Source: Nitrospirales bacterium
GTDB taxonomy: Bacteria; Nitrospirota; Nitrospiria; Nitrospirales; UBA8639
Length of the DNA: 64,000 nt
Assembly: GCA_021604005.1 (NCBI GenBank)
Contig: BQIV01000002.1
Coordinates: forward strand, 62,001 to 126,000
Direction: 5' to 3'
This document shows, piece by piece, positions 1 to 64,000 of the stretch. The notes under the pieces are model-generated. The model did not search any database, was not told where the DNA came from, and saw only the letters and a program-made list of their open reading frames with translations. The position numbers and the translations under genes were made by a program. The stretch's first letter is position 1. Every line of letters begins with the position of its first letter.

Positions 1-813
1 TCCAATGCAGATCAATTGTGTACCAAGCAACTGACGTTCTACCTGCCACTCGGCAATACTTCCACCCAATCCACCTTTACAACTATGTTCCTCAACCGTG
101 ACAACCGTTGGAAACTTCGAGAATGTCTCACGAAGGAACTCTTGTTCCAAGGGTTTAACTGTATGCATGCTCACGACTTGAGTTGACACGTTTCGCCGCT
201 GCAATAATGCAGCAGCTTCCATGGCTACAGGAAGGACATTACCGGTGCTGATTAAACAAACATCTCGCCCAGGTTTTACAATAAGACTTTTGCCTATGGT
301 CATCTTAGGTTGATCTGTATGAACCACTGGTTCACCCTTTTTCCCCAGTCGAATATAGACTGGACCATCATGAGCAACAGCAGCACGAACAAGTTCCTGA
401 ACCTCCCATGGGTCACCAGGGCATACCACCGTCATTTCGGGAAGCGCTTTGAGCAATGCGATATCTTCACAGGCATGATGGGTAGCCCCATTGGCAGCAT
501 ATGCAAGACCAGCTCCAACACCAACAATCACCACTGACGCACGGTGATAGCATAGATCCACTCGAATTTGCTCTAAACAACGAGTGGTCGAAAATGATGC
601 AATCGTATAAGTCAGAGGTTTCATTCCAGCCAACGCAAGGCCTCCGGCAACACCTATCATATTTGCTTCCGCCACACCACAGTTCACAAATCTATTGGGA
701 TAACGGTCCTGAAAGGTATCAAAGAGATGATTACCAATATCGCCTGTCAGCAACACAAGACGCGTATCGTCTTCTGCCAATTGCGTCACAGTCTCTGCAA
801 ACGCATTCCTCAT
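1..813 (-). CDS. Transketolase, C-terminal subunit (partial, runs off left edge)
   Basis: This is the pyrimidine-binding half of a split transketolase; with the N-terminal partner just upstream it would form a thiamine-diphosphate enzyme moving two-carbon units between sugar phosphates. The frame is open from an ATG at 813 to base 1 (271 codons, no stop). Visible family features are a GDIG segment near the start, the glutamate-bearing CGVAEANM motif that activates the cofactor, GAGLAYAANGATHHACED, and a LGKKGEP stretch. The ATG overlaps the TGA of the partner gene by 4 bases, so the halves are probably translationally coupled. Inside a sugar-nucleotide operon it may supply sedoheptulose 7-phosphate to the heptose genes (inference). 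Confidence 0.9.
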   Translation of the reverse strand, partial: MRNAFAETVTQLAEDDTRLVLLTGDIGNHLFDTFQDRYPNRFVNCGVAEANMIGVAGGLALAGMKPLTYTIASFSTTRCLEQIRVDLCYHRASVVIVGVGAGLAYAANGATHHACEDIALLKALPEMTVVCPGDPWEVQELVRAAVAHDGPVYIRLGKKGEPVVHTDQPKMTIGKSLIVKPGRDVCLISTGNVLPVAMEAAALLQRRNVSTQVVSMHTVKPLEQEFLRETFSKFPTVVTVEEHSCKGGLGGSIAEWQVERQLLGTQLICIG

Positions 814-1613
814 ATACGCATTAACTCCGCAACTGCAGAGGATAACTCTTCGTCATTTGGTACACGGTAATGCCAATTATTATCGTCTTCCATAAACGAT
901 ATTCCTTTACCTTTGACCGTATGGGCGACAATGACCACAGGCTTTCCAGTGTTATCTGGTATGTCACGAAATACATCTGCCAACTCCAGAGAGTCATGAC
1001 CATTTACTTCGTACACACTCCATCCAAATGCTTTCCATTTTTGCGCTAGAGGCTTTAACTTCATAACCTCGTCACTTCGCCCGGTCGCCTGCCATTTGTT
1101 GTAATCAATGATTACAACAAGAGATTCCAAGTTATGGGCCGAAGCAAACAGTGCTCCTTCCCATGTTGATCCTTCATTGCATTCCCCATCACTCAACAAT
1201 ACGAACACCCGATACATTCGATTTTGCATTCTTGCAGCTAAACTTATCCCGCTAGCAACCGAAAGACCGTGCCCCAAAGAACCAGAACCTATTTCCACAC
1301 CAGGAACACAATAGGGGCTTGGATGTTCCGGCAAACAGCTACCCGATTGTGCATAGGTATTGAGAACATCCAAGGGGAAAAATCCTCGATGAGCCAACGT
1401 CGCATACAGAGCACTCGCCGCATGACCTTTACTCAGAATGAACCGATCTCGATCCGGATCTTGATAATTGCTAGGATCAATCCGAAGAACTCCACGATAC
1501 AATACTTCCAGAATATCCACACAACTTAATGCGGACCCCAAATGAGGCGTCCTCGCTTGATGTGACATACGAACGACTTCGCTTCTGAGAATAGTGGCAA
1601 TATTCTTCATCAC
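810..1613 (-). CDS. Transketolase, N-terminal subunit
   Basis: 267 residues, the diphosphate-binding half of a split transketolase. Visible motifs: SKGHAASALYA (61-71), a GSGSLGHGLS stretch (109-118) and the cofactor/metal motif at 141-149, which reads SDGECNEGS where most family members have GDG; the N partner falls in IIDYN (168-172). Single-chain transketolases are about 650 residues; the two-gene form is common in archaea and in polysaccharide clusters. The gene starts 5 bases after the upstream epimerase and overlaps the C-terminal partner by 4 bases. Whether it serves the pentose phosphate pathway or a dedicated sugar step cannot be told from sequence. Confidence 0.9.
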   Translation of the reverse strand: MMKNIATILRSEVVRMSHQARTPHLGSALSCVDILEVLYRGVLRIDPSNYQDPDRDRFILSKGHAASALYATLAHRGFFPLDVLNTYAQSGSCLPEHPSPYCVPGVEIGSGSLGHGLSVASGISLAARMQNRMYRVFVLLSDGECNEGSTWEGALFASAHNLESLVVIIDYNKWQATGRSDEVMKLKPLAQKWKAFGWSVYEVNGHDSLELADVFRDIPDNTGKPVVIVAHTVKGKGISFMEDDNNWHYRVPNDEELSSAVAELMRI

Positions 1614-1618
1614 ACACC

Positions 1619-2623
1619 CTACGTAAGTACTAACGACTGCATTCTCTTAATGTTGTAATACTTATCATCACTCATCGAGTTTCTTATACGCCCCGCTGCA
1701 AATGCACCAACCAGATCTTCCACTGCCTGTCCCACAGTGTGCTTGGGAACAAATCCCAATTCTCGGCGAATCTTTTCCGACGAAATGTGATACGAGCGAT
1801 GATCATTGGTGTCCGTATAAATAATTTCCACATCGGGTCCAACTTTACTCTGCACCATCGCGGCAATGTCTGATACGCAATGATTATGATAGCCAGCATT
1901 GAAAACCTGCCCATTAATTTTCTCAGACGGCCAATTCAAGGATTGTGTGTACACCTCAACCATGTCTTGAATATGAATATTCGGCCTTTTTTGCTTACCA
2001 CCAAACACGGTAATTTTTCTATTATTGACTGCATGATTGGTCAGAATATTTACGGTAAGATCTAAGCGCAGACGTGGAGAATAGCCGCAGACCGTGGCGG
2101 GACGAATGATTACCACCTCAAAACCTGCACGTTGTTTCTCAAGCAGAACTTCCTCACACAACGCTTTATATTTGGAATAATCCGTTAAAGGTTGAAGCGG
2201 AAGATCTTCCGTCACATTCTCTTCTTCTTTCACGCCATACACACTAGAGGACGAGGCATAGACAAAACGTCGAACGCCAGACTCACGTGCGCAGTCAACT
2301 AATTCCGAAAAGGCATCGTAGTTAATCGAGCGTCCCAAAGACGGATTCAATTCAAAGCTTGGATCGTTGGAAATACACGCTAAATGAATGACCGCACCAC
2401 ATCCCGGCATTATTCGTTTCAATAATTGAGAGTCTCGAATATCGCCTCGTATTTCCTCAAGGTTCGGATGCCATCGTACGGACGCTAAGGCTGACTCTCC
2501 ATAGAGATAGAGATCCAACACCTTTACTCGATGCCCTTCGGCTAATAGTCGAGGCACTAATGCTGATCCCACATAGCCAGCTCCCCCAGTTACCAATACG
2601 TGCTTACTGTCTTGCATAGCCAT
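1619..2623 (-). CDS. NAD-dependent sugar epimerase/dehydratase (extended SDR)
   Basis: 334 residues with the extended short-chain dehydrogenase plan: nucleotide-binding VTGGAGYVGS at 11-20, a DIRD segment at 61-64, ASSSSVYG at 123-130 and the catalytic pair Y149/K153 (YSKYK). It should act on a nucleotide-activated sugar (epimerisation, reduction or dehydration); the substrate cannot be named. It differs clearly from the other three SDRs in the window. A GGTGGAG ribosome site precedes the ATG. It is followed within 5 bases by the transketolase pair, so it is co-transcribed with it. A heptamer-repeat spacer separates it from the fusion gene upstream. Confidence 0.85.
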   Translation of the reverse strand: MAMQDSKHVLVTGGAGYVGSALVPRLLAEGHRVKVLDLYLYGESALASVRWHPNLEEIRGDIRDSQLLKRIMPGCGAVIHLACISNDPSFELNPSLGRSINYDAFSELVDCARESGVRRFVYASSSSVYGVKEEENVTEDLPLQPLTDYSKYKALCEEVLLEKQRAGFEVVIIRPATVCGYSPRLRLDLTVNILTNHAVNNRKITVFGGKQKRPNIHIQDMVEVYTQSLNWPSEKINGQVFNAGYHNHCVSDIAAMVQSKVGPDVEIIYTDTNDHRSYHISSEKIRRELGFVPKHTVGQAVEDLVGAFAAGRIRNSMSDDKYYNIKRMQSLVLT

Positions 2624-2639
2624 TACGCTCCACCGTGAG

Positions 2640-2740
2640 AAGTGAAAAATTTAAATTGCAAATTGGAAAGTTCAAATCCCCAAAGATCTCTTTCTTACAT
2701 ACTCTTCATTTTTCACCTTGCAATTTGCTCTTTGCATTTC
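2640..2740. repeat. AT-rich heptamer repeats in facing orientation
   Basis: This spacer reads as degenerate 7-base units. The left part runs gtgaaaa-atttaaa-ttgcaaa-ttggaaa-gttcaaa; the right part runs in the opposite sense as tttttca-ccttgca-atttgct-ctttgca. The two halves are thus imperfect inverted copies around a centre near 2690. It is the most AT-rich member of a family that recurs in other spacers of the window (near 20.3, 23.9, 24.8, 33.6, 53.6, 56.1, 59.8 and 62.2/62.7 kb). No gene lies here. Confidence 0.6.
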
Positions 2741-4276
2741 TTACTTTAGTAGTGATTCAACACTACGTTGTAATTGAAGGCGATCAAGTGACGCACTATT
2801 TCCTACGGTCATGACAGCCTGCGCGCCAGCTAAATTCCCAAGCAATCCCACAACATCCGAAGGCACTCCGGTGGCGACACATGGAGCCGTCAAGGCAAAC
2901 AACGCATCTCCTGCCCCTACTCGATCCACAACCTTTACGGCTAACGATGGACTGTCGAAGAATCCATCCTCTTGGTGATACAGTAACGTTCCCTTATTTC
3001 CTTGTGTGACCATGATAGACGGACAACGCATATCCTTTGAGAGCTCTTCCACCATTGAGGTCAACTTGCCTCGAGCATCCCGTCGATCCACTCGTATTTC
3101 TTTTTCTTGAATAGAGATATAATCCGCTTTCCGATATTTCGAGATGGTGTGAAATCCCATATTCGCAGCATTAATTTGCGTGTTGACCGCTAAAAATGGT
3201 GCTCGTTCTCCCAGAAGCTGAACTGCGGATGACGACAACAATCCATGTCCAAAGTCTGCCACAATAGCCACATCGCACTGTGCTAATTTTTCTTCCAGAG
3301 TGTCACGCAATTCTCCATCCTCCCGTTCGGTCAGTGCGGCATCATTCATTTCATACACTTCCAGAAGTTTGGTGAATTGATATTCTTCAATAAACCGACG
3401 CTTAACGATGGTGGGAGATCCTGATTTCAACACGAAGCTTGGGGTAACATTTGGCTTCAAATTCTGTCGAATAAATTTCTCATGTGGTTGAATCGTACCC
3501 AGGTATGACACCAATTCCACATGTTCACAGAAACCTGCGAGGTGATTCGCGATAGCTAAACTTCCTCCAAGCTGTTTTTCTTGTGAGACATGCTGCATCG
3601 CCAAAATAGGTTCTTTGGAAGACTTTCCTAACGCATGGCAATACACATATTCATCGATAATCGCTTCTCCAATGACGAGAACTCGGAGAGAACGGAGTCG
3701 CTCAAGATATTCGATAATATCTCCGGCCGTATAGTGTTCTCGAAACGTTGTTAACCATCCATTTAAATCAGAGGGAAACAATGGGACATAGCGATTGAGT
3801 AGACTCGTCGAACTAAACTGCACGTCATTCGTCGTTTCAAGACGTCCACCAACTGATTCCACTGCAGCCTCTTCTCGAGCTAGTCCACCGGTCAAGTCCG
3901 GTCGACCCTGACTATAGTCTGGCCCTTTGACATAGACGTCCGGCTTTAACGATTTAATTGCGTTTTCCGCTGTGTCCCAACGATTCACCGCAACATAGTC
4001 CACGGCATCTAACGCCGCGATTCCCTCCACACGAAGATCTTCCTGAAACGCTGGCCGATGTGGACCTTTATTCACATAGCGATCAGGAGTCACGGTCACA
4101 ACCAGCACATCCCCCAATGCTTTCGCTTCTTCTAAATGACGAATATGACCGACATGCAGTAAGTCAAAGACTCCATGGCAATGCACGATGGTCTTTCCTT
4201 GACAACGAGCATCCTGAAGAAGTGACTCTAAGTCTTCAAGAGATTGCGTTTTTTTTAAGACCGTCACACTTGCCAT
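2741..4276 (-). CDS. Bifunctional nucleotidyltransferase-PfkB sugar kinase (HldE-like, domains in reverse order)
   Basis: 511 residues. The first ~150 form a cytidylyltransferase-fold domain with HVGH at 41-44 (HxGH nucleotide-binding motif) after GVFDLL; residues ~185-511 form a PfkB/ribokinase-type kinase with the VGAGD active-site motif at 453-457 (DRVGAGD). E. coli HldE, which makes ADP-heptose, has the kinase first and the nucleotidyltransferase last; here the order is swapped. The likely job is phosphorylation and nucleotidyl activation of a heptose or related sugar, fitting the isomerase and heptose kinase downstream. It starts 2 bases after the stop of the upstream epimerase, with GAGG seven bases before the ATG. 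Confidence 0.85.
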   Translation of the reverse strand: MASVTVLKKTQSLEDLESLLQDARCQGKTIVHCHGVFDLLHVGHIRHLEEAKALGDVLVVTVTPDRYVNKGPHRPAFQEDLRVEGIAALDAVDYVAVNRWDTAENAIKSLKPDVYVKGPDYSQGRPDLTGGLAREEAAVESVGGRLETTNDVQFSSTSLLNRYVPLFPSDLNGWLTTFREHYTAGDIIEYLERLRSLRVLVIGEAIIDEYVYCHALGKSSKEPILAMQHVSQEKQLGGSLAIANHLAGFCEHVELVSYLGTIQPHEKFIRQNLKPNVTPSFVLKSGSPTIVKRRFIEEYQFTKLLEVYEMNDAALTEREDGELRDTLEEKLAQCDVAIVADFGHGLLSSSAVQLLGERAPFLAVNTQINAANMGFHTISKYRKADYISIQEKEIRVDRRDARGKLTSMVEELSKDMRCPSIMVTQGNKGTLLYHQEDGFFDSPSLAVKVVDRVGAGDALFALTAPCVATGVPSDVVGLLGNLAGAQAVMTVGNSASLDRLQLQRSVESLLK

Positions 4277-4278
4277 GC

Positions 4279-5331
4279 CTAGACCTCACATGTCACAGAT
4301 TCAGCCGTTCCTCTACCCAAATACCTAAACCAATCGGAAGAGGCTGCGGCAATAGAAACGGGATCCCACACAGGGGCCCCTTCCCATGAACTAATGTGTT
4401 CGAGCATCATATTCACCCCTTGTTTAAATGAAATTGACGGCGACCATCCAAACGTATTTTGTGCCTTCGTAATATCTGCAAAGGTACAATCAGGCTCTCC
4501 TGGACGCTTGGGAATGTTGACGGCAGTTCCACCAAGGAGTTCGATGAGACGATTAATGCTATAGGTGCCACCAGAACCAATATTGAAAACTTCTTCAGAG
4601 CATTGAGACTCTGCCGCCTTGACAAAGGCATCGACGACGTCGGTCACAAATGTGAAGTCACGAGTTTGCGTACCATCCCCCACAACCGTAAATGGTTTCT
4701 GTTGTAGCTTTTGAGCTAGAAAGACGCCAAAGACCGCCCCATAGGTCCCTGAGGTTCGAGCACGCGGGCCATAGACGTTAAAAAGACGAAGTGAGACAAC
4801 CGGCAAAGCATACGTCTTCGCCCAATGCATGACTATTTGTTCGCCTAGATACTTTGTTAAGGCATAGGGATATTGAGGTTGGATGGCATGTGCTTCAAGG
4901 GTTGGATACGAATCTGGAATTCCATAGCATGAAGATGACGCTGTGTAGATAAAACGTTTGACTCCTGCCTTTCGTGCACCTTCGACAACAGTTGCCGTAC
5001 CCGTAACGTTGGCTTGATAATAATCCAAAGGATGAACAATAGACGGAACAATGTCAGCCAATGCAGCCAGGTGAAAAACCCAATCAATATCACGCAGCGC
5101 GTCATCGACGATTTTTGGATCAGTGATGTCTCCTTGATAGAACTGTAATCGACGCTCATCCTCCATTGATTCAAAGACATGATCCAAGTTCTCACGACGG
5201 CCTGTCGACAAATTGTCGAGAACACGAACCTGATGCCCATCTTGAATCAAACGTTCAACAAGATGACTACCAATAAATCCAGAGCCGCCAGTAACAAGAA
5301 TATGTTTTTTCTTAGCATTCATTACAACCAT
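4279..5331 (-). CDS. NAD-dependent sugar-nucleotide epimerase (UDP-glucose/GlcNAc 4-epimerase type)
   Basis: Extended SDR with VTGGSGFIGSHLVERL near the N-terminus, a VLDNLSTGRRENL cofactor-adenosine segment, TASSSCYG, the catalytic YALTK, and the RLFNVYGPR and GDGTQTRDFTFV motifs typical of GalE/WbpP-like 4-epimerases. It probably interconverts C4 epimers of a UDP- or GDP-sugar. The frame is open back to 5373, but the first conserved residues follow ATGs at 5331 and 5322; a strong GAGGAGG at 5347-5353 lies 12-15 bases before TTG 5334/ATG 5331, so the start is uncertain by a few codons. The stop is 2 bases before the kinase fusion gene. Confidence 0.85.
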   Translation of the reverse strand: MVVMNAKKKHILVTGGSGFIGSHLVERLIQDGHQVRVLDNLSTGRRENLDHVFESMEDERRLQFYQGDITDPKIVDDALRDIDWVFHLAALADIVPSIVHPLDYYQANVTGTATVVEGARKAGVKRFIYTASSSCYGIPDSYPTLEAHAIQPQYPYALTKYLGEQIVMHWAKTYALPVVSLRLFNVYGPRARTSGTYGAVFGVFLAQKLQQKPFTVVGDGTQTRDFTFVTDVVDAFVKAAESQCSEEVFNIGSGGTYSINRLIELLGGTAVNIPKRPGEPDCTFADITKAQNTFGWSPSISFKQGVNMMLEHISSWEGAPVWDPVSIAAASSDWFRYLGRGTAESVTCEV

Positions 5332-5527
5332 CAATCTATTTTCCAACCTCCTCAATACTCTCTCTTCAGTCATGCATCATGAATCGAAAGTCAGTGCAAA
5401 TATCAGACCTCGAAAGTTTTGTATTTTCATACGAGAAAAGTCCTTTAAATAAAGAGTTTTTTTATTTCTGGAAGTTTTAAAAAATAATACGTCAAGAAAT
5501 TGACGATACTGTTCACACAATTGACCG

Positions 5528-6175
5528 CTATGCCGCTGTAGGCATTGAGGGAGAGACAGTCTGAATTTTGGTATGTTTTTTTGAAGAGGGGTTACTCGTC
5601 ATAGAACGAGATTCGGCAATAAGATCGCAAACAGCTAACAACCACAGTTGATGAAAACATTCAATAAAGTTATATGAGGAACTATCAATCCACAAATTTA
5701 CATGGCCCCGACTTTTCAGTGGATTGTTCAGAGCGAACCCAGTCAACGTGACCACCATCATGCCATGACTCAACGCGTAGTCAGCTCCACAAATCATATT
5801 AGAAGACTTCCCACTTGAACTAATAAGAATGACAAGATCACCTGATTTCGCATGAAACTCTAGGGCTTTTGCGACCCATGCTTCATAACCGTAATCATTC
5901 GCTAAACAGGTTATTAACGAGGATTCGTTAAAGTTCATGCATCGGACTCCGGCCGCTTTATTAAAGTCTACAGAACAGTGACTCGCGATAGCTGCACTTC
6001 CACCATTTCCAACGATGATTGTTTTGTTACCCTTTGCATGACACTCAATCATCATCTCCTTCAATTCAATCAATTTGCTAGATACATCGAGTTTCAATAA
6101 CGCCTCATGATATTTCGAGAAATAATCAACGAGAAATTGCTGAGGATCGACGACATGTTTCTTCTTTGTATTCAT
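5528..6175 (-). CDS. gmhA: Phosphoheptose isomerase-like SIS-domain protein
   Basis: About 215 residues with a sugar-isomerase (SIS) fold. GNGGSAAIASH, CLANDYGYE, ISSSGKSSN and a C-terminal ECFHQLW match the phosphate-binding loops and the E..H region of GmhA enzymes, which turn sedoheptulose 7-phosphate into D-glycero-D-manno-heptose 7-phosphate. The ATG at 6175 is preferred to the TTG two codons earlier because AGGA sits seven bases before it. The C-terminal ~20 residues (rich in Ser, Lys, Thr) extend past the domain. Upstream comes a heptose-kinase-like gene, supporting a heptose role over other SIS isomerases. The 154-base spacer after it is AT-rich and empty. Confidence 0.75.
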   Translation of the reverse strand: MNTKKKHVVDPQQFLVDYFSKYHEALLKLDVSSKLIELKEMMIECHAKGNKTIIVGNGGSAAIASHCSVDFNKAAGVRCMNFNESSLITCLANDYGYEAWVAKALEFHAKSGDLVILISSSGKSSNMICGADYALSHGMMVVTLTGFALNNPLKSRGHVNLWIDSSSYNFIECFHQLWLLAVCDLIAESRSMTSNPSSKKHTKIQTVSPSMPTAA

Positions 6176-6281
6176 TTTCAATTCCTACCTGACTTTTCGA
6201 CCATTTCCACCATTATCAAAGGCAATATTTAGACCAATTGCTACCAGACATAAGAACTATGATCTGGCATCGACGACATGG

Positions 6282-7271
6282 CTATGGTCGATAAAAAATC
6301 AACCGTGACCCTTGGCTTTCAAAATGGAAACTCACTTCTGGCATACCGACCAAAGACTGCCTAACGGCTTTTTGATTGTATGGCTCAACATAGAGGAGCA
6401 AAAACCCTCCCCCTCCCGCCCCGAGCAATTTTCCACCGACGGCTCCAGCTCTGCATGCTCGCTCGTAGGCATCATCAATCAATGAATTACTGATTGCATC
6501 AGACAACTGTCGTTTATACATCCAGCTTTCTTGTAATAATTCTCCAAATTCTCTGAGATCTCGACCATTGCATAATATTGTTGCCCCCTCTTGGACGAGT
6601 GACTGCATATGCGTAAGCTGAGAGACCACGTCACCATTCTTGGTGCGGGACATTTGATGCTCAAGGATATCGTGAGCCGTTCGCTGCTGACCCGTATAAA
6701 ATAACAGTAATCGTTCTTCTAAGGCTGCCAAGCGCTCTTTCTGAACAATCAGCGGTCTGACATCAACACGGTCAACATCATGAAACTCCAAATTGACAAC
6801 GCCTCCAAGCGCACACGTATATTGATCTTGGAGCCCGACTCGTTCCTTTATCATTTCTCGCTCCACATATACGCTTTCTTTCGCCAGTTGTTCAGTGCTG
6901 ACCAGCTCCCCTTTAAAGGCATGAAGCGCATGTAACAATCCCACGGTAAATGAGGAGGAAGACCCGAGCCCTGTACGAGCAGGCAGATCATTCACAACAC
7001 TCATTTCCACTCCACCGTCAATGTTGACATATCGTAAACATTCACGAATAGATGGATGCTGAAGCTCCTCGACTGACGTACATAATTCCATGCGAGAATA
7101 ACTGACTCGAATCCGATGATCGAAAAATTTCGTTAAGGGAGTCACTGAAATCGTCGTATATTTATCGATGGATGCTCCAAGCGTGGCCCCCCCATACGCA
7201 GTGAAATGTTCTGGGTAATCGGTGCCACCACCAAAGAAACTGATCCTGACTGGAGTTTGCGTAATAATCAT
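6282..7271 (-). CDS. hddA: GHMP-family sugar kinase, D-glycero-D-manno-heptose 7-phosphate kinase-like
   Basis: 329 residues of the GHMP kinase superfamily. The N-terminus has PVRISFFGGGTDYPEHF, the ATP loop reads LPARTGLGSSSSFTVG, and VGLQDQYTCALGGV and KLLGAGGGGF complete the set. This combination is that of HddA-type kinases, which phosphorylate C1 of D-glycero-D-manno-heptose 7-phosphate in the GDP-heptose pathway; L-fucose kinases share much of the pattern and remain possible. The gene follows a reductase gene by 15 bases and precedes the isomerase by about 100. The C-terminal motif lies near residues 280-290. Confidence 0.8.
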   Translation of the reverse strand: MIITQTPVRISFFGGGTDYPEHFTAYGGATLGASIDKYTTISVTPLTKFFDHRIRVSYSRMELCTSVEELQHPSIRECLRYVNIDGGVEMSVVNDLPARTGLGSSSSFTVGLLHALHAFKGELVSTEQLAKESVYVEREMIKERVGLQDQYTCALGGVVNLEFHDVDRVDVRPLIVQKERLAALEERLLLFYTGQQRTAHDILEHQMSRTKNGDVVSQLTHMQSLVQEGATILCNGRDLREFGELLQESWMYKRQLSDAISNSLIDDAYERACRAGAVGGKLLGAGGGGFLLLYVEPYNQKAVRQSLVGMPEVSFHFESQGSRLIFYRP

Positions 7272-7286
7272 CGTGTCAATGACGAT

Positions 7287-8213
7287 CTATTGTTTCGGTT
7301 TCTTCCACGAAACTTGCTGTTCATACCAATCTATCGTGGCCGTTAACCCTTCTTCTAATGGAGTAAATCGAAGATCATTCACATACTGCTGCAACTTGCC
7401 GATATGTAAAAACTTCGACCGTGCCCCAACATATTTCGAATGATCGAACTGAATGGCATCAAATGGATACCCCACTTTTTCACAAATTTTTTCAGCAAAA
7501 TATTTAATACTTAATCCCTCGCCTGTCCCGATATTCACGATATCATTTTTGCAATGTTCACTCACCGAGAGAAGGAAGGAAATGAAATCATCAATGTAAA
7601 TAAGCTCACGCGTCTGCTCCCCATCTCCCCATAACACCACAGGCTCCCTATAGTGCTTTCCTCGAAGAATTTTTCGAATTAAATCGAAGATAAAATGTAA
7701 TTGCCTATCATCAGTATGGTACCCAGGACCATAGAGGGTAGATGGAACGACATACACAAAGGTCCCACCATACTGGCGTTGAATGGCCTGCAATCCGACA
7801 TACAGCATGCGTTTTGTCATGGCATATGAAAATAAGCTGTCAATAGGCTTTCCACTGAGATAGGATTCTTCGCATGTATCGAGATCTGGCGCATACGAGC
7901 AACTCGTTCCAATCCCAACCATTTTGGCTTGAAATTGATAGGCTTGCCACCAGGAAAGCACGGTTGTATTGATTTTTTGATTGATGATCCATTGTTCACC
8001 TGGATGAGAAAGACAAAAATCCCCGGCTTGCGTCCAGGCCGCAAGATGATAGATGAAGTCATAGTGATAGTGATTAAATTGATTGAGACTGTTCGGATCA
8101 GTCAGATCAGCGTTGCGCGATCCTAATCCGACAACCGTATGCCCAGCATCAGTAAGCCGTTGACACAATGCCCGTCCGAGAAAACCTGTTGCGCCGGTCA
8201 CCAATATCTTCAT
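7287..8213 (-). CDS. NAD(P)-dependent sugar epimerase/reductase, GDP-fucose synthase-like
   Basis: 308-residue extended SDR. It has VTGATGFLGRALCQRL at the N-terminus and SRNADLTDP, the RxxDLTD pattern typical of GDP-L-fucose synthase/GMER-type enzymes. GTSCSYAPD carries the catalytic Ser/Cys region, YAMTK the catalytic Tyr/Lys, and VPSTLYGPGYH matches the family's P-x-N-x-YGP loop. A GDP-sugar is the most likely substrate, in line with the GDP-heptose genes, but a precise reaction cannot be assigned. Its ATG overlaps the TGA-containing end of the methyltransferase gene by 4 bases. Confidence 0.8.
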   Translation of the reverse strand: MKILVTGATGFLGRALCQRLTDAGHTVVGLGSRNADLTDPNSLNQFNHYHYDFIYHLAAWTQAGDFCLSHPGEQWIINQKINTTVLSWWQAYQFQAKMVGIGTSCSYAPDLDTCEESYLSGKPIDSLFSYAMTKRMLYVGLQAIQRQYGGTFVYVVPSTLYGPGYHTDDRQLHFIFDLIRKILRGKHYREPVVLWGDGEQTRELIYIDDFISFLLSVSEHCKNDIVNIGTGEGLSIKYFAEKICEKVGYPFDAIQFDHSKYVGARSKFLHIGKLQQYVNDLRFTPLEEGLTATIDWYEQQVSWKKPKQ

Positions 8214-9418
8214 AGTAAGACAGGACGAGGATTAATGGGGAAATAGAACTCAACGCCTTGTGCAATGAGGTCCTGGTTGTTTGTTAAAATTTCTTCTTTA
8301 AAGTTCCATGCCAACACGTAATAAATATCCGGAGGCGCGGCCAACTCCGCTTCCATGACGATCGGGATATATTGTCCTGGAGAATACAGGTCACGACGTA
8401 ACTCATTTTTCTCGACTAAACAATCCAAATATTCAGGACCAATTTCAAAGTAATTTAGGAGGGTATTGCCTTTGACAGGAGCACCAAACCCGTACACGTT
8501 TTTCTCAACATCTTTGGCACGTTCGAAAAATTCTCGATTACTAGCTTTCAGGAGAGTAATCTGCTCAGCAAATGTGTTGTATGTCGAATAGGCATTGCTC
8601 TGTTGCACCACTTCTTCTTTTCGTAAACCTTGTAGCCGCAAGGACGGCTCATTTCGTCCAATCGGCCCGACAAATCCAACAATCGAGCCACCATGAATCG
8701 GAGAAAGATATGCATCGAACATTGATAATCCATGCATATTTAATAATGTCTCAATCGTCTCTAAATTATAATAGAGCAAATGTTCATGATAGATTTGATC
8801 AAAGGCCAGGTTTTCGACTATTCGTTTCATATACAGAAACTGCACCACGAAGACGCCATTCTCATCTAACACCAAACGTATTCCATCTGTAATGGCATGA
8901 AGATCTTCTAAATGAAAAAAAACTCCTGACGCATTAATGACCTGAAATTTTTCGGGTAACTGCATCAGGAGTTCACCACTGACAAAATCATGCAAGGTCA
9001 GCACTCCAGCCTGATTGGCAATTTCAGCGGTGCCTTTGGAAGATTCAATTCCCAACACGTCATACCCTAATTGTTGATAATGTTTAAGTTGCGTTCCGTC
9101 ATTTGAACCAATGTCCAAGACTCGTTTCTTCGTAAGACTCTTGAAGAAAGTCCGATCAACTTCATTCGCCACATGCTTGAAATGTTCGTCCAATGTACGA
9201 GTAACACCTGACAAGTATGTGTGATCTCCAAACATCACTTCTTTAGGCACCGTATAATCTAACTGTGGGGTATGGCACTTCTGACAATACACGACACGAA
9301 GTGGATAGACAGGTTCAGTGCCTATTTCCTCGATACGAAGGAAATGATTGCACCAAGGCTGATCGTTCAAATCAATCGCAAGATCTAGATCAGATGAATC
9401 ACAAATTCTACAGTTCAT
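8210..9418 (-). CDS. SAM-dependent sugar C-methyltransferase with N-terminal zinc-binding domain
   Basis: 402 residues in the three-part layout of NDP-hexose C-methyltransferases (TylC3/NovU type). The N-terminal domain has two Cys pairs (CRIC at 3-6 and CQKC about 50 residues later) expected to bind zinc; the middle has VLDIGSNDGTQ, the SAM-binding glycine motif; the C-terminal part has GAPVKGNTLLNY and ends in YFPINPRP. These enzymes add a methyl to a carbon of a keto sugar nucleotide, making branched sugars. The gene overlaps both neighbours by 4 bases, implying one translationally coupled unit and so a methyl-branched sugar in the product (inference). Confidence 0.85.
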   Translation of the reverse strand: MNCRICDSSDLDLAIDLNDQPWCNHFLRIEEIGTEPVYPLRVVYCQKCHTPQLDYTVPKEVMFGDHTYLSGVTRTLDEHFKHVANEVDRTFFKSLTKKRVLDIGSNDGTQLKHYQQLGYDVLGIESSKGTAEIANQAGVLTLHDFVSGELLMQLPEKFQVINASGVFFHLEDLHAITDGIRLVLDENGVFVVQFLYMKRIVENLAFDQIYHEHLLYYNLETIETLLNMHGLSMFDAYLSPIHGGSIVGFVGPIGRNEPSLRLQGLRKEEVVQQSNAYSTYNTFAEQITLLKASNREFFERAKDVEKNVYGFGAPVKGNTLLNYFEIGPEYLDCLVEKNELRRDLYSPGQYIPIVMEAELAAPPDIYYVLAWNFKEEILTNNQDLIAQGVEFYFPINPRPVLL

Positions 9419-10179
9419 ACCATCATCCCCATGACTCCATGATCATCTTGCACACCATGAAATACATGTTCAAATTCTTGTTCAGCTTGCGCATATGAAG
9501 TTGGAGTGCCAATATCAAAAAATTGGTGCTCGCCCCAATATCCATACAAACCGTTGTGTACCAATTGAGGAAAAATGTCATGTTCCAATGAAAGGCAGGC
9601 ATTTTCAGGAATACGGCTTAAGACTGAACGCGATAACACATATAGTCCTGCATTAATCCAACCAGTCACACAAGATTGGCTTTTCTCTACAAAGTCTACA
9701 ATTTCCGCATTCTTTCCTAGCCTGACTTGACCATATCGCTCTGGATTCGCCACGACAGTCAAGGCCAGCGTACCGATAGCCTTACACGTCACATGAAAAT
9801 CAACGAGACTCGCGATATCCACGTTACACCAAGAATCTCCATTCAATACCAACACGGGATCAGTCTGAATATTGGACAAAGCACTTCGGAGAGCACCTCC
9901 AGTTCCCCGTGGCTCGGGTTCATCCGAATACGTAATTCGCAACCCAAGCTGTTTTCCTCCACCAAAGTATTCTCGAATATTCCTCGCCATGTATCCAGTG
10001 CACAGCAAAATATCCTTAAGGCCTGCCTCGCGTAACGAAATCAACTGCCACTCAAGAAACGGACGACCGCGAAGCACAGCCATCGCCTTTGGCCGATCTG
10101 ACACTACCGACCGCAATCGACTCCCTTTCCCCCCACAAAGGATTGCAACATCAAGCGGGTGCGTTACGAGTTGACTCAT
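9415..10179 (-). CDS. hddC: Sugar-1-phosphate nucleotidyltransferase (HddC/RfbA-like)
   Basis: About 254 residues of the NTP_transferase fold. AILCGGKGSRLRS is the nucleotide-binding signature, with the RPKAM segment and VLNGDSW metal site following. In a cluster with GmhA-like and HddA-like genes, the best guess is transfer of GMP to heptose 1-phosphate to give GDP-heptose; glucose- or mannose-1-phosphate enzymes have the same signature. I chose ATG 10179 over the GTG four codons earlier. Its stop overlaps the methyltransferase start by 4 bases. Confidence 0.75.
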   Translation of the reverse strand: MSQLVTHPLDVAILCGGKGSRLRSVVSDRPKAMAVLRGRPFLEWQLISLREAGLKDILLCTGYMARNIREYFGGGKQLGLRITYSDEPEPRGTGGALRSALSNIQTDPVLVLNGDSWCNVDIASLVDFHVTCKAIGTLALTVVANPERYGQVRLGKNAEIVDFVEKSQSCVTGWINAGLYVLSRSVLSRIPENACLSLEHDIFPQLVHNGLYGYWGEHQFFDIGTPTSYAQAEQEFEHVFHGVQDDHGVMGMMV

Positions 10180-10219
10180 AGCAAACACCACGCAACGCTA
10201 AATAGGATTACGGAACACG

Positions 10220-10720
10220 TCACCCAAGCCTCCCACTTATTCCTTGCACGACATCTCGCATAGGTTGTCGAAAGGGAGGGATTAACTCTGCGGGAAGTTG
10301 ATCGAGTGGATAAAAACATAGCCCTAAACTTTCATCACTGCACGTCAAACTCCCAGATACAATCGTTCCTTCCACAACTACATCAATCAGTTGCAGACTA
10401 TCGCTGTTACCAGGATAGGTCACAATGCGTTCTTGAGGTTCAGAGTAAATGCCAATGAGGCGAATAATTTCCACATCAAGCCCAGTCTCTTCTTTCACTT
10501 CACGCATAGCTGTTTGTGTAATTGACTCACCGACCTCAAGCCTTCCACCGGGAAGTCCCCACCAGCCACAATCAGCTCGCTGCTCAAGTAGAACCCAATT
10601 CCGTTCGTCACGAATTACCACACCGACGCCAAGCCGTACCATCGTGTGAGAACCAACGGCACGTTGAGCGAACATGGTGGGATACGTGGTGGAAAACTGA
10701 ACTTCGTTACACATTGGCAT
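10220..10720 (-). CDS. Nudix hydrolase
   Basis: 166 residues with a full Nudix box: the pattern G-x5-E-x7-REVKEETGL lies in GGRLEVGESITQTAMREV and onward. Nudix enzymes hydrolyse nucleoside diphosphates linked to another group; within sugar-nucleotide operons some members (GDP-mannose hydrolase type) act on NDP-sugars. The reading frame begins inside the last codons of the upstream epimerase (14-base overlap); later ATGs could also serve as start. A housekeeping or proofreading role on the pathway's sugar nucleotides is inference only. Confidence 0.85.
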   Translation of the reverse strand: MPMCNEVQFSTTYPTMFAQRAVGSHTMVRLGVGVVIRDERNWVLLEQRADCGWWGLPGGRLEVGESITQTAMREVKEETGLDVEIIRLIGIYSEPQERIVTYPGNSDSLQLIDVVVEGTIVSGSLTCSDESLGLCFYPLDQLPAELIPPFRQPMRDVVQGISGRLG

Positions 10721-11645
10721 AATGATTTTTTCTTAACACGGTGTAGCATTTTTTTAGTTCAAGAATGCCATCATCTAAAGACCATTCGGTCTTAAACCCA
10801 GCCTTCAGTACCCGGGCATTCGAAACAATGTAATCCCGTTTGTCTGGATCTTCTCCCACAGGGGCCTCTAGGTAGACAAAGCTTGGGAAAAAGAATTGTA
10901 TTTTTTGACATAATTCAATCTTTGAAAGATTGGCATCATCCAAACCTAAGTTATACGGTCGCCCCTTCATAGCATCAAAATGTTCGATGCCATACACAAA
11001 TGCTCGCGCGACATCTCGCACATGAATATAGTTTCGTTTAAAATGTCCTTCAAACACCGTGACGGCTCTATCATGCATGGCTCGATAAACAAAATCATTG
11101 ACCAGTAAGTCCATCCGCATTCTTGGAGATGAGCCAAAAACCGTAGCGAGACGAAATGTCAGACTAGCCTCTCGATCTAACACGACTTGTTCGGCTTTAA
11201 CTTTTGTTTCACCATATAAAGTTAATGGACGTAACGGGGACTCCTCTGTACAGTATTGCCCAGCGTCACCAATTCCATACCCACTATTCGTGACAGGAAA
11301 GAGAACTCTTTGGGAATGTGATGCCAACTTACAGAGAAGCTGTATAGCGTCAAAATTAATCGATTGAGCCCCCACACGATCCTGTTCACATAGCGGAGCA
11401 CCTACCAATGCAGCGAGTGGAATAAGATAATCTTTACCATTCAAGACGTTTTTCAGAATACGTTCATCTCGACAATCGGCACGAATGACATCAAAATTGG
11501 TATTTCCACAACACTCCATGAGACTGGATTGTCGATACAGAAAATTATCCAAAACCGTGACGTGATAGCCTTGCTCTAACAATGCAGGGACCAAAATTGA
11601 CCCAATGTAACCAGCCCCACCAGTAACAAGTATCTTCAATGGCAT
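10707..11645 (-). CDS. NAD-dependent sugar epimerase/dehydratase (extended SDR)
   Basis: 312 residues. VTGGAGYIGSILVPALL marks the cofactor loop, NSGYG and LYGETK hold the catalytic Ser and Tyr-Lys, and YIHVRDVARAF is the usual substrate-side motif. It is close in type to the SDR at 1619..2623 (both have the GAGY-GS loop, an ADCRD/GDIRD segment and RMRMDL or RLRLDL after the YG motif), so the two may be old paralogues or act on related intermediates. AGGA eight bases before the ATG supports the start. An (AT)n run of about 11 bases lies just upstream at 11658-11668. It follows the FAD oxidoreductase by 45 bases. Confidence 0.85.
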   Translation of the reverse strand: MPLKILVTGGAGYIGSILVPALLEQGYHVTVLDNFLYRQSSLMECCGNTNFDVIRADCRDERILKNVLNGKDYLIPLAALVGAPLCEQDRVGAQSINFDAIQLLCKLASHSQRVLFPVTNSGYGIGDAGQYCTEESPLRPLTLYGETKVKAEQVVLDREASLTFRLATVFGSSPRMRMDLLVNDFVYRAMHDRAVTVFEGHFKRNYIHVRDVARAFVYGIEHFDAMKGRPYNLGLDDANLSKIELCQKIQFFFPSFVYLEAPVGEDPDKRDYIVSNARVLKAGFKTEWSLDDGILELKKCYTVLRKNHYANV

Positions 11646-11690
11646 ACGCGTTGTCCTATATATATATATTCTAAACTGACTCGAGCTTTG

Positions 11691-12944
11691 TCACGACACG
11701 CTCGCCAACGAAGGTGTCTTGAATTTTACGCCCTGTCCCGCTCCTTGCATTCGATCCGTTAACCACTTGGCAAACGATAAAGCACAGGTCATTCCAGGTG
11801 CGATCATATTCAATACATGAATGCTTCGCTCTGTCGATTCGATGACCAAATCGTCAATAAATTGACCATCAGTCTGAATTAATTGTGGGTAAATACCCAC
11901 TCGACTCCCAAGCGAGAGGTCTTCGAACTCTAATCCTTCAACAACCCTGCAAGCTTCTTTCCAGAAATACTGTTTCGTGACACTATGCGTATCAGACTTC
12001 CAGCCGAGGCGTAGAAGCTCGCGATTCTGAAAGACCGCTTTCCACACGGCTCGTTGACTTGCCAATTGGGCCATCACTGTAAAATGATGTGAGATGGAGT
12101 GATAGGCTTCGCGGTCAAAAACCGGAACCGCACCAGGCCCAACCAGGACAGCTCCATTCACAGTGGGGGCAACATGTACACCAAAGAATGGCGAGGCACA
12201 ATCTTGAAAGGGGTAGACAATAGATTGAATCAATGGAGGGCCTGAACGTGTAACGGTGAAGTAGATGCCACGTAACGGCACCAGCACATAGTCCTCACCA
12301 ACTCCCATCCCATGCGCAAGACGGTCCGCATGCACACCGGCACAATTCACGACAATCTCAGCCCTGTATCGTGCGTCGCGAGTGGAAACATAGACTGCGT
12401 CAGGGCGTTCATCGATGTTCACGACCTCTTGCCAATACCGGATGTGCGCGCCAGATCTGAGGGCATCATTCGCAAGAGCCTTCGTCAAGGCTCGTGAATC
12501 AATGATGGCGCCTGTCGGAGAATATAGAACGGCATGCCCATGAAGACTTGGCTCATTCGCTTTTGCACGAGAAACTGGAATGATTTGTAGATCCTGCACA
12601 CCATTTCGATCACCTCGCCCTTTTAAGTCTTCCAGCATGGCAACGTGTGACTTATCAGACGCCACGACATACGTTCCGACTTGTTCATAGGGAATTCGTC
12701 GCGACTCGGCATACTTACGAATGGCATGACTGCCTTCTACACACAAACGCGCCGCTAATGAGCCAGGTTTCTGATGGAATCCAGAATGAACAATGCCGCT
12801 ATTTCGACCACTTGCATGTAGGCCAACATCAGGCTCTTTTTCCAGCAGCATGACGTTTCGTCGTTGTGCGGCTAAACTTCGAGCAATCGCACACCCCAGC
12901 ACCCCGCCCCCAATGATAATGACATCTACCGTGTTCTCGATCAT
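11691..12944 (-). CDS. lhgO: FAD-dependent oxidoreductase, L-2-hydroxyglutarate oxidase-like
   Basis: About 417 residues of the DAO/GlpD-type FAD family. The Rossmann loop IIGGGVLGCAIA starts near residue 10, followed by an E-K-E adenosine-binding strand and SGRNSGIVHSGFHQKPGSLAARLC, which is very characteristic of LhgO/L-2-hydroxyglutarate dehydrogenases. VNCAGVHAD and GVHVAPTVNGAVLVGPGA lie further on. LhgO oxidises L-2-hydroxyglutarate to 2-oxoglutarate and passes electrons to the quinone pool. Placed first in a sugar-nucleotide operon, it may instead oxidise a sugar acid, or just be carried with the operon. ATG 12944 is preferred over a TTG three codons earlier. Confidence 0.75.
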   Translation of the reverse strand: MIENTVDVIIIGGGVLGCAIARSLAAQRRNVMLLEKEPDVGLHASGRNSGIVHSGFHQKPGSLAARLCVEGSHAIRKYAESRRIPYEQVGTYVVASDKSHVAMLEDLKGRGDRNGVQDLQIIPVSRAKANEPSLHGHAVLYSPTGAIIDSRALTKALANDALRSGAHIRYWQEVVNIDERPDAVYVSTRDARYRAEIVVNCAGVHADRLAHGMGVGEDYVLVPLRGIYFTVTRSGPPLIQSIVYPFQDCASPFFGVHVAPTVNGAVLVGPGAVPVFDREAYHSISHHFTVMAQLASQRAVWKAVFQNRELLRLGWKSDTHSVTKQYFWKEACRVVEGLEFEDLSLGSRVGIYPQLIQTDGQFIDDLVIESTERSIHVLNMIAPGMTCALSFAKWLTDRMQGAGQGVKFKTPSLASVS

Positions 12945-13173
12945 CTCACGCAAAACGATTCAAGACCTATGCCATCACAACTATTGAAAATTTGACTGAA
13001 TTTTGAAAATTACAGCAATCGTGGCTTATGCACGGACGACGGAAGGGAAATTGTTGCCTACACAGCAGGTAGAAATTGATGAGAGAATCTGGCAGTAAGC
13101 GCCAATAACAACGCGTAACAGGAAACTACATCATAAAGACTGGAAGCATACAGTAACGGAAATGGAGAAGCCT

Positions 13174-13425
13174 TCAAGTGGGGGGGAGTTTTCGTTGAGG
13201 GAGATTTGTCGGTTTCGGTAGAGTGCGAGCTTGTTCGGGATCGGCGGAAATGGCGTTCAAGTTTTCTTGACGAACGGCTTCATAGAGCTCCTCTCGCAAG
13301 ACCCGTGTTTCCGCCGGACATTCAATACCCAGTCGAACTTGTCCACCTTTTACTTGCACGAGCACGATTCGAATATCTTCGCCTATGCGAATGGCTTCAT
13401 CTTTTTTTCTTGTGAGTATTAACAT
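13174..13425 (-). CDS. csrA: Carbon storage regulator CsrA
   Basis: 83 residues. MLILTRKKDEAIRIGEDI and VRLGIECP followed by the VLREELYEAV helix are the full CsrA fold, a homodimer that binds GGA-containing hairpins in mRNA leaders and represses translation. The C-terminal tail of ~20 residues (proline- and lysine-rich) is longer than in the 61-residue E. coli form. It follows fliW by 124 bases; in Bacillus FliW binds CsrA and frees flagellin mRNA, and the pairing here implies the same flagellar feedback loop. Confidence 0.95.
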   Translation of the reverse strand: MLILTRKKDEAIRIGEDIRIVLVQVKGGQVRLGIECPAETRVLREELYEAVRQENLNAISADPEQARTLPKPTNLPQRKLPPT

Positions 13426-13549
13426 CAGCCTTCCATGGCGCCCGTGAACGTTTCAGCCGCAATCTTGTCTTTCGTCAATAGTTCAAATATACACTCGAAG
13501 TCATAACACCACTGTGAGACTCAGTCTACATGGCACACACCTCTCTCTA

Positions 13550-14032
13550 TCACGTCTTCATGGCTTCCTGCAAACAGGTGCCGGCAGGTGTGTTCGACTC
13601 CTCTGAGTCTCCTGGCATGAGCGGAACATGCAAAGGAAGAGATTCATGCAAAATAATTTGTTTACCCAACCGTGTGCGGAGATTCACAACAATCGGTGCA
13701 CGAAAATTCGCCGTGGCCAGATCAGGTTGTCCAGGAGGTATCGTGACAATAACAGAAATCGAAACCTGGTCGTCTGCAGTCAGATTCAAGTCCAAGACAC
13801 TTTCTTCGGTGATCTGATTGGCAAATTCAGGCTCAAGGACATCAGCAGGCATAATCACCACGGCTAAGGTTTCATCCTCGAGTGATTGTAGCCATTGGTA
13901 TCCAGAGTCTTGCTCAACGTCAAATACCACATACCGAACGTAATTGGGTAGACCCACAAGTCCAGAGGGGAATGTCACCATAGATTCTTCGGTGACCTCA
14001 ACTTCTCCAAAACGACTGGTTGCAACCTTCAT
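13550..14032 (-). CDS. fliW: Flagellar assembly factor FliW
   Basis: 160 residues of the FliW family. The start MKVATSRFGEVEV, then FPSGLVGLP, WLQSLEDETLAVVIM and the NFRAPIVVNLRTRLGKQIIL core are typical. FliW binds flagellin and, when flagellin is exported, sequesters CsrA, so it links filament assembly to translation. It sits directly upstream of csrA. The mRNA leader appears unusual: a palindromic 139-bp element ends 18 bases before the ATG, and a sigma-28-like site lies about 230 bases upstream. Confidence 0.95.
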   Translation of the reverse strand: MKVATSRFGEVEVTEESMVTFPSGLVGLPNYVRYVVFDVEQDSGYQWLQSLEDETLAVVIMPADVLEPEFANQITEESVLDLNLTADDQVSISVIVTIPPGQPDLATANFRAPIVVNLRTRLGKQIILHESLPLHVPLMPGDSEESNTPAGTCLQEAMKT

Positions 14033-14049
14033 AACAGTCCTTTACTCAC

Positions 14050-14188
14050 GGGCACCTCTAAAAACCGTCCTTTTCCGCGATGGCGGCGTTAACTGCGTGC
14101 TCAACCCCTCATGTATTGGCTCATACACTGCGGTTTTCCGCGCGGCTTCCTTGCCCTCACGCAAAAACCCTGGTTTTTAGAGGTACCC
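14050..14188. repeat. Palindromic MITE-like element (copy 1)
   Basis: The ends form a 17-base inverted repeat with one mismatch: gggcacctctaaaaacc at 14050-14066 against ggtttttagaggtaccc at 14172-14188. No ORF lies inside. The first part, 14055-14112, recurs in opposite orientation at 51584-51640; without gaps, 38 of the 46 bases before the terminal arm agree. Terminal inverted repeats, short length and a second copy suggest a small non-autonomous mobile element or an extragenic palindromic repeat. It lies between a candidate promoter and fliW and would fold in the leader RNA. Confidence 0.6.
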
Positions 14189-14220
14189 TAACGTAACAAC
14201 AATTGTGAATCAGCCACTAC

Positions 14221-14236
14221 CGGCCAACGTTGGCCG
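14221..14236. other. Perfect 16-bp palindrome
   Basis: CGGCCAACGTTGGCCG is a perfect dyad without a spacer. It lies between the sigma-28-like site at 14264-14290 and the palindromic element before fliW, so it would be in the leader transcript. It could be an operator or a DNA-level dyad; as RNA it would need a small loop. No function can be assigned. Confidence 0.4.
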
Positions 14237-14263
14237 CAGAGGGCCCCCTGGCTCTCTCTGTAT

Positions 14264-14290
14264 GTATCGGTCATTACAGCAAAGAAGTTA
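14264..14290 (-). promoter_or_regulatory. Candidate sigma-28 promoter for fliW-csrA
   Basis: On the minus strand TAACTTCT (14283-14290) and ACCGATAC (14264-14271) are 11 bases apart. Against the FliA consensus TAAAGTTT-N11-GCCGATAA these match 5 of 8 and 6 of 8. It points toward fliW, 230 bases away, through the two palindromes. Late expression of fliW would suit its job. Confidence 0.4.
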
Positions 14291-14621
14291 AGTAAAAAAC
14301 CAAGAAGTTTGAACCTAGAAACGGCAGTTGGGCGCGAAAAAGCTGTGCAAACTATTTGTGTACAGAGGAAATGTTCAAATCTCGCGGTCACCTTGTGGGT
14401 AATGAGAGATTTTTACATTTGCTCGGTGCATAAAGATCTGCAATGGAAAGCCTCGCCACGATCGTTTCGTGCTCCATGCCATGCAAAAGGGCAGCCTTGG
14501 GTAAACGTCTCGTTGCGGCCCACTAGTTGAATTGCAGGTGTCCAGGTATGCAGACTTTCGTGATCCAACTGCTGTTTCTAGGTTAAACCTACCGCCCCTC
14601 CAATGTAGTGCATTTCTTGTC
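14291..14621. other. Non-coding spacer
   Basis: No convincing reading frame on either strand. It holds a short dyad TAGGTT-A-AACCTA near 14580 and otherwise no repeat, hairpin with a T-run or promoter I would defend. It lies between the 3' end of the REC-like gene and the fliW leader. Confidence 0.5.
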
Positions 14622-15032
14622 TCATGAGCAACTTTGAAACTCGAGAGCAGAGGGTTGACCTACATGATCCCGAAGAAGGTGTTGGATACATTGCTGAAAC
14701 CGTTGGGGGTTGACCGGTAGCGACAGATAGCCATCAAGGTAAAACTCCCGGCAAATATGCTCGGCGTCCGACTCGTCATAATACGAAGATACCCCCAAAA
14801 TGGGCATCGAAGAATGGCGTGACCAATGACGTCTTGCAGGAAGTGGCCCCACATCTGCCTTGAGCGTCTGGAGATCTAGAAGCACCCCATCAATATCATT
14901 TCGTGCGTCACAAACCGCCAGTGCCTGTTCAAGCCCATGACAGATGATAGGGTCAATGGACTCCGCCTCCAACAACATGGCAAGGAGGTATGCCTGTACA
15001 GGATCCTGATAAATGAGGAGCATGCACGCCAT
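14622..15032 (-). CDS. Degenerate receiver (REC-like) protein
   Basis: 136 residues with the length and alternating pattern of a response-regulator receiver. GVLLDLQ supplies an aspartate where the phosphorylation site should be and LGVSS the Ser/Thr position, but the N-terminal acidic pair is reduced to one Asp (LIYQD) and the invariant lysine of the KP motif is missing (YLSLPVNP). Phosphorylation-dependent switching is therefore doubtful; it may be a protein-docking module. The ATG overlaps the TAA of the diguanylate cyclase gene (TAATG), so the two are made together, and it may bind or modulate that enzyme (inference). Confidence 0.6.
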   Translation of the reverse strand: MACMLLIYQDPVQAYLLAMLLEAESIDPIICHGLEQALAVCDARNDIDGVLLDLQTLKADVGPLPARRHWSRHSSMPILGVSSYYDESDAEHICREFYLDGYLSLPVNPQRFQQCIQHLLRDHVGQPSALEFQSCS

Positions 15033-15991
15033 TAGATATCATGCCTCGGGACAATCAGATTCTCCGTCTGCTTGGCATGATCATACGCAATAAACTCGAC
15101 GCCATTACGCCCACTGCTCTTCACCAGATATAACGCATTATCTGCGGCATTAATGAGAGACCTGACGTCTTCCGAACACGACGGCTCCCAGGTCGTCACC
15201 CCCTGGCTCACAGTAATAGCAATGGCTGAGTCAGAGATAAGGATAGGTTCTTCTTGCAGCAAGGCTTGAATCCGCCCGGCTTGCTTCATGGCGATCTCCG
15301 CGTCACTTCCCGGAAGGACAATGAGAAACTCTTCTCCTCCATACCGTCCTATCGCATCATACGGACGTAAGCATTCATGAAACCGCCGAGTAGTTTCAAC
15401 CAGCACATAGTCTCCAGCTAAATGCCCGAATGTATCGTTCACCTGTTTAAATTTGTCAAGGTCGACCATGATCAAACTTAACGGAAGATTGTCCCGTCCT
15501 GCACGAGCCAATTCTCGATGAAGATAATCCATGATGGCGCCATGGTTGAGCGACTTCGTTAACGGATCTTGCATCGCTTGCACTCTGAGTGTTTCCCGAG
15601 CCGCGATCAGCTCAGCTTGTAAATCCACAATACGCTTGCCTGAACGAAGTCGCGCTTCCAATTCTCCCAGATTAAACGGTTTGCAGAGATAATCATCGGC
15701 ACCGGCCTCAAGCCCGGCAATCAAATCTTGCGTGTCATCTCTCCCCGTCAACAAAATGATATAGACATAGGGATCACCCGATTGCCCTCGAACCTTTCGG
15801 CACACCTGCACACCGTCAAGCCCAGGCATCATCCAATCAAGAATCGCCACTTGCGGTATAGACTCCGACTGCAAGATGTTCCAGGCTTCCTCTCCATCAC
15901 GACACGTCACCACCTCATGCCCCCACTGTTGCAAGCGATAGACGACCATGTGCAATGTCAACGGATCATCATCAGCTACTAAGACTCGCAT
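15032..15991 (-). CDS. Response regulator diguanylate cyclase (REC-GGDEF)
   Basis: 319 residues. An N-terminal receiver has the acidic cluster DDD (7-9), phosphosite D52 (LDWMMPG) and KP at 104-105. The C-terminal GGDEF domain carries GGEEF at 218-222, with RPYD at 209-212 exactly five residues before it, the RxxD inhibitory c-di-GMP site. So it is an active cyclase, controlled by phosphorylation and by product feedback. It lies in the flagellar region between fliW and flgL with its own sigma-28-like promoter, suggesting c-di-GMP is made as part of late flagellar expression. Confidence 0.92.
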   Translation of the reverse strand: MRVLVADDDPLTLHMVVYRLQQWGHEVVTCRDGEEAWNILQSESIPQVAILDWMMPGLDGVQVCRKVRGQSGDPYVYIILLTGRDDTQDLIAGLEAGADDYLCKPFNLGELEARLRSGKRIVDLQAELIAARETLRVQAMQDPLTKSLNHGAIMDYLHRELARAGRDNLPLSLIMVDLDKFKQVNDTFGHLAGDYVLVETTRRFHECLRPYDAIGRYGGEEFLIVLPGSDAEIAMKQAGRIQALLQEEPILISDSAIAITVSQGVTTWEPSCSEDVRSLINAADNALYLVKSSGRNGVEFIAYDHAKQTENLIVPRHDI

Positions 15992-16134
15992 ACGACGTAT
16001 TTCCTATCATCAAGATCAATTCAGGTTTGGCAATCGAGTAACAGACATCGAAACGGACCTGTTCCGACCATTTCATATGTCTCGAGACATCGCAGTGTCG
16101 TGCCTGGACCAAACACATGCGGCCTGTACCGGAC

Positions 16135-16161
16135 TTATCGGAGAAGACGACCCTAACCTAA
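16135..16161 (-). promoter_or_regulatory. Candidate sigma-28 promoter for the diguanylate cyclase
   Basis: On the minus strand TTAGGTTA (16154-16161) and TCCGATAA (16135-16142) are separated by exactly 11 bases. The second box matches GCCGATAA at 7 of 8, the first TAAAGTTT at 5 of 8. The start codon is about 140 bases downstream. The rest of the spacer 16000-16134 is empty. Confidence 0.5.
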
Positions 16162-16194
16162 AGCAGAGCGTGAAAGCGTAAGTGGAGAAAAGTT

Positions 16195-17322
16195 TTAACG
16201 AAGAAAATTGAGGAGACTAGTTTCAAATTGACGAGTCAGTACGGACAACGACGCTTGCAAGTTCACTTGAAGCGTCGAAAGTTCGGTCGCCACTTTTGCG
16301 AGATCGGCATCTTCATAGTCGGATCGAAGCGTATCAATCGTAACCTGAACCAAGCTCAAGCTTTCCTTGACCGTATCCAACCGATTGACTCGTGCCCCGA
16401 CATCTGCACGGGCATTGGTCACTTGGGAAAGAGCGGTGTCAAGATCGGCAATTGCCGCGCCGATCCCATCTTCATCATTTGTCGCCAACGCTTGATGGAA
16501 GTCCTGAAACACCGTAAACAGGTTCACCGTCGGTCCTGAAAACACACGATCACCCGGGACATTGGAACTGACCGTTTTGCCATCACCAATTTCGACAGCG
16601 ACGTCGTTCGAATCGCCTTGATAGATGTACCCCGATCTGGCATAAAAGACATCGCCAGCCGTTGGGGCTCCACCAATGGTCACCGTTAATCCATCAAATG
16701 TGAGCGGGCTTCCTCCCCCAGAGACTTCGGTCTCCCCTGTCGTCACATTCAAGACATCATAATTCGTACCGTTAAACTGCACTTCATATAAATGGGGTTC
16801 GAGCGCCGCAGCCGTTGACACAACGCCGCCAACGGTTCCAGTCCCAGCATTGTTCGCGTCTACCGAAGTTGTCACAGCACCGAGGACATAGGGATCGGTT
16901 TGCGTTTCATGACCGGCAAAGATTGACCGGCCATTGAGTTGCGTATTGGCCAGTCCGGAAAGCGATTGAAACAACTGATTGACTTCTTTTCCGATATTCG
17001 CCCGCTCAACATCGGAATTGGTGTCGTTCCGTGCTTGAATAGCCAATTCTCGTCCGCGTTGGATGGCATGCCCAACAGATTCGAATGTGCTATCCGATAC
17101 ACTAAGCCGGCCAATGCCTTCATTGACGGAAAACAGTCGACGATCGGTCGTCTTGAGCGTATTTTTAAACTGACTGATACGCTCGGCTGCAGCCGGATCA
17201 TCAGATGGGCGATTCACGCGCCTGCCGGACGCGATCTGTTCTTGCCGCTCAAAAATCCCTTGCCGCACATTTTGAACAGCTGTCAGTAAGGCTTGTGTCT
17301 GTTGTCGATCAGTCACTCGCAT
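16195..17322 (-). CDS. flgL: Flagellar hook-filament junction protein FlgL
   Basis: 375 residues from the ATG at 17322, preceded by GGGAG eight bases away (a TTG five codons earlier is less likely). The N-terminal helix region MRVTDRQQTQ through IASGRRVNRPSDDPAAAERI and the C-terminal ATELSTLQVNLQASLSVL are flagellin-like D0/D1 segments. The central part (~140-260) is a variable, Gly/Thr/Asp-rich outer domain. FlgL joins the hook to the filament together with FlgK, which is immediately upstream. Confidence 0.93.
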   Translation of the reverse strand: MRVTDRQQTQALLTAVQNVRQGIFERQEQIASGRRVNRPSDDPAAAERISQFKNTLKTTDRRLFSVNEGIGRLSVSDSTFESVGHAIQRGRELAIQARNDTNSDVERANIGKEVNQLFQSLSGLANTQLNGRSIFAGHETQTDPYVLGAVTTSVDANNAGTGTVGGVVSTAAALEPHLYEVQFNGTNYDVLNVTTGETEVSGGGSPLTFDGLTVTIGGAPTAGDVFYARSGYIYQGDSNDVAVEIGDGKTVSSNVPGDRVFSGPTVNLFTVFQDFHQALATNDEDGIGAAIADLDTALSQVTNARADVGARVNRLDTVKESLSLVQVTIDTLRSDYEDADLAKVATELSTLQVNLQASLSVLTRQFETSLLNFLR

Positions 17323-17352
17323 CGCATATACTCCCAATCAACTATCAGGATA

Positions 17353-19011
17353 TTATCTGCCTAACGCCAGCACCGTTTGCAGGAGATCATCCGCAACAGT
17401 AATGAGACGCGCCGAGGCTTCAAACGCACGCTGAAAACTTAAGAGATGGGTCAATTCTTCATCCAATGATACCCCCGACACCCCTTCACGAAACGTCTCA
17501 ACTTGCTCAGTTTCCGCGTTTTTAGCCGTAAGGGAAAACTCGACTTCACGCGACGTACTGCCGACATTCCCCTCCGTAATAGCGTGATAATCATTCAACG
17601 TCACATTACCTAACGTGCCCTGTCTTGCTGTATGAATATTCACTAATGCCAAGGCATTCAGATTATTCCCGGGAACCCCAGCGGCCGTTGACGACGCGGA
17701 AATATCATCGGTATTGGTCAGTGCCACGGAAAGATCGACCGCGGCCCCTTTGTGTGCGCTCACCCGAAACACATCATCGGCGGCAGGTGCTCCGGAATCG
17801 TTGGTAATCACCACGGTCAGACCGTCAAAGACAATATTGTTCCCGGAGGTGTACGCTTGCCCACTGAGGACCGTCGTGCCATTTGTGGTATCACGCACGT
17901 CAAATGTCGTCGCATTCGTAAAGGCTATTTCATAATTACTAAACGTCAAGGCACTCGCGGTCGTGATCGAAACCGATGTTCCGGCCGCGCCGCCTGTATT
18001 CAAATCATGTGCGACAGGGGCTTCAGGGCTCAAGGCTGAAAAAAAGGCATTACCCGTATCACCATCCAGATCAAAACCGGCTTCATGTTGCTGATTGAAT
18101 TCATTCACCAACACGGCGAGAGAACGATCCAAACGATCTTGAAAGCCGGCAATATCCGTATCACGTAACGTGACAAGACCATTGATTCGTCCGCCCTGAA
18201 TTCGTGAGGTGATGTCTAACGTCGTATTATCGCTTCGCACAATCGAAATATCGTTAAACGGGGCATTATCGGCGTCTGGTGTCTGCACAAGCCTATTGGC
18301 ATGGTTGCCGCTCACTAACTGATGGCCTCCCACCATAATGGCCAGCCCATCACGCATCTCGATCTCCGAGACATCAACCAGCTCGGCCAATTCATTCACG
18401 CGAACTTGACGTTGATCACGAAGATCATGCGCCGCACCGCCACTCGCTTCCGCATGAAAAATCGAATCATTTAACGTCGCAATTTCCCTGGCCACACTGT
18501 TGATCGTCGTCAAATGCCGTCCAATTTCTCCATCGGCATCCCGTCGAATTTGGTCTAGGGCCTCGGCGGCTCGATTCACTTCATCAGCCAACGAGTTGCC
18601 TTTTTCTAGCAGCACCGTACGCTGTACAGCCCCTTCAGGATTCGTCCCAACATCGCGAACGGCGTTGAAAAATTCTGTCAGCCCATGCCCGATTCCATTA
18701 TTGTCACCTTCGGTAAAGACTCCATCCGTTTGCACTAAATAATTGTGCCGTGCATCGAGTCGTCCAACATCTTCCTTGAGCTTGGTAATTTGCCGTTCGA
18801 GAAAGACATCCACATTTCGCCGAATGTCGTTCACACGTACACCGGATGCTTCCTGACCATTGGCAGGCGACGCGGCCTCAAGGACCACTTCTTGACGGGA
18901 ATAGCCCTTGGTCTCAATGTTGCTGATATTATGAGACGTCGTGGCCAGCCCTTGCTGATGGGCACGAATTCCTGTTCTGCCAATCTCAAACAGATGTCCA
19001 ATCCCAGCCAT
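17353..19011 (-). CDS. flgK: Flagellar hook-associated protein FlgK (HAP1)
   Basis: 552 residues. The N-terminus has the rod/hook-family signature (TTSHNISNIETKGYSRQE), then LTEFFNAVRDVGTNPEG and LVNEFNQQHEAGFDLDG, and the C-terminus ends in the helix LSFQRAFEASARLITVADDLLQTVL. A ~220-residue middle part with repeated Thr/Asn-rich DGLTV segments (also seen in FlgL) is the outer domain. It lies 6 bases after flgN, its export chaperone gene. Confidence 0.95.
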   Translation of the reverse strand: MAGIGHLFEIGRTGIRAHQQGLATTSHNISNIETKGYSRQEVVLEAASPANGQEASGVRVNDIRRNVDVFLERQITKLKEDVGRLDARHNYLVQTDGVFTEGDNNGIGHGLTEFFNAVRDVGTNPEGAVQRTVLLEKGNSLADEVNRAAEALDQIRRDADGEIGRHLTTINSVAREIATLNDSIFHAEASGGAAHDLRDQRQVRVNELAELVDVSEIEMRDGLAIMVGGHQLVSGNHANRLVQTPDADNAPFNDISIVRSDNTTLDITSRIQGGRINGLVTLRDTDIAGFQDRLDRSLAVLVNEFNQQHEAGFDLDGDTGNAFFSALSPEAPVAHDLNTGGAAGTSVSITTASALTFSNYEIAFTNATTFDVRDTTNGTTVLSGQAYTSGNNIVFDGLTVVITNDSGAPAADDVFRVSAHKGAAVDLSVALTNTDDISASSTAAGVPGNNLNALALVNIHTARQGTLGNVTLNDYHAITEGNVGSTSREVEFSLTAKNAETEQVETFREGVSGVSLDEELTHLLSFQRAFEASARLITVADDLLQTVLALGR

Positions 19012-19017
19012 TCGTCC

Positions 19018-19512
19018 CTACCCTTCCACATTCAGAGAGGTGGATGCCGAGGCAAACGTTAAACATCCTGACTCTCCATACAGAGGTTTCACTCCAACCC
19101 CTTCATGCACCACAGACATGGCATCACGAACCACTTGAAGACCACGATTGATCAGTCCAGCGTTCTGAGCGCTGAGTGCTTTCACCTGCCGCCCAATTGT
19201 CACGAGCTTGGTCAACGCGCGCTGGGCCGGCACAGCTTCAGGCATGGTTGACTCGGCCACCCACGCAAAGGAAGTGTCTTCTTGTGGGAGAGACGTCCGT
19301 AAGGCCTCAAGACACGTCGCTCGCTCCTCCTCTATGGATCGAATACGAATCATGACCACTTCTTTTCGACGCGTCACATCCAATACGTGCAGGTAGTCCA
19401 GCTGACGCAACACCGTCCATTCTTCGTGAAGCAACTCTGTTAACTGCTCATAGGCAATGCACTCTTCCTCGAAAAGATCATGAAGTTGTTCCCAGAGACT
19501 CGTTGATGACAT
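19018..19512 (-). CDS. flgN: Flagellar export chaperone FlgN
   Basis: 164 residues, nearly all helix, with no transmembrane part. The start WEQLHDLFEEECIAYEQLTELLHEEWTVLRQLD and the position between flgM and flgK identify FlgN, the cytoplasmic chaperone of FlgK and FlgL. The family is poorly conserved, so context carries much of the weight. The ATG at 19512 with AAAGGTGG upstream is preferred over a GTG three codons earlier. Confidence 0.8.
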   Translation of the reverse strand: MSSTSLWEQLHDLFEEECIAYEQLTELLHEEWTVLRQLDYLHVLDVTRRKEVVMIRIRSIEEERATCLEALRTSLPQEDTSFAWVAESTMPEAVPAQRALTKLVTIGRQVKALSAQNAGLINRGLQVVRDAMSVVHEGVGVKPLYGESGCLTFASASTSLNVEG

Positions 19513-19539
19513 ACGGTCCACCTTTCAATTTCGATCGCG

Positions 19540-19860
19540 TTACGAAAGGGCTAGTGCGTTGAGTATCGTGTCACGCGACAATGCATCAGCCACCTGCCCT
19601 GAACTTGCCAGAGTCTGTTGACCTTGAAGCGCCTCACGAACAGCGTGAACACGGTCATGACGAGTGTCCGGCACGTGCAATCCTTGCTTGGTGAGGTCTC
19701 GCACTTCCTGTGCAAAGGTCGAAAGTGCCACATTATCGTCTGTGCTGCCCGTTGAAACCTGATTCGACTGATGCTGATCGTTCGGGGTAATGGCTTTGGG
19801 CTGGAGTGTGGAAAATAATCGCCCCAACTCACCAGTCGGATCCAGACTGGGAATAGTCAT
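19540..19860 (-). CDS. flgM: Anti-sigma-28 factor FlgM
   Basis: 106 residues. The C-terminal half (LSTFAQEVRDLTK then VHAVREALQGQQTLASSGQVADALS) follows the FlgM pattern of a V-x-x-IR-x-x-I helix, a turn, then a last helix contacting sigma-28. The N-terminal half is polar and likely unstructured, as expected for a protein exported by the flagellar apparatus. AAGGAGG lies ten bases before the ATG and a sigma-28 promoter 27 bases upstream, giving the usual feedback on FliA. Confidence 0.85.
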   Translation of the reverse strand: MTIPSLDPTGELGRLFSTLQPKAITPNDQHQSNQVSTGSTDDNVALSTFAQEVRDLTKQGLHVPDTRHDRVHAVREALQGQQTLASSGQVADALSRDTILNALALS

Positions 19861-19886
19861 AAGTACCTCGCCTCCTTCTATACACT

Positions 19887-19913
19887 ATATCGGAGACTCT
19901 GTATCAGAACTTA
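19887..19913 (-). promoter_or_regulatory. Sigma-28 promoter of flgM-flgN-flgK-flgL
   Basis: On the minus strand TAAGTTCT (19906-19913) and TCCGATAT (19887-19894) are separated by exactly 11 bases, close to the FliA consensus TAAAGTTT-N11-GCCGATAA. It lies 27 bases before the flgM ATG with a strong ribosome site in between. flgM/flgK/flgL are classic late genes, so this is the best-supported promoter in the window. Confidence 0.75.
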
Positions 19914-19942
19914 ACTAGTTATCTTCAAACGGTACGTAACGG

Positions 19943-20305
19943 CTATTTCTGAAGAGGATTGGGAGGTAACGAATGAGGAGCCGGAGGCGGCAGAGAAGGT
20001 TCCTCGGCCAAAGAGGCCAACATAAAGTCGGCCAGGCCAATGCCCCCGGATTGCGCGGCACGTTTGGCAATTTCTTCATCATAAAATGAGTGATAGGTCT
20101 CCCCCATAGGATTGGCGGTTAGACTCCCCTTGGGAACCGTCGCCCGCATCGCCTTCATGAGGTAGGATAAGAAATAACTTTCATACTCTATAGCAGCTTT
20201 CCGAATGTCTTGAGGATTGCCGGCTTTCTGCAGGTTCTGAAGCCGTGCGGTCTCTAGCATGTCAACCGGTGAACGCTGTGGAGCACTGAGAATGTTGTCG
20301 ATCAC
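19943..20305 (-). CDS. flgJ: Flagellar rod-binding protein FlgJ (no muramidase domain)
   Basis: 120 residues matching only the N-terminal rod-binding part of enterobacterial FlgJ: IRKAAIEYESYFLSYLMKAMRATVPKG, then YHSFYDEEIAKRAAQSGGIGLADFML. The C-terminal peptidoglycan hydrolase domain is missing, as in many non-enteric bacteria, so another lytic enzyme must open the wall. The tail is proline-rich. The start is a GTG with GAGGG upstream. It follows flgI after a heptamer-repeat spacer. Confidence 0.88.
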   Translation of the reverse strand: MIDNILSAPQRSPVDMLETARLQNLQKAGNPQDIRKAAIEYESYFLSYLMKAMRATVPKGSLTANPMGETYHSFYDEEIAKRAAQSGGIGLADFMLASLAEEPSLPPPAPHSLPPNPLQK

Positions 20306-20319
20306 GGTTCCAACCCTCG

Positions 20320-20396
20320 TTGTTCATCGTTCATATCTCTTATCTCGTTATTCACTGTGCCTTTTGAAATTTTCACTTTTTATTGCCTCCTGGCTC
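20320..20396. repeat. Heptamer-type repeats between flgI and flgJ
   Basis: The spacer reads ttcatcg-ttcatat-ctcttat-ctcgtta-ttcactg followed by a looser tttcactttttattg, a degenerate run of 7-base units in one orientation. It starts 15 bases before the flgJ GTG and ends at the flgI stop. It is a weak member of the repeat family seen in other spacers. Confidence 0.45.
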
Positions 20397-21563
20397 TTAA
20401 ATCATTTCCATATCGGCCTGCAGTGCGCCGGCGGCTTTTGCGGCCGTCAAGACCGCGACAAGATCGCGGGGAGATACGCCAATAAAATTTAACGCTTTCA
20501 CAAGGTCACCCAATGTCACCGATTGTTCAATTTGAATGACCCGCCCCCCTTCTTCTTCGACCGTCGTATCGGATTCGGCGGTCACAACCGTTTCACCAGC
20601 CCCATCACCAATAAGACCTGGAGCCTCCGGTTGTGAGACATCAAAGTCCGTGTTAATCTTGATCGTCAAGCTTCCATGCGAGATCGCCATGCTGGATAAG
20701 CGTACATGCTCGCCCATGACGATGGTTCCGGTCCGTTCATTCACCACCACCTTGGCTTGAACATCAACATCAACATTGAGCCCCTCGACCGCCGCAATTA
20801 ACTGAACGATTTTCCCTTGAAAGGACTTCGGCATCACCACTTTGACTTGTCCGGAACTCACCGGCAAGGCCACGCCTGATCCAAAATGCGTGTTAATGGC
20901 ATCCGCAACACGAAGGGATGTTGTAAAGTCGGCATGCCGGATACTTAAGGAAAACGCCTTCCATTGTTCAATATTCAAATCCACGGCTTTTTCAACAATG
21001 GCACCACTTGGGATAATACCGCCTGATTGTTGATTTTTGGTGACCGATGTCCCTGAGGCCCCGGCTTCAAATCCTGACGTGGAGATTGGCCCTTGGGCAA
21101 CGGCATACACTTGCTGATTCGGAGCTTTTAATGGGGTCAATAATAACGTTCCTCCTTTCAAGCTCTTGGCATTCGCGAGCGACGACACCTGAATATCCAA
21201 CTTCATACCAGGCCGAGCAAACGGTGGCAGTTTGGCCGTCACCATCACAGAAGCGGTATTTTTTGTCAGCAACTGAATCGGATCCACCTTGAGGTTTATT
21301 CCCATCGAATTCAGCATCGAGAGGATGGCTTGTGCCGTAAACTGGCCTCCCACGACGGAATCTCCGGTACGATCCAGGCCGACAACTAATCCATACCCAA
21401 TGAGTTGATTCTCACGTACGCCTTCAATAGATGCGATATCTTTGATCCGTGCGGCATCGGCCGACGGCAACAGGAACATGCAACATGCAATGTGTAACAC
21501 GCACAGTGTAAGAGTGTGAAAAACACTTGACTTCTTTTGAATTGTGACTGTTACATTGTGCAC
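20397..21563 (-). CDS. flgI: Flagellar P-ring protein FlgI
   Basis: About 388 residues. After an N-terminal signal peptide ending near PSADA comes ARIKDIASIEGVRENQLIGYGLVVGLDRTGDS, the diagnostic FlgI start, and later FEAGASGTSVTKNQQSGGIIPSGAIVE and VVVNERTGTIVMGEHVRLS. FlgI forms the ring in the peptidoglycan/periplasm. I place the start at GTG 21563, nine bases after AAGGAG, rather than the TTG at 21599 that would run into flgH. It lies 13 bases after flgH. Confidence 0.95.
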   Translation of the reverse strand: MHNVTVTIQKKSSVFHTLTLCVLHIACCMFLLPSADAARIKDIASIEGVRENQLIGYGLVVGLDRTGDSVVGGQFTAQAILSMLNSMGINLKVDPIQLLTKNTASVMVTAKLPPFARPGMKLDIQVSSLANAKSLKGGTLLLTPLKAPNQQVYAVAQGPISTSGFEAGASGTSVTKNQQSGGIIPSGAIVEKAVDLNIEQWKAFSLSIRHADFTTSLRVADAINTHFGSGVALPVSSGQVKVVMPKSFQGKIVQLIAAVEGLNVDVDVQAKVVVNERTGTIVMGEHVRLSSMAISHGSLTIKINTDFDVSQPEAPGLIGDGAGETVVTAESDTTVEEEGGRVIQIEQSVTLGDLVKALNFIGVSPRDLVAVLTAAKAAGALQADMEMI

Positions 21564-21576
21564 TGCACATTTCTCC

Positions 21577-22284
21577 TTAGAAGGGAATGACCCAATCAAG
21601 TATCCGCACTAACCAGCCTGGGCGTTGCACATCATCCACCACGCCAAGTCCGGTATATTCAATTTTGGCTTCCGCTATGGCAGAAGAAATGACGGTATTG
21701 GTCGTATCCAGATCAATCCTCCTGACAATGCCCTTCAGAATCATCGTTTGTTTTTCGCTATTCACCGTCACTTCCCGTTTTCCCGAAATCCGTAAATCCC
21801 CATTCGGTAAGATTTCCGTCACCCGCGTGGCAATCGTACCAGTCAAGGTATCTTCGCGACTGGTCGACCCGCTGCCTTCAAACTCATTTTCGGTTGACGA
21901 GTCAATACCCATCCCTTCAATAAACGTCGATGCAAAATTATTAAATCCAAAAATCGATCCTCCGATAGAATTATTGTAGGTCGACTCCCGGTCAGCCTTC
22001 GTATTGGCCGACTTTGATCCTTTATGCTGTTCCACAATATTCACGATCACAATATCCCCGATCCGGCTTGCGCGCCGGTCTTCAAACAAATACGCACGGC
22101 CATTCTCTTCCTGCCAAAGCGACCCGGCTGTATCGGGAAGGGACAATGGCGGTTGTTCAAATGTGTCGTCTTCGACTTTTTGGGTAGACTGTGGAGGAGT
22201 CGTGCATCCTGAAAGAACCAGCGCAACTCCAAGCACAAGGGTCAGGCAGGGGCTGCACAGGGGGCATGAGCTGAACCAGGTCAA
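21577..22284 (-). CDS. flgH: Flagellar L-ring lipoprotein FlgH
   Basis: 235 residues. A hydrophobic signal ends in the lipobox LSGC (Cys27), so it is lipid-anchored in the outer membrane. GSLWQEENGRAYLFEDRRASRIGDIVIVNIVEQ and the C-terminal SAIAEAKIEYTGLGVVDDVQRPGWLVRILDWV are strongly FlgH. The start is a TTG whose bases overlap the flgA stop by 4 (TTGA), typical of tight coupling. Its presence shows a Gram-negative envelope. Confidence 0.95.
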   Translation of the reverse strand: MTWFSSCPLCSPCLTLVLGVALVLSGCTTPPQSTQKVEDDTFEQPPLSLPDTAGSLWQEENGRAYLFEDRRASRIGDIVIVNIVEQHKGSKSANTKADRESTYNNSIGGSIFGFNNFASTFIEGMGIDSSTENEFEGSGSTSREDTLTGTIATRVTEILPNGDLRISGKREVTVNSEKQTMILKGIVRRIDLDTTNTVISSAIAEAKIEYTGLGVVDDVQRPGWLVRILDWVIPF

Positions 22285-23021
22285 AATTGTACCTCGACGA
22301 CTCCCGAAGACAATACGGTGGCCAAAATATCACGGCCTGAAGCATGATTCGTCACCGGAATAAGTTCTCCAGATTGACCGGATGCCTTCGCAACACCAAG
22401 CGTTTGGACAAACAACCCGCCACGTCTCACTTCAATCATGACACGATCGCCTTTGCGAACAAGCAATGGCTCGGCGACGAATGACGACCGAAGCGGCTGA
22501 TGTGGAGGCAATGAGCGCGTTGCGCGTTTGCCAAGGATATCATCCGGGGACAACACAATATCGGGATGAACGGTTTGAAGATTCACCGTGGTTGTTATAA
22601 GATCTTTGGCCGTCAACACTTCGTGCATTTTTATCCAACGCACGGGGGTCGGCACCTCAGCACGAATAGACACCGATGTGACGATATTCACCGTCTTGAT
22701 TGGCTTCGAATTCACCATGACGCGAACTCGAAACGCTCGACGTCCTGCGAGATGACGCAAACGATCCTGTTGCACATCCAAGGTCAATCGTCCTGCAGGC
22801 ACGTCAAGAGGAGTTTTGGGAAAGACAACCTGTACGTCGAGCTTCATATCCCGTGAGGGAATCCGTGCTTGCAGATCTTTCATAATCGCGTTCTGAAACT
22901 GTCGAATCGTCACGCTTTGAATATCTGCCGAATGCTGCCGAGCGGACTCGGCACACACCCCGCCTACGATGACGAGACTCATGAGCGGCACACACAGGCT
23001 AAATATGCGTAGTCGATTCAT
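22281..23021 (-). CDS. flgA: Flagellar P-ring assembly chaperone FlgA
   Basis: 246 residues with a signal peptide (MNRLRIFSLCVPLMSLVIVGG, cleavage near VCA-ES). The C-terminal SAF domain contains the family's segments: VLTAKDLITTTV, GKRATRSLPPHQPLRSS, and VRKGDRVMIEVRRGGLFVQTLGVAKASGQSGE. FlgA is a periplasmic chaperone for FlgI polymerisation. It lies 3 bases after flgG and overlaps flgH by 4, so flgG-flgA-flgH-flgI is one operon. Confidence 0.92.
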   Translation of the reverse strand: MNRLRIFSLCVPLMSLVIVGGVCAESARQHSADIQSVTIRQFQNAIMKDLQARIPSRDMKLDVQVVFPKTPLDVPAGRLTLDVQQDRLRHLAGRRAFRVRVMVNSKPIKTVNIVTSVSIRAEVPTPVRWIKMHEVLTAKDLITTTVNLQTVHPDIVLSPDDILGKRATRSLPPHQPLRSSFVAEPLLVRKGDRVMIEVRRGGLFVQTLGVAKASGQSGELIPVTNHASGRDILATVLSSGVVEVQF

Positions 23022-23024
23022 CTA

Positions 23025-23816
23025 TTACCGCCTCAAATTATTGGCCACTTGCATCATGTCATCCGATGCTTGAATGGCTTTGGCATTGAGTTCATAACTG
23101 CGTTGCGCAATAATCATATTCACCATTTCATCGGCAATATTGACATTGGAGGTTTCCAAAAACCCTTGCTGAATCAGGCCAAAACCAGTGGAAAATCCAG
23201 GAGTCCCTTGTTGTGCCGGACCCGACGCCGCACTTTCAATGAATAGATTATCCCCGCGCGCTACAAGACCGGCTGGGTTATCAAAGCGAACGAGTTGGAT
23301 CTGTCCAATCTGTGTCGCCGTCGCCACACCCGGCAACAAAGCGGAAACCGTGCCATCTTGACCAATATCAATTTTCAACGCTCCCGACGGGACTGTGATT
23401 GTCGGAACGAGCGTATCGCCATCCCCAGTGACCACATTCCCCGTACTGTCTTGCTTAAATGACCCACCACGGGTATACATGGTCGTTCCATCTGGACGAG
23501 TCACTTGAAACATACCCCGGCCTTCAATCGCCAAATCCAAATCATTAAACGTTTGTTTTAAGTTTCCCTGAACAAACTCTTTTGACACGGTCACGGGACG
23601 CACACCCAGCCCCACCTGAATGCCTACCGGAAACACCCCCACAGTTGATGCACTGGAACCGGGCAATCGTTGAATTTGATATAATAAATCGGCAAACTCC
23701 GCACGCCCGCGTTTGAACCCTGTCGTATTCACGTTGGCTAAATTATGCGCAATCGTATCGATATTGAGTTGCTGAGCAAACATGCCTGTTGACGCTGTAT
23801 GCATGGCACGAATCAT
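23025..23816 (-). CDS. flgG: Flagellar distal rod protein FlgG
   Basis: 263 residues. MIRAMHTASTGMFAQQLNIDTIAHNLANVNTTGFKR is the hallmark FlgG start, and the C-terminus LETSNVNIADEMVNMIIAQRSYELNAKAIQASDDMM is equally diagnostic. The length is the usual ~262. FlgG polymerises into the distal rod beneath the hook. AAGGAGAG precedes the ATG. A heptamer-repeat spacer separates it from flgF. Confidence 0.97.
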   Translation of the reverse strand: MIRAMHTASTGMFAQQLNIDTIAHNLANVNTTGFKRGRAEFADLLYQIQRLPGSSASTVGVFPVGIQVGLGVRPVTVSKEFVQGNLKQTFNDLDLAIEGRGMFQVTRPDGTTMYTRGGSFKQDSTGNVVTGDGDTLVPTITVPSGALKIDIGQDGTVSALLPGVATATQIGQIQLVRFDNPAGLVARGDNLFIESAASGPAQQGTPGFSTGFGLIQQGFLETSNVNIADEMVNMIIAQRSYELNAKAIQASDDMMQVANNLRR

Positions 23817-23887
23817 TCTGTTCTCTCCTTTAGTTCATCAGCTTTCAACAACTTCTTCACTATCGTATCTTTGTTTTCCAGCATGAT

Positions 23888-23975
23888 ATTCTCGAAAAAC
23901 GGAAGACGTGAATTGTAAGACGACAGAGACTATTCGTCTCACGTTTTCCGTCTCACATTTTCCGTCTCACGATCT
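23888..23975. repeat. Facing heptamer-repeat arrays between flgF and flgG
   Basis: The left arm (cgaaaaacggaagacgtgaa, then gtaagacgacagaga) and the right arm (tctcacg-ttttccg-tctcaca-ttttccg-tctcacg) are imperfect inverted copies made of 7-base units. The right arm is one of the clearest: five units in register at about 23938-23972. The transcript could fold back into a long imperfect hairpin. No ORF is present. Confidence 0.65.
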
Positions 23976-23976
23976 T

Positions 23977-24696
23977 TTATCCCTGAATTCTTGCAACCTG
24001 AATCACTTGACTGGCTAACTGATCCATCGTTTGAATCGCTTTTTGCATTTGCTCATAGGCACGCGTGACTTTAATGAGCTCCACCATGTCCATCCCAGGA
24101 TTGATATTGGACTTTTCTAACATTCCCTGCTGAATCGAAGTATTTGTGGCCACATCCACATTGTCAGGAATAATCCAGTACAAGTCGCCTGCTTTCACAG
24201 GAACCGTCGATGGAGGAAGTGTTTCGACACGGAATTGACCCGCCACCGTATTCTTCACACTGATCTCGCCATTACGATCAATCGCGATCTCGCCAGGTGG
24301 TACTTTTATGGGGCCCGACTTCCCCAACACAGGATCACCAGTATGTGTGATGATCTCACCATTTTCGTTCTGAAAGAGACGTCCGCCTCGAAAATGCCGG
24401 TCGCCATCAGCCGTTTTGACGACCAAAAATCCAGGCCCGTTCAGGGCGACATCCAGTTTTCGACCGGTTTGCTCGAGTGTCCCCTGCTCAACTTCCGGAA
24501 TAATCCGGCCGACACGAGGGAACAGATCCATCCCCGCCACCGAGGGTCCGGACACCGCACCAAGAATCGTTTCAAACACAGGTTTGTCTTTCTTATACCC
24601 TGTGGTATTAACGTTGCCGATATTATGAGACAACACTTCCAGGCGTCGCTCAAAGGAAATGGCTCCAGCTAATGGCGGATAAACTCCACGATTCAT
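23977..24696 (-). CDS. flgF: Flagellar proximal rod protein FlgF
   Basis: 239 residues. LEVLSHNIGNVNTTGYKKDKPVFE at the start and the C-terminal MLEKSNINPGMDMVELIKVTRAYEQMQKAIQTMDQ show a rod/hook-family protein; RPDG-free core, length and position before flgG fit FlgF. GAGGAG lies seven bases before the ATG. It is probably the first gene of the flgF-flgG-flgA-flgH-flgI-flgJ run, though I found no convincing sigma-54 or sigma-28 promoter ahead of it. Confidence 0.9.
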   Translation of the reverse strand: MNRGVYPPLAGAISFERRLEVLSHNIGNVNTTGYKKDKPVFETILGAVSGPSVAGMDLFPRVGRIIPEVEQGTLEQTGRKLDVALNGPGFLVVKTADGDRHFRGGRLFQNENGEIITHTGDPVLGKSGPIKVPPGEIAIDRNGEISVKNTVAGQFRVETLPPSTVPVKAGDLYWIIPDNVDVATNTSIQQGMLEKSNINPGMDMVELIKVTRAYEQMQKAIQTMDQLASQVIQVARIQG

Positions 24697-24756
24697 AGTC
24701 GTCTCCTCACATCATTCATCTCACCCGTAACAAAGCAACGGACATGCCAAGGGGAC

Positions 24757-24798
24757 GAAAAGTGAAAAGTCCAAAGTGAAGAGTGAAAAGTGACGAAG
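24757..24798. repeat. Heptamer array gaaaagt-type
   Basis: Six 7-base units in perfect register: gaaaagt, gaaaagt, ccaaagt, gaagagt, gaaaagt, gacgaag. It lies about 60 bases before the flgF ATG in a single orientation. It is the most regular example of the spacer repeats. Confidence 0.7.
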
Positions 24799-25023
24799 GA
24801 ACAGGGTCAATCAGGACCAAAATCCTCGAGGAATCTCGCGAAGCCAGGAAGAAATTTCCCAACAGGTAGCAGATTGTTCCCGATACGGTCGAGAGGTCTT
24901 GCGTCCACCACTTTTCCGTGTGACTGTGTGGCGGCACAATATGCCGCGCAAGGGGGGTTTTACCTAGCTAGAGCTGGCCGTACGCATCTACACACGCATA
25001 CGCCTACCTGGACATTCAAAGAT
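24799..25023. other. Non-coding spacer between motB and flgF
   Basis: No convincing gene. A dyad GCGGCA-CAATA-TGCCGC lies at 24931-24947, about 77 bases past the motB stop, and could form a small hairpin, but no T-run follows it on the minus strand, so I do not call it a terminator. No sigma-54 (GG-N10-GC) site was found ahead of flgF. Confidence 0.45.
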
Positions 25024-25767
25024 TTAGGGGTTCACAAACGGATTTCGTGGAAGGACCGGTGCGTGCGTATGGCGAAGCACGACAATTTCAACACGACGGT
25101 TGGCTCGCCGTCCTTGAGCCGTATCATTCGTGGCCACGGGACGGTAACCGGCATAGCTTATTGCAGAAAATCGCTTTGGATCTAAGCCGCGCACCTCCGT
25201 AAAGTATCGAACGAGGACACTTGCGCGTGAGGCAGACAACTCCCAATTGGACGGGAACGCCGCAGCACGAATAGGCACGGAATCGGAATGCCCTTCCACA
25301 CTAATGTAATTGGGAAGGTCTTTCACGAGACTCGAGATTAAATCTAAAAACTCTTTGACCGCAGGGCGAATGCTGGCACTGCCGCTGGCAAATAAGGCAT
25401 CATCGGAAATTCGAATATTGAGCCCTCGTTTCCCTGACGTCACCGACACCCCGTCCGGAAGTTTCGCACTTTGTATCGCATTTGCAATTTTCACATACGC
25501 ACGTACATTCCGTTTAATGTGCGATTCTTCATTGGTCAGCACTTCTTTCTGCTTCTCAAACGGCAACTCAATAATCGTCGGGCTACCCACAGGCTTATTA
25601 TTACTGAAGGCACTGACCAAGGACTCGCTTAATGTTCGATACTTCCCTTCGTTGACCGACGACACCGCATACATCACCACAAAAAATGCAAAGAGCAACG
25701 TGATAAAATCGGCATACGACACCAGCCAGCGTTCATGATTTTCATGTTCTTCGTGTTTCTTTTTCAA
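25024..25767 (-). CDS. motB: Flagellar motor stator protein MotB
   Basis: About 247 residues. ENHERWLVSYADFITLLFAFFVVMYAVSSVNEGKY contains the single transmembrane helix and the essential proton-carrying aspartate (YAD). The C-terminal OmpA-like domain has VEGHSDSVPI, NWELSASRASVLVRYF and GYRPVATNDTAQGRRANRRVEIVV for peptidoglycan binding. The frame extends back to a TTG at 25854 inside motA, but the TTG at 25767 after AAGGCGGG gives the family's usual start (KKKHEEHENHERW) and a clean 34-base gap. Confidence 0.95.
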   Translation of the reverse strand: MKKKHEEHENHERWLVSYADFITLLFAFFVVMYAVSSVNEGKYRTLSESLVSAFSNNKPVGSPTIIELPFEKQKEVLTNEESHIKRNVRAYVKIANAIQSAKLPDGVSVTSGKRGLNIRISDDALFASGSASIRPAVKEFLDLISSLVKDLPNYISVEGHSDSVPIRAAAFPSNWELSASRASVLVRYFTEVRGLDPKRFSAISYAGYRPVATNDTAQGRRANRRVEIVVLRHTHAPVLPRNPFVNP

Positions 25768-25801
25768 CGAACCCGCCTTGTCTGCAAACGATGCCGGGAC
25801 T

Positions 25802-26563
25802 TCATGACTTTGCCCGCTCGGCTTCAGAGAGGAATCCGCTAAGCTTTTCTTCAATCATACGGGGATTCTCACCTTGGGCAACCGAGACCAACCCTTCAAT
25901 CACCATCAGTTTTCCCACAATCATCTCTTTGGCTTTTAATTTAATTTTTCCGCCAAACGGCAAAAACACAAGATTCGCGCCACCAACACCATAAATGGTT
26001 GCCACAAAGGCTACGGCAATTCCACCACCTAGCGAGGAAGGATCCGCCAAATTTTCCATGACATGAATCAGTCCCATCACCGCACCAAGAATACCAACGG
26101 TTGGCGCATAGCTTCCGAATGACTCCCAGACCTTACCGGCTAAGGTATATTCTTCTTCAAACATCCCCACTTCGACCTCAAGAATTTCTCGAATTTTCGG
26201 AGGCTCCGTCCCGTCGACGACGAGTTGAACGCCCTTGGCCATGAGTGGGTCCCCGATACTTTTTATTTGTCCTTCCAACGCTAACAAGCCCTGCTTTCGA
26301 CTCACGTTCCCCAATTCGACAATCTGCGCAATAATACCCTTTTGATCAACTGAGATATTGCCAAAAACCATTCCCACACTTCCCATGGCTTTCATGAAAA
26401 TGGACATGGGGTAATTGATCATGACGGCACCAATTGTGCCACCAAACACAATCAAGGCCGCAGTCGGTTGCACGATAGAACTGACATGACCGCCTTCTAA
26501 GACCTGTCCGCCAAGAATCGACACCGCTGCTATCACGAGACCAACGACTGTAAGAATATCCAT
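25802..26563 (-). CDS. motA: Flagellar motor stator protein MotA
   Basis: 253 residues with four predicted membrane segments: MDILTVVGLVIAAVSILGG, PTAALIVFGGTIGAVMI, YAPTVGILGAVMGLIHVM and GIAVAFVATIYGVGGANLVFLPF. The cytoplasmic loop between helices 2 and 3 carries the motor-contacting region. The C-terminal MIVGKLMVIEGLVSVAQGENPRMIEEKL is typical of MotA/PomA. With MotB it forms the ion channel of the stator. It lies 19 bases after cheW. Confidence 0.96.
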   Translation of the reverse strand: MDILTVVGLVIAAVSILGGQVLEGGHVSSIVQPTAALIVFGGTIGAVMINYPMSIFMKAMGSVGMVFGNISVDQKGIIAQIVELGNVSRKQGLLALEGQIKSIGDPLMAKGVQLVVDGTEPPKIREILEVEVGMFEEEYTLAGKVWESFGSYAPTVGILGAVMGLIHVMENLADPSSLGGGIAVAFVATIYGVGGANLVFLPFGGKIKLKAKEMIVGKLMVIEGLVSVAQGENPRMIEEKLSGFLSEAERAKS

Positions 26564-26582
26564 AACTTACGATCCTAAAGGG

Positions 26583-27074
26583 TTAGGTGCCTGATTCGAG
26601 TCCTAGAATTTGACCCAGATCAAGCAACATCAACAGACGTCCATTCACACGGCCAACGCCTTTATGAAATTCGGCACTTCCTCCTCGACCCGTACTGGGA
26701 GGTGTTTCAATCAAGCTCTCCGGTAACCGGAGGACTTCTTCAACAGAATCCACGACAAACCCCAGTACCGTCTTGCGAATGTCGACCACAATAATTCTTG
26801 TGTCCTTCGTACGTTCGCCCGGTGGCAGACCGAAGCGAGAACGGAGATCTAAAATAGGAATGACTTTTCCACGAAGATTAATCACCCCTTCAACAAAATA
26901 CGGGGCATTTGGCACAGCGGTAAGTTCCACCATTCGAATAATTTCCTGTACACCAAGGATATCGATGGCAAACTCCTCCTCGCCAACATGAAAACTGACC
27001 AATTGAAGAAGCGCTCCGCCTTCTCCGGCTACCTCATCCATCACCATCGTGGTTTGCATCTGTTGTTCCGACAT
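26583..27074 (-). CDS. cheW: Chemotaxis adaptor CheW (set 1)
   Basis: 163 residues, one CheW domain. LVSFHVGEEEFAIDILGVQEIIRM, VINLRGKVIPILDLRSRFGLP and the C-terminal GRVNGRLLMLLDLGQILG match CheW, which couples receptors to CheA. AAGGAG precedes the ATG. Co-transcribed with cheB upstream and motAB downstream. Confidence 0.95.
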   Translation of the reverse strand: MSEQQMQTTMVMDEVAGEGGALLQLVSFHVGEEEFAIDILGVQEIIRMVELTAVPNAPYFVEGVINLRGKVIPILDLRSRFGLPPGERTKDTRIIVVDIRKTVLGFVVDSVEEVLRLPESLIETPPSTGRGGSAEFHKGVGRVNGRLLMLLDLGQILGLESGT

Positions 27075-27129
27075 GAATCACTCCTTCGTGACACACTGAT
27101 GAATCCTGTTCTTTCTACTCATCATCCTC

Positions 27130-28284
27130 TTACCCGCACACTTCCAGTGATCTCGCAGACTGATGCTCTATAAGGCGTACGAGACATTTATGAATTTCTT
27201 CATGCATTCGTGAAAGCGGGACAACCACATCAGCATGCCCTGCCGCAACGACGGCTTTTGGCATCCCATATACAATGCACGACGCTTCGTCTTGCACAAG
27301 CGTACGGCCGCCGGCGGTTTTGATCGCCGCCATGCCCAATTCACCATCATTCCCCATCCCTGTCAGAACCACCCCAATAACTGAGTCACCAAAGATATTC
27401 GCAGCCGACTCCATCGCAAGATTAACCGACGGACGATACGGCAAATGCGTGAGATCGGATGAAATCCGGATGAGAACCTTCTGTCCAACGTGAGATTCAA
27501 GTCGAAGATGTCGGCCGCCGGGTGCCACGAACACTCTGCCGGCCTCGAGACAGTCTCCGTCATTGGCCTCACACACCGCCAACGCACATTGTTCGTGTAA
27601 ACGCGCAGCAAACGGTTTGGTGAAAAATTTTGGCATATGTTGAATCACCAGCACGCTACACGAGAATGCTGAAGGCCATTGCGCTAAGATCTCCTGAATG
27701 GCTTTTGGACCACCCGTGGAAGAGCCGATCACTACCAATGCATCAACACCATGTGCCGCTGCATGTTGATGTCCCCTCGCACGCGGCCATGCAACTCGTG
27801 TCTCAGGAGGCACGGTGGAGAAGTATTTGTGGTTCTGTCGACTAGTTTCCGTTCCGAGTAATCCGGCGATTTTCTCACGTGAAGACGCCGCCGCTCGTAT
27901 TTTTTCTATCAAATGTGTTTCAATTTTTGTAATTGTCAACAAAGACCCATCGAGCTGCTTTGAAATAAAATCAACCGCGCCGAGTTCCAGAGCACGAAAC
28001 GTTTCCTTGGCAGAGTCTTCCGTCAACGAACTCACCATGATGACGGGCATCGGACATTCCCGCATGATAATGTCCAGCACATCCAATCCGTTCATTCCCG
28101 GCATCTCGATATCCAATGTCATGACATCCGGTGAACATTCTCTCACCATAGCAAGCGCGTCTTCGCCGTTGCGTGCCTGTCCCACGACCTCAATATCAGG
28201 ATATTTTGACAGCATCCGTGCAATGGCATGACGAATAAACGTGGAGTCATCAACCACAAGTACGCGAATCGTCGCTGACCGCAT
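27130..28284 (-). CDS. cheB: Chemotaxis response regulator protein-glutamate methylesterase CheB (set 1)
   Basis: 384 residues from ATG 28284. The N-terminal receiver has DD at 12-13 and phosphosite D58; the C-terminal methylesterase has the serine motif GSSTGG (Ser189), QHMP (His216) and GMGNDG (Asp313). The linker 140-180 is long and His/Arg/Ala-rich. The KP motif of the receiver reads SKQLD instead of xKPxx; the lysine is kept. CheB demethylates receptors when phosphorylated. The frame extends 15 codons further upstream, but homology starts at MRSATIRVLVVDD. It is divergent from the small plus-strand gene. Confidence 0.94.
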   Translation of the reverse strand: MRSATIRVLVVDDSTFIRHAIARMLSKYPDIEVVGQARNGEDALAMVRECSPDVMTLDIEMPGMNGLDVLDIIMRECPMPVIMVSSLTEDSAKETFRALELGAVDFISKQLDGSLLTITKIETHLIEKIRAAASSREKIAGLLGTETSRQNHKYFSTVPPETRVAWPRARGHQHAAAHGVDALVVIGSSTGGPKAIQEILAQWPSAFSCSVLVIQHMPKFFTKPFAARLHEQCALAVCEANDGDCLEAGRVFVAPGGRHLRLESHVGQKVLIRISSDLTHLPYRPSVNLAMESAANIFGDSVIGVVLTGMGNDGELGMAAIKTAGGRTLVQDEASCIVYGMPKAVVAAGHADVVVPLSRMHEEIHKCLVRLIEHQSARSLEVCG

Positions 28285-28441
28285 TCCCCGATCTTCCATG
28301 AATTTCATCGTATCATTCACAAAGTGCATCCATTGCCACGTAATTGAACAGAACAGGCAAGAACGTATTCTTGAAAGGGTATTTGAGCCTCTGATAGTCT
28401 GCCGAATATCATATTTTTTCTCTTAACGATTGGAAAGACCC

Positions 28442-28717
28442 ATGAATCCTCATCCAAATACCGAAGCCGACCGTCTCATGCTTGATGCCAAAAAAGCCAT
28501 TCTGCAAGAACAACATCGCCGTTTCCAAGAATTACAAAAAGAAGGGCGATGGAGTGATGCCATGCAACAACTTCATGTGACACTGTCCTGCGCGGCAGAT
28601 CTTCTCAAAGACTCCGTTGTGCTCCTGGAACGTGCCGTAAACCAACGGCAAGGACTCAAGCCCAAACCATCACCGCCTGACCGACCGTTTCCACCGGATT
28701 CCCCGGCTTCTTCCTAG
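28442..28717 (+). CDS. Small hypothetical protein, the only plus-strand gene
   Basis: 91 residues, no family recognised. The first 70 are strongly helical with charged and Gln-rich stretches (KAILQEQHRRFQELQKEGRWSDAMQQLHVTL, then LLKDSVVLLERAV), likely a helical hairpin; the tail is proline-rich (KPKPSPPDRPFPPDSPASS). ATG 28442 has GGAAAG just upstream; a TTG at 28430 is the alternative. No signal peptide or membrane segment. It is divergent from cheB and convergent with the receptor gene. Codon-level regularity and lack of a minus-strand gene here favour a real gene, but the function is unknown. Confidence 0.6.
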   Translation: MNPHPNTEADRLMLDAKKAILQEQHRRFQELQKEGRWSDAMQQLHVTLSCAADLLKDSVVLLERAVNQRQGLKPKPSPPDRPFPPDSPASS

Positions 28718-28762
28718 CCAGGCCATACATGGTTCACGCAACGTACAATCGCCGACGCATGT

Positions 28763-30436
28763 CTAAATCCTGAACGTTCGAATCAATGCCTGTAATTCCG
28801 TCGCAAGTGCGCGCAAATCATGACTGGCCTTTGCAGATTCCGCCACGCCCCCAGACGCATCTTTAGTACTTTGGGCAACGGTTTCAAGATCATTCGCAAT
28901 CTGTCGAGTGGCCGATGACTGTTCTTCTGCCGCATCGGCTATTTGCTGGATCATGTACGTTGTTTGATTCACCATGCTTTGAATTTTTTCAAGGGTCTCG
29001 CCGGTCTTATTCGCCAACTCGACGCCTCCCAGTACTCGTTGAGTCCCATCTTCCATCGAGGCCACGGCACTCTTGGTATCATGTTGAATCTGTCGAATCA
29101 TATCACCAATTTCCTTCGTCGCCTTAGTCGTGCGTTCGGCGAGTTTCCGCACCTCATCCGCCACCACGGCAAACCCACGACCTTGCTCTCCGGCTCTTGC
29201 CGCCTCAATGGCCGCATTTAAGGCAAGTAAATTCGTCTGATCGGCAATATCCTCAATCACGCGAACAATATCGCCGATTTGATTGGACGATTTCCCAAGC
29301 GTCAGAATGATCGTCGATGACTGTCCAACTGCATCGGACACCTGTTGCATGCCAGCTACGGTCTGGACCATCACAGCACGCCCGGCTTGTGCCGTGTCCG
29401 ACGTATCCTTAGCGAGACGAGCCGCCTCCGTTGAATTCCGTGCGACTTCACTGGCCGTCATGGTCATTTCTTCCACAGCTGATGTCGATTGCAGCATTCG
29501 TGAGTTTTGTCCTTCGGAACTCTGCGATAACTCATTCGAGGCTGTCGACAGTTCCGTCGCCGAGGTAACAATCCGGCTGCTGGCTTCCGAGACCATACCC
29601 ATTGATCGTTGAATTTTCTCAATACACAAATTGAAGTACCGTCCCAACTCACCGATTTCATCATGACTGACAACCCGCACCCGTTTCGTTAAGTCTCCTT
29701 GTCCTTGTGCAATGTCCTTTGAAATCGCGGTCAAACCGTGGAGAGGTCGTACGATCACCTTTTCCAGAAACAGGTAGACCACAACCATACAGAGAAGCAG
29801 CATGGCACACAATATTCCCCCGCTTCGAATCACGGAGGCCATCATCTCTTCCTTCGCATGCGACATGGGAATTGACACGGCTAACACACCAATCACATCT
29901 CCGACTTGCTTATCAATATGGCAAGTCACACAAGCCGGTTCGGAAGCTCTATCGGCACTCGCTCGCCGGAACGTCGGTACGCCGTGAAGTAGTTCTTCCG
30001 ACGAATACGAGTCCGCACCGGCCATAATCGCGTCTAAGGCTTTACGTTCAAATTCGTCAGTTGGAGCATTGGCTGGGTTCATGGGCCGATCACTGAATAA
30101 TCGTGCGTGAAAGACGCCTTTGTCACTCAGCGCCTTTCCTATTTCTTGTGTCGCCGTGGCTGGAAATGGAATGGCGAGAGGATTCACTCCATGCTCCCGT
30201 GCCACAGTAATGTCCGAACCCAGAGGCGTTTTTTTAATTTTCCCTACATAGTGTTTGGCAATATAGGCTCGCGTGACGTCCATCTGAACTTGAACCATTG
30301 TGCTTTGTTCTTCTAACAAAGCGTACAAACGCGCCTCCTCTTGATGATAGAGAAACAGAAATGCGGTACAGATCATCACCGTCGTCATGCATCCGAGAGC
30401 GACACACAACTTCACTCCAATTTTCATGCGCGTCAT
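28763..30436 (-). CDS. Methyl-accepting chemotaxis protein with periplasmic Tll0287-like c-haem domain
   Basis: 557 residues from ATG 30436 (AAAGGAA upstream). Membrane helix ~10-30, a periplasmic domain, second helix ~205-225, HAMP, then the signalling hairpin with [33 protein letters not shown]. The periplasmic part has [12 protein letters not shown], an R-x-A-S segment and CVTCH at 169-173, a c-type haem attachment motif, as in Tll0287-like (DUF3365) sensors. It should sense redox state, oxygen or NO through haem, or bind a small ligand. No C-terminal docking pentapeptide. It lies 55 bases after the next receptor gene. Confidence 0.88.
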
Positions 30437-30491
30437 GCCTCGATTCCTTTCAGCTGAGAACTCCGAATCACACAATCTCTACACGTACATC

Positions 30492-32597
30492 TTAGAAGCG
30501 AAAATGACTGATTGAGGCTTGCAGCTCGGAAGCCTTTCGAGCAAGATCACTCGTCGCTGAAGCCACCTGTTCAACACTATCTTCATTCTGCTGACTTAAG
30601 CTTGCAACAGCTTGAATATTTTGCGCAATTTGATCTGAGACGAGGGATTGCTCTTCGGTAGACCCGGCAATTTGATGAATCATATCCGCCACCCGTTGAA
30701 CCCCTTCGACGATTTCATTCAGTCGTTGACCTGCTTCACGCGCTAACGCCATTCCATGTTGCGCTTCAGTGGTACCCGCTTCCATCGACTGAACCGCTTC
30801 ATGTGTTCCCACTTGCACCGTTTCAATGACTCCGGCAATTTCCTTCGTGGCCTTTCCCGTTCGTTCGGCAAGTTTCCGGACTTCATCGGCGACAACTGCA
30901 AAGCCTCGCCCCTGCTCTCCCGCACGCGCAGCTTCGATTGCCGCATTCAGTGCCAACAAATTGGTTTGATCGGCAATATCTTCGATCACACGGATAATTT
31001 CACCGATTTCCTGAGAGCGTTTCCCTAAAGCATTGATGCGATCGGCCGACGCTTGCATCGTGCCTGTTACGGCCTCCATGCCATTGATAGAATTCGCAAC
31101 AATTTCTCCACCTTTCACGGCCGAATGATTAACCTCTTGGGCCGTTCCGGCCAGCACTTGCGCATTCCTGGCCATCTCACCCGCCGTCGCGGACATTTCA
31201 TCAACGGCCGTCGCGACTTGTGTCGCTTGAGTTGTTTGCTCCTGACTTGCCAGCGCAACCTCATGCCCGTTCATGGAGAGTTTTTTGGAAGACGCCGCCA
31301 CGGCTTGAACCACATGATTAAATTGTTTCAGAATATGATGCAAATGATCTAAAAACCCGTTGAACGCCAACCCAATCTGTCCGAGTTCATCATGGGTCGT
31401 CACCGGCACACGACGAGAAAAGTCTCCCTGAGATGCCAGGTTGACGACCTCCATCACCGGCTTCACCCGGCCAACAATTTTTCGCCCAATCAACGTTCCA
31501 ATTGGAATGATCACCAAGAAGCAGATCAAAGCGGCAACGAGAATATTCCGTTGAATCGATGAGGCTTGAATGAGTGCGTCTTCGACTGGCACACGAATGA
31601 GCGCAGACCAATTCATCCCGGAGAATCCAAGCGCGCCTTGTAAGTGAGTATATCCGGCCATTTGTTCGATATGCCTTTGGGCATGCCGTGATCTCCCATA
31701 TCCGGTCTTTCCTTGTACCGCCTGTTGGGCCGCAGCAACACCATAATCGACAAGATTGACCGTAAACAGAATATCCATATCATGGACAATGTCTGTGGCC
31801 TGTTGTGAAGATGGGTCATAGTCAAGCAACACGCGTCCGGTCGCATCCAAGATGGTCAATTCCGCCGATGGATAGCCGGAAGATTCCAACTCCACATATG
31901 ATTGCTGGATTAAATCACCAATCACGGAAAAATTGGTACGATTGCTCCAATAGCCGATGACCTCTCCATCCTGATAGACCGGCGCTGAAAACCCAAGAAT
32001 CAAGATATTTGAATCTCCATATGCTCGTTGCACATCGGCATCGACATGAACATCTTCAACGAACGTTCCGGTCAGCCGATCATTGCCCTGAGCCGTAAAT
32101 GGCATCTCTGTGGTGTAGTCGCCGCGTGTCAATGCTTGAAACCATGCCCGATCCTGATAGTTTTGCTCGTAGAGAAATGCCGAATCAATCGGGTTTCCAT
32201 CACCATCACGGCTATTGACAGCAATAACATTTCCCTGCAGATCGACCATGATGGACAATGAATAAATTTTATAATTCGCAATGTAGGCATTCATGGTGCG
32301 GGTAATGACATTCGCGTCCTCACTCGTCTGATACCATGCCTCTCGGTCATGGAGGACACGGTTCAGCGTGAACGCCTTGACATCGCTATATCGTTCAAAC
32401 AAATTTCGGTCGATTTTATCGCCCAACCCAAAGGCCATACTCGCTAACCGCTTACCAACGACATCTTCAATTTGATGGCTTGCAAACACACCAATACTTG
32501 CAATGATGCTCATGGGGATCACGGCAAAGACAATGAGGAGAATCACCAATTTGGACGTTAACATCCACTGTGATATGCGAAAGAATGAAGCCATCAT
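30492..32597 (-). CDS. Methyl-accepting chemotaxis protein with Cache sensor (set 1)
   Basis: 701 residues from ATG 32597 (AAGGGA upstream). TM1 ~15-37, a large periplasmic dCache-type domain ([38 protein letters not shown]), TM2 ~340-360 ([21 protein letters not shown]), HAMP, then a signalling domain with the same [33 protein letters not shown] tip as the haem receptor. The periplasmic domain is a clear paralogue of those in the receptors at 45.4 and 56.2 kb, whose tips differ. Ligand unknown; Cache domains usually bind amino or organic acids. Confidence 0.93.
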
Positions 32598-32629
32598 CGT
32601 TCCCTTTACGTTGTCGCAACATTGCGGCA

Positions 32630-33571
32630 TCACACGGCCGACGTTGCAACATGTTGAATCAATTTTTCCCGTAACACCTTTGGATCAAACTTCGTCACGA
32701 AATCCGTCACACCGACAGATTTCCCTTTATCAAGATTACAACTTCCCGATAATGATGAATGCATAAGAATAGGCAAACCGGAAAGACGTGGATCTTGTCG
32801 AATATGTTTGGTCAACGAAAAGCCGTCCATTTCCGGCATTTCGATATCGGTCAATAGCGCATCCACATATGCTGTCAACGGTTGCCCTGTCGTCTCGGCA
32901 TCTTTCGCAAACGCTCGCAACCGGTTCCACGCCTCTTTTCCCGTACAGGTTTCTTCCCACAGCACTCCCAATCGTTCCAACGTTTTCGCGATCTGTTTAC
33001 GCGCCACCAAAGAGTCATCGGCGATAAGTAGGCGCTTCCCCGTCAACCCTGTACACACTTCAATACCGGCATACATGTCATCATATAATGTGGGATGCAA
33101 CTCAATGAGGATCTTTTCGACATCAAGTATCAACACCATACGTCCGTCATCCAGTTTGGTGACAGCCGTGACCGAACCTTGACGGCTCGAGTGCACCATC
33201 GGGGGCGGAGTATGAATCCGCTCCCATGACATTCGTATAATTCGATCGACACCTGCGACAAGAAAACCCTGCTTCTGATCGTTATATTCGGTGATAATCA
33301 ATTTAGCGCCTTCGTGTTCCAATGCACCTAACCCAATGGCTTGCTTGAGGTCCACCAAGGCAATATTTTCACCACGAAGATTCACGATGCCTAAAATTCG
33401 CGAATCGGAATCCGGAATTTTGGTCATAGGCTGAACCTTCATGACTTCACGAATTTTAAAGACGTTAATACCATAGATTTCATCGGTTCCAAGATCGAAC
33501 ATCAACAGTTCCATCTTATTGGCGCCAGCCAACCTCGTTCGCTGATCTATTTCCGCCATCCATTTCGACAT
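32630..33571 (-). CDS. cheV: Chemotaxis protein CheV (CheW-REC)
   Basis: 313 residues from ATG 33571 (GGAGAG upstream). The CheW-like domain spans ~15-165 ([46 protein letters not shown]), the receiver ~185-310 ([29 protein letters not shown] with the phosphosite Asp, and VTKFDPKVL in place of the usual KP). CheV couples receptors to CheA and acts as a phosphate sink or adaptation element. It lies upstream of two receptor genes, consistent with serving them. Confidence 0.93.
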
Positions 33572-33595
33572 GAAATTTCTCTCCATATACATCGT

Positions 33596-33710
33596 GAAAC
33601 GTGAGATGTGAAGCCTGAGACGGAGAAAACACTGTTAGGGGCTTGACGCATGATATCGTCGATCCCCCTCAGTACTCTTTTGTCTCCTGTTTTCCGTTTC
33701 ACGGTTATCG
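33596..33710. repeat. Facing heptamer-repeat arrays between cheA and cheV
   Basis: Left arm: gtgaaac-gtgagat-gtgaagc-ctgagac-ggagaaaac. Right arm in the opposite sense: cttttgtctcc-tgttttccg-tttcacg. They form an imperfect inverted repeat around a central stretch of ~60 bases (gggcttgacgcatgatatcg region). The right arm ends at the cheA stop. No ORF. Confidence 0.6.
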
Positions 33711-35654
33711 TCATCCCATCACCATGGACGCGCCTCGTACTTCTTGGACGAGATCGGCCATATCCAAAATTAAGACCACCTTGCCATCACCAGTAATCGT
33801 TGCTCCCGCTACACCCTTCACTTCAGACAAAAACTCGCCAAGTGATTTAATCACGACTTCTTCTTGTGCCCGTAATCGATCGACCACCACGCCAAAATGC
33901 CGTTCACCGATAGCGATAACCACGACATAACACTCGTCATGGGAGGACTCACTGGGAATATGAAATTTCTCGGCCAGATGAAGGAGGGGAAGAATACGTT
34001 CCCGGAGGTTTAACACCGCTTGCCCGTTAATGGTCTTAATGTCATCTTTCGTCACTTTGACGGCTTCAATCACCGACGCAAGTGGAATCGCAAATGTACA
34101 GCATTCTACTTCAACCATCAGCGCTTGAATGATTGCGACGGTCAGGGGAAGTTTAATGGTCACACGACTCCCATGACCGGGGTCAGAGTCTAATTCAATG
34201 CTTCCATTCATCCGGCTGATGTTTGTCCGAACCACGTCCATCCCCACGCCGCGACCGGATAAATCACTCACCTGCTCTGCCGTACTGAACCCTGGAAGAA
34301 AAATCAGATTCATCATTTCCCGTGGCCCCATAGAGACGAGATCGGCTTCAGATACTAATCCTCGTTCGAGCGCCTTCGCCTTAATTTTTTCAACTTGCAG
34401 GCCACGACCATCATCTTCAATCCGTATCACAATACTATTACCTTCTTGTGAAGCCGTCAGCCGAACATATCCTTCCGATGATTTTCCAGTTTCACGTCTC
34501 TCAGTGGCCGTCTCCAAGCCGTGATCCATAGAGTTTCTCACTAAATGCACCAGTGGATCACCAAGCTCATCGGCAACCGATTTATCCACTTCCGTATCCT
34601 CGCCAAGCAACTCCAGGCGTACCTGCTTCCCGAGTTTGTTCGACACATCCCGGACCAGACGTGGGAATTTGGCAAAGACCTTGCGAATCGGCACCATCCG
34701 TGTTTTCATGACGGCAAGTTGAAGATCGGAAGTCACCAGGTTCAATTGCGCCAACGTCACCCCAAGTTCACGAACATGCGGGTCATTTTCAAAATATTCC
34801 TCCAGCCCATACCCTAATTTCATCAGACGATTTCGTCCTAACACCAGTTCTCCGACAAGGTTCATGACATGATCAAGACGGCGTGTTTCGACACGAACAG
34901 TTTGATCTTCTTCTTTGCCCGCATTGGCTTTACCCGGAACAGGTTTTGCCGCTTGAATCGAACGGCTCGTGACATCCTTAATCTTATTCAACATCACGGA
35001 AAGGTCAGCTTCCGGTTCCGGTTCTGGTTTTGGTTCTAGGTCAGATGATGACGTCATGGAATCGCTGGAAGACAACTCCGGCATCACATGAATATCAGGA
35101 CTGGTGGAATGTTCCGTTGATAAAGAGCCCTCCAACGCACCACCACCGGACCCAACAATCTCTGCTGACGCTCCCTGTTCCGCGGTCGGCGCTGAGGATG
35201 TCTCGCTCGACACACTTGCCGGATCGGATACGGCCCCATCAGACGGAGCAGAACCAATCACTGAAGCACTATCAATCATCAGCGTAAGTTTATTGACAAT
35301 CACGCTGGTGTCGACATGCATATCTTCTCCGGTATCCCGAATATCTTCCTGCAGCAGTTTCACGGCATCAACGGCTTCCAGGATGATATCGATGATTAAC
35401 GGGGAAACGGCAATTTCTCCCTGACGCAACTTATTCAAAAGGCTCTCGCCTTGATGAGCCACTTCAACAAGGTTCGTAAATCCAAGAAACCCTGCCGAGC
35501 CTTTCATGCTATGCATGGCACGAAATATTTCATTTAAGAGATCGGCATTGCTTGGATCGGCTTCCAATTGCACGAAATGTTGATCAAGCGCTTCCAACAT
35601 TTCCGAACCTTCGGCAAGGAAATCATTTAAGATTTCTTTCATCTCATCATTCAT
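33711..35654 (-). CDS. cheA: Chemotaxis histidine kinase CheA (set 1)
   Basis: 647 residues from ATG 35654 (GGAG seven bases upstream). Hpt domain with H48 (FRAMHSMKGSAGFLG), an acidic Ser/Pro/Glu-rich linker (~130-250) where a separate CheY-binding P2 is not obvious, dimerisation helices with ETRRLDHVMNLVGELVLGRN, HATPase with HLVRNSMDHGLE, RIEDDGRGL and VSDLSGRGVGMDVV, and a C-terminal CheW-like domain. It is preceded by cheZ and cheY, so this is the set most like a flagellar-motor pathway. Confidence 0.95.
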   Translation of the reverse strand: MNDEMKEILNDFLAEGSEMLEALDQHFVQLEADPSNADLLNEIFRAMHSMKGSAGFLGFTNLVEVAHQGESLLNKLRQGEIAVSPLIIDIILEAVDAVKLLQEDIRDTGEDMHVDTSVIVNKLTLMIDSASVIGSAPSDGAVSDPASVSSETSSAPTAEQGASAEIVGSGGGALEGSLSTEHSTSPDIHVMPELSSSDSMTSSSDLEPKPEPEPEADLSVMLNKIKDVTSRSIQAAKPVPGKANAGKEEDQTVRVETRRLDHVMNLVGELVLGRNRLMKLGYGLEEYFENDPHVRELGVTLAQLNLVTSDLQLAVMKTRMVPIRKVFAKFPRLVRDVSNKLGKQVRLELLGEDTEVDKSVADELGDPLVHLVRNSMDHGLETATERRETGKSSEGYVRLTASQEGNSIVIRIEDDGRGLQVEKIKAKALERGLVSEADLVSMGPREMMNLIFLPGFSTAEQVSDLSGRGVGMDVVRTNISRMNGSIELDSDPGHGSRVTIKLPLTVAIIQALMVEVECCTFAIPLASVIEAVKVTKDDIKTINGQAVLNLRERILPLLHLAEKFHIPSESSHDECYVVVIAIGERHFGVVVDRLRAQEEVVIKSLGEFLSEVKGVAGATITGDGKVVLILDMADLVQEVRGASMVMG

Positions 35655-35763
35655 GAGAAACTCCGTGTTGTCAGTGAAGAGAAAGGCGAGAGACACGGCA
35701 AGAGGGAAAGCATGTTCATGGAAGTTGTCAATCCTTACGGGTTACGTCACCGGGTCCTGGTCA

Positions 35764-36381
35764 TTAGTTAAATCCAAACTCTGCGAGCACATCATCGACA
35801 AAATCCTGCTTCAGTGCCGTTTTTTTGGACGCTTCCAGCTGATGAAGCATTTCATAGCCACGCCCTTCCTTTTTGGGCTGACCTTTTTTGTGTTGCAAAC
35901 CAAACACGACAACAAGTTTGAGAAGTTTATGTTGCACCTCTTCAAGCACCGTCACCAGCTTTGCAACACGTTGTGCCACAATATCCTGAAATCCGAGTGC
36001 AACGGTAATGTTGGTAATACGCGCCTCGTCGGCATCTAACATCATCGTGATGGTTGTAATATGTTTGACAAGGTCTTCTGGCGACGCGCCAGCCATATTC
36101 TGCACCAAAGTCTTCAGTCGCTCGCGATTCTCCGTCATGTCTTCGGTAATCGTCATGACTTTGTGCGTACCCTCTTCCGTAATTTTGGCGAGTTCTCCAA
36201 GGTGCGCCGTCGCGTCGGGCAATTGATCAGATGTTGACGCCACAGGAATTTCCATTTCCCCAATTGTCCGGGTCATCATTTCGACATATTTTGTTAACTC
36301 GCCCAATTCATCATAGATAGACTGGTCGGGTTCTTCCGTTACAGGCTCATTCGTGTCTTCAAAGCCTCGATCTACGAGCAT
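35764..36381 (-). CDS. cheZ: CheY-P phosphatase CheZ
   Basis: 205 residues, helical throughout. The active-site helix reads GFQDIVAQRV with Asp133 and Gln137 at the D-x-x-x-Q spacing of E. coli CheZ (D143/Q147). The C-terminal QDFVDDVLAEFGF (~192-204) closely resembles the E. coli CheY-binding tail. So this is a true CheZ with both catalytic and docking elements, outside the enteric group. AAGGAG lies before the ATG; cheY is 55 bases upstream and cheA 67 downstream. Confidence 0.92.
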   Translation of the reverse strand: MLVDRGFEDTNEPVTEEPDQSIYDELGELTKYVEMMTRTIGEMEIPVASTSDQLPDATAHLGELAKITEEGTHKVMTITEDMTENRERLKTLVQNMAGASPEDLVKHITTITMMLDADEARITNITVALGFQDIVAQRVAKLVTVLEEVQHKLLKLVVVFGLQHKKGQPKKEGRGYEMLHQLEASKKTALKQDFVDDVLAEFGFN

Positions 36382-36436
36382 AGCGATCTCCTTTCTTGAC
36401 TCCGACAGCTACCGGGACAACGAACAGTCCATCCCA

Positions 36437-36820
36437 TTATTTTTTCGCAAAAATTTTTTCCAATTTTTCTTGAAGCGCTTCGGCCGTAAACGGTTTCACC
36501 ACATAGTTACTCACTCCAGCCTGTACCGCTTCGATAATATTTTCTTTTTGTGCTTCCGCCGTGACCATCAAAAAGGGAAGTGATTTCAAATTGGCATCAC
36601 CCCGCACATTGCGCAACAGTTCAATGCCCGGCATCACCGGCATATTCCAGTCAGACACCACCAATCCGAACCCACCAGCTTTCAGTTTTGTGAGTGCATC
36701 TTGTCCATTTTCTGCTTCGGCAATATCCGAGTACCCGATTTGCTTTAAAACATTCTTCACGATACGACGCATCGTCGACATATCATTAACGACCAACACC
36801 TTCATACTCGTGTCTAACAT
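36437..36820 (-). CDS. cheY: Motor response regulator CheY (set 1), with Asn at position 12
   Basis: 127 residues aligning without gaps to E. coli CheY numbering: D13, phosphosite D57 (SDWNMP), T87, Y106 and K109 are all present, as are the FliM-face segments. The first residue of the acidic pair is Asn (VVND, N12) instead of Asp, and NMPVMPG replaces the usual NMPNMDG. D12 helps place Mg2+ through water, so phosphorylation kinetics may differ. Its pairing with CheZ suggests it is the regulator that contacts the flagellar switch. AAGGAGGG precedes the ATG. Confidence 0.94.
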
Positions 36821-36936
36821 AACCCCATCCCTCCTTCATGATCTTCTGACACTGTAAACACACCTTGCACCCATCGGTTCATGACCATCCCGATCACTCT
36901 GAGACGCATGCATCACATTGACACACCGTATGGTGA

Positions 36937-36963
36937 GAATCGGTCAACATACGGCATTTCTTA
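36937..36963 (-). promoter_or_regulatory. Weak candidate sigma-28 promoter for cheY-cheZ-cheA
   Basis: On the minus strand TAAGAAAT (36956-36963) and ACCGATTC (36937-36944) are 11 bases apart. Matches are about 4 of 8 and 5 of 8; spacing is exact. It faces cheY, whose ATG is about 117 bases downstream. Reported mainly because better sites of the same shape precede other genes here. Confidence 0.3.
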
Positions 36964-37258
36964 AGCAATAGCGTGAGAATATTTCTCAGAAGAAAGACAT
37001 GAGGAGATGGTAATTATTGGAGGGAAACCGCTGTACGTTCGAATACAACAAGCCGGATAACCAGCCTACGGCATGTGGCCGATCAGACGTCATGCACCAC
37101 GCATCGATCAGGAGTCCAGCTATGACTACATGCAACCCGTTCAATGCATCAGAAGGCGACATGAAACCGGTCACTCAGTGATACAGGGGAAGGACATACC
37201 AGCACCCTTCTATGTATAAAAATGAAGGATGGTTTTCACTTCATCGATGAAAGGATTC

Positions 37259-37279
37259 TGTGGGGGCCAGGCCCCCACA
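37259..37279. other. Perfect GC-rich inverted repeat (10-base arms)
   Basis: TGTGGGGGCC-A-GGCCCCCACA forms a perfect dyad around a single A. It lies about 105 bases past the stop of the excisionase-like gene. On neither strand does a T-run follow, so an intrinsic terminator is not supported; a Rho-dependent pause, a protein site or a REP-like unit are options. Confidence 0.5.
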
Positions 37280-37384
37280 TGAATAATGTTATGAAGACAG
37301 GATGGAAGGCGCACCCGAATAGATCACACGTGAGGACTCAATCGTACTGCTACCCAACAACAAAAGCATCACCGTCAACACCAT

Positions 37385-37609
37385 TTAGTTCAAACTAAAT
37401 CGCTCGGAGGAACCATTCTGATGTCCTACGCCAACAGCTTCTTCTATACCGGCATTTTGTACCCACGCTTCAATTTCTTCCTTGACGAAACGCCAGTGTT
37501 TTCCGACCTTGTGACCGGGCAACCGTCGTTCACGGGCGAGTTTATAAATTGTTGACTTTGGAACTTTTAAAAATGTGGAAACTTCGTGTAACGTGAGCAA
37601 ATCATTCAT
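37385..37609 (-). CDS. Excisionase-family helix-turn-helix DNA-binding protein
   Basis: 74 residues. LLTLHEVSTFLKVPKSTIYKLARERRLPGHKVGKHWRFVKEEIEAWV is a complete winged-helix domain of the MerR/Xis-like (HTH_17) type, followed by a short polar tail. Such proteins act as excisionases or as small transcription regulators (BldC type). The ATG at 37609, seven bases after GAGG, is preferred over upstream starts whose extra residues do not look like this family. No integrase or att sites are near, so a regulator is more likely. A promoter with a central dyad lies 236 bases upstream. Confidence 0.8.
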   Translation of the reverse strand: MNDLLTLHEVSTFLKVPKSTIYKLARERRLPGHKVGKHWRFVKEEIEAWVQNAGIEEAVGVGHQNGSSERFSLN

Positions 37610-37844
37610 GGACATACCTCGTTGCATATGGTTGCTAATGCTTTTCGTATCGGAGCGAAGATTCATAAACTTGAGAACTTTTACAAGAAAATATTCCATA
37701 ATGATGTGCATTTACTGTCGAACGCGAGCAGACGACACACTGAACGCCATCTCATTTTGTTTTCCATGGTGTAGAGCGAATTTCAGTACAGATCAGTATG
37801 CTTGAACATGAGACATGCAAGGCCTGTTGGTTCTTACATATTTT

Positions 37845-37872
37845 CTTATACGCACATTGTGCAAAAATACAA
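37845..37872 (-). promoter_or_regulatory. Candidate sigma-70 promoter with internal operator-like dyad
   Basis: On the minus strand TTGTAT (37867-37872) and TATAAG (37845-37850) are 16 bases apart. The spacer contains GCACAATGTGC (37852-37862), a near-perfect palindrome well placed for a repressor. It faces the HTH gene, so autoregulation is conceivable. Confidence 0.4.
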
Positions 37873-38109
37873 GCAAATTCGACGGGCTTGATACCTTGAG
37901 CCCTCCCGACGTTACGTACAAGAGTTGCTCAAGGGTCGCAGTCATCAATGCATGTATTTTTCCAGAACCTCGGACTTTTGCTTTGAAATATTTCCCATGC
38001 CTCGTCGCCGTTGAGAGCCGTCATGACTATACAGTCTCATTCACAAATCGCTTCCGCCATCACAGCGAGCATCGACGATTCATCATCAATAGTGAGGTTT
38101 CATTCCTGA

Positions 38110-38128
38110 GCATGCTGCATCAGCATGC
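38110..38128 (-). terminator. Hairpin after the hybrid kinase gene (possible terminator, no T-run)
   Basis: GCATGCTG-cat-CAGCATGC is a perfect 8-base stem with a 3-base loop, 25 bases past the hybrid kinase stop. No run of T follows on the minus strand, so it is at best a Rho-assisted or processing signal. Confidence 0.35.
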
Positions 38129-38152
38129 CAGACTCATTTCAGATACAAGACG

Positions 38153-41100
38153 TTACGAAGAAGCCGTCGAGTGAAGCTGATGCGGAGGTGACACCTCCCC
38201 CTGAGACACGACGGACTGCAATACGGGAAGGAGACGATAGAATGCGTGTGTGACATCGGCATATGTGTGCGGTAACGCCAGAAGATCTCGTGAACGCGCG
38301 GCCTTTTCCAATCGTGCAGAGGCATGCGCCGCCTCACGCGCAGACAATGCCCCTAAAGACCCCTTGAGCTGATGGGCATGACTCCATAGTGCATCATACG
38401 ACTTCGCCTTATACGCCTTGTCGATCGATTGCATAAGCTTAGGACCCGAATCGAGAAAAATCGTCACTAGACTTTTGAAGAGAATCCAGTCACCGTCTAA
38501 TTCTTCTAGAGCCTTTGCGACATTGTAGACATCAGCAGTCTCTGTCTCTTTCATAGGAGCAGTGTTCTGTGTTGAGTCATCAGATGTCGCCTCTATCGAA
38601 TCGACCATAAGATCCGGTTCTTCGAAAGGCTGGGATGCCGTCGAGGTCGAATCTGGAGACATGGGCATCCACTTAGCGAGCATAGCCGAGAGTTGATGGA
38701 CACGAATCGGCTTGGCCATATAGTCGTCCATTCCTGCGTGCAAACATTGCTCCTGATCACCTTTCATAGCATTGGCCGTCATGCCGATAATCGGAACGTG
38801 AGGGAGATTTCGGCGCTCGTTGCTCGGCGCTCGTTGCTCGTCTTCCGCTTCACGCGCTCGAATGGCACGTGTCGCTTCCAACCCATCCAGTTCAGGCATA
38901 TGCCAATCCATGAAAATGATGTCATACGCGTCCGTCGAACTGGCCATGACAGCTTCGCGCCCGGTACCCACCATCGTCACATGACATCCGATTTTCCTCA
39001 GAGCCCATGAAACCACCTTTTGATTGACGACATTATCTTCCGCCACCAGCACCGAGAGCCCGGGGAACTGTTGACCGGCTTCAGCCGTTTCATTCGTATG
39101 GGTGCGAGGATCCACGAAATCCGCCCTTGCCAGGTCCAAACATTGCCGTACCCGCGCACGATGCACAGGTTTGGTCAATACCATATCAAGCATCGGCTCA
39201 TGAACGGTTCGATTAGGCACCGGTATCCCTCGGTTGATGAGCAGAACAATGTGAAGATGTTGCAAATGCGGATCGGTTTTTACGGCATGAATAAACTTCT
39301 GCCGATATGGTTCAGCAAGGAGCGAATCAATAAATATGGTGGTATACGGTTGCGCCTCCTTCAACCCCGCCCGTAACCACGAACAAGCCTGGGTGCAATC
39401 TGCCGTAGCAGCCCACTGGACTCCAAACTCATGACAGAGATTTTGAAGCATCTGCAAAGTGGCCGATGGACATCCGACACATAAGACTCGTGCCGGCGTA
39501 AGCCGAGGAGACATGTCAACAGTACGATGAGAAGCCCCGACATCAATAGCAAATGGAATGTGACACCAAAACGTCGCCCCGCACCCCTCAGACGTCTCGA
39601 CCCCGAGACTCCCTCCCATCAACTCCACAAGTTGACGTGAGATGGCCAACCCCAGACCCGTCCCACCATACGTTTTGGTGGTCGAAACATCCGCTTGCGA
39701 AAACGGTTGAAATAATTGCTCTTGGGCCTTTTCCGTAATACCAATTCCCGTATCTCTCACCGAAAACCGTAAACACAGACCAGATCCAGACGATGGACCC
39801 TCTTCACACCCCCCCCCCAAAACACACGACGCGTCACTTTCCGTTGAATGCATGCACGACGTGTCAGGCAACATCGAGCCGGGTCCATCGTGTAGCTGTT
39901 CAATGGCAATCACCACTTCTCCTTGTTCGGTAAACTTTATCGCATTCCCGATGAAGTTCGTAAGAATTTGCCTCAGACGATTTGGGTCTCCTACGATGAA
40001 CATGGGAATATCCGACGCAACGATACTGGCCAAATCCAGACTTTTTCTATGAGCACGTTCAGCAAATACATCTAAAAGGTCTTCAAGCAGCCGCCGAATC
40101 TCGAAGCTGACAATTTCAAGATGAAGCTTCCCGGCCTCAATTTTCGAAAAGTCTAAAATATCGTTGATAATCATTAGCAGGGTTTCCCCTGAGGAACGAA
40201 GCAAGGATGCACATTCAGCTTGTTCCGAGGTCAACGAGGTGTGCAACAACATCTCAGTCATACCAATCACGCCATTCAGCGGAGTGCGTATTTCATGACT
40301 CATCGTCGCTAAGAATGCCGCTTTGGCTTGTGTCGCCGCTTCCGCCTTGACCAGCGCGTCATCGAGCTCTCGATTTTTTACCTCAAGCCTGTCGGCAAAG
40401 GCCGCCAACTCATCTGCAGCTAATTTTCGGTCTGAAATATCCATCCCAAACCCACGAACCAACCCAAGCGCCGGATGAGGACTAAACACCCAAGCATAGA
40501 GATACGGCCCTAGATGAATTTCAATATCTCTACGTATGGTGTCCGTTGCCAAACATTCTTGAATGAGACCGAGCAACGGCAATGGAAAGCTTGTGGTTGC
40601 ATCGAAGGACCCAGACTCTACCTCCCGCATAAGATGAATCATAGCGGCATTGGCATACAACAGATTTCCCGATTGATTCACCTCAATGATCGGAAAGGGA
40701 CTTTCCTCCGGAATCGCCACCAATCGCTGCGAATCTTCACGCAATTGCCGTTCCGTACTGAGATTCCGAAACGTCAACATCATCCCAGTGCCACCCACAT
40801 CTTCTAAGACAAGACTCGACAGTTCGACCCAGCACCACCCACCGGCACGCGTACGGAACTGTATGTGAGACGTCCAAACCAACGAACGTGTCTGCATGCA
40901 TGTATGAATTGGACAATAGGCCGATTCATATTCGGATTCAGGAGTCAGGCACTCGAAAATTTCATGCGCAGTCTTTCCATGAACCGCGACTTCGCTCCAT
41001 CCCAACATACGTGCTCCCGCATCATTCAACGTCACGATCTGCCCCGACTCATTCAGAACACAGACCCCGACAGTCAACGCTTTCATTAACGCCTGGTTCA

Positions 41101-41167
41101 TCGCAACTTGCTGACGATATGCGTCTTCGAATGACCGATCCGATGATGGGGGTGACGACTTACTCAT
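38153..41167 (-). CDS. Hybrid sensor histidine kinase (PAS-PAS-HisKA-HATPase-REC-REC-HPt)
   Basis: 1004 residues, no membrane segment, so cytoplasmic. Two PAS domains (~25-140 and ~150-250), a coiled linker, HisKA with H291 ([10 protein letters not shown]), HATPase with N, G1 (DTGIGI) and G2 ([10 protein letters not shown]) boxes, a degenerate first receiver (acidic pair replaced in LCVGCP, Asp and Lys kept), a complete second receiver ([18 protein letters not shown]) and a C-terminal HPt with [12 protein letters not shown]. This BarA-like chain can run a full internal phosphorelay. The ATG overlaps the HD-GYP stop by 4 bases, so the two are made together and may share a pathway. A 14-bp tandem duplication sits in the second receiver. 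Confidence 0.93.
38811..38838. repeat. 14-bp direct repeat inside the hybrid kinase
   Basis: cggcgctcgttgct occurs twice in a row, followed by cgtcttccgcttcacg in the style of the spacer heptamers. As 14 is not a multiple of 3, the two copies encode different residues (within [15 protein letters not shown]) yet the frame stays open. It lies in a loop of the second receiver between the phosphosite helix and the PIIGMTAN strand. Confidence 0.7.
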
Positions 41168-42468
41168 ACATGACTTTCATGACGTGGGTCATGACTCACA
41201 TATTGCTGGACGTCGATATGCAGATTCGCAGGATTGAGGATATCTTCAATCATCCGTTGGGGTGTTGACGTGTTCGAGGCGGCTAGGTTTTCGATGATCG
41301 GAGAATCATAGACTCGTCCGTTTTGATCCGAAATAAGTTTCACCGTCGGTTTCAAGCGTTCGAGTGGGTTCGTCTTGACAACCACGGCCTGTTCTCCCGT
41401 CGACAATCTGACGAGACTGCCGAGCGGATAGACCCCAAGACACCGGATGAGCGCTGCCACAGGCTCGACGCGTAATTGGCCCTCTTTGGCGTACATATAT
41501 AATTGACGGACAGCCAACGCCATCGGAAGACCCGGTGGCGGCCCCCAGGGACTGACACACGCATCGAGCTGATCAATGAATCCGACAATATCACTGAGGG
41601 GTGAAATCTCACGATGAGCCCGTTGAAACGGATAACCCGACCCGTCTTGCCGTTCATGATGTTCGGCGACGACTCGCTGGACCTCGGATGATATCGAGGG
41701 ACATTGTTCGAGAATAGCAAGCCCCCGTCCAACATGGCGTTCAAAAATTACCCGTTCGTGTTCGCCTAACTCATGCTTGCGTTTCAACACATTACGGGGA
41801 ATTCGTACATGACCGACATCATGGAGTAACCCACCGAGCGCAAGAACCTCTAAGTCTCGTTCATTCACACCAAGTTGCAGGCCAACCATAATAGACAGGA
41901 TCGCGACATCAACAACATGATCGTATAATGTTTTATCGAATGCGTGAAGATTTTCCAGGACATACAATTCAGCCATAACCTGTTCTTGGCTGAATACCTG
42001 CTTGACTAATGCCTGCATCGTGTGTCGAAGCGTGGGGTGATCGATCACCGCTCCAGTCTTTACGCCTTCAAACACACGTTCGATGGCGGTAACGGCATCA
42101 TGTTTGATCTGTATTGATACGTCCTGCGGCGACGGAACAGACGATGCCGAACACACCTCTTCGTCCTGCAACACATCGCCAATCGGAGTCTGAGCGGACG
42201 ATGGCAAGGTGCTCGATGGCTTTTCGGTCTCTTCATGTACATCCAACCCGCGGGACGGGTCAATCATGACTTCCTTGATATCCGACTTGAGAAGGACATC
42301 GACGTCTTTTTGTGTCTTGAGAAGCCGGTTATGCCGAAAAAATGGAGATTTCCACCAAGACTGATAGACACCGACTAAAAACATTCCAGGCTTCAGCTGG
42401 CTTGTGGCTATTCGTTTCGTGGCGGAGGCTGTACGCGGACGGACAGGAAAATCTGATGCCTTCGTCAT
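41164..42468 (-). CDS. HD-GYP domain cyclic-di-GMP phosphodiesterase
   Basis: 434 residues. An N-terminal DUF3391-like domain ([30 protein letters not shown]), a variable acidic linker, then the HD-GYP domain with HDVGHVRIP (HD at 216-217) and [11 protein letters not shown] (270-280), the full metal and substrate signature of active c-di-GMP phosphodiesterases. It overlaps the hybrid kinase by 4 bases. Since a diguanylate cyclase and a PilZ protein are also in the window, it likely sets the c-di-GMP level that governs motility. Confidence 0.92.
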
Positions 42469-42773
42469 AACATCTTCGACGTTGATAGCAAATTCAAATA
42501 GGTACTAGTGTACGAAAACACGGTTGTTGTGTGCTTTATGGCTGCTGAACGGCAACTTCCGTTGGCTTCCTCTTTCAGTTGCGATGTTTATGATAGGTGT
42601 TCAAGTGGATACGGTTGATGAGACCCCACATGGATCTGAAGACATGCATTGCTGCTCAAAGCTCGCTGACAGGTGTCCAAGACGGCATCTAACGTTTTAT
42701 GGAAACTACCGACACAGTGCAAGGACCGTGCATTCATTCTACGGACGAGAGCAGCGGCAACGAACGTCCCGGC
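42469..42773. other. Non-coding spacer between the STAS and HD-GYP genes
   Basis: 305 bases. I see no gene, array or strong hairpin. Plus-strand frames here continue into the antisense of the STAS gene and look like chance. Confidence 0.5.
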
Positions 42774-43130
42774 TTACTGACCGACTGGTGCCGGACTTGG
42801 AGACACGCGTTTCGCGTCCTGGAGAGTCGGATATATTTGAACCATTTTAGGAACGTTCGCAAGATCCAACACCTGACGAACATAGGGCTGAGGATTTACA
42901 AGACTGAGCTGTGCTTGTTTCACTTTTAAATTTTGATGAGCAATCACCAATAAACCCAAGGCCGAACTATCAACAAAGGAGACATGTTCCATATTGATAA
43001 TAATATGTGAACAGCCGTCCTTTTGTAATCGTTCAATCGTATCCTTAAAGACTTTTCTTGTGCCAAAATCAAATCGACCTTCTAATTCAAGCACGACAAC
43101 GGAATCTTCTTGTTGTTCTGAAATTTGCAT
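42774..43130 (-). CDS. STAS-domain protein (anti-sigma factor antagonist type)
   Basis: 118 residues. VVVLELEGRFDFGT at the start and HVSFVDSSALGLLVIAH with Ser55/Ser56 in the phosphorylatable position match SpoIIAA-like STAS proteins, switched by a serine kinase and a PP2C phosphatase. Neither partner is in the window. AGGAGGAG precedes the ATG and a sigma-28-like promoter lies 110 bases upstream, which ties it to flagellar gene expression. Confidence 0.9.
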   Translation of the reverse strand: MQISEQQEDSVVVLELEGRFDFGTRKVFKDTIERLQKDGCSHIIINMEHVSFVDSSALGLLVIAHQNLKVKQAQLSLVNPQPYVRQVLDLANVPKMVQIYPTLQDAKRVSPSPAPVGQ

Positions 43131-43240
43131 TGCCCTCTCCTCCTAAAGCATAGAATGTCTCAATGGCATGATGGACGTCAGCGCTACAGTTTGTACTGGG
43201 CCCAATTCCCTGGCACAATTCTTCAGCACACATAGTTCCG

Positions 43241-43267
43241 TTATCGGACAACGAACACAAAAGTTAA
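43241..43267 (-). promoter_or_regulatory. Sigma-28-like promoter for the STAS gene
   Basis: On the minus strand TTAACTTT (43260-43267) and TCCGATAA (43241-43248) are 11 bases apart: 6 of 8 and 7 of 8 matches to TAAAGTTT-N11-GCCGATAA. Together with the flgM site it is the best match in the window. Confidence 0.6.
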
Positions 43268-43335
43268 GTAAAGACTCTATGGGAAAAAAGAACACACACG
43301 AATGAATACCAACACAGCCGCAGGAACAGCATACG

Positions 43336-43725
43336 CTACCCTTTTCCCCTAAGCCCTAAGTGTTCACGAAACTCTTGTTCAACATATGGTAGACAGTCAT
43401 GACTGTTGAACCGCACAAGGTTTCGAAGATGCATAAGACTTTCTTCGCCAAGAATGTTGGTAAATTCAATGGCAAGCCCTGTCTCATCAACCCGGACGAC
43501 AATCCCTGTGGCATATACGCAGGGTTCCCCCTCTCCTTCATTCAATAGTAATGTCACATGACAGTCTGCATGCAGAGGAAGATGCTGATGACACCGTACA
43601 TATAACCCCTTAAGGCTCAGATTACACAGAACCCCTTGGATAGGCACCCTGTCGCCTGAATGCAATTCGACGACATGCTTCAGAGCCACACGTGTACATT
43701 CTCGACGTTGAGGATCTTCACTCAT
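43336..43725 (-). CDS. PilZ-domain c-di-GMP-binding protein
   Basis: 129 residues from ATG 43725, nine bases after AAGGAGG (an in-frame TTG seven codons earlier overlaps that ribosome site and is rejected). The two PilZ signatures are present: RRECTR (R8..R12, RxxxR) and NLSLKG (35-40, [DN]xSxxG), then a beta-barrel with GIVVRVDETGLAIEF. The C-terminal ~35 residues form an extra helix. It is likely a c-di-GMP effector for the set 2 chemosensory operon or the motor. Confidence 0.9.
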   Translation of the reverse strand: MSEDPQRRECTRVALKHVVELHSGDRVPIQGVLCNLSLKGLYVRCHQHLPLHADCHVTLLLNEGEGEPCVYATGIVVRVDETGLAIEFTNILGEESLMHLRNLVRFNSHDCLPYVEQEFREHLGLRGKG

Positions 43726-43746
43726 TTCACAGAACCTCCTTCTCAA

Positions 43747-43917
43747 CTACCTCGGAATCGGATTCTCGCCAGACCGAGACACACAGGGATTGCTCTTGAC
43801 AGTCGAAACATAAACCTGAGGAAGAGATGACGCGCTTCTCAGGTGAATATCGAGCCCCGGCAGTGTCTGCCATTTCGTTTCTGTCATTTCAAAAATCTCC
43901 TGCTCAAGAAATGACAT
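43747..43917 (-). CDS. Possible small ORF between cheR and pilZ genes
   Basis: 56 codons from an ATG that overlaps the last codons of cheR; the frame closes directly before the pilZ ribosome site. The peptide (MSFLEQEIFEMTETKWQ...) resembles no family I know. It fills an otherwise empty 160-base spacer in a tightly packed operon, which is the main argument in its favour. Confidence 0.3.
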   Translation of the reverse strand: MSFLEQEIFEMTETKWQTLPGLDIHLRSASSLPQVYVSTVKSNPCVSRSGENPIPR

Positions 43918-44761
43918 GTCCTGAATTCTCCAAAACCGGACGAAGCCTGTAGCATGCGGTTCTTCCAACAGGCACTCGCGCAAACGCCTGATCAAGCATA
44001 AGCGTGGTTTCCGTTCCACCTAAGAACAAATACCCATCCCCGCTCATATGCTCTCGAATTTTGGTTAATATCCTCTGTTTAGTTTCTCGATCAAAATAAA
44101 TGAGCACATTTCGTAAAAACACAATGTCGAGCTTTGGAAACGGCAACCATGGCCCCGCCAGATTCATCTCCTTGAACTCAATCATGTTCCGAAGTTGATC
44201 CTTCACGTACCAGCATCTTCCGTTTTTCGAAAAATATTTCAGCAATAGTTGGACTGGAAGTCCGCGATTCACTTCGAGTTGGCTGTACTTCCCTTCACTG
44301 CAGCGATGCAGCATCTCCGAGGAAATATCGGTTGCGATAAAGTTGATGGTCCACGAATCCAACTCGGAGAATAGTTCGCGAATCACCAACGCGATACTAT
44401 ACGGTTCCTGACCGCTCGAACTCGCCCCACACCAAATATTGACAGATTTCCTGTCCTTTCGTTTTTTTATTAATTCCGGGAGCACCTCATCTCGTAATGC
44501 CTCAAACGGCGTCAGATCTCGGAAAAAACTTGTTTCATTCGTCGTCATCGCTTCGACGATACGCCGATGGAGTGGACCAAAGGGAGTTCGGCGAACATAA
44601 CAAATAAGATCAGCAATGGACGTAAAACCCTCTTCCTTCACGATTGGTTCGAGTCGCGCGAGGACCAAGTACTCTTTCTTGGATTCAACCACAATGGCTG
44701 AATGCTCTCGCACGAGATTACTGATACATTGCATGTCTGTTTCAGAAAGACAGCGAGACAT
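43904..44761 (-). CDS. cheR: Chemotaxis protein methyltransferase CheR (set 2)
   Basis: 285 residues from ATG 44761 (GGA seven bases upstream). N-terminal helical domain, then MTTNETSFFRD, the SAM-binding CGASSSGQEPYSIAL, FIATDIS and FLRNVLIYFD, all CheR hallmarks. ASSSGQEPYS has Q in place of the more common GEEPYS glutamate. CheR methylates receptor glutamates. No tetratricopeptide extension. Confidence 0.94.
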   Translation of the reverse strand: MSRCLSETDMQCISNLVREHSAIVVESKKEYLVLARLEPIVKEEGFTSIADLICYVRRTPFGPLHRRIVEAMTTNETSFFRDLTPFEALRDEVLPELIKKRKDRKSVNIWCGASSSGQEPYSIALVIRELFSELDSWTINFIATDISSEMLHRCSEGKYSQLEVNRGLPVQLLLKYFSKNGRCWYVKDQLRNMIEFKEMNLAGPWLPFPKLDIVFLRNVLIYFDRETKQRILTKIREHMSGDGYLFLGGTETTLMLDQAFARVPVGRTACYRLRPVLENSGHVIS

Positions 44762-44870
44762 ATAGATTCCACGACGATGACAACTGCTGTTGGACCATAA
44801 CAAGAGGGATCGGACAATCTTTCGAACATCATGACAGGGCGTTGGCTAACGCCGTTGCGTCGTGTCGGTA

Positions 44871-45236
44871 TTACTGAATACCCAGTAATTGCAGTTTTTC
44901 CCGAATCACATCTTTGGTGAATGGCTTCATCACATACTCATTCGCGCCGGCCTCCAGCGCTTTTTCCATTTGCGCGACTTCGGTTTCGGTCGTCACCATC
45001 ATCACCGGGGCATTGGGAAACGCGGAGTCAGCACGCATGGTCTTGAGAAATTCCAAACCACTCATTTCCGGCATATTCCAATCAACCAACACCACATCGA
45101 CGCGTGCCATCGACTGCAACGTGCGGAGGCCGTCCCTCCCATTACCCGCTTCCTCAACATGTCCGCCAATAGACTCAAGAATCTGACGCAGAATAATTCT
45201 CATGGCCTTTGAATCATCAATCACCAAGACATGCAT
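44871..45236 (-). CDS. cheY: CheY-like response regulator (set 2)
   Basis: 121 residues from ATG 45236 after GAGGGAGG. Receiver with DD at 7-8, phosphosite D52 (VDWNMPEMSG), T82 and K104 (MKPF). A single domain with no output, expected to carry the signal of the set 2 CheA. The tyrosine switch position is followed by VMKPF, similar to CheY. It lies between the receptor and cheR. Confidence 0.94.
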   Translation of the reverse strand: MHVLVIDDSKAMRIILRQILESIGGHVEEAGNGRDGLRTLQSMARVDVVLVDWNMPEMSGLEFLKTMRADSAFPNAPVMMVTTETEVAQMEKALEAGANEYVMKPFTKDVIREKLQLLGIQ

Positions 45237-45357
45237 ACACACCTCCCTCCTCGACACTACACTCCATGAATCCTGACTTGTGATCGGGTAATCATTCCAT
45301 GGCTCCATGAGGAAATCGCACACGGCACAAGAGATTGGACGCTTCCAATCCGATGCC

Positions 45358-47844
45358 TTATGTAAACTTTCCTATCACTAATTGAAGATTGTCAGCCATT
45401 TTCGCTAATTCTTCGGCAGCCACCTTTGTTTGTTGGGAGCCTTCATTGGTGCTGGTCGCGGCTTCAGCTACATGTGCAATATTACTCGCGATTTCTGCTC
45501 CTCCCTTTGACGCTTCGAATACATGGCGGCTCATCTCGTTAGTCGTCACGTATTGCCCTTCCACTGCACTGGCGACCGTATGTTGATAGTCATTTACCTG
45601 TTGTATCACCTCACTGATTCGAGCAATCGCATCTACTGCGCCTTTGGTATCCGCTTGAATCGTTTCGATCATCTGACTAATAAGCTCCGTGGCATGCTTC
45701 GTTGCTTTTGCAAGGTCCTTCACTTCATTAGCAACTACGGCAAACCCTTTTCCGGCCTCCCCTGCGCGCGCCGCTTCGATGGTGGCATTCAAAGCCAAGA
45801 GGTTCGTTTGTTCCGCAATCGAGGTAATCACTTTAATAATACTGCCAATCTCGGCGCTACTCTGTCCGAGCTGTGCGACGGTGGCATTCGTCGTTTCCAT
45901 CGCATCAACGGCTTCGGCAGCGACACGTGCGGAGTTGCTAGTAGTCTGTGAAATCTCCTGGATACGGGTATTCATCTCTACCGAACCGACAGCCACAGAC
46001 TGAATATTTTTGCTTACGTCCTCTGCAGTGTTTGACACGCGATGTGCTTGACTGGAAGTCTCCTCCGCCATACCGCCCATATGATCGCTGACCGTATATA
46101 ACTCTTCTGCGGCACTGGCTAAAGTCGTCGCAATAGAAGCGATTTCCTCGACCCCTTCCTTCAACTTTTCCGCTTGTGCTTTTTCATATGCTGCCGACTC
46201 TTCTCTCTGACGCTCTGCAGCTAACTGTTGCGTGATAATACGCCATACCACCATGGCCCCGAGATACTGTTGCGTGGTATCGTAAATTGGGCTTGCGGAC
46301 AGTTCTAAGGTTTCTGGACCGACGTGAATATGCGTTGGCCCCGGGGGATGCTGCTGAATAGCCATGAGTCGTGCGTGATAATCAGAATCATTGTGAAAGT
46401 GCTCTAACGAACGACCGATCATCTGATCGCCGGACACAGACAAATACGGTTCAATTGCTTGTATGGTCTTGTGTGATGCTGGGTTCATATATTGAATCTT
46501 CCAGTCTTGATTCACATATATGATATTGATGGGGGCCTGCTCGACGATTGAATTGATCCGGGACATTTCTCGCGTACTATATTGAATCCTATCGGCCATA
46601 TGATTAAACGTGTTGGCCAATTGCCCAACTTCGTCAGACGACTGCAGGTTCACACGAAGACTATAGTCGCCCGCCGTCATGGCTTGAGCGACACCTTGAA
46701 TCTGTTTGACTCGTGCTGTCCCCTTATGCCCAACCCACCATGCAAGCGGCAACAATACAAGCAAGCACACACCTCCTGTCAGCAGGATGGCCATCTTGAG
46801 TTTCATCGGTGTGATCGCCGCCTGCTCTTTTGCAATCCGCACCAGGACCGACCAATTCATTCCCGGATACCCTAATGCCCCCTGCAAATGCGTGTACCCT
46901 CCGGCGTGGACTATTTGCTTTCGTGCATGAATGCCATTCTGATATCCGGATTGTCCGGCAACAGCCCTTTGTGCAATCTCGACTCCCGATTTCGCTAAAT
47001 TTAACTTGAGTATGACATGTTCAAAATCATGGACCACTTGTTCCGTTCCATATCCGACCGGGTCATAGTCCACCAGCACTCGACCTTGTCCATCCAATAC
47101 GGTCAATTCAGCACTGGAAAACCCTTCGCGTTTCAGGTGCAGATATTCTTCTTGGATAATGTGCTCGATCAGGGAAAATTTGGTCCGGTTACTCCAATAG
47201 GCAATGACCTTTCCATCTTGATCAACGACGGGTGCTGAAAACCCAATGGTCAACCCGCTGTCTCCGGCATAGACATCTTTGACATCGGTATCGATGTGGA
47301 CATCTTCAACATAAGTCCCAGTCAACTGATGAGTATTGGGCGCAGAAAATGGCATCGCGACAGTAAAATCATTCCGAGCCAATGCCTGAAACCAGGGAGT
47401 CGCTCGATAATTCTTTTGTAGAAGATGAGCCGTGGGAATCGGAGAGCCTGTCGCATCTTTTGAATTCACCGCGATAGGATATCCTTCGGTGTCTACCAAA
47501 ATCGTCAGATAGTAGACACCGGCTGTCACCACATACTGATTCATAGTTTTCGTAATCTCTTGAACAGCCTCAGGGCTCCCCCACTGAGGATGCGATTGCG
47601 CCGCTTCATTGCGCCCAAAAACTTGCACGTCGACATACCGCTCGAACAGATTCCGATCGATTTTCTCAGCAATGGTTTTGGCTACACGCTCAAACTTTAT
47701 CCCCACCTCCTCTTCCATGGTATTCGCCGCATGAAATCCAATAAATCCAATGGCCGTCATGGGAACAACTCCGAATAGGACACAGAGGCCTATCAGTTTC
47801 GCCGTGATGCCAAACTTACGTACAGACGTCTCAAATCGACTCAT
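45358..47844 (-). CDS. Methyl-accepting chemotaxis protein, Cache-HAMP-PAS (set 2)
   Basis: 828 residues from ATG 47844 (AGGAGA upstream). TM1 ~12-35, a periplasmic dCache-type domain paralogous to the other two ([27 protein letters not shown]), TM2, HAMP, a cytoplasmic PAS with [12 protein letters not shown], then a signalling domain whose tip reads [38 protein letters not shown], different from set 1 and set 3. The subtype and position beside its own cheW/cheA suggest a dedicated array. No pentapeptide at the end. Confidence 0.93.
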
Positions 47845-47984
47845 CGTCTCTTCTCCTATTAGCATTCAACGTATACACAGCATATGACCGTGCTCTCGTT
47901 GGCATTTTTTACGATGGTGAATGGCAACACAATGTCCCATAGCCGAGACACACATACCAATACCCACGTTCCCTTCATAGAATC

Positions 47985-48449
47985 TCACAGCAAGACCGTC
48001 TGATATTGCGCATGGTTCTCATGAGACACGGCCATCACCTTTCCCAAGTCCAGAACTAACAGCATTCGATCACCACATGTATACGCTCCAGAGAGTAACG
48101 CTCTTGCCTCGCTGTCAAGGCTTGAAGGTAGAGATTCACATGCGTTATCAGCAACGTCGATGACATCTCCAAGTTCATCGACAAGAAGGCTGACCGGTTC
48201 ATGATCTGTTCGAATAACAACATGCATGGGAGAAGAACCGAATAACGCAGGCTTCATGCCTAATCGACGCCGAAGATCAAGCGTGGTGACAACGTGTCCC
48301 CGGACATTCATCAGCCCTCGAATAACAGGTGAAGCCAATGGGACGTAGGTCATGCGTTGATCGCGAAGGACTGCCTGCACAACACGAACATTCACGCCCA
48401 ACAGCAACGTATCGATGGTAAACGTACAGAACTGTCGTACTGCTGGCAT
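47985..48449 (-). CDS. cheW: Chemotaxis adaptor CheW (set 2)
   Basis: 154 residues, one CheW domain: FCTFTIDTLLLGVNVRVVQAVL, GLMNVRGHVVTTLDLRRRLGM and a C-terminal RMLLVLDLGKVM. It is more divergent than the other two CheWs, as expected for an adaptor specific to the unusual CheA encoded 3 bases upstream. Confidence 0.92.
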   Translation of the reverse strand: MPAVRQFCTFTIDTLLLGVNVRVVQAVLRDQRMTYVPLASPVIRGLMNVRGHVVTTLDLRRRLGMKPALFGSSPMHVVIRTDHEPVSLLVDELGDVIDVADNACESLPSSLDSEARALLSGAYTCGDRMLLVLDLGKVMAVSHENHAQYQTVLL

Positions 48450-48452
48450 GAC

Positions 48453-51263
48453 TCAGGTCTCCAGACATTCCAGGGTTAATGATCCCACCGGCTGCTGCAA
48501 ACAGGTCTTCAAGACACAATCAACATCTAAGAGAGCGCTCACTTTTCCTTGGATGACAGTCGAGCCCAGCATGCCTGGACGATTCGATGTTGCGTGAGCA
48601 TCAATCTGAACATCCACAATGTCAATAATACGGTCAACCACAACTCCTACATATTGGCCATCATGATCCATAAGCACAACCTGCAACACGTCAGGTTCAT
48701 CAGATGGTGATTCGTTATACGACCCTAGCAGTGAAGATAACCACACAATCAATACAATCTGACCGTGATACCGCATCACGTGGTTGCCATCGACCACGTG
48801 CAACACCTGTTTCTGTACATCGGTGATTCGTGTGACCCTGTGGACCGGTATGGCCACACAATCATCTTCACCAACCTGAGCGATAACACACATCTGAGAT
48901 GTTCCTGAACTGGCGGTTCCTTCCTCTTGTGCAGGGTTCATAACTGGCAAGAACGAATCTTGACCCAACACAAAATTTGTGCGACGAGCCAAACCCATCA
49001 CATCTAAGACCAGAGCCACATGACCGTCACCCATGATTGTCACCCCTGCATACACATCCAATCCCTGAAGTGGCATCCCAAGTGGCTTGATCACAATTTC
49101 TTCAATATCCTGGACGGTCTCCACAATAAGGCCGAATCGAAAACAGCCAGCCTGTAGCACAACGATATGTGTGATATCTGAACACAACGACCCTCCCGTG
49201 CTCTCGGAGACAACAGGATGTATCTGTAATACGTTGTTCAAATGAAGGAGTGGAATGACATGTCCTCGATACCGATATAGCAACGCGTCCTGAACGACTT
49301 CTGTAACCTGCGCATATAATTCGGCATCGATGCGGACACATTCCTGAAGGTGGGTTTGGGAAATGGCAAAGCGTTCCTCACCAACCGTCACCATAAGAGC
49401 GGGACTGATCGTTAGCGTTAACGGTACGCTGACTTTAACCGTCGTACCTTCATGAGCCCTGCATGAAATTTCTATGCTTCCGCCAATATGCTCAATATTG
49501 GTTTTTACGACATCCATGCCGACGCCGCGCCCGGACAGATTCGTCACTTCCGCTGCCGTGGATAAGCCGGGGAGGAAAACAAGTTGCAAAATATCACGCT
49601 CCTGCATCCGCGAAACCTCGGCCTCCGTCACAACACCACACGCAATCGCCGCCTCTACAACGCGTTGCGTCGTAATCCCTCTACCATCGTCACGAATTTC
49701 AACATGCGCCTGTCCCCCTTCATGATAGGCACGCAACACAATTCGTCCTTGACGAGGTTTGCCATTGGCCTCCCGAACGTCAGGACGTTCTATGCCATGA
49801 TCAACAGCATTTCGTACAAGATGCGTCAATGGGCCTTGAATCGCTTCGAGAAGCATCTTATCCAATTCCGTCTCTTGTCCTTCCATTTCAAGTCGAATGT
49901 CTTTCCCACAGGCCAGAGCCAGATCTCGAACCACTCGTGGGAATGTGTTCCACATATTCCCAATGGGTTGCATTCGCGTTTTCATCAGTCCCGATTGCAA
50001 CTCTGCAGTAATCAGACTCAAGCGTTGAGCCGTCGCCATAAATTTGGAATCCTGTTGCATGCCAGGACATTGCACGATTTGATTTCGCGTCAAGACCAAC
50101 TCACCAACCATCCTCATCAATGTATCTAATACTGTCACATCAACACGGATTGATGACTCAGCCGCTCCGAGTTGGCGTGCATCCCCGACTCGATATGGGG
50201 CCTGTTGTCGCACACCACATTCCACCAAGTCCTGCGAACGAGAGTCGGCAGAACCCTGATTTGACGTCGTTGAGGAAACCGTCCCTGTTGAGAGCGGCGG
50301 CAGGCCTGGAGATGGCAATGCAGAGGAAACATCCTCTCCTGACAACTCAGGGCTCATTGGCATGTCAGACTCTGACGTCTGAAGCGCAACGAGCGTCGAG
50401 TGTAACTCCAAGTAATCATGTATCCCGTCATGTCGATATTCTGCAATACTGTCAAGCATCGTTCGAACGGCATCAACTAAAGACAAAAGCGCACTCACTC
50501 TTTCAACAGTAAGTGGAACGTCCCCATTACGAATACAACTCAACAATGCTTCTCCCGCATGCGTCAGACCTTCCAACTTGGCATACCCAAGAAACGAACA
50601 GGTTCCCTTAATGGTATGAATTCCACGAAATATACATGCCAGCTTTTCTTGACTCGAATGGCTTTCACTTGCAACAAGATCTCGTTCAACCTGCGACAAG
50701 CTTTCATGACTTTCCTTGAGAAACTCTACGACCGCTTCATCTAATTCAGGATTGGCTCGAACCGGCTCGCACATCACGGATGTATTCGGTGGATACTCCT
50801 GCACGGTCTCCGCATCAACAGGAGAACATGGCAAGGACGTCACAATCGACACGTCGCTGAGTAGGTCAACATCAGCCCCCCTCTCACATTGGAGTACCTC
50901 CAATTGCTGTTTCAATTCGACATATTCGTTTTCACCATCCATGCCTTCCTGCTCGATACATTCCAGCATGTGGCGAATCGCATCAACCATCGCTAACAGC
51001 GCCTGTGTCATCTTTGGAGTCAGTGATGATTCACGATCACGCACAACATGGAGTAACCGTTCACCAGTATCCGTGAGACTTTCTAACCTGAAGTATCCAA
51101 GAAATGCACAGGAGGATTTGATACTATGCGTCGCCCGAATGATACGGAAAAGAAGACGCTGGTCATGAGCAGACTCGAGACAGGATAAGTCCTGTTCGAT
51201 CTGACACACATGCTCATCACTTTCGATCAAGAATTCCGTAATGGCCGCATTCACATTATTCAT
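48453..51263 (-). CDS. cheA: CheA-type histidine kinase with two Hpt and two CheW domains (set 2)
   Basis: 936 residues. Two Hpt domains, H46 (ATHSIKSSCAFLGY) and H216 (GIHTIKGTCSFLGY), are similar enough to be an internal duplication. Then a low-complexity linker, the P3 helices (VTVLDTLMRMVGELVLTRNQ), HATPase (HLVRNAVDHGIE, IRDDGRGI, VTNLSGRGVGMDVV), a CheW-like regulatory domain and, after ~780, a second CheW-like domain (MCVIAQVGEDDCVAIPVHRVTR ...). Usual CheA is 650-700 residues with one of each. It may phosphorylate more than one regulator or bridge additional receptors. ATG 51263 follows a TTG. A sigma-28-like site lies upstream. Confidence 0.93.
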   Translation of the reverse strand: MNNVNAAITEFLIESDEHVCQIEQDLSCLESAHDQRLLFRIIRATHSIKSSCAFLGYFRLESLTDTGERLLHVVRDRESSLTPKMTQALLAMVDAIRHMLECIEQEGMDGENEYVELKQQLEVLQCERGADVDLLSDVSIVTSLPCSPVDAETVQEYPPNTSVMCEPVRANPELDEAVVEFLKESHESLSQVERDLVASESHSSQEKLACIFRGIHTIKGTCSFLGYAKLEGLTHAGEALLSCIRNGDVPLTVERVSALLSLVDAVRTMLDSIAEYRHDGIHDYLELHSTLVALQTSESDMPMSPELSGEDVSSALPSPGLPPLSTGTVSSTTSNQGSADSRSQDLVECGVRQQAPYRVGDARQLGAAESSIRVDVTVLDTLMRMVGELVLTRNQIVQCPGMQQDSKFMATAQRLSLITAELQSGLMKTRMQPIGNMWNTFPRVVRDLALACGKDIRLEMEGQETELDKMLLEAIQGPLTHLVRNAVDHGIERPDVREANGKPRQGRIVLRAYHEGGQAHVEIRDDGRGITTQRVVEAAIACGVVTEAEVSRMQERDILQLVFLPGLSTAAEVTNLSGRGVGMDVVKTNIEHIGGSIEISCRAHEGTTVKVSVPLTLTISPALMVTVGEERFAISQTHLQECVRIDAELYAQVTEVVQDALLYRYRGHVIPLLHLNNVLQIHPVVSESTGGSLCSDITHIVVLQAGCFRFGLIVETVQDIEEIVIKPLGMPLQGLDVYAGVTIMGDGHVALVLDVMGLARRTNFVLGQDSFLPVMNPAQEEGTASSGTSQMCVIAQVGEDDCVAIPVHRVTRITDVQKQVLHVVDGNHVMRYHGQIVLIVWLSSLLGSYNESPSDEPDVLQVVLMDHDGQYVGVVVDRIIDIVDVQIDAHATSNRPGMLGSTVIQGKVSALLDVDCVLKTCLQQPVGSLTLECLET

Positions 51264-51395
51264 CAAAATATACGTTTTCAGACATCATGCCACCGCACAA
51301 CGATAGGTAGTCACACACGCTGCCTCCGACACTCCTTCACATCCATCATCTGGATATTCACTGAAAAATCCGTGAAAGAGGGACACCTCTTCTTT

Positions 51396-51423
51396 CTATC
51401 GGAACAATGACATAGAAAGTTGA
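51396..51423 (-). promoter_or_regulatory. Candidate sigma-28 promoter for the set 2 che operon
   Basis: On the minus strand TCAACTTT (51416-51423) and TCCGATAG (51396-51403) are 12 bases apart; the AACTTT half and the TCCGATA half equal those of the STAS promoter. One base more than the usual spacer weakens it. The cheA ATG is about 130 bases downstream. Confidence 0.4.
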
Positions 51424-51583
51424 AGATCCGATACAAATATGCACGTCCGTCATTCTTCGTACAGCAGACATATCTATAAGGACGTTCAATGTGACATCAC
51501 CCCTTCAAGGGCACGGAAGGTATAGCCGTTCGAATAAATGGCCGTTTGTACGACATATGATGGTGCGTTGTGAGATGATGAAC

Positions 51584-51640
51584 ATGAAGATTTGAGCACG
51601 CGGCTAGCGCCGCCATTGCGGGAAAGGACGCCTTTAGAGG
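51584..51640. repeat. Palindromic element, partial copy 2
   Basis: 57 bases matching, in opposite orientation, the first part of the element before fliW: both carry ttgagcacgc, cgccgccat and aaaggac, and the arm ctttagagg. Only one terminal arm is recognisable, so it looks truncated. It lies 75 bases past the cheB stop. Confidence 0.55.
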
Positions 51641-51714
51641 AGCTCGATACTTGGAGAGATAGCCTGTCTCCGCCATCTCACGTGCTGGTAATGAGCTGGG
51701 CTTGATTCGCCAGC

Positions 51715-52776
51715 TTAGGAGATGCTTTTTAGATGCGACAACATAGCCGCAGGAATATCGGAGAGCGGAAGAATTTTATCGACCCCTCCCGCCTTAATCG
51801 CTTCCTTCGGCATCCCGAAGACGACGCATGACGCCTCATCTTGCGCGATATTAAATGCCCCGGCCTTTTTCATTTCAAACATGCCGGCGGCACCATCGTT
51901 GCCCATACCTGTGAGAATCACACCAAGACTATTGGCTCCGGCATAATTCGCAACGGACCGAAACATCACATCCACAGCAGGGCGATGCCGATTGATGGGG
52001 GGATGTTGATTAAGGGTGACGTGATAGCGCGCACCGCTTCGACGAAGTTCCATATGATAGTTCCCTGGGGCGAGAAGGGCTTGTCCAGGAATAACGCTAT
52101 CCCCATCCTCTGCCTCTTTGACACTAATTTGACATACGTCATTCAAACGATCGGCAAAGGTTTTGGTAAACCGTTCGGGCATGTGCTGTGTCATAACAAT
52201 CGGAGGAACACTTGGCGGAAGCACTTCAAGCAATTCCTTTAGCGCTTCCGTTCCACCAGTCGACGCCCCGATGGCAATGATCGTATCCGTCGTCTTGATC
52301 ATGGACGATTGCGTTGCCAACTCACGAAGACGATCAGGATTCGCAGCAGCCGGAGCTCGCTTACGGACCGTGGCTGCTGCTGCAATTTTCACCTTACTGG
52401 TAATGGTTTCAGCCAGTTCCTCTAACCCATGCTGAACGTCGATTTTCGGCTTCGTGATAAAATCGACAGCTCCAAACTCCAACGCCCGTAAAGTCGTTTC
52501 ACAACCTGACTCCGTCAGCGAGCTGACCATCAGCACAGGCATCGGATGCCCGGCCATCACCTTCTGGAGAAAGGTCAAGCCGTCCATTTTCGGCATCTCC
52601 ACATCAAGGGTCAGCACATCGGGGTTCAGGCTTTTGATTTTATCTCGAGCAGCATACGGATCCGTGGCAGATCCCACCACTTCAATGTCCGGATCTTGCC
52701 TCAACAGTTCAGTCATGACTCCCCGAATTAACGCCGAGTCATCGACAATCAGCACTCGAATTTTTTTCTTACTCAT
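51715..52776 (-). CDS. cheB: Protein-glutamate methylesterase CheB (set 3)
   Basis: 353 residues from ATG 52776 after AAGGAGAG. Receiver with DD at 12-13, phosphosite D58 and KP at 109-110; methylesterase with GASTGG (Ser172), QHMP (His198) and GMGNDG (Asp294). It differs from the set 1 CheB in linker and in keeping the canonical KP motif, so the two are not recent duplicates. It ends the set 3 operon after cheD. Confidence 0.95.
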   Translation of the reverse strand: MSKKKIRVLIVDDSALIRGVMTELLRQDPDIEVVGSATDPYAARDKIKSLNPDVLTLDVEMPKMDGLTFLQKVMAGHPMPVLMVSSLTESGCETTLRALEFGAVDFITKPKIDVQHGLEELAETITSKVKIAAAATVRKRAPAAANPDRLRELATQSSMIKTTDTIIAIGASTGGTEALKELLEVLPPSVPPIVMTQHMPERFTKTFADRLNDVCQISVKEAEDGDSVIPGQALLAPGNYHMELRRSGARYHVTLNQHPPINRHRPAVDVMFRSVANYAGANSLGVILTGMGNDGAAGMFEMKKAGAFNIAQDEASCVVFGMPKEAIKAGGVDKILPLSDIPAAMLSHLKSIS

Positions 52777-52866
52777 ACGTCTCTCCTTGTTATCAAAAAC
52801 AGACAACGCGGACCAGCCGGCACACACACGCAACATCACCAGGTGTAACTGCCGTCACATGGCTGC

Positions 52867-53475
52867 TTAGAACAACGTCACGTCACCCGCTGCCGGTTCT
52901 TTCTTGAGCGTCGATTCATATTGCCGTTCTTGTTGGGCGATTTTTTGAGATTGCACGCGATCTAGCTTTTTCATGAGCACTTTGCCGGTATCCGTAAAAT
53001 AATAGACCTTCCGTGGACACACATCCCCGACATCAGCTTTCACCGGTGGCATGCCTTCCTGTCGCAGATAATCCATTGCCCATGCGGCGTTTTTGGCCCC
53101 AACATCTAAGTTGCCGTCATAAATTTTTCCCCCGCCAAAGACTTTGGCCTCCAAACGCTTTCGATGCCCACCACGGCTTAAAATACCGTTGATCAACATT
53201 TCCATGGCATAACTGCCATATCGCCCGGACTCCGACCAGGCATCATTGCTATGCTGACCATTTGGAGCTGCCAGCATAAAATGATTCATTCCGCCAACCC
53301 CGGCTTGAGGATCCCGGAGACAGACCGAAATGCACGACCCCAGAACGGTATACACCACCATTGGCGTTTCACTCAAAAAGTATTCACCGGGTAGAATCAC
53401 CGCCACTTCATGCGGAAACCGGATATCTTTCATTCGTCGGATATGTCCGAACTCCATATTTGAACTTTGGGGCAT
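52867..53475 (-). CDS. cheD: Chemoreceptor glutamine deamidase CheD
   Basis: 202 residues. VVYTVLGSCISVCLRD carries the catalytic Cys48 and GGMNHFML the catalytic His65; GGGKIYDGNLDVGAKNAAWAMDYL follows. CheD converts receptor glutamines to glutamates and can bind CheC, but no CheC is in the window while a CheZ is. It lies between cheR and cheB, matching sets that serve pentapeptide-tailed receptors. The C-terminal ~45 residues are a charged extension. Confidence 0.93.
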   Translation of the reverse strand: MPQSSNMEFGHIRRMKDIRFPHEVAVILPGEYFLSETPMVVYTVLGSCISVCLRDPQAGVGGMNHFMLAAPNGQHSNDAWSESGRYGSYAMEMLINGILSRGGHRKRLEAKVFGGGKIYDGNLDVGAKNAAWAMDYLRQEGMPPVKADVGDVCPRKVYYFTDTGKVLMKKLDRVQSQKIAQQERQYESTLKKEPAAGDVTLF

Positions 53476-53518
53476 ACGTATGGCTTATTAGTTAGTCGAT
53501 GAACGGTTTTTGAAGCGT

Positions 53519-53660
53519 CGTGAGACGGGAAACGTCAAACGAACAACGTACGATACATACATTCAGCGTTTTTCAATTCATGACCTGCATGTTCAGATTC
53601 TTTCTAACGCTTCTATGTTCGTCTCTCGTTTCTCATCGACCGTTTGACGTTTCACATCTT
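53519..53660. repeat. Facing heptamer-repeat arrays between cheR and cheD
   Basis: A perfect 13-base inverted repeat, gaaacgtcaaacg (53529-53541) against cgtttgacgtttc (53641-53653), lies within longer imperfect arms of gtgagac/gggaaac and tctctcg/tttctca units. The centre of ~100 bases has no ORF. The right arm adjoins the cheR stop. Confidence 0.65.
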
Positions 53661-54467
53661 CTGATAAATCGTGGGGGCAATGTACGTAAAGTCATGTTCT
53701 ACCCACTGTAAACTCTCGGAATGTCCAATAAAGAGATATCCCCCAGGCTTGAGGTATCGAAAAAACTTGCGCACCAGACGAGATTGGGTATCGCGGTCAA
53801 AATAAATCATGACATTCCGGCAAAAGACGACATTCAATGGTTCCCGGATGGGAAAGGTATCATCCATCAGATTAATACGCGTAAAACGCACGACATTCGC
53901 AATCTGCGGTTTGACTTTGACAAAATGAGCCTTTTCCCCTTTTCCCCGTAAGAAGTGACGGCGTACGAGTTCAGGATCGAGACCGGCAATGCGCTCATCT
54001 TCATAGACACCCGCCGCAGCCTTGGCAAGTACTCTCGTTGAAATATCTGAAGCCAGGACCTTGAAACTCCAATGCGATGGATTCAATACCGAATCGTGCA
54101 ACGTCATGGCTATCGAATACGGCTCCTCTCCAGAGGACGATGCCGAAGACCAAATTCGAATGTGCCGCACATCAGCTAACGTGGGCAAGATTTTTTCACG
54201 AAGAAAATCAAAATGAACCGGCTCCCGAAAAAAGTCGGTTTTATTGGTCGAAATCAGATCTAATAGATTCGTGAGTTCTTCCTGCCCGGCATCCCCTCGC
54301 ACATAATCCAGATATTCCTGATACGTGGATAATTCCAACATGCGAAGCCGTTTCCCGAGCCTCGAAACAATGAGCGTCTTTTTATCGCCGCTCAGCGTAA
54401 TGCCAACCTGCTCGTAAATAAATTTCTGAAATTGACTGTACTCGGTATCGGAGATTGTTGCATTCAT
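53652..54467 (-). CDS. cheR: Chemotaxis protein methyltransferase CheR (set 3)
   Basis: 271 residues. N-terminal helical domain with YEQVGITLSGDKKTLIVSRLGKRLR, then STNKTDFFREP, SASSSGEEPYSIAM (SAM site), VLASDIS and VFCRNVMIYFDRDTQ. It is the canonical, E. coli-sized CheR with the beta-subdomain region that binds receptor tails; the receptor encoded three genes upstream ends in a matching pentapeptide. Confidence 0.95.
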   Translation of the reverse strand: MNATISDTEYSQFQKFIYEQVGITLSGDKKTLIVSRLGKRLRMLELSTYQEYLDYVRGDAGQEELTNLLDLISTNKTDFFREPVHFDFLREKILPTLADVRHIRIWSSASSSGEEPYSIAMTLHDSVLNPSHWSFKVLASDISTRVLAKAAAGVYEDERIAGLDPELVRRHFLRGKGEKAHFVKVKPQIANVVRFTRINLMDDTFPIREPLNVVFCRNVMIYFDRDTQSRLVRKFFRYLKPGGYLFIGHSESLQWVEHDFTYIAPTIYQKM

Positions 54468-54556
54468 TAGCGTTCACCTATCAGATCGTGGATGACAGCA
54501 TTGCTCATCGCATATTCCTCCAAACGTTCTCGTGCAGTTTCCCGTTCACATGGCAT

Positions 54557-55024
54557 TTACTGACTGGGTACCCACTGAAACAACATCACGTAGACCGCAT
54601 ACGCGGTCACAATCGTCCCGGAAAACGTCCCAACCAAAATCTTCCCCTGTATCCGGTGACGCTGGATAACATTCACCAGATTCTCCACTTCCGCTTCCAA
54701 TCGTAGCCGTGTTAGGCCGGTATAGAGGTTCGTGATTCCCAGACCAATGGTCGCAACGGCCAAACTCGTATGAAGAACAAGAACTGGAATATAATACTGC
54801 CAATATTCGTCAACTGTTCCCGGAAATTCATCTCGTCCAAACATCACCTGTTTCGCAACATACCCGGCAAGCCACAATCCAACCAACGTGCATGACGCCA
54901 TCATCCATTTTGCATGCCGAGGGATATCATGGCGTTTTCCCGCACGTACCCCAAAGAGCGCGATTATATATGCCAGGGTCATGCTGACCAGCACGCCATA
55001 CCACATTGCATCATGTGCATTCAT
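54557..55024 (-). CDS. DUF420-like four-helix membrane protein
   Basis: 155 residues from ATG 55024 with four hydrophobic segments: MWYGVLVSMTLAYIIALFGV, MMASCTLVGLWLAGYV, YYIPVLVLHTSLAVATIGLGI and ILVGTFSGTIVTAYAVYVML. Conserved-looking histidines stand at RHAKWM, VLHTSL and IQRHRI near membrane faces, as in DUF420 proteins, which are often found with haem-copper oxidase or haem-related genes. It sits between cheR and a c-haem protein inside the che operon, so a redox or haem-linked role in taxis is plausible but unproven. Confidence 0.65.
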   Translation of the reverse strand: MNAHDAMWYGVLVSMTLAYIIALFGVRAGKRHDIPRHAKWMMASCTLVGLWLAGYVAKQVMFGRDEFPGTVDEYWQYYIPVLVLHTSLAVATIGLGITNLYTGLTRLRLEAEVENLVNVIQRHRIQGKILVGTFSGTIVTAYAVYVMLFQWVPSQ

Positions 55025-55117
55025 CACCATACGGCCTTTACAGAAAGATGTCAGGACACTCCATGCACTCTGCCTTTGCATCACCATCAATGGCTACGCG
55101 ACAAATATACACACACA

Positions 55118-55144
55118 TTATCGGTTGACTCACACAATACATGA
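55118..55144 (-). promoter_or_regulatory. Candidate sigma-28 promoter for the DUF420-cheR-cheD-cheB genes
   Basis: On the minus strand TCATGTAT (55137-55144) and ACCGATAA (55118-55125) are 11 bases apart: 5 of 8 and 7 of 8 to consensus. The DUF420-like ATG is about 95 bases downstream. It would split the set 3 genes into two transcripts. Confidence 0.35.
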
Positions 55145-55455
55145 ACTGCATATGGGAGGTTTTCTTTGAAACGTACAAGCCGCGATATAGCCATTCCGCT
55201 GGACGTCCGTCTATTCGTCCTGTGTGTGTACACAATGGGTGTATGGGGATTCGTGAGATGTGATGTGGACTGACGACAGAAGCCCACATGCGGCACAGCG
55301 GATAACTGCCATGAACCATACGGTGTAGAGAACCGTCTCTCTTAAATACGATGGAAGAGGGAGGGAACGATAGCACACAAATCAGACACCCACAGGGCGA
55401 AGCAAAAGACACTGAACGGGCTCAGGTCTTTCGCCCCACCATGTCATCGACTCAA
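55145..55455. other. Non-coding spacer before the DUF420-like gene
   Basis: 311 bases. A plus-strand frame of 35 codons at 55166-55273 begins with TTG after GGGAGG but has no recognisable content. No array or strong hairpin seen. Confidence 0.4.
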
Positions 55456-56031
55456 TTATCCGCGCATGCGAATGATAATAGCCCCCATGAAATCGTCTTT
55501 TTTCCAATCACGTTTGGTGGTTTTGGGATGCTGGTTATGACAATCGGCACAACCCTGGGAAATGGCGAAATCCGCAGACATGCCTTTAAATTGCGTGCCA
55601 TCTTGGAACGTCAGCATCTTTTCTTTCCCACTTGCAAGCCTGGTTAACATTTCTTTTTCCATTGGAGTCTTGGCTTGGTTACTTTTGTACAGCGGATACG
55701 TCCCGACAAGTGACAATTCATACCCTTGGATTTCATAGCCTAAAGCTTTCACGTACTGTGCAGGCAACATCACGGCATGATCTTCTTTGACCCAGTTTTC
55801 CGACGTCTTCATTCCTGACGCTTTCACTTTGCGAAGAACACTTTGCGAATAAATCGTTCGTGCCGCTCTGACTGTTGCAAGAATATACTTGGTCATCGCA
55901 TCTCGATCGAGGGTAAAGTCCTTGGTCATCGCAGCCTGCCCGTTCGAGAAAAACGTCATGCCGCCAATCACCACGATCATCATCGCCGTGATGATCACGG
56001 ACCAGACTCGCTTCTTTATTAGGCTTTTCAT
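55456..56031 (-). CDS. Stand-alone Tll0287-like (DUF3365) c-type haem protein
   Basis: 191 residues from ATG 56031 (AAAGGAG upstream). An N-terminal membrane/signal segment (~9-28, possible cleavage after GQA) exports the protein. The body has an LVGTYPLYKSNQAKTPMEKEML stretch and CADCH at 161-165 followed by KKDDFMGAIII, the pattern of Tll0287-like sensors that bind haem c in the periplasm. It is of the same domain family as the sensor part of the receptor at 28.8 kb. Between a receptor gene and cheR, it may present a redox or gas signal to the set 3 receptor. Confidence 0.8.
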   Translation of the reverse strand: MKSLIKKRVWSVIITAMMIVVIGGMTFFSNGQAAMTKDFTLDRDAMTKYILATVRAARTIYSQSVLRKVKASGMKTSENWVKEDHAVMLPAQYVKALGYEIQGYELSLVGTYPLYKSNQAKTPMEKEMLTRLASGKEKMLTFQDGTQFKGMSADFAISQGCADCHNQHPKTTKRDWKKDDFMGAIIIRMRG

Positions 56032-56070
56032 AGAGTCTCCTTTTCTAGGTTTTGAAATCATCGTGCAATG

Positions 56071-56186
56071 CAAAACGGTAGACGGAAAACATAAGGTAAA
56101 ATTGCTCCTCTAGTTTGCATCGTCTGTCTGTCGGTTTATTTCTCCAAATCTTTCCGTCTCACGTTTTCCGTTTTTCGCCTTACGGC
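56071..56186. repeat. Facing heptamer-repeat arrays between the receptor and the haem-protein gene
   Basis: Left arm caaaacg-gtagacg-gaaaac (56071-56090), right arm tttccg-tctcacg-ttttccg-tttttcg (ending ~56177). gacggaaaac and gttttccgtt are inverted copies. The right arm reaches the receptor stop. Confidence 0.6.
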
Positions 56187-56188
56187 TT

Positions 56189-59122
56189 TCAGAATTCCTC
56201 AAAAAAGTCATCATCCCGTTGCCGGCGATCATGACCGTTTCCGGAACCAACACCCGCTTTCTCCGGTTCAGATGCAGACGACGATTGAGCCGGAACTGGT
56301 GACGACTTTGCGGAGGTGTGAGCCGTTTTCTGCTGGGCGACTGAGCCCATTGACTTCGCTGGTTCGCTTCCACTCCGCTTGACTTGCTGAACGCGACCAC
56401 CTACCGCACCACTCGACTTCGCAGACCCAGCATCATCAGTTTTGAAAAATGCGACCTGCGTCAACAGCTCACCGGCTTGCTGCCGCATGGATTGCGACGC
56501 GGAAGTCGTTTGTTCCACCAACGCCGCGTTTTGCTGCGTCGACTGGTCCATCTGAATGACGGCCTTGTTGACTTGATCGATACCGGCCGCTTGTTCCTGT
56601 GAGGCCGCGCTGATCTCTGAAATAATATCCGTCACACGTTTCACGGAGTTCACGATTTCCTCTAAGGTTTGTCCGGATTGGTTCACGAGTTCGCTTCCGT
56701 CTCCAACTTTTTGGACTGATTCATTAATAAGCGTTTTAATCTCCTTCGCAGCCGTCGCCGATCGTCCGGCCAAATTCCGGACTTCAGAGGCCACAACCGC
56801 AAATCCACGACCCTGTTCTCCCGCACGGGCGGCTTCAACAGCCGCATTCAACGCCAAGAGGTTCGTTTGGAAGGCAATCTCATCGATCACATTGATAATA
56901 TCTGCAATTTTCTTACTGCTCTTGTTGATTTCACTCATGGCATCGACGGCTTTTTCCGTTACCGCCCCGCCTTTCTCCGCGACTTCGCGGGCCGCGACAG
57001 CCAATTGATTGGCCTGTTTCGCATTATCCGCGTTTTGCTTGATCGTCGACGTCATTTCCTCCATCGACGCACTGGTTTCTTCCAACGCCGAGGCTTGTTG
57101 CGATGTCCGTTGCGAGAGATCCTCATTGCCACTGGTAATTTCCTGAGAAGCCGTACTGACACTGTCGGCCCCTTCCCGTACGGCCGCCACAATGCCCGTC
57201 AGGTTTTTAATGGCTGAATTCAAACTTTGCTTAATCTTGTTAAATTCACCCTCATAGTTCCCATCCATCGTTTTGGATAAATGCCCTTCCGATAGACCTT
57301 GCAGCACTTCCGTGGCCTCTTTCAATGGAGAGACAATGGCATCCAGGAGACGATTCACTCCGCCAGAAAGGCTCTTGAAGAATCCTTCAAACTGGTCCGC
57401 ATCGATGCGATTCGATAAGTCACCGGCCGCGGCAGCCCCGATTAATTGATCCACTTCCTTTTCGGCTTTCTTTTGCGCGGTAATATCGGACCACTCCAGC
57501 ACATTGCCCAAATATTCTCCATCCGTCGACATAATGGCTGCCGCATTTAGATCCATCATTAAAGGCCCAACTTGAATTTCAGCACGATACGGCAGATTAC
57601 GTGGATCATCTAATAATTTCCGTTGGTGAGACGGATTCTTATGATATTGATCGATACTCGACCCCACCATCTTGGATGCGTCGAAACCCGGTATGCCCTT
57701 TTGGATGTCGCTTTCATGTTTTTTCAGCGTCTTAGCCGAGGCATTATTTTGATAGATGATTTGATAGTTGCGATCACAGACCAATACATTGGTACTGGCA
57801 TTATCCAATGCCGTCTTAATCCGCATCATTTCATTTGCGGCTTGCTGTTGTTTCGTGATACTACTTTGAATTTCCGACGCCATTTGGTTGAATGCATCGC
57901 CCAATTGCCCTATCTCGTCCTTGGATTTCACATCCACGCGAGCATCATAGTCACCTGAGGACATTTTTTCCGCTGCGGATTGTACCCGAACAACCTGTTG
58001 CGCTCCTGTCCGTCCGACATACCAACCAATCGGTACGATCAGGGCTAAACAAATCAACCCGGTTTGCATCACACTGGTTTGCACACTATTAGCGTCGGCT
58101 AAGGCTTCCTCTTCAGGCACACGTACCACCATCGACCAGCTCATGCCCGGAAATCCCATCGATCCCTTCAGATGAGTATACCCTGCCACTTGAGAAATGC
58201 CTTTTCTCGCATGCATCTCCGTTAGATATCCCTCTTTTCCGACAACCGCTTCCTTGACCGAGGGCACCCCCATTTCTATGAGATTGGTATTGAGTAACAC
58301 ATCAAAATTTCGCGGAACATCCTCCGTCCCATAGGTGGTCGGATCAAAATCCACAAGCACCCGTCCCTTGGGATCAAGAAGCGTAATCTCCGCTCCAGGA
58401 TATCCAAGAGATTTCATCGATCGATACGTCATAAGAAACATCTGTTCAATGCCACGCATGTTGGTCCGATTCGTCCAATAACCTACGACTTCGCCGTTGT
58501 GACCATAGACCGGCGCCGAGAATCCCATGACATAGCCGTCTCGTCCTGTCGCTTGGGCCACATCCTTATCAATGTGCGTATCTTCGATGTAGGTTCCCGT
58601 CCATGTGTCATTGCCAGAAGAAGTATAGGGTCGTTTTGTCGTATACTCCCCCTTTTCGAGCGCTTTAAACCAGGGAGATTGACTGTAATTTTTCTCGAAA
58701 ATAAATTGACTGTCTATTGGATTGCCTTCCGCATCTTGGTTATTCACGGCAACCACATCACCGCGCGTATCCACCATAATCAACAAATCGTAAATCCCGT
58801 ACGCTGCCGCGTATTTATTCATGGTCTGACTTATCGTATTATACGGCGTGGGGTCATACCACTGAGAAATTCGATGTACGGCATCGTTGTACCCGAACGC
58901 CTGGACATCGCCATAGCGTTCGGCAAGATTTCGATCGATCTTATCGGATAAGGCTTCCGCCACCGTTTGAAATCGCAGACCGACTCCCGCCTTCATGTCT
59001 TCTCCAGCGTTGTAGGCAATCAACCCGACCGCCGCCATTGGGATCACACCAAAGATCAGGAATATCGTGACCAATTTGGCCGCAATTCCCCACGTTAGAA
59101 AGGTTTGCATCATCTGTTTCAT
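56189..59122 (-). CDS. Methyl-accepting chemotaxis protein, Cache-HAMP-PAS with C-terminal docking pentapeptide (set 3)
   Basis: 977 residues from ATG 59122, preceded by a G-rich ribosome site; the frame runs 39 codons further up without family content. TM1, a periplasmic dCache-type domain paralogous to the other two ([27 protein letters not shown]), TM2, HAMP, PAS with [12 protein letters not shown], further HAMP-like segments (GDLSNRI, GHLSKTM), then a Tsr-like tip [40 protein letters not shown]. After a Ser/Ala/Pro linker the protein ends in FFEEF, fitting the x-[HFYW]-x-x-[HFYW] CheR/CheD tether. Confidence 0.93.
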
Positions 59123-59204
59123 GGCACCCTCACCCCCCTTTGATTGCTGTATAAATGTCTGAGTCTGTTGTAACCCGTTGCGATGTGTTTTCATCATACC
59201 TATC

Positions 59205-59711
59205 CTATTCCGCGCGGTTCGCCGTGACAGCCTCGACATCCGTGTCGGCCATCACCCGATCGATATCCAGTAAAGTCACCAGCCGATCATTCGCATTCCC
59301 AATACCCGACACAAAGGTAATATCCGCTTTGTGTCCCAACTCCGGAGGAGGTTGAATGTCTTTGCTAGCTAACTCCAAAACATCCGAGACCGCATCGACG
59401 AGAAATCCCATCACCCGGTCTCTGACATTCACGACCACAATTACGGTAAACGCCGTCGGCTCGGTCGGCTCCATCCCGAATTTCAATCGAAGGTCGACGA
59501 TTGGAACGATCGTTCCTCGCAGATTGAGCACTCCCTTGACATAATCTGGAGTATTGGGGATTTTCGTAACGGCGGTGTACCCTTTAATTTCTTGAACCTT
59601 GAGAATATCCACGCCATAATGTTCTTCGGCTAAATCAAACGTCAGATATTGTTGACTATCCGTATTCAGCCCGATTTGATTGACCGTCGCCTCTGCCGTC
59701 TCTGTGGACAT
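59205..59711 (-). CDS. cheW: Chemotaxis adaptor CheW (set 3)
   Basis: 168 residues. [46 protein letters not shown] is very close to E. coli-type CheW, followed by [14 protein letters not shown] and [20 protein letters not shown] precedes the ATG. It is paired with the Tsr-like receptor 82 bases downstream. Confidence 0.96.
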
Positions 59712-59724
59712 GAAATCCTCCTTC

Positions 59725-60031
59725 TTAATCAGTAAGGGAGTAAGGAGTGAAGGGGTAGGCGAAAGAGAAACCTCTCGATAGCTCTTTCATCATGCATTTC
59801 ATCCCTCACCCCTCATCCTTTTCACTTCGCTTTCAATTTCACCATATATAGCCGGTTCTAATACCTTCCACTGGTTGAACCGTTGTACCGCGCTAAGGTA
59901 GTTGTATGCTTCTGTTTGGAACTTATTTGGATTCGCTATACTCATGAACGCTTTTTCTTGCCCTCTTCTTTCCCGCTTCTCGTTTCACGTTTCCCGCTTC
60001 ACGCCCCACGCTTCACTCTTCACGCCTCAGG
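59725..60031. repeat. Heptamer-repeat arrays flanking a small ORF
   Basis: The right array (59969-60031) is the clearest in the window: tttcccg, cttctcg, tttcacg, tttcccg, cttcacg, ccccacg, cttcact, cttcacg, cctcagg, all in register and running into the cheA stop codon. The left array (59730-59830) contains gagtaag/gagtgaa units and, in reverse, cctcacc-cctcatc-cttttca. The 48-residue ORF lies between them and its last codons are part of the left array. Confidence 0.7.
59799..59945 (-). CDS. Putative 48-residue protein between cheA and cheW (set 3)
   Basis: ATG at 59945, TGA at 59801. The peptide is MSIANPNKFQTEAYNYLSAV... and ends KRMRGEG; the first ~40 residues have ordinary composition and look like one amphipathic helical unit rich in aromatic residues, while the last seven are encoded by heptamer-repeat DNA. 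The ribosome site is weak (AAGAAAAAG). No family recognised. It fits the operon's strand and spacing, so a small adaptor or a remnant are both possible. Confidence 0.4.
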   Translation of the reverse strand: MSIANPNKFQTEAYNYLSAVQRFNQWKVLEPAIYGEIESEVKRMRGEG

Positions 60032-62141
60032 CAGCTTCAATCTTTGCCATTCTGGATAATTTGACAAGACTCGGCACATCAAGAATGAGCGCCACCTGTC
60101 CATCGCCCAAAATGGTCGCTCCCGATATACCTTCTATTTTTTGAAAATTCTGTTCCAGACTCTTGATCACCACTTGCTGTTGACCTGTCAGCTCATCAAC
60201 AAAAAGCGCAACGCGTTTTCCTTCTGATTCCACGATCACTAATAACGCCTCTGCCGGATCGGTAAACTCCGGCTGCACACCAAAGACATCGTACAGCCGT
60301 ACCATCGGCACCCATTCTCCACGAAGGTTAAAGACTTCCCCTTTGCCGACGACCGTCTGCAGATCGGTGTGTTTCGGTCGAATGGATTCGGTCACGGAAA
60401 TAAGCGGAATGATATAATTTTCTTGCGCGACACGAACCGTCATGCCATCAATAATGGCTAAGGTCAACGGAAGCTTGAGGGTCAGTTTCGACCCTTTCCC
60501 TTCAACAGACTGAATGGCCACACTTCCGCCCAACGCTTCAATATTCCGTTTCACGACATCCATGCCGACTCCCCGGCCGGAAATATCGGTAATAGTATCC
60601 GCTGTGGAAAAACCTGGCCGAAAGATTAACAACCAGACCTCTTCATCCGTCAGGGATTCACCCTCGGTAATCAATCCTTTCTCAATCGCCTTGTTGAGAA
60701 TCTTCTGTTTATTCAGGCCGCGACCATCATCTTCCACGCTAATACAAATATTTCCGCCATCGTGCAGCGCATTGAGCCGAATGGTTCCCAATTCCAGTTT
60801 TCCTGCCGCGGTGCGTTCTTCCGGACCTTCAAGACCATGGTCGGCCGAATTTCTAACCAAATGCGTTAAGGGATCCCCAATGGCCTCGATCAACGTCTTA
60901 TCTAATTCCGTGTCTTCGCCGGACATGACCAATTGAATTTTTTTGCCACTCTTACTCGCCAGATCGCGAACCAAACGTGGAAACCGGTTGAACGCCGTCG
61001 CCCCTATCGGCACCATGCGAATGGACATGACCCGCTCCTGCAGTTCCCGTGTGTTGCGTTCCAACTGAATGATACGCTCTTGCAGCACCGGCAATTGATT
61101 CATGGTGAACTTCTCGCCGAGATCGGTAATCATGGACTGCGTAATGACCAGCTCTCCCACGAGATTAATCAATTTGTCGATTTTTTCCGTGTCTACCCGA
61201 ATCGACGCCGTTTCGCTTTTCTTCATCTGTTGCTGTTTGGTCAACGCTTGATTGACCTGTTGCGGCGATACGGCTTTCTCTTCTACTAAAATCTGACCTA
61301 ACGGTTTCTGCTTTTCGAGCGCCGTCTCAATCTGTGCCGGAGACGCAGCGCCTTCATCCACAAGGATTTCTCCGATGGTTTTATAGCCCTCTTCTTCCGT
61401 GGGATGCGCTTCACTGTCGGTAAACGTCAGCTCACTCCCATCACGAACAAAATCGAACACGGCATCCAGATCTTTCACCGGCTTGTCCGTCTCTAATAGA
61501 ACGGTCCATGCCAAATAACAGCATTCGGCATCCAGATCGGACAGCGGTGGCAGCGCACCGGCATCGACGCGTAATTCTTTGAGTACCCCGAAACCTTCAA
61601 GTTCTCTAAAGATCTGTGCCGGATCAAGGCCGCGTTGAAATAACTCGACCAATGGTTTCCAGAATATCGTGACGATCCGTGACGTCGGGGGGCCTGACTC
61701 GGCAGCAGGTGCCAGCGGGGTTTCCGCCGGACTGGAGGGACCGTCAACAGGAGCCGCTTCACAACAGGCAACGAGTTTTTCTTCGATCACGCGGATACCG
61801 GCTTCATCGTAGGCATCACCGCTATGCGCAACGTCTAATAATGTCTTCAATCCATCCAAGGCCTGCAGAAGAAGATCGATAATATTTTTCGTCACCAGCA
61901 TCTGGCTGTTGCGCAATTTATCCAAGATGTTTTCCATCTTGTGCGTCAAGCCGCCGATCGCCGTAAAGTTAAACATCCCGGCATTCCCCTTGATGGAGTG
62001 CGCAGCCCGGAATATTCGATTTAATAAGTCGAGATCGGTCGGCCGTTGCTCTAACTCCAGAAGCCCTGTCTCCATTGTCTCAACGTGTTCAGCGGATTCC
62101 TCGAAGAAGGATTCTTGAAAATGAGAAAGATCAACAGCCAT
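60027..62141 (-). CDS. cheA: Chemotaxis histidine kinase CheA (set 3)
   Basis: 704 residues from ATG 62141, seven bases after GAGG. Hpt with H48 (AAHSIKGNAG), a P2-like domain (TIFWKPLVELFQRGLDPAQIFREL), two short repeated helical hairpins in the linker (IGEILVDEGAASPAQIETAL and LGQILVEEKAVSPQQVNQAL), P3 helices (IDKLINLVGELVITQSMI), HATPase (HLVRNSADHGLE, EDDGRGLN, ITDISGRGVGMDVV) and a CheW-like end. The layout is that of proteobacterial CheA; it should pair with the set 3 CheW, CheY and tail-bearing receptor. Confidence 0.96.
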   Translation of the reverse strand: MAVDLSHFQESFFEESAEHVETMETGLLELEQRPTDLDLLNRIFRAAHSIKGNAGMFNFTAIGGLTHKMENILDKLRNSQMLVTKNIIDLLLQALDGLKTLLDVAHSGDAYDEAGIRVIEEKLVACCEAAPVDGPSSPAETPLAPAAESGPPTSRIVTIFWKPLVELFQRGLDPAQIFRELEGFGVLKELRVDAGALPPLSDLDAECCYLAWTVLLETDKPVKDLDAVFDFVRDGSELTFTDSEAHPTEEEGYKTIGEILVDEGAASPAQIETALEKQKPLGQILVEEKAVSPQQVNQALTKQQQMKKSETASIRVDTEKIDKLINLVGELVITQSMITDLGEKFTMNQLPVLQERIIQLERNTRELQERVMSIRMVPIGATAFNRFPRLVRDLASKSGKKIQLVMSGEDTELDKTLIEAIGDPLTHLVRNSADHGLEGPEERTAAGKLELGTIRLNALHDGGNICISVEDDGRGLNKQKILNKAIEKGLITEGESLTDEEVWLLIFRPGFSTADTITDISGRGVGMDVVKRNIEALGGSVAIQSVEGKGSKLTLKLPLTLAIIDGMTVRVAQENYIIPLISVTESIRPKHTDLQTVVGKGEVFNLRGEWVPMVRLYDVFGVQPEFTDPAEALLVIVESEGKRVALFVDELTGQQQVVIKSLEQNFQKIEGISGATILGDGQVALILDVPSLVKLSRMAKIEAA

Positions 62142-62184
62142 GCTCAACCTCTAGCCTAATTAGAGTAAACAGTGAAATATATTC

Positions 62185-62226
62185 ATTTTCGTAAAACGGA
62201 AAACGTGAAACGTTAGACGAAACGGG
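62185..62226. repeat. Heptamer array, left partner around the broken four-helix-bundle gene
   Basis: aaaacgg-aaaacgt-gaaacgt-tagacga-aacggga in register. It is the inverted counterpart of the array at 62656-62725; together they bracket the interrupted gene at 62255-62620. Confidence 0.65.
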
Positions 62227-62254
62227 ATTCAAAAATTGTCAGTCAAGCAACGTT

Positions 62255-62620
62255 CTAGCTCGACAAGCTCTTTTGCTTCCGAATCAACCCACTAATGAGT
62301 TGATCAATTCGAGTCATTTTTTCATCTATGAGAACCCAATCTTGGCAATCGATACACTTCAATTGTTTCGCTAGTTCACATTGCGTATCTCATTTACTTA
62401 ATGACCCTTTTGCTACGTATAGGTATTGGAGAAATTCTTTGCGGCTCCGTCGTGCAGCTCCTTCGGCGATGTTACTTGGAATACTGATCGCTGATCGACG
62501 CATTTGCGCGGTGAGCACAAATGCTTCATCAGTTGGAAATACCTTCGTTTGCTGATATACGACTTCAGTCAATTCCATTGATAATTTCCATGCGTCAAGT
62601 TGCTTATGTGGCTTATTCAT
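62255..62620 (-). pseudogene. Four-helix-bundle (S23/IVS-encoded) family gene broken by one in-frame TGA
   Basis: The first 76 codons give MNKPHKQLDAWKLSMELTEV..., with RRSAISIPSNIAEGAARRS and FLQYLYVAKGSLS, the signature of the four-helix-bundle proteins first seen in 23S rRNA intervening sequences. A TGA at 62390-62392 stops it where the family continues GSL-x-E-x-x-T-Q. In the same frame the sequence resumes at once with DTQCELAKQL and runs 44 codons to TAG, restoring the usual ~120 residues. So there is one nonsense change and no frameshift. Function of the family is unclear; it is often accessory. Confidence 0.8.
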
Positions 62621-62655
62621 TCCAAACTAGGGAAAAACTTCGCAATTGTACGCTT

Positions 62656-62725
62656 TCTGTTTTTCCGTTCTCGTCTTCCGTTTCCCGTCTTCCGTTTCAC
62701 GTTTTCCGTTTCACTCATCAGGCTT
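62656..62725. repeat. Heptamer array, right partner next to the cheY stop
   Basis: Units read ttttccg, ttctcg(t), cttccgt, ttcccgt, cttccgt, ttcacgt, tttccgt, ttcactc, nine near-perfect 7-base steps ending about 7 bases before the cheY stop. It faces the array at 62185-62226. Confidence 0.7.
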
Positions 62726-62731
62726 TTTCGC

Positions 62732-63109
62732 TCACGCCGGCAACACCTTTCCGATTGTGGCAAGCATTTGGTCCGGGTTGAACGGCTTGACGATCCAGCC
62801 TGTCGCCCCCGCACTTTGCCCTTCTTTCTTTTTGTCCGCCGCCGACTCGGTCGTCAACATCAACACCGGCGTAAACTTATGAGCCGCCATACCCCGGATC
62901 GCTTTAATGAGGGATATGCCATCCATATTAGGCATGTTCAAATCCGTGATGACGAGATTAGGCTTGGCCCCACCGTTGAGTTTTTCCACAGCTTCCTGAC
63001 CATCCCCAGCCTCTACGACGTCAAACCCCGCTCCCTTCAACGTGAACGTCACCATTTGTCGCATCGAGACTGAATCGTCAACCACTAATACCGTCTTCCC
63101 CATGGCCAT
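62732..63109 (-). CDS. cheY: CheY-like response regulator (set 3)
   Basis: 125 residues. Receiver with DD at 11-12, phosphosite D56 (ITDLNMPNMDG), a Thr in MLTTES and KP at VKPFNPDQ. TVLVVDDSVSMRQMVTFTLKGAGFDVVEA is the pattern of CheY forms encoded next to proteobacterial-type cheA-cheW sets. GGAG six bases before the ATG supports the start. Confidence 0.95.
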   Translation of the reverse strand: MAMGKTVLVVDDSVSMRQMVTFTLKGAGFDVVEAGDGQEAVEKLNGGAKPNLVITDLNMPNMDGISLIKAIRGMAAHKFTPVLMLTTESAADKKKEGQSAGATGWIVKPFNPDQMLATIGKVLPA

Positions 63110-63217
63110 ACCTCGCTCCGGTTAGGTTCGGTGACAGTCGTTCTCTGCCCCGACGCTTCATATCTTGTTGTTGTTCAAAACTCACGTCTGTTTCAGACTT
63201 CCCTAATTCTTATACAA

Positions 63218-64000
63218 TTAAAATAAGATCACACTTTCTTCTTTGGTTTCAGTAGCCGTTCCCACCACCACCGCTTCTTGTCCTTCTTTCGCAGCCTTCA
63301 TCAACACACGCTCGGATTCCATGGTGTATACACTCTCTAATTCCTTGAGTTGATGAAAGACTTCTTCCGGAAACACCGCCGAATCATCGTGGGATTGAAA
63401 GTCACGTAATGGTCCGTAAATGAGTTCCAGCGGTTGATAGACATGCTCCAACTTTTGCCGCGTGATGTCTTGAAACTGCATGGACATCACAATTTGTGAA
63501 ATGTCGTTTCCCAGTTCTTTCGCACGATCGGTACTCTGCGTCATATTTTCTTTCAAGGCTTGATTTTTATTCACCATCACTTCCGTCATTTCCATCACAT
63601 GATGCTGAGCCGCCAGCGTGTCGGAAATGTCGAGAGATGCCAAGGATTGCAATTCGGTCATGGCCGACTCTGTCGTCTCCTTCACTTCCGTCGCCAATGT
63701 CCGAATTTGTTCAGCCGCTTGACCGGATCGATTGGCCAGTTTCGTGACTTCATCGGCCACAACGGCAAACCCCCGGCCATGCTCCCCTGCTCGAGCCGCT
63801 TCAATCGCAGCATTCAAGGCCAGGAGACGGGTTTGATCGGCAATAAACTCGACCTCTTCAACGACATTCGCAATACGTGATGTCGTCCCCACCGCCTTTT
63901 CCATCACCGACACCGTGCTCATCGTCACCTGTGAGGTTGACGTCACTTGCCCAACAAACATATCCATGGTCTGCCGGGTTTCATGTAAGATCGCCTCGAC
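63218..64000 (-). CDS. Chemoreceptor signalling protein with CheZ-like FQDITRQ motif (partial, runs off right edge)
   Basis: 260 codons open to the right edge. The visible part starts with a receptor signalling hairpin whose tip reads [33 protein letters not shown]; the Asn of the usual QTN (Tsr N376 position) is Arg. About 90 residues later comes [14 protein letters not shown], with Asp and Gln at the D-x-x-x-Q spacing of CheZ, then a helical stretch and an acidic tail. It is therefore a receptor-like protein joined to a possible CheY-P phosphatase helix. Sensor part not in the window. Confidence 0.8.

Follow-up and report, generated by a model that had tools for sequence, protein, structure and literature searches.

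The window, that is, the whole stretch of 64,000 nucleotides of DNA that was analysed, contains a chemotaxis gene cluster in which two genes of other families lie between a chemoreceptor and the genes cheR, cheD and cheB. All genes of the cluster are on the minus strand. The upstream part consists of cheA (60027-62147), whose product matches the Pfam domains Hpt, H-kinase_dim, HATPase_c and CheW, and cheW (59205-59711; Pfam CheW), followed by the chemoreceptor gene (MCP, 56189-59239), which probably starts at an internal ATG at 59122. The two intervening genes, tll (55456-56031) and DUF420 (54557-55024), come next and are followed by cheR (53652-54467; NCBIfam CheR), cheD (52867-53475) and cheB (51715-52839), the last two with NCBIfam matches above the cut-off. 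The next CheA downstream (48453-51266, 937 aa) displays two apparent Hpt-like N-terminal repeats, each with the motif H-[ST]-I-K, and its CheW-like C-terminal part appears enlarged.

The haem-c protein and the four-helix membrane protein

The tll gene encodes a protein of 191 aa that belongs to the Tll0287-like, or sCache_heme, family (PF11845, E 1.5e-11, 45.3 bits against a cut-off of 24.1) and received no name from the NCBIfam search. Its signal peptide ends in ...SNGQAA, a plausible A-x-A site, and the protein is probably exported and soluble rather than lipid-anchored. The only cysteines, C161 and C164, are those of the CADCH motif (C161-H165), and such a CxxCH haem-c motif is 99% conserved across the family (PMC12889525). 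Sequence searches of the PDB gave no match for tll, either as a single sequence or with A2, and a broader profile found the Tll0287 structure 5b82 weakly; the structural model of tll (pLDDT 65, moderate confidence) returned 5b82 as the top Foldseek match (E 8.5e-4, prob 1.0). The Pfam match, the CxxCH motif and the 5b82 fold are shared with the Tll0287-like/DUF3365/sCache_heme proteins Tll0287 (5B82), GSU0582 and GSU0935 (PMC12889525; PMC8396549), and the stand-alone form of tll is the commonest architecture of this family.

Unlike Tll0287, tll has no axial cysteine, and it belongs to a che-linked clade with a fixed place within the che cluster. In the che-linked copies, H85 and M88 of the sequence DHxxMLPAQ are invariant, whereas other family members of the window genome are LPLPAQ-like at this position. 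The Tll0287-type redox subgroup has a cysteine as distal axial ligand, and tll has no cysteine beyond CADCH. Because the distal ligand of GSU0935 is a methionine (PMC8396549), M88 or H85 would be a plausible switchable haem ligand. The study that names the family sCache_heme likens stand-alone members, with their Cys/His ligation, to redox proteins, and those that carry fused signalling parts to NO sensors (PMC12889525). The tll protein does not fit neatly into either class, as it is stand-alone and yet without the axial cysteine. The window genome holds 12 Tll0287-like stretches in total, and another Tll0287-domain MCP, a haem-c receptor, is encoded in the window at 28763-30475.

The second gene encodes a four-helix membrane protein of 155 aa with an ATG start (an alternative TTG start lies upstream at 55090) that is assigned to PF04238 (E 4.6e-22, 79 bits against a cut-off of 30.5). 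Its AlphaFold model consists of four helices (pLDDT 88.5). Three histidines, H37, H85 and H123, are invariant across 22 orthologues of the che-linked branch and are common to this branch and the full-length DUF420 proteins of other Nitrospirota. Given the helix boundaries in the model (H34-62 and H113-149), H37 and H123 would stand level with each other near the cytoplasmic face, an arrangement that could accommodate haem or a metal. Nothing credible was found for DUF420 in the PDB by sequence; the closest solved fold is that of cytochrome oxidase subunit III (TM 0.6-0.66, E 0.1-0.6), a likeness that is only a lead. In the window copy, the near-invariant cytoplasmic loop LRYGxGVGAMV is replaced by LRLEAEVENLV (54665-54700, residues ~109-120), a change that paired compensating indels would explain, the alignment being ambiguous at this point. 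The characterised DUF420 protein, CtaM, is required for haem-copper oxidases and has been proposed to be a haem chaperone (PMC4958251) and, later, a copper exporter (PMC13344008). The window protein resembles this CtaM (YozB) oxidase-assembly family in its four helices and three family histidines. Unlike CtaM, its subfamily is che/mot-linked, appears to head a cheR-cheD-cheB unit and resides in hosts without CtaA or a haem-copper oxidase.

Pfam matches, coordinates and model confirm the original prediction that a stand-alone CADCH haem-c protein and a four-helix DUF420 protein lie between the receptor and cheR-cheD-cheB. The haem-c protein had been read as secreted or anchored; the signal peptide and A-x-A site favour the first option and leave anchoring improbable. 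The accompanying statement that such genes normally go with respiration agrees with what is known of DUF420/CtaM (PMC4958251) and is only half right for the haem-c family, in which ~half of the proteins carry fused signalling domains (PMC12889525).

Conservation and separate histories of the two genes

The DUF420 subfamily was sought in 98 related genomes and, by a wider scan, in 84,980 species. It was confined to Nitrospirales/Nitrospirota records in the scan (41 loci, including Candidatus Nitrospira defluvii FP929003) and was present in 29 of the 98 related genomes at E <= 1e-40. Most copies adjoin cheR/cheD or have motAB on one side and STAS/CheY-type genes on the other. The order cheA-cheW-MCP-(MCP)-tll-(tll)-DUF420-cheR-cheD-cheB is found in the window's genus and in some members of the sister genus g9. 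Two arrangements without tll are found in Nitrospiraceae, namely cheA-cheW-MCP-DUF420-cheR-cheD-cheB-STAS-CheY-RR/phosphatase-Hpt-RR/ATPase and cheB-MCP-cheW-motA-motB-DUF420, the latter continuing with STAS or cheR. Within the window's family, 24 of the 25 genomes with this cheD also carry a che-linked tll, and tll and cheD lie 1.1-2.5 kb apart on the same contig in all testable genomes (23/23). The recurrence of the same gene order across the order Nitrospirales is far beyond chance. The DUF420 tree broadly matches the genome groups and is therefore consistent with vertical descent of this gene.

Three genus mates (L041, L042 and L082) have two tandem tll genes, of which the window retains the first type alone; a remnant of the second in the 430 bp gap of the window is not claimed, the similarity being weak (34 residues, E ~0.09). 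Several Nitrospira loci (L064, L076, L054, L150 and others) contain a second chemosensory cluster with DUF420 directly 3' of motA-motB; a Tll0287 haem-c MCP is encoded upstream, and downstream lies a partner-switching-like block of STAS, CheY, PP2C-phosphatase, Hpt and ATPase genes.

In spite of this conservation of place, the fates of the two genes are separate. DUF420 occurs without tll throughout Nitrospiraceae, and more than a dozen genomes from the window's family have tll with DUF420 missing or broken. DUF420 is found without this cheD in nine genomes (high-quality or draft) and cheD without an intact DUF420 in 27. Five genomes (G033, G019, G021, G012 and G043; loci L080, L083, L085, L122 and L136) have a multi-stop DUF420 pseudogene between tll and cheR while tll is open; the single DUF420 lesions in L077-L079 may be assembly errors. 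As for tll, its nearest relatives beyond the window's family are orphan genes with no common context. In the tree, the che-linked stand-alone tll clade is monophyletic (100/100) and stands apart from both these orphans and the Tll0287-MCP domains, which rules out that tll split off from the Tll0287-MCP of the same cluster.

Sequences between the genes tell a similar story. A strong hairpin followed by a T-run lies 3' of the last tll gene in all nine relatives examined closely (9/9). Across the family as a whole, the 80 nt that follow tll have a median folding energy of -33.9 kcal/mol and are T-rich in 21 of 26 cases, and the 80 nt after the MCP have a median of -30.2 kcal/mol; values after other che genes are roughly -11 to -19. 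At this position the window has an RNA hairpin just 3' of the tll stop (55390-55445, minus strand; MFE -30.9 kcal/mol, z -6.65) with no clear T-run, and it has no hairpin 3' of the MCP. None of the loci tested has a terminator separating DUF420 from cheR, and in Nitrospira the gaps are 7 bp between DUF420 and cheR and 8 bp between cheR and cheD. From the terminator after tll, the lack of one before cheR and the 7 bp gap, DUF420 looks like the leading gene of a cheR-cheD-cheB unit, and tll appears to be terminated on its own. No promoter is claimed, since a 16-base site with sigma-54-like -24/-12 spacing occurs at chance level in the window and the scan for sigma-70-type promoters, like that for simple terminators, was at shuffle level. 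The dN/dS values against the nearest sibling, read with synonymous sites near saturation, are 0.14 (DUF420), 0.07 (tll), 0.04 (cheW) and 0.02 (cheR); the value for cheB was disregarded because it stems from an offset in the alignment. These values indicate that DUF420 and tll are functional genes under purifying selection, less constrained than the che genes.

How do these histories bear on the original prediction? The proposed order receptor-DUF3365-DUF420-cheR does recur in related genomes (L041, L042, L044, L047-L049, L051 and L082), so that the genes are not beside cheR in this genome only. Separate expression of the two genes, which would have spoken against that prediction, finds partial backing, as judged from sequence, in the conserved intrinsic terminator between tll and DUF420. 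The prediction of an accessory redox/haem input module keeps its haem/redox/gas theme, for which the cluster receptors provide support, and loses the joint module. The idea that tll and DUF420 form a single redox relay, from membrane haem to periplasmic haem c, feeding the dCache receptor draws on the two genes being neighbours in the window's genus and in some members of g9 and on the co-occurrence of the receptor ectodomain with tll. We regard it as improbable because the distributions are separate, a conserved terminator lies between the genes, DUF420 pseudogenes are found beside intact tll and tll homologues are orphans elsewhere. Finally, no paper in the literature collection searched links DUF420 with chemotaxis, the sole match concerning DUF4201, and the conserved tll/DUF420-che arrangement, built from known families, is apparently undescribed so far, as had been suspected.

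A different question is whether either gene has anything to do with chemotaxis. Both could be ordinary periplasmic or membrane redox genes lodged in the che cluster, and strong terminators 3' of tll (in several relatives also 5' of it), the orphan state of close tll homologues, the decay of DUF420 while the cluster persists and the faster evolution of both genes compared with che genes would all fit. Against this stand the adjacency held across the order despite upstream rearrangements, the distance of 7 bp from cheR in Nitrospira and the presence of DUF420 in two che/mot contexts, mainly with haem-type receptors. A passenger status of both genes is thus a real possibility, to which we give clearly less than an even chance.

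Receptors of the cluster

The PAS domain of the window receptor (57470-57835) was recognised by phmmer as Aer2-like, with matches to the Aer2 PAS structures 3vol (E 3.6e-29), 4hi4 (1.4e-24) and 6ceq (1.5e-22). The motif HKNPxHQR is common to the window domain and Aer2, and the C-terminal tryptophan is aligned (LEW/VQW). We take the histidine motif and this tryptophan to be residues with roles in the haem PAS of Aer2. Binding of haem b by the PAS domain of the window receptor is a prediction. The entire PAS-HAMP-signalling part (the receptor reads ectodomain, HAMP, PAS, HAMP_2, MCPsignal) matches Aer2-type haem-PAS chemoreceptors (3VOL, 4HI4, 6CEQ) at E 1.9e-45, including HKNPxHQR. Unlike Aer2, the window receptor has a periplasmic dCache-like ectodomain and is linked to the haem-c and DUF420 genes. 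Even at E 10, this ectodomain (58055-59062) itself gives no Pfam Cache match. The label 'Cache' is nevertheless reasonable, because the orthologous ectodomain in G008 (L125), 59% identical to it, matches dCache_1 at 2.3e-6. Ectodomain identity is 48-77% among tll-bearing loci of the window's family and at most 26% (<=26%) in the Nitrospiraceae loci examined.

In Nitrospira, the MCP of the cluster is a soluble globin and PAS receptor, and the combination of soluble globin, Aer2-like PAS and HAMP_2 is standard for the DUF420-cheR-cheD-cheB cluster there (L057-L063 and L065-L067). The globin-PAS MCP of Nitrospira defluvii was noted earlier in a paper whose text contains no 'DUF' (PMC6194562); this receptor belongs to a homologous che cluster with DUF420. 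It differs from the window locus in that the receptor is soluble and the cluster lacks tll. Where DUF420 follows motAB, and also in genus g9, the cluster receptor is a Tll0287 haem-c MCP.

Among the scorable Nitrospiraceae clusters, where L052 and L148 form one contig and were counted once, the receptor is of a haem type in 17 of the 23 with DUF420 and in 0 of the 6 without it (Fisher p 0.002); the genomes are related and thus phylogenetically non-independent, so that p-values overstate the receptor and tll associations. The clusters without DUF420 have four-helix-bundle (4HB) receptors. Because 4HB receptors occur in four DUF420 clusters and PAS-only receptors in another two, the link between DUF420 and haem receptors is a tendency. 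The receptors support a haem/redox/gas theme independently of tll and DUF420. Oxygen/NO/redox taxis is the likely theme of the cluster.

The oxidase question and possible functions

Profile searches found no match to CtaA (PF02628) or COX1 (PF00115) in the window genome, in its genus mates G001-G003 or in N. defluvii (G066). A functional CtaM stands alongside CtaA/CtaB and an aa3-type oxidase, and neither PF02628 nor PF00115 is present here. The lack of both proteins makes an oxidase-assembly role unavailable to DUF420 and, within profile sensitivity, rules it out. Membership of PF04238 would be the argument for a genuine CtaM that builds a heme-copper oxidase and is lodged here by chance; this is extremely improbable in a genome without CtaA and COX1, in which a different DUF420 paralogue occupies a respiratory neighbourhood.

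Supply of a cofactor is another way of keeping a CtaM-like activity. DUF420 might supply or insert haem, or copper, for the haem receptors of the cluster, as proposed for CtaM and the aa3 oxidase, with tll independent of it. In its favour are the functions proposed for the family, haem chaperone in one paper (PMC4958251) and copper exporter in another (PMC13344008), the retention of all three family histidines and the correlation with haem receptors in Nitrospiraceae. However, DUF420 also accompanies 4HB and PAS-only receptors, and an intact copy is present in G001 and in several genomes of g9 where no haem-b domain was detected in the receptors of the cluster. We consider such a role, taken alone, unlikely.

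The explanation that we prefer, and to which we would give about an even chance, sees tll and DUF420 as accessory genes, each confined to certain lineages and dispensable by itself, of a chemosensory cluster that is ancestral in Nitrospirales and attuned to oxygen, nitric oxide or redox state. On this view DUF420, which is related to CtaM and has been inherited vertically, would head the cheR-cheD-cheB adaptation unit and most likely work at the membrane with the haem-based receptors, either by handling their haem or metal or by itself binding haem or metal at H37/H123. The tll protein, gained in the window's family, would be an exported mono-haem c protein of Cache fold, devoid of the axial cysteine of Tll0287, that most likely reports or buffers periplasmic redox state or NO near the dCache receptor. 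Counting against this explanation are the genomes, many in number, in which DUF420 is broken or lost while the che cluster is entire, the 4HB or PAS-only receptors of some DUF420 clusters and the close tll homologues that are orphans elsewhere. A bolder reading, which we hold to be doubtful, is that a branch of CtaM/DUF420 was recruited to chemotaxis adaptation as a membrane component, a four-helix protein that binds haem or a metal and is expressed together with CheR, CheD and CheB. It would feed membrane redox or gas status into an array of haem receptors, and in one family of the order tll would add a further input from the periplasm. In all these readings the biochemical roles of tll and DUF420 are inferred.

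All that is known of DUF420/CtaM comes from the biogenesis of oxidases, and it is disputed whether the protein acts as a haem chaperone or as a copper exporter. A che-tied subfamily in genomes without an oxidase or haem-A synthase offers a way to learn the function of this fold minus the oxidase. In addition, the chemosensory cluster of nitrite-oxidising and related Nitrospirales, bacteria whose taxis is almost unstudied, is predicted to respond to oxygen, NO or redox state, a response that is testable.

The window genome has one further DUF420 gene (G000:C4:172758-173069; L084 gene 4), which is of another, more divergent class that is near-universal in Nitrospirales. A 625-aa membrane protein encoded nearby reads from its sequence as bd-type-oxidase-like, a copper-protein-like gene also lies in the neighbourhood, and this paralogue is possibly the respiratory counterpart of the che-linked DUF420.
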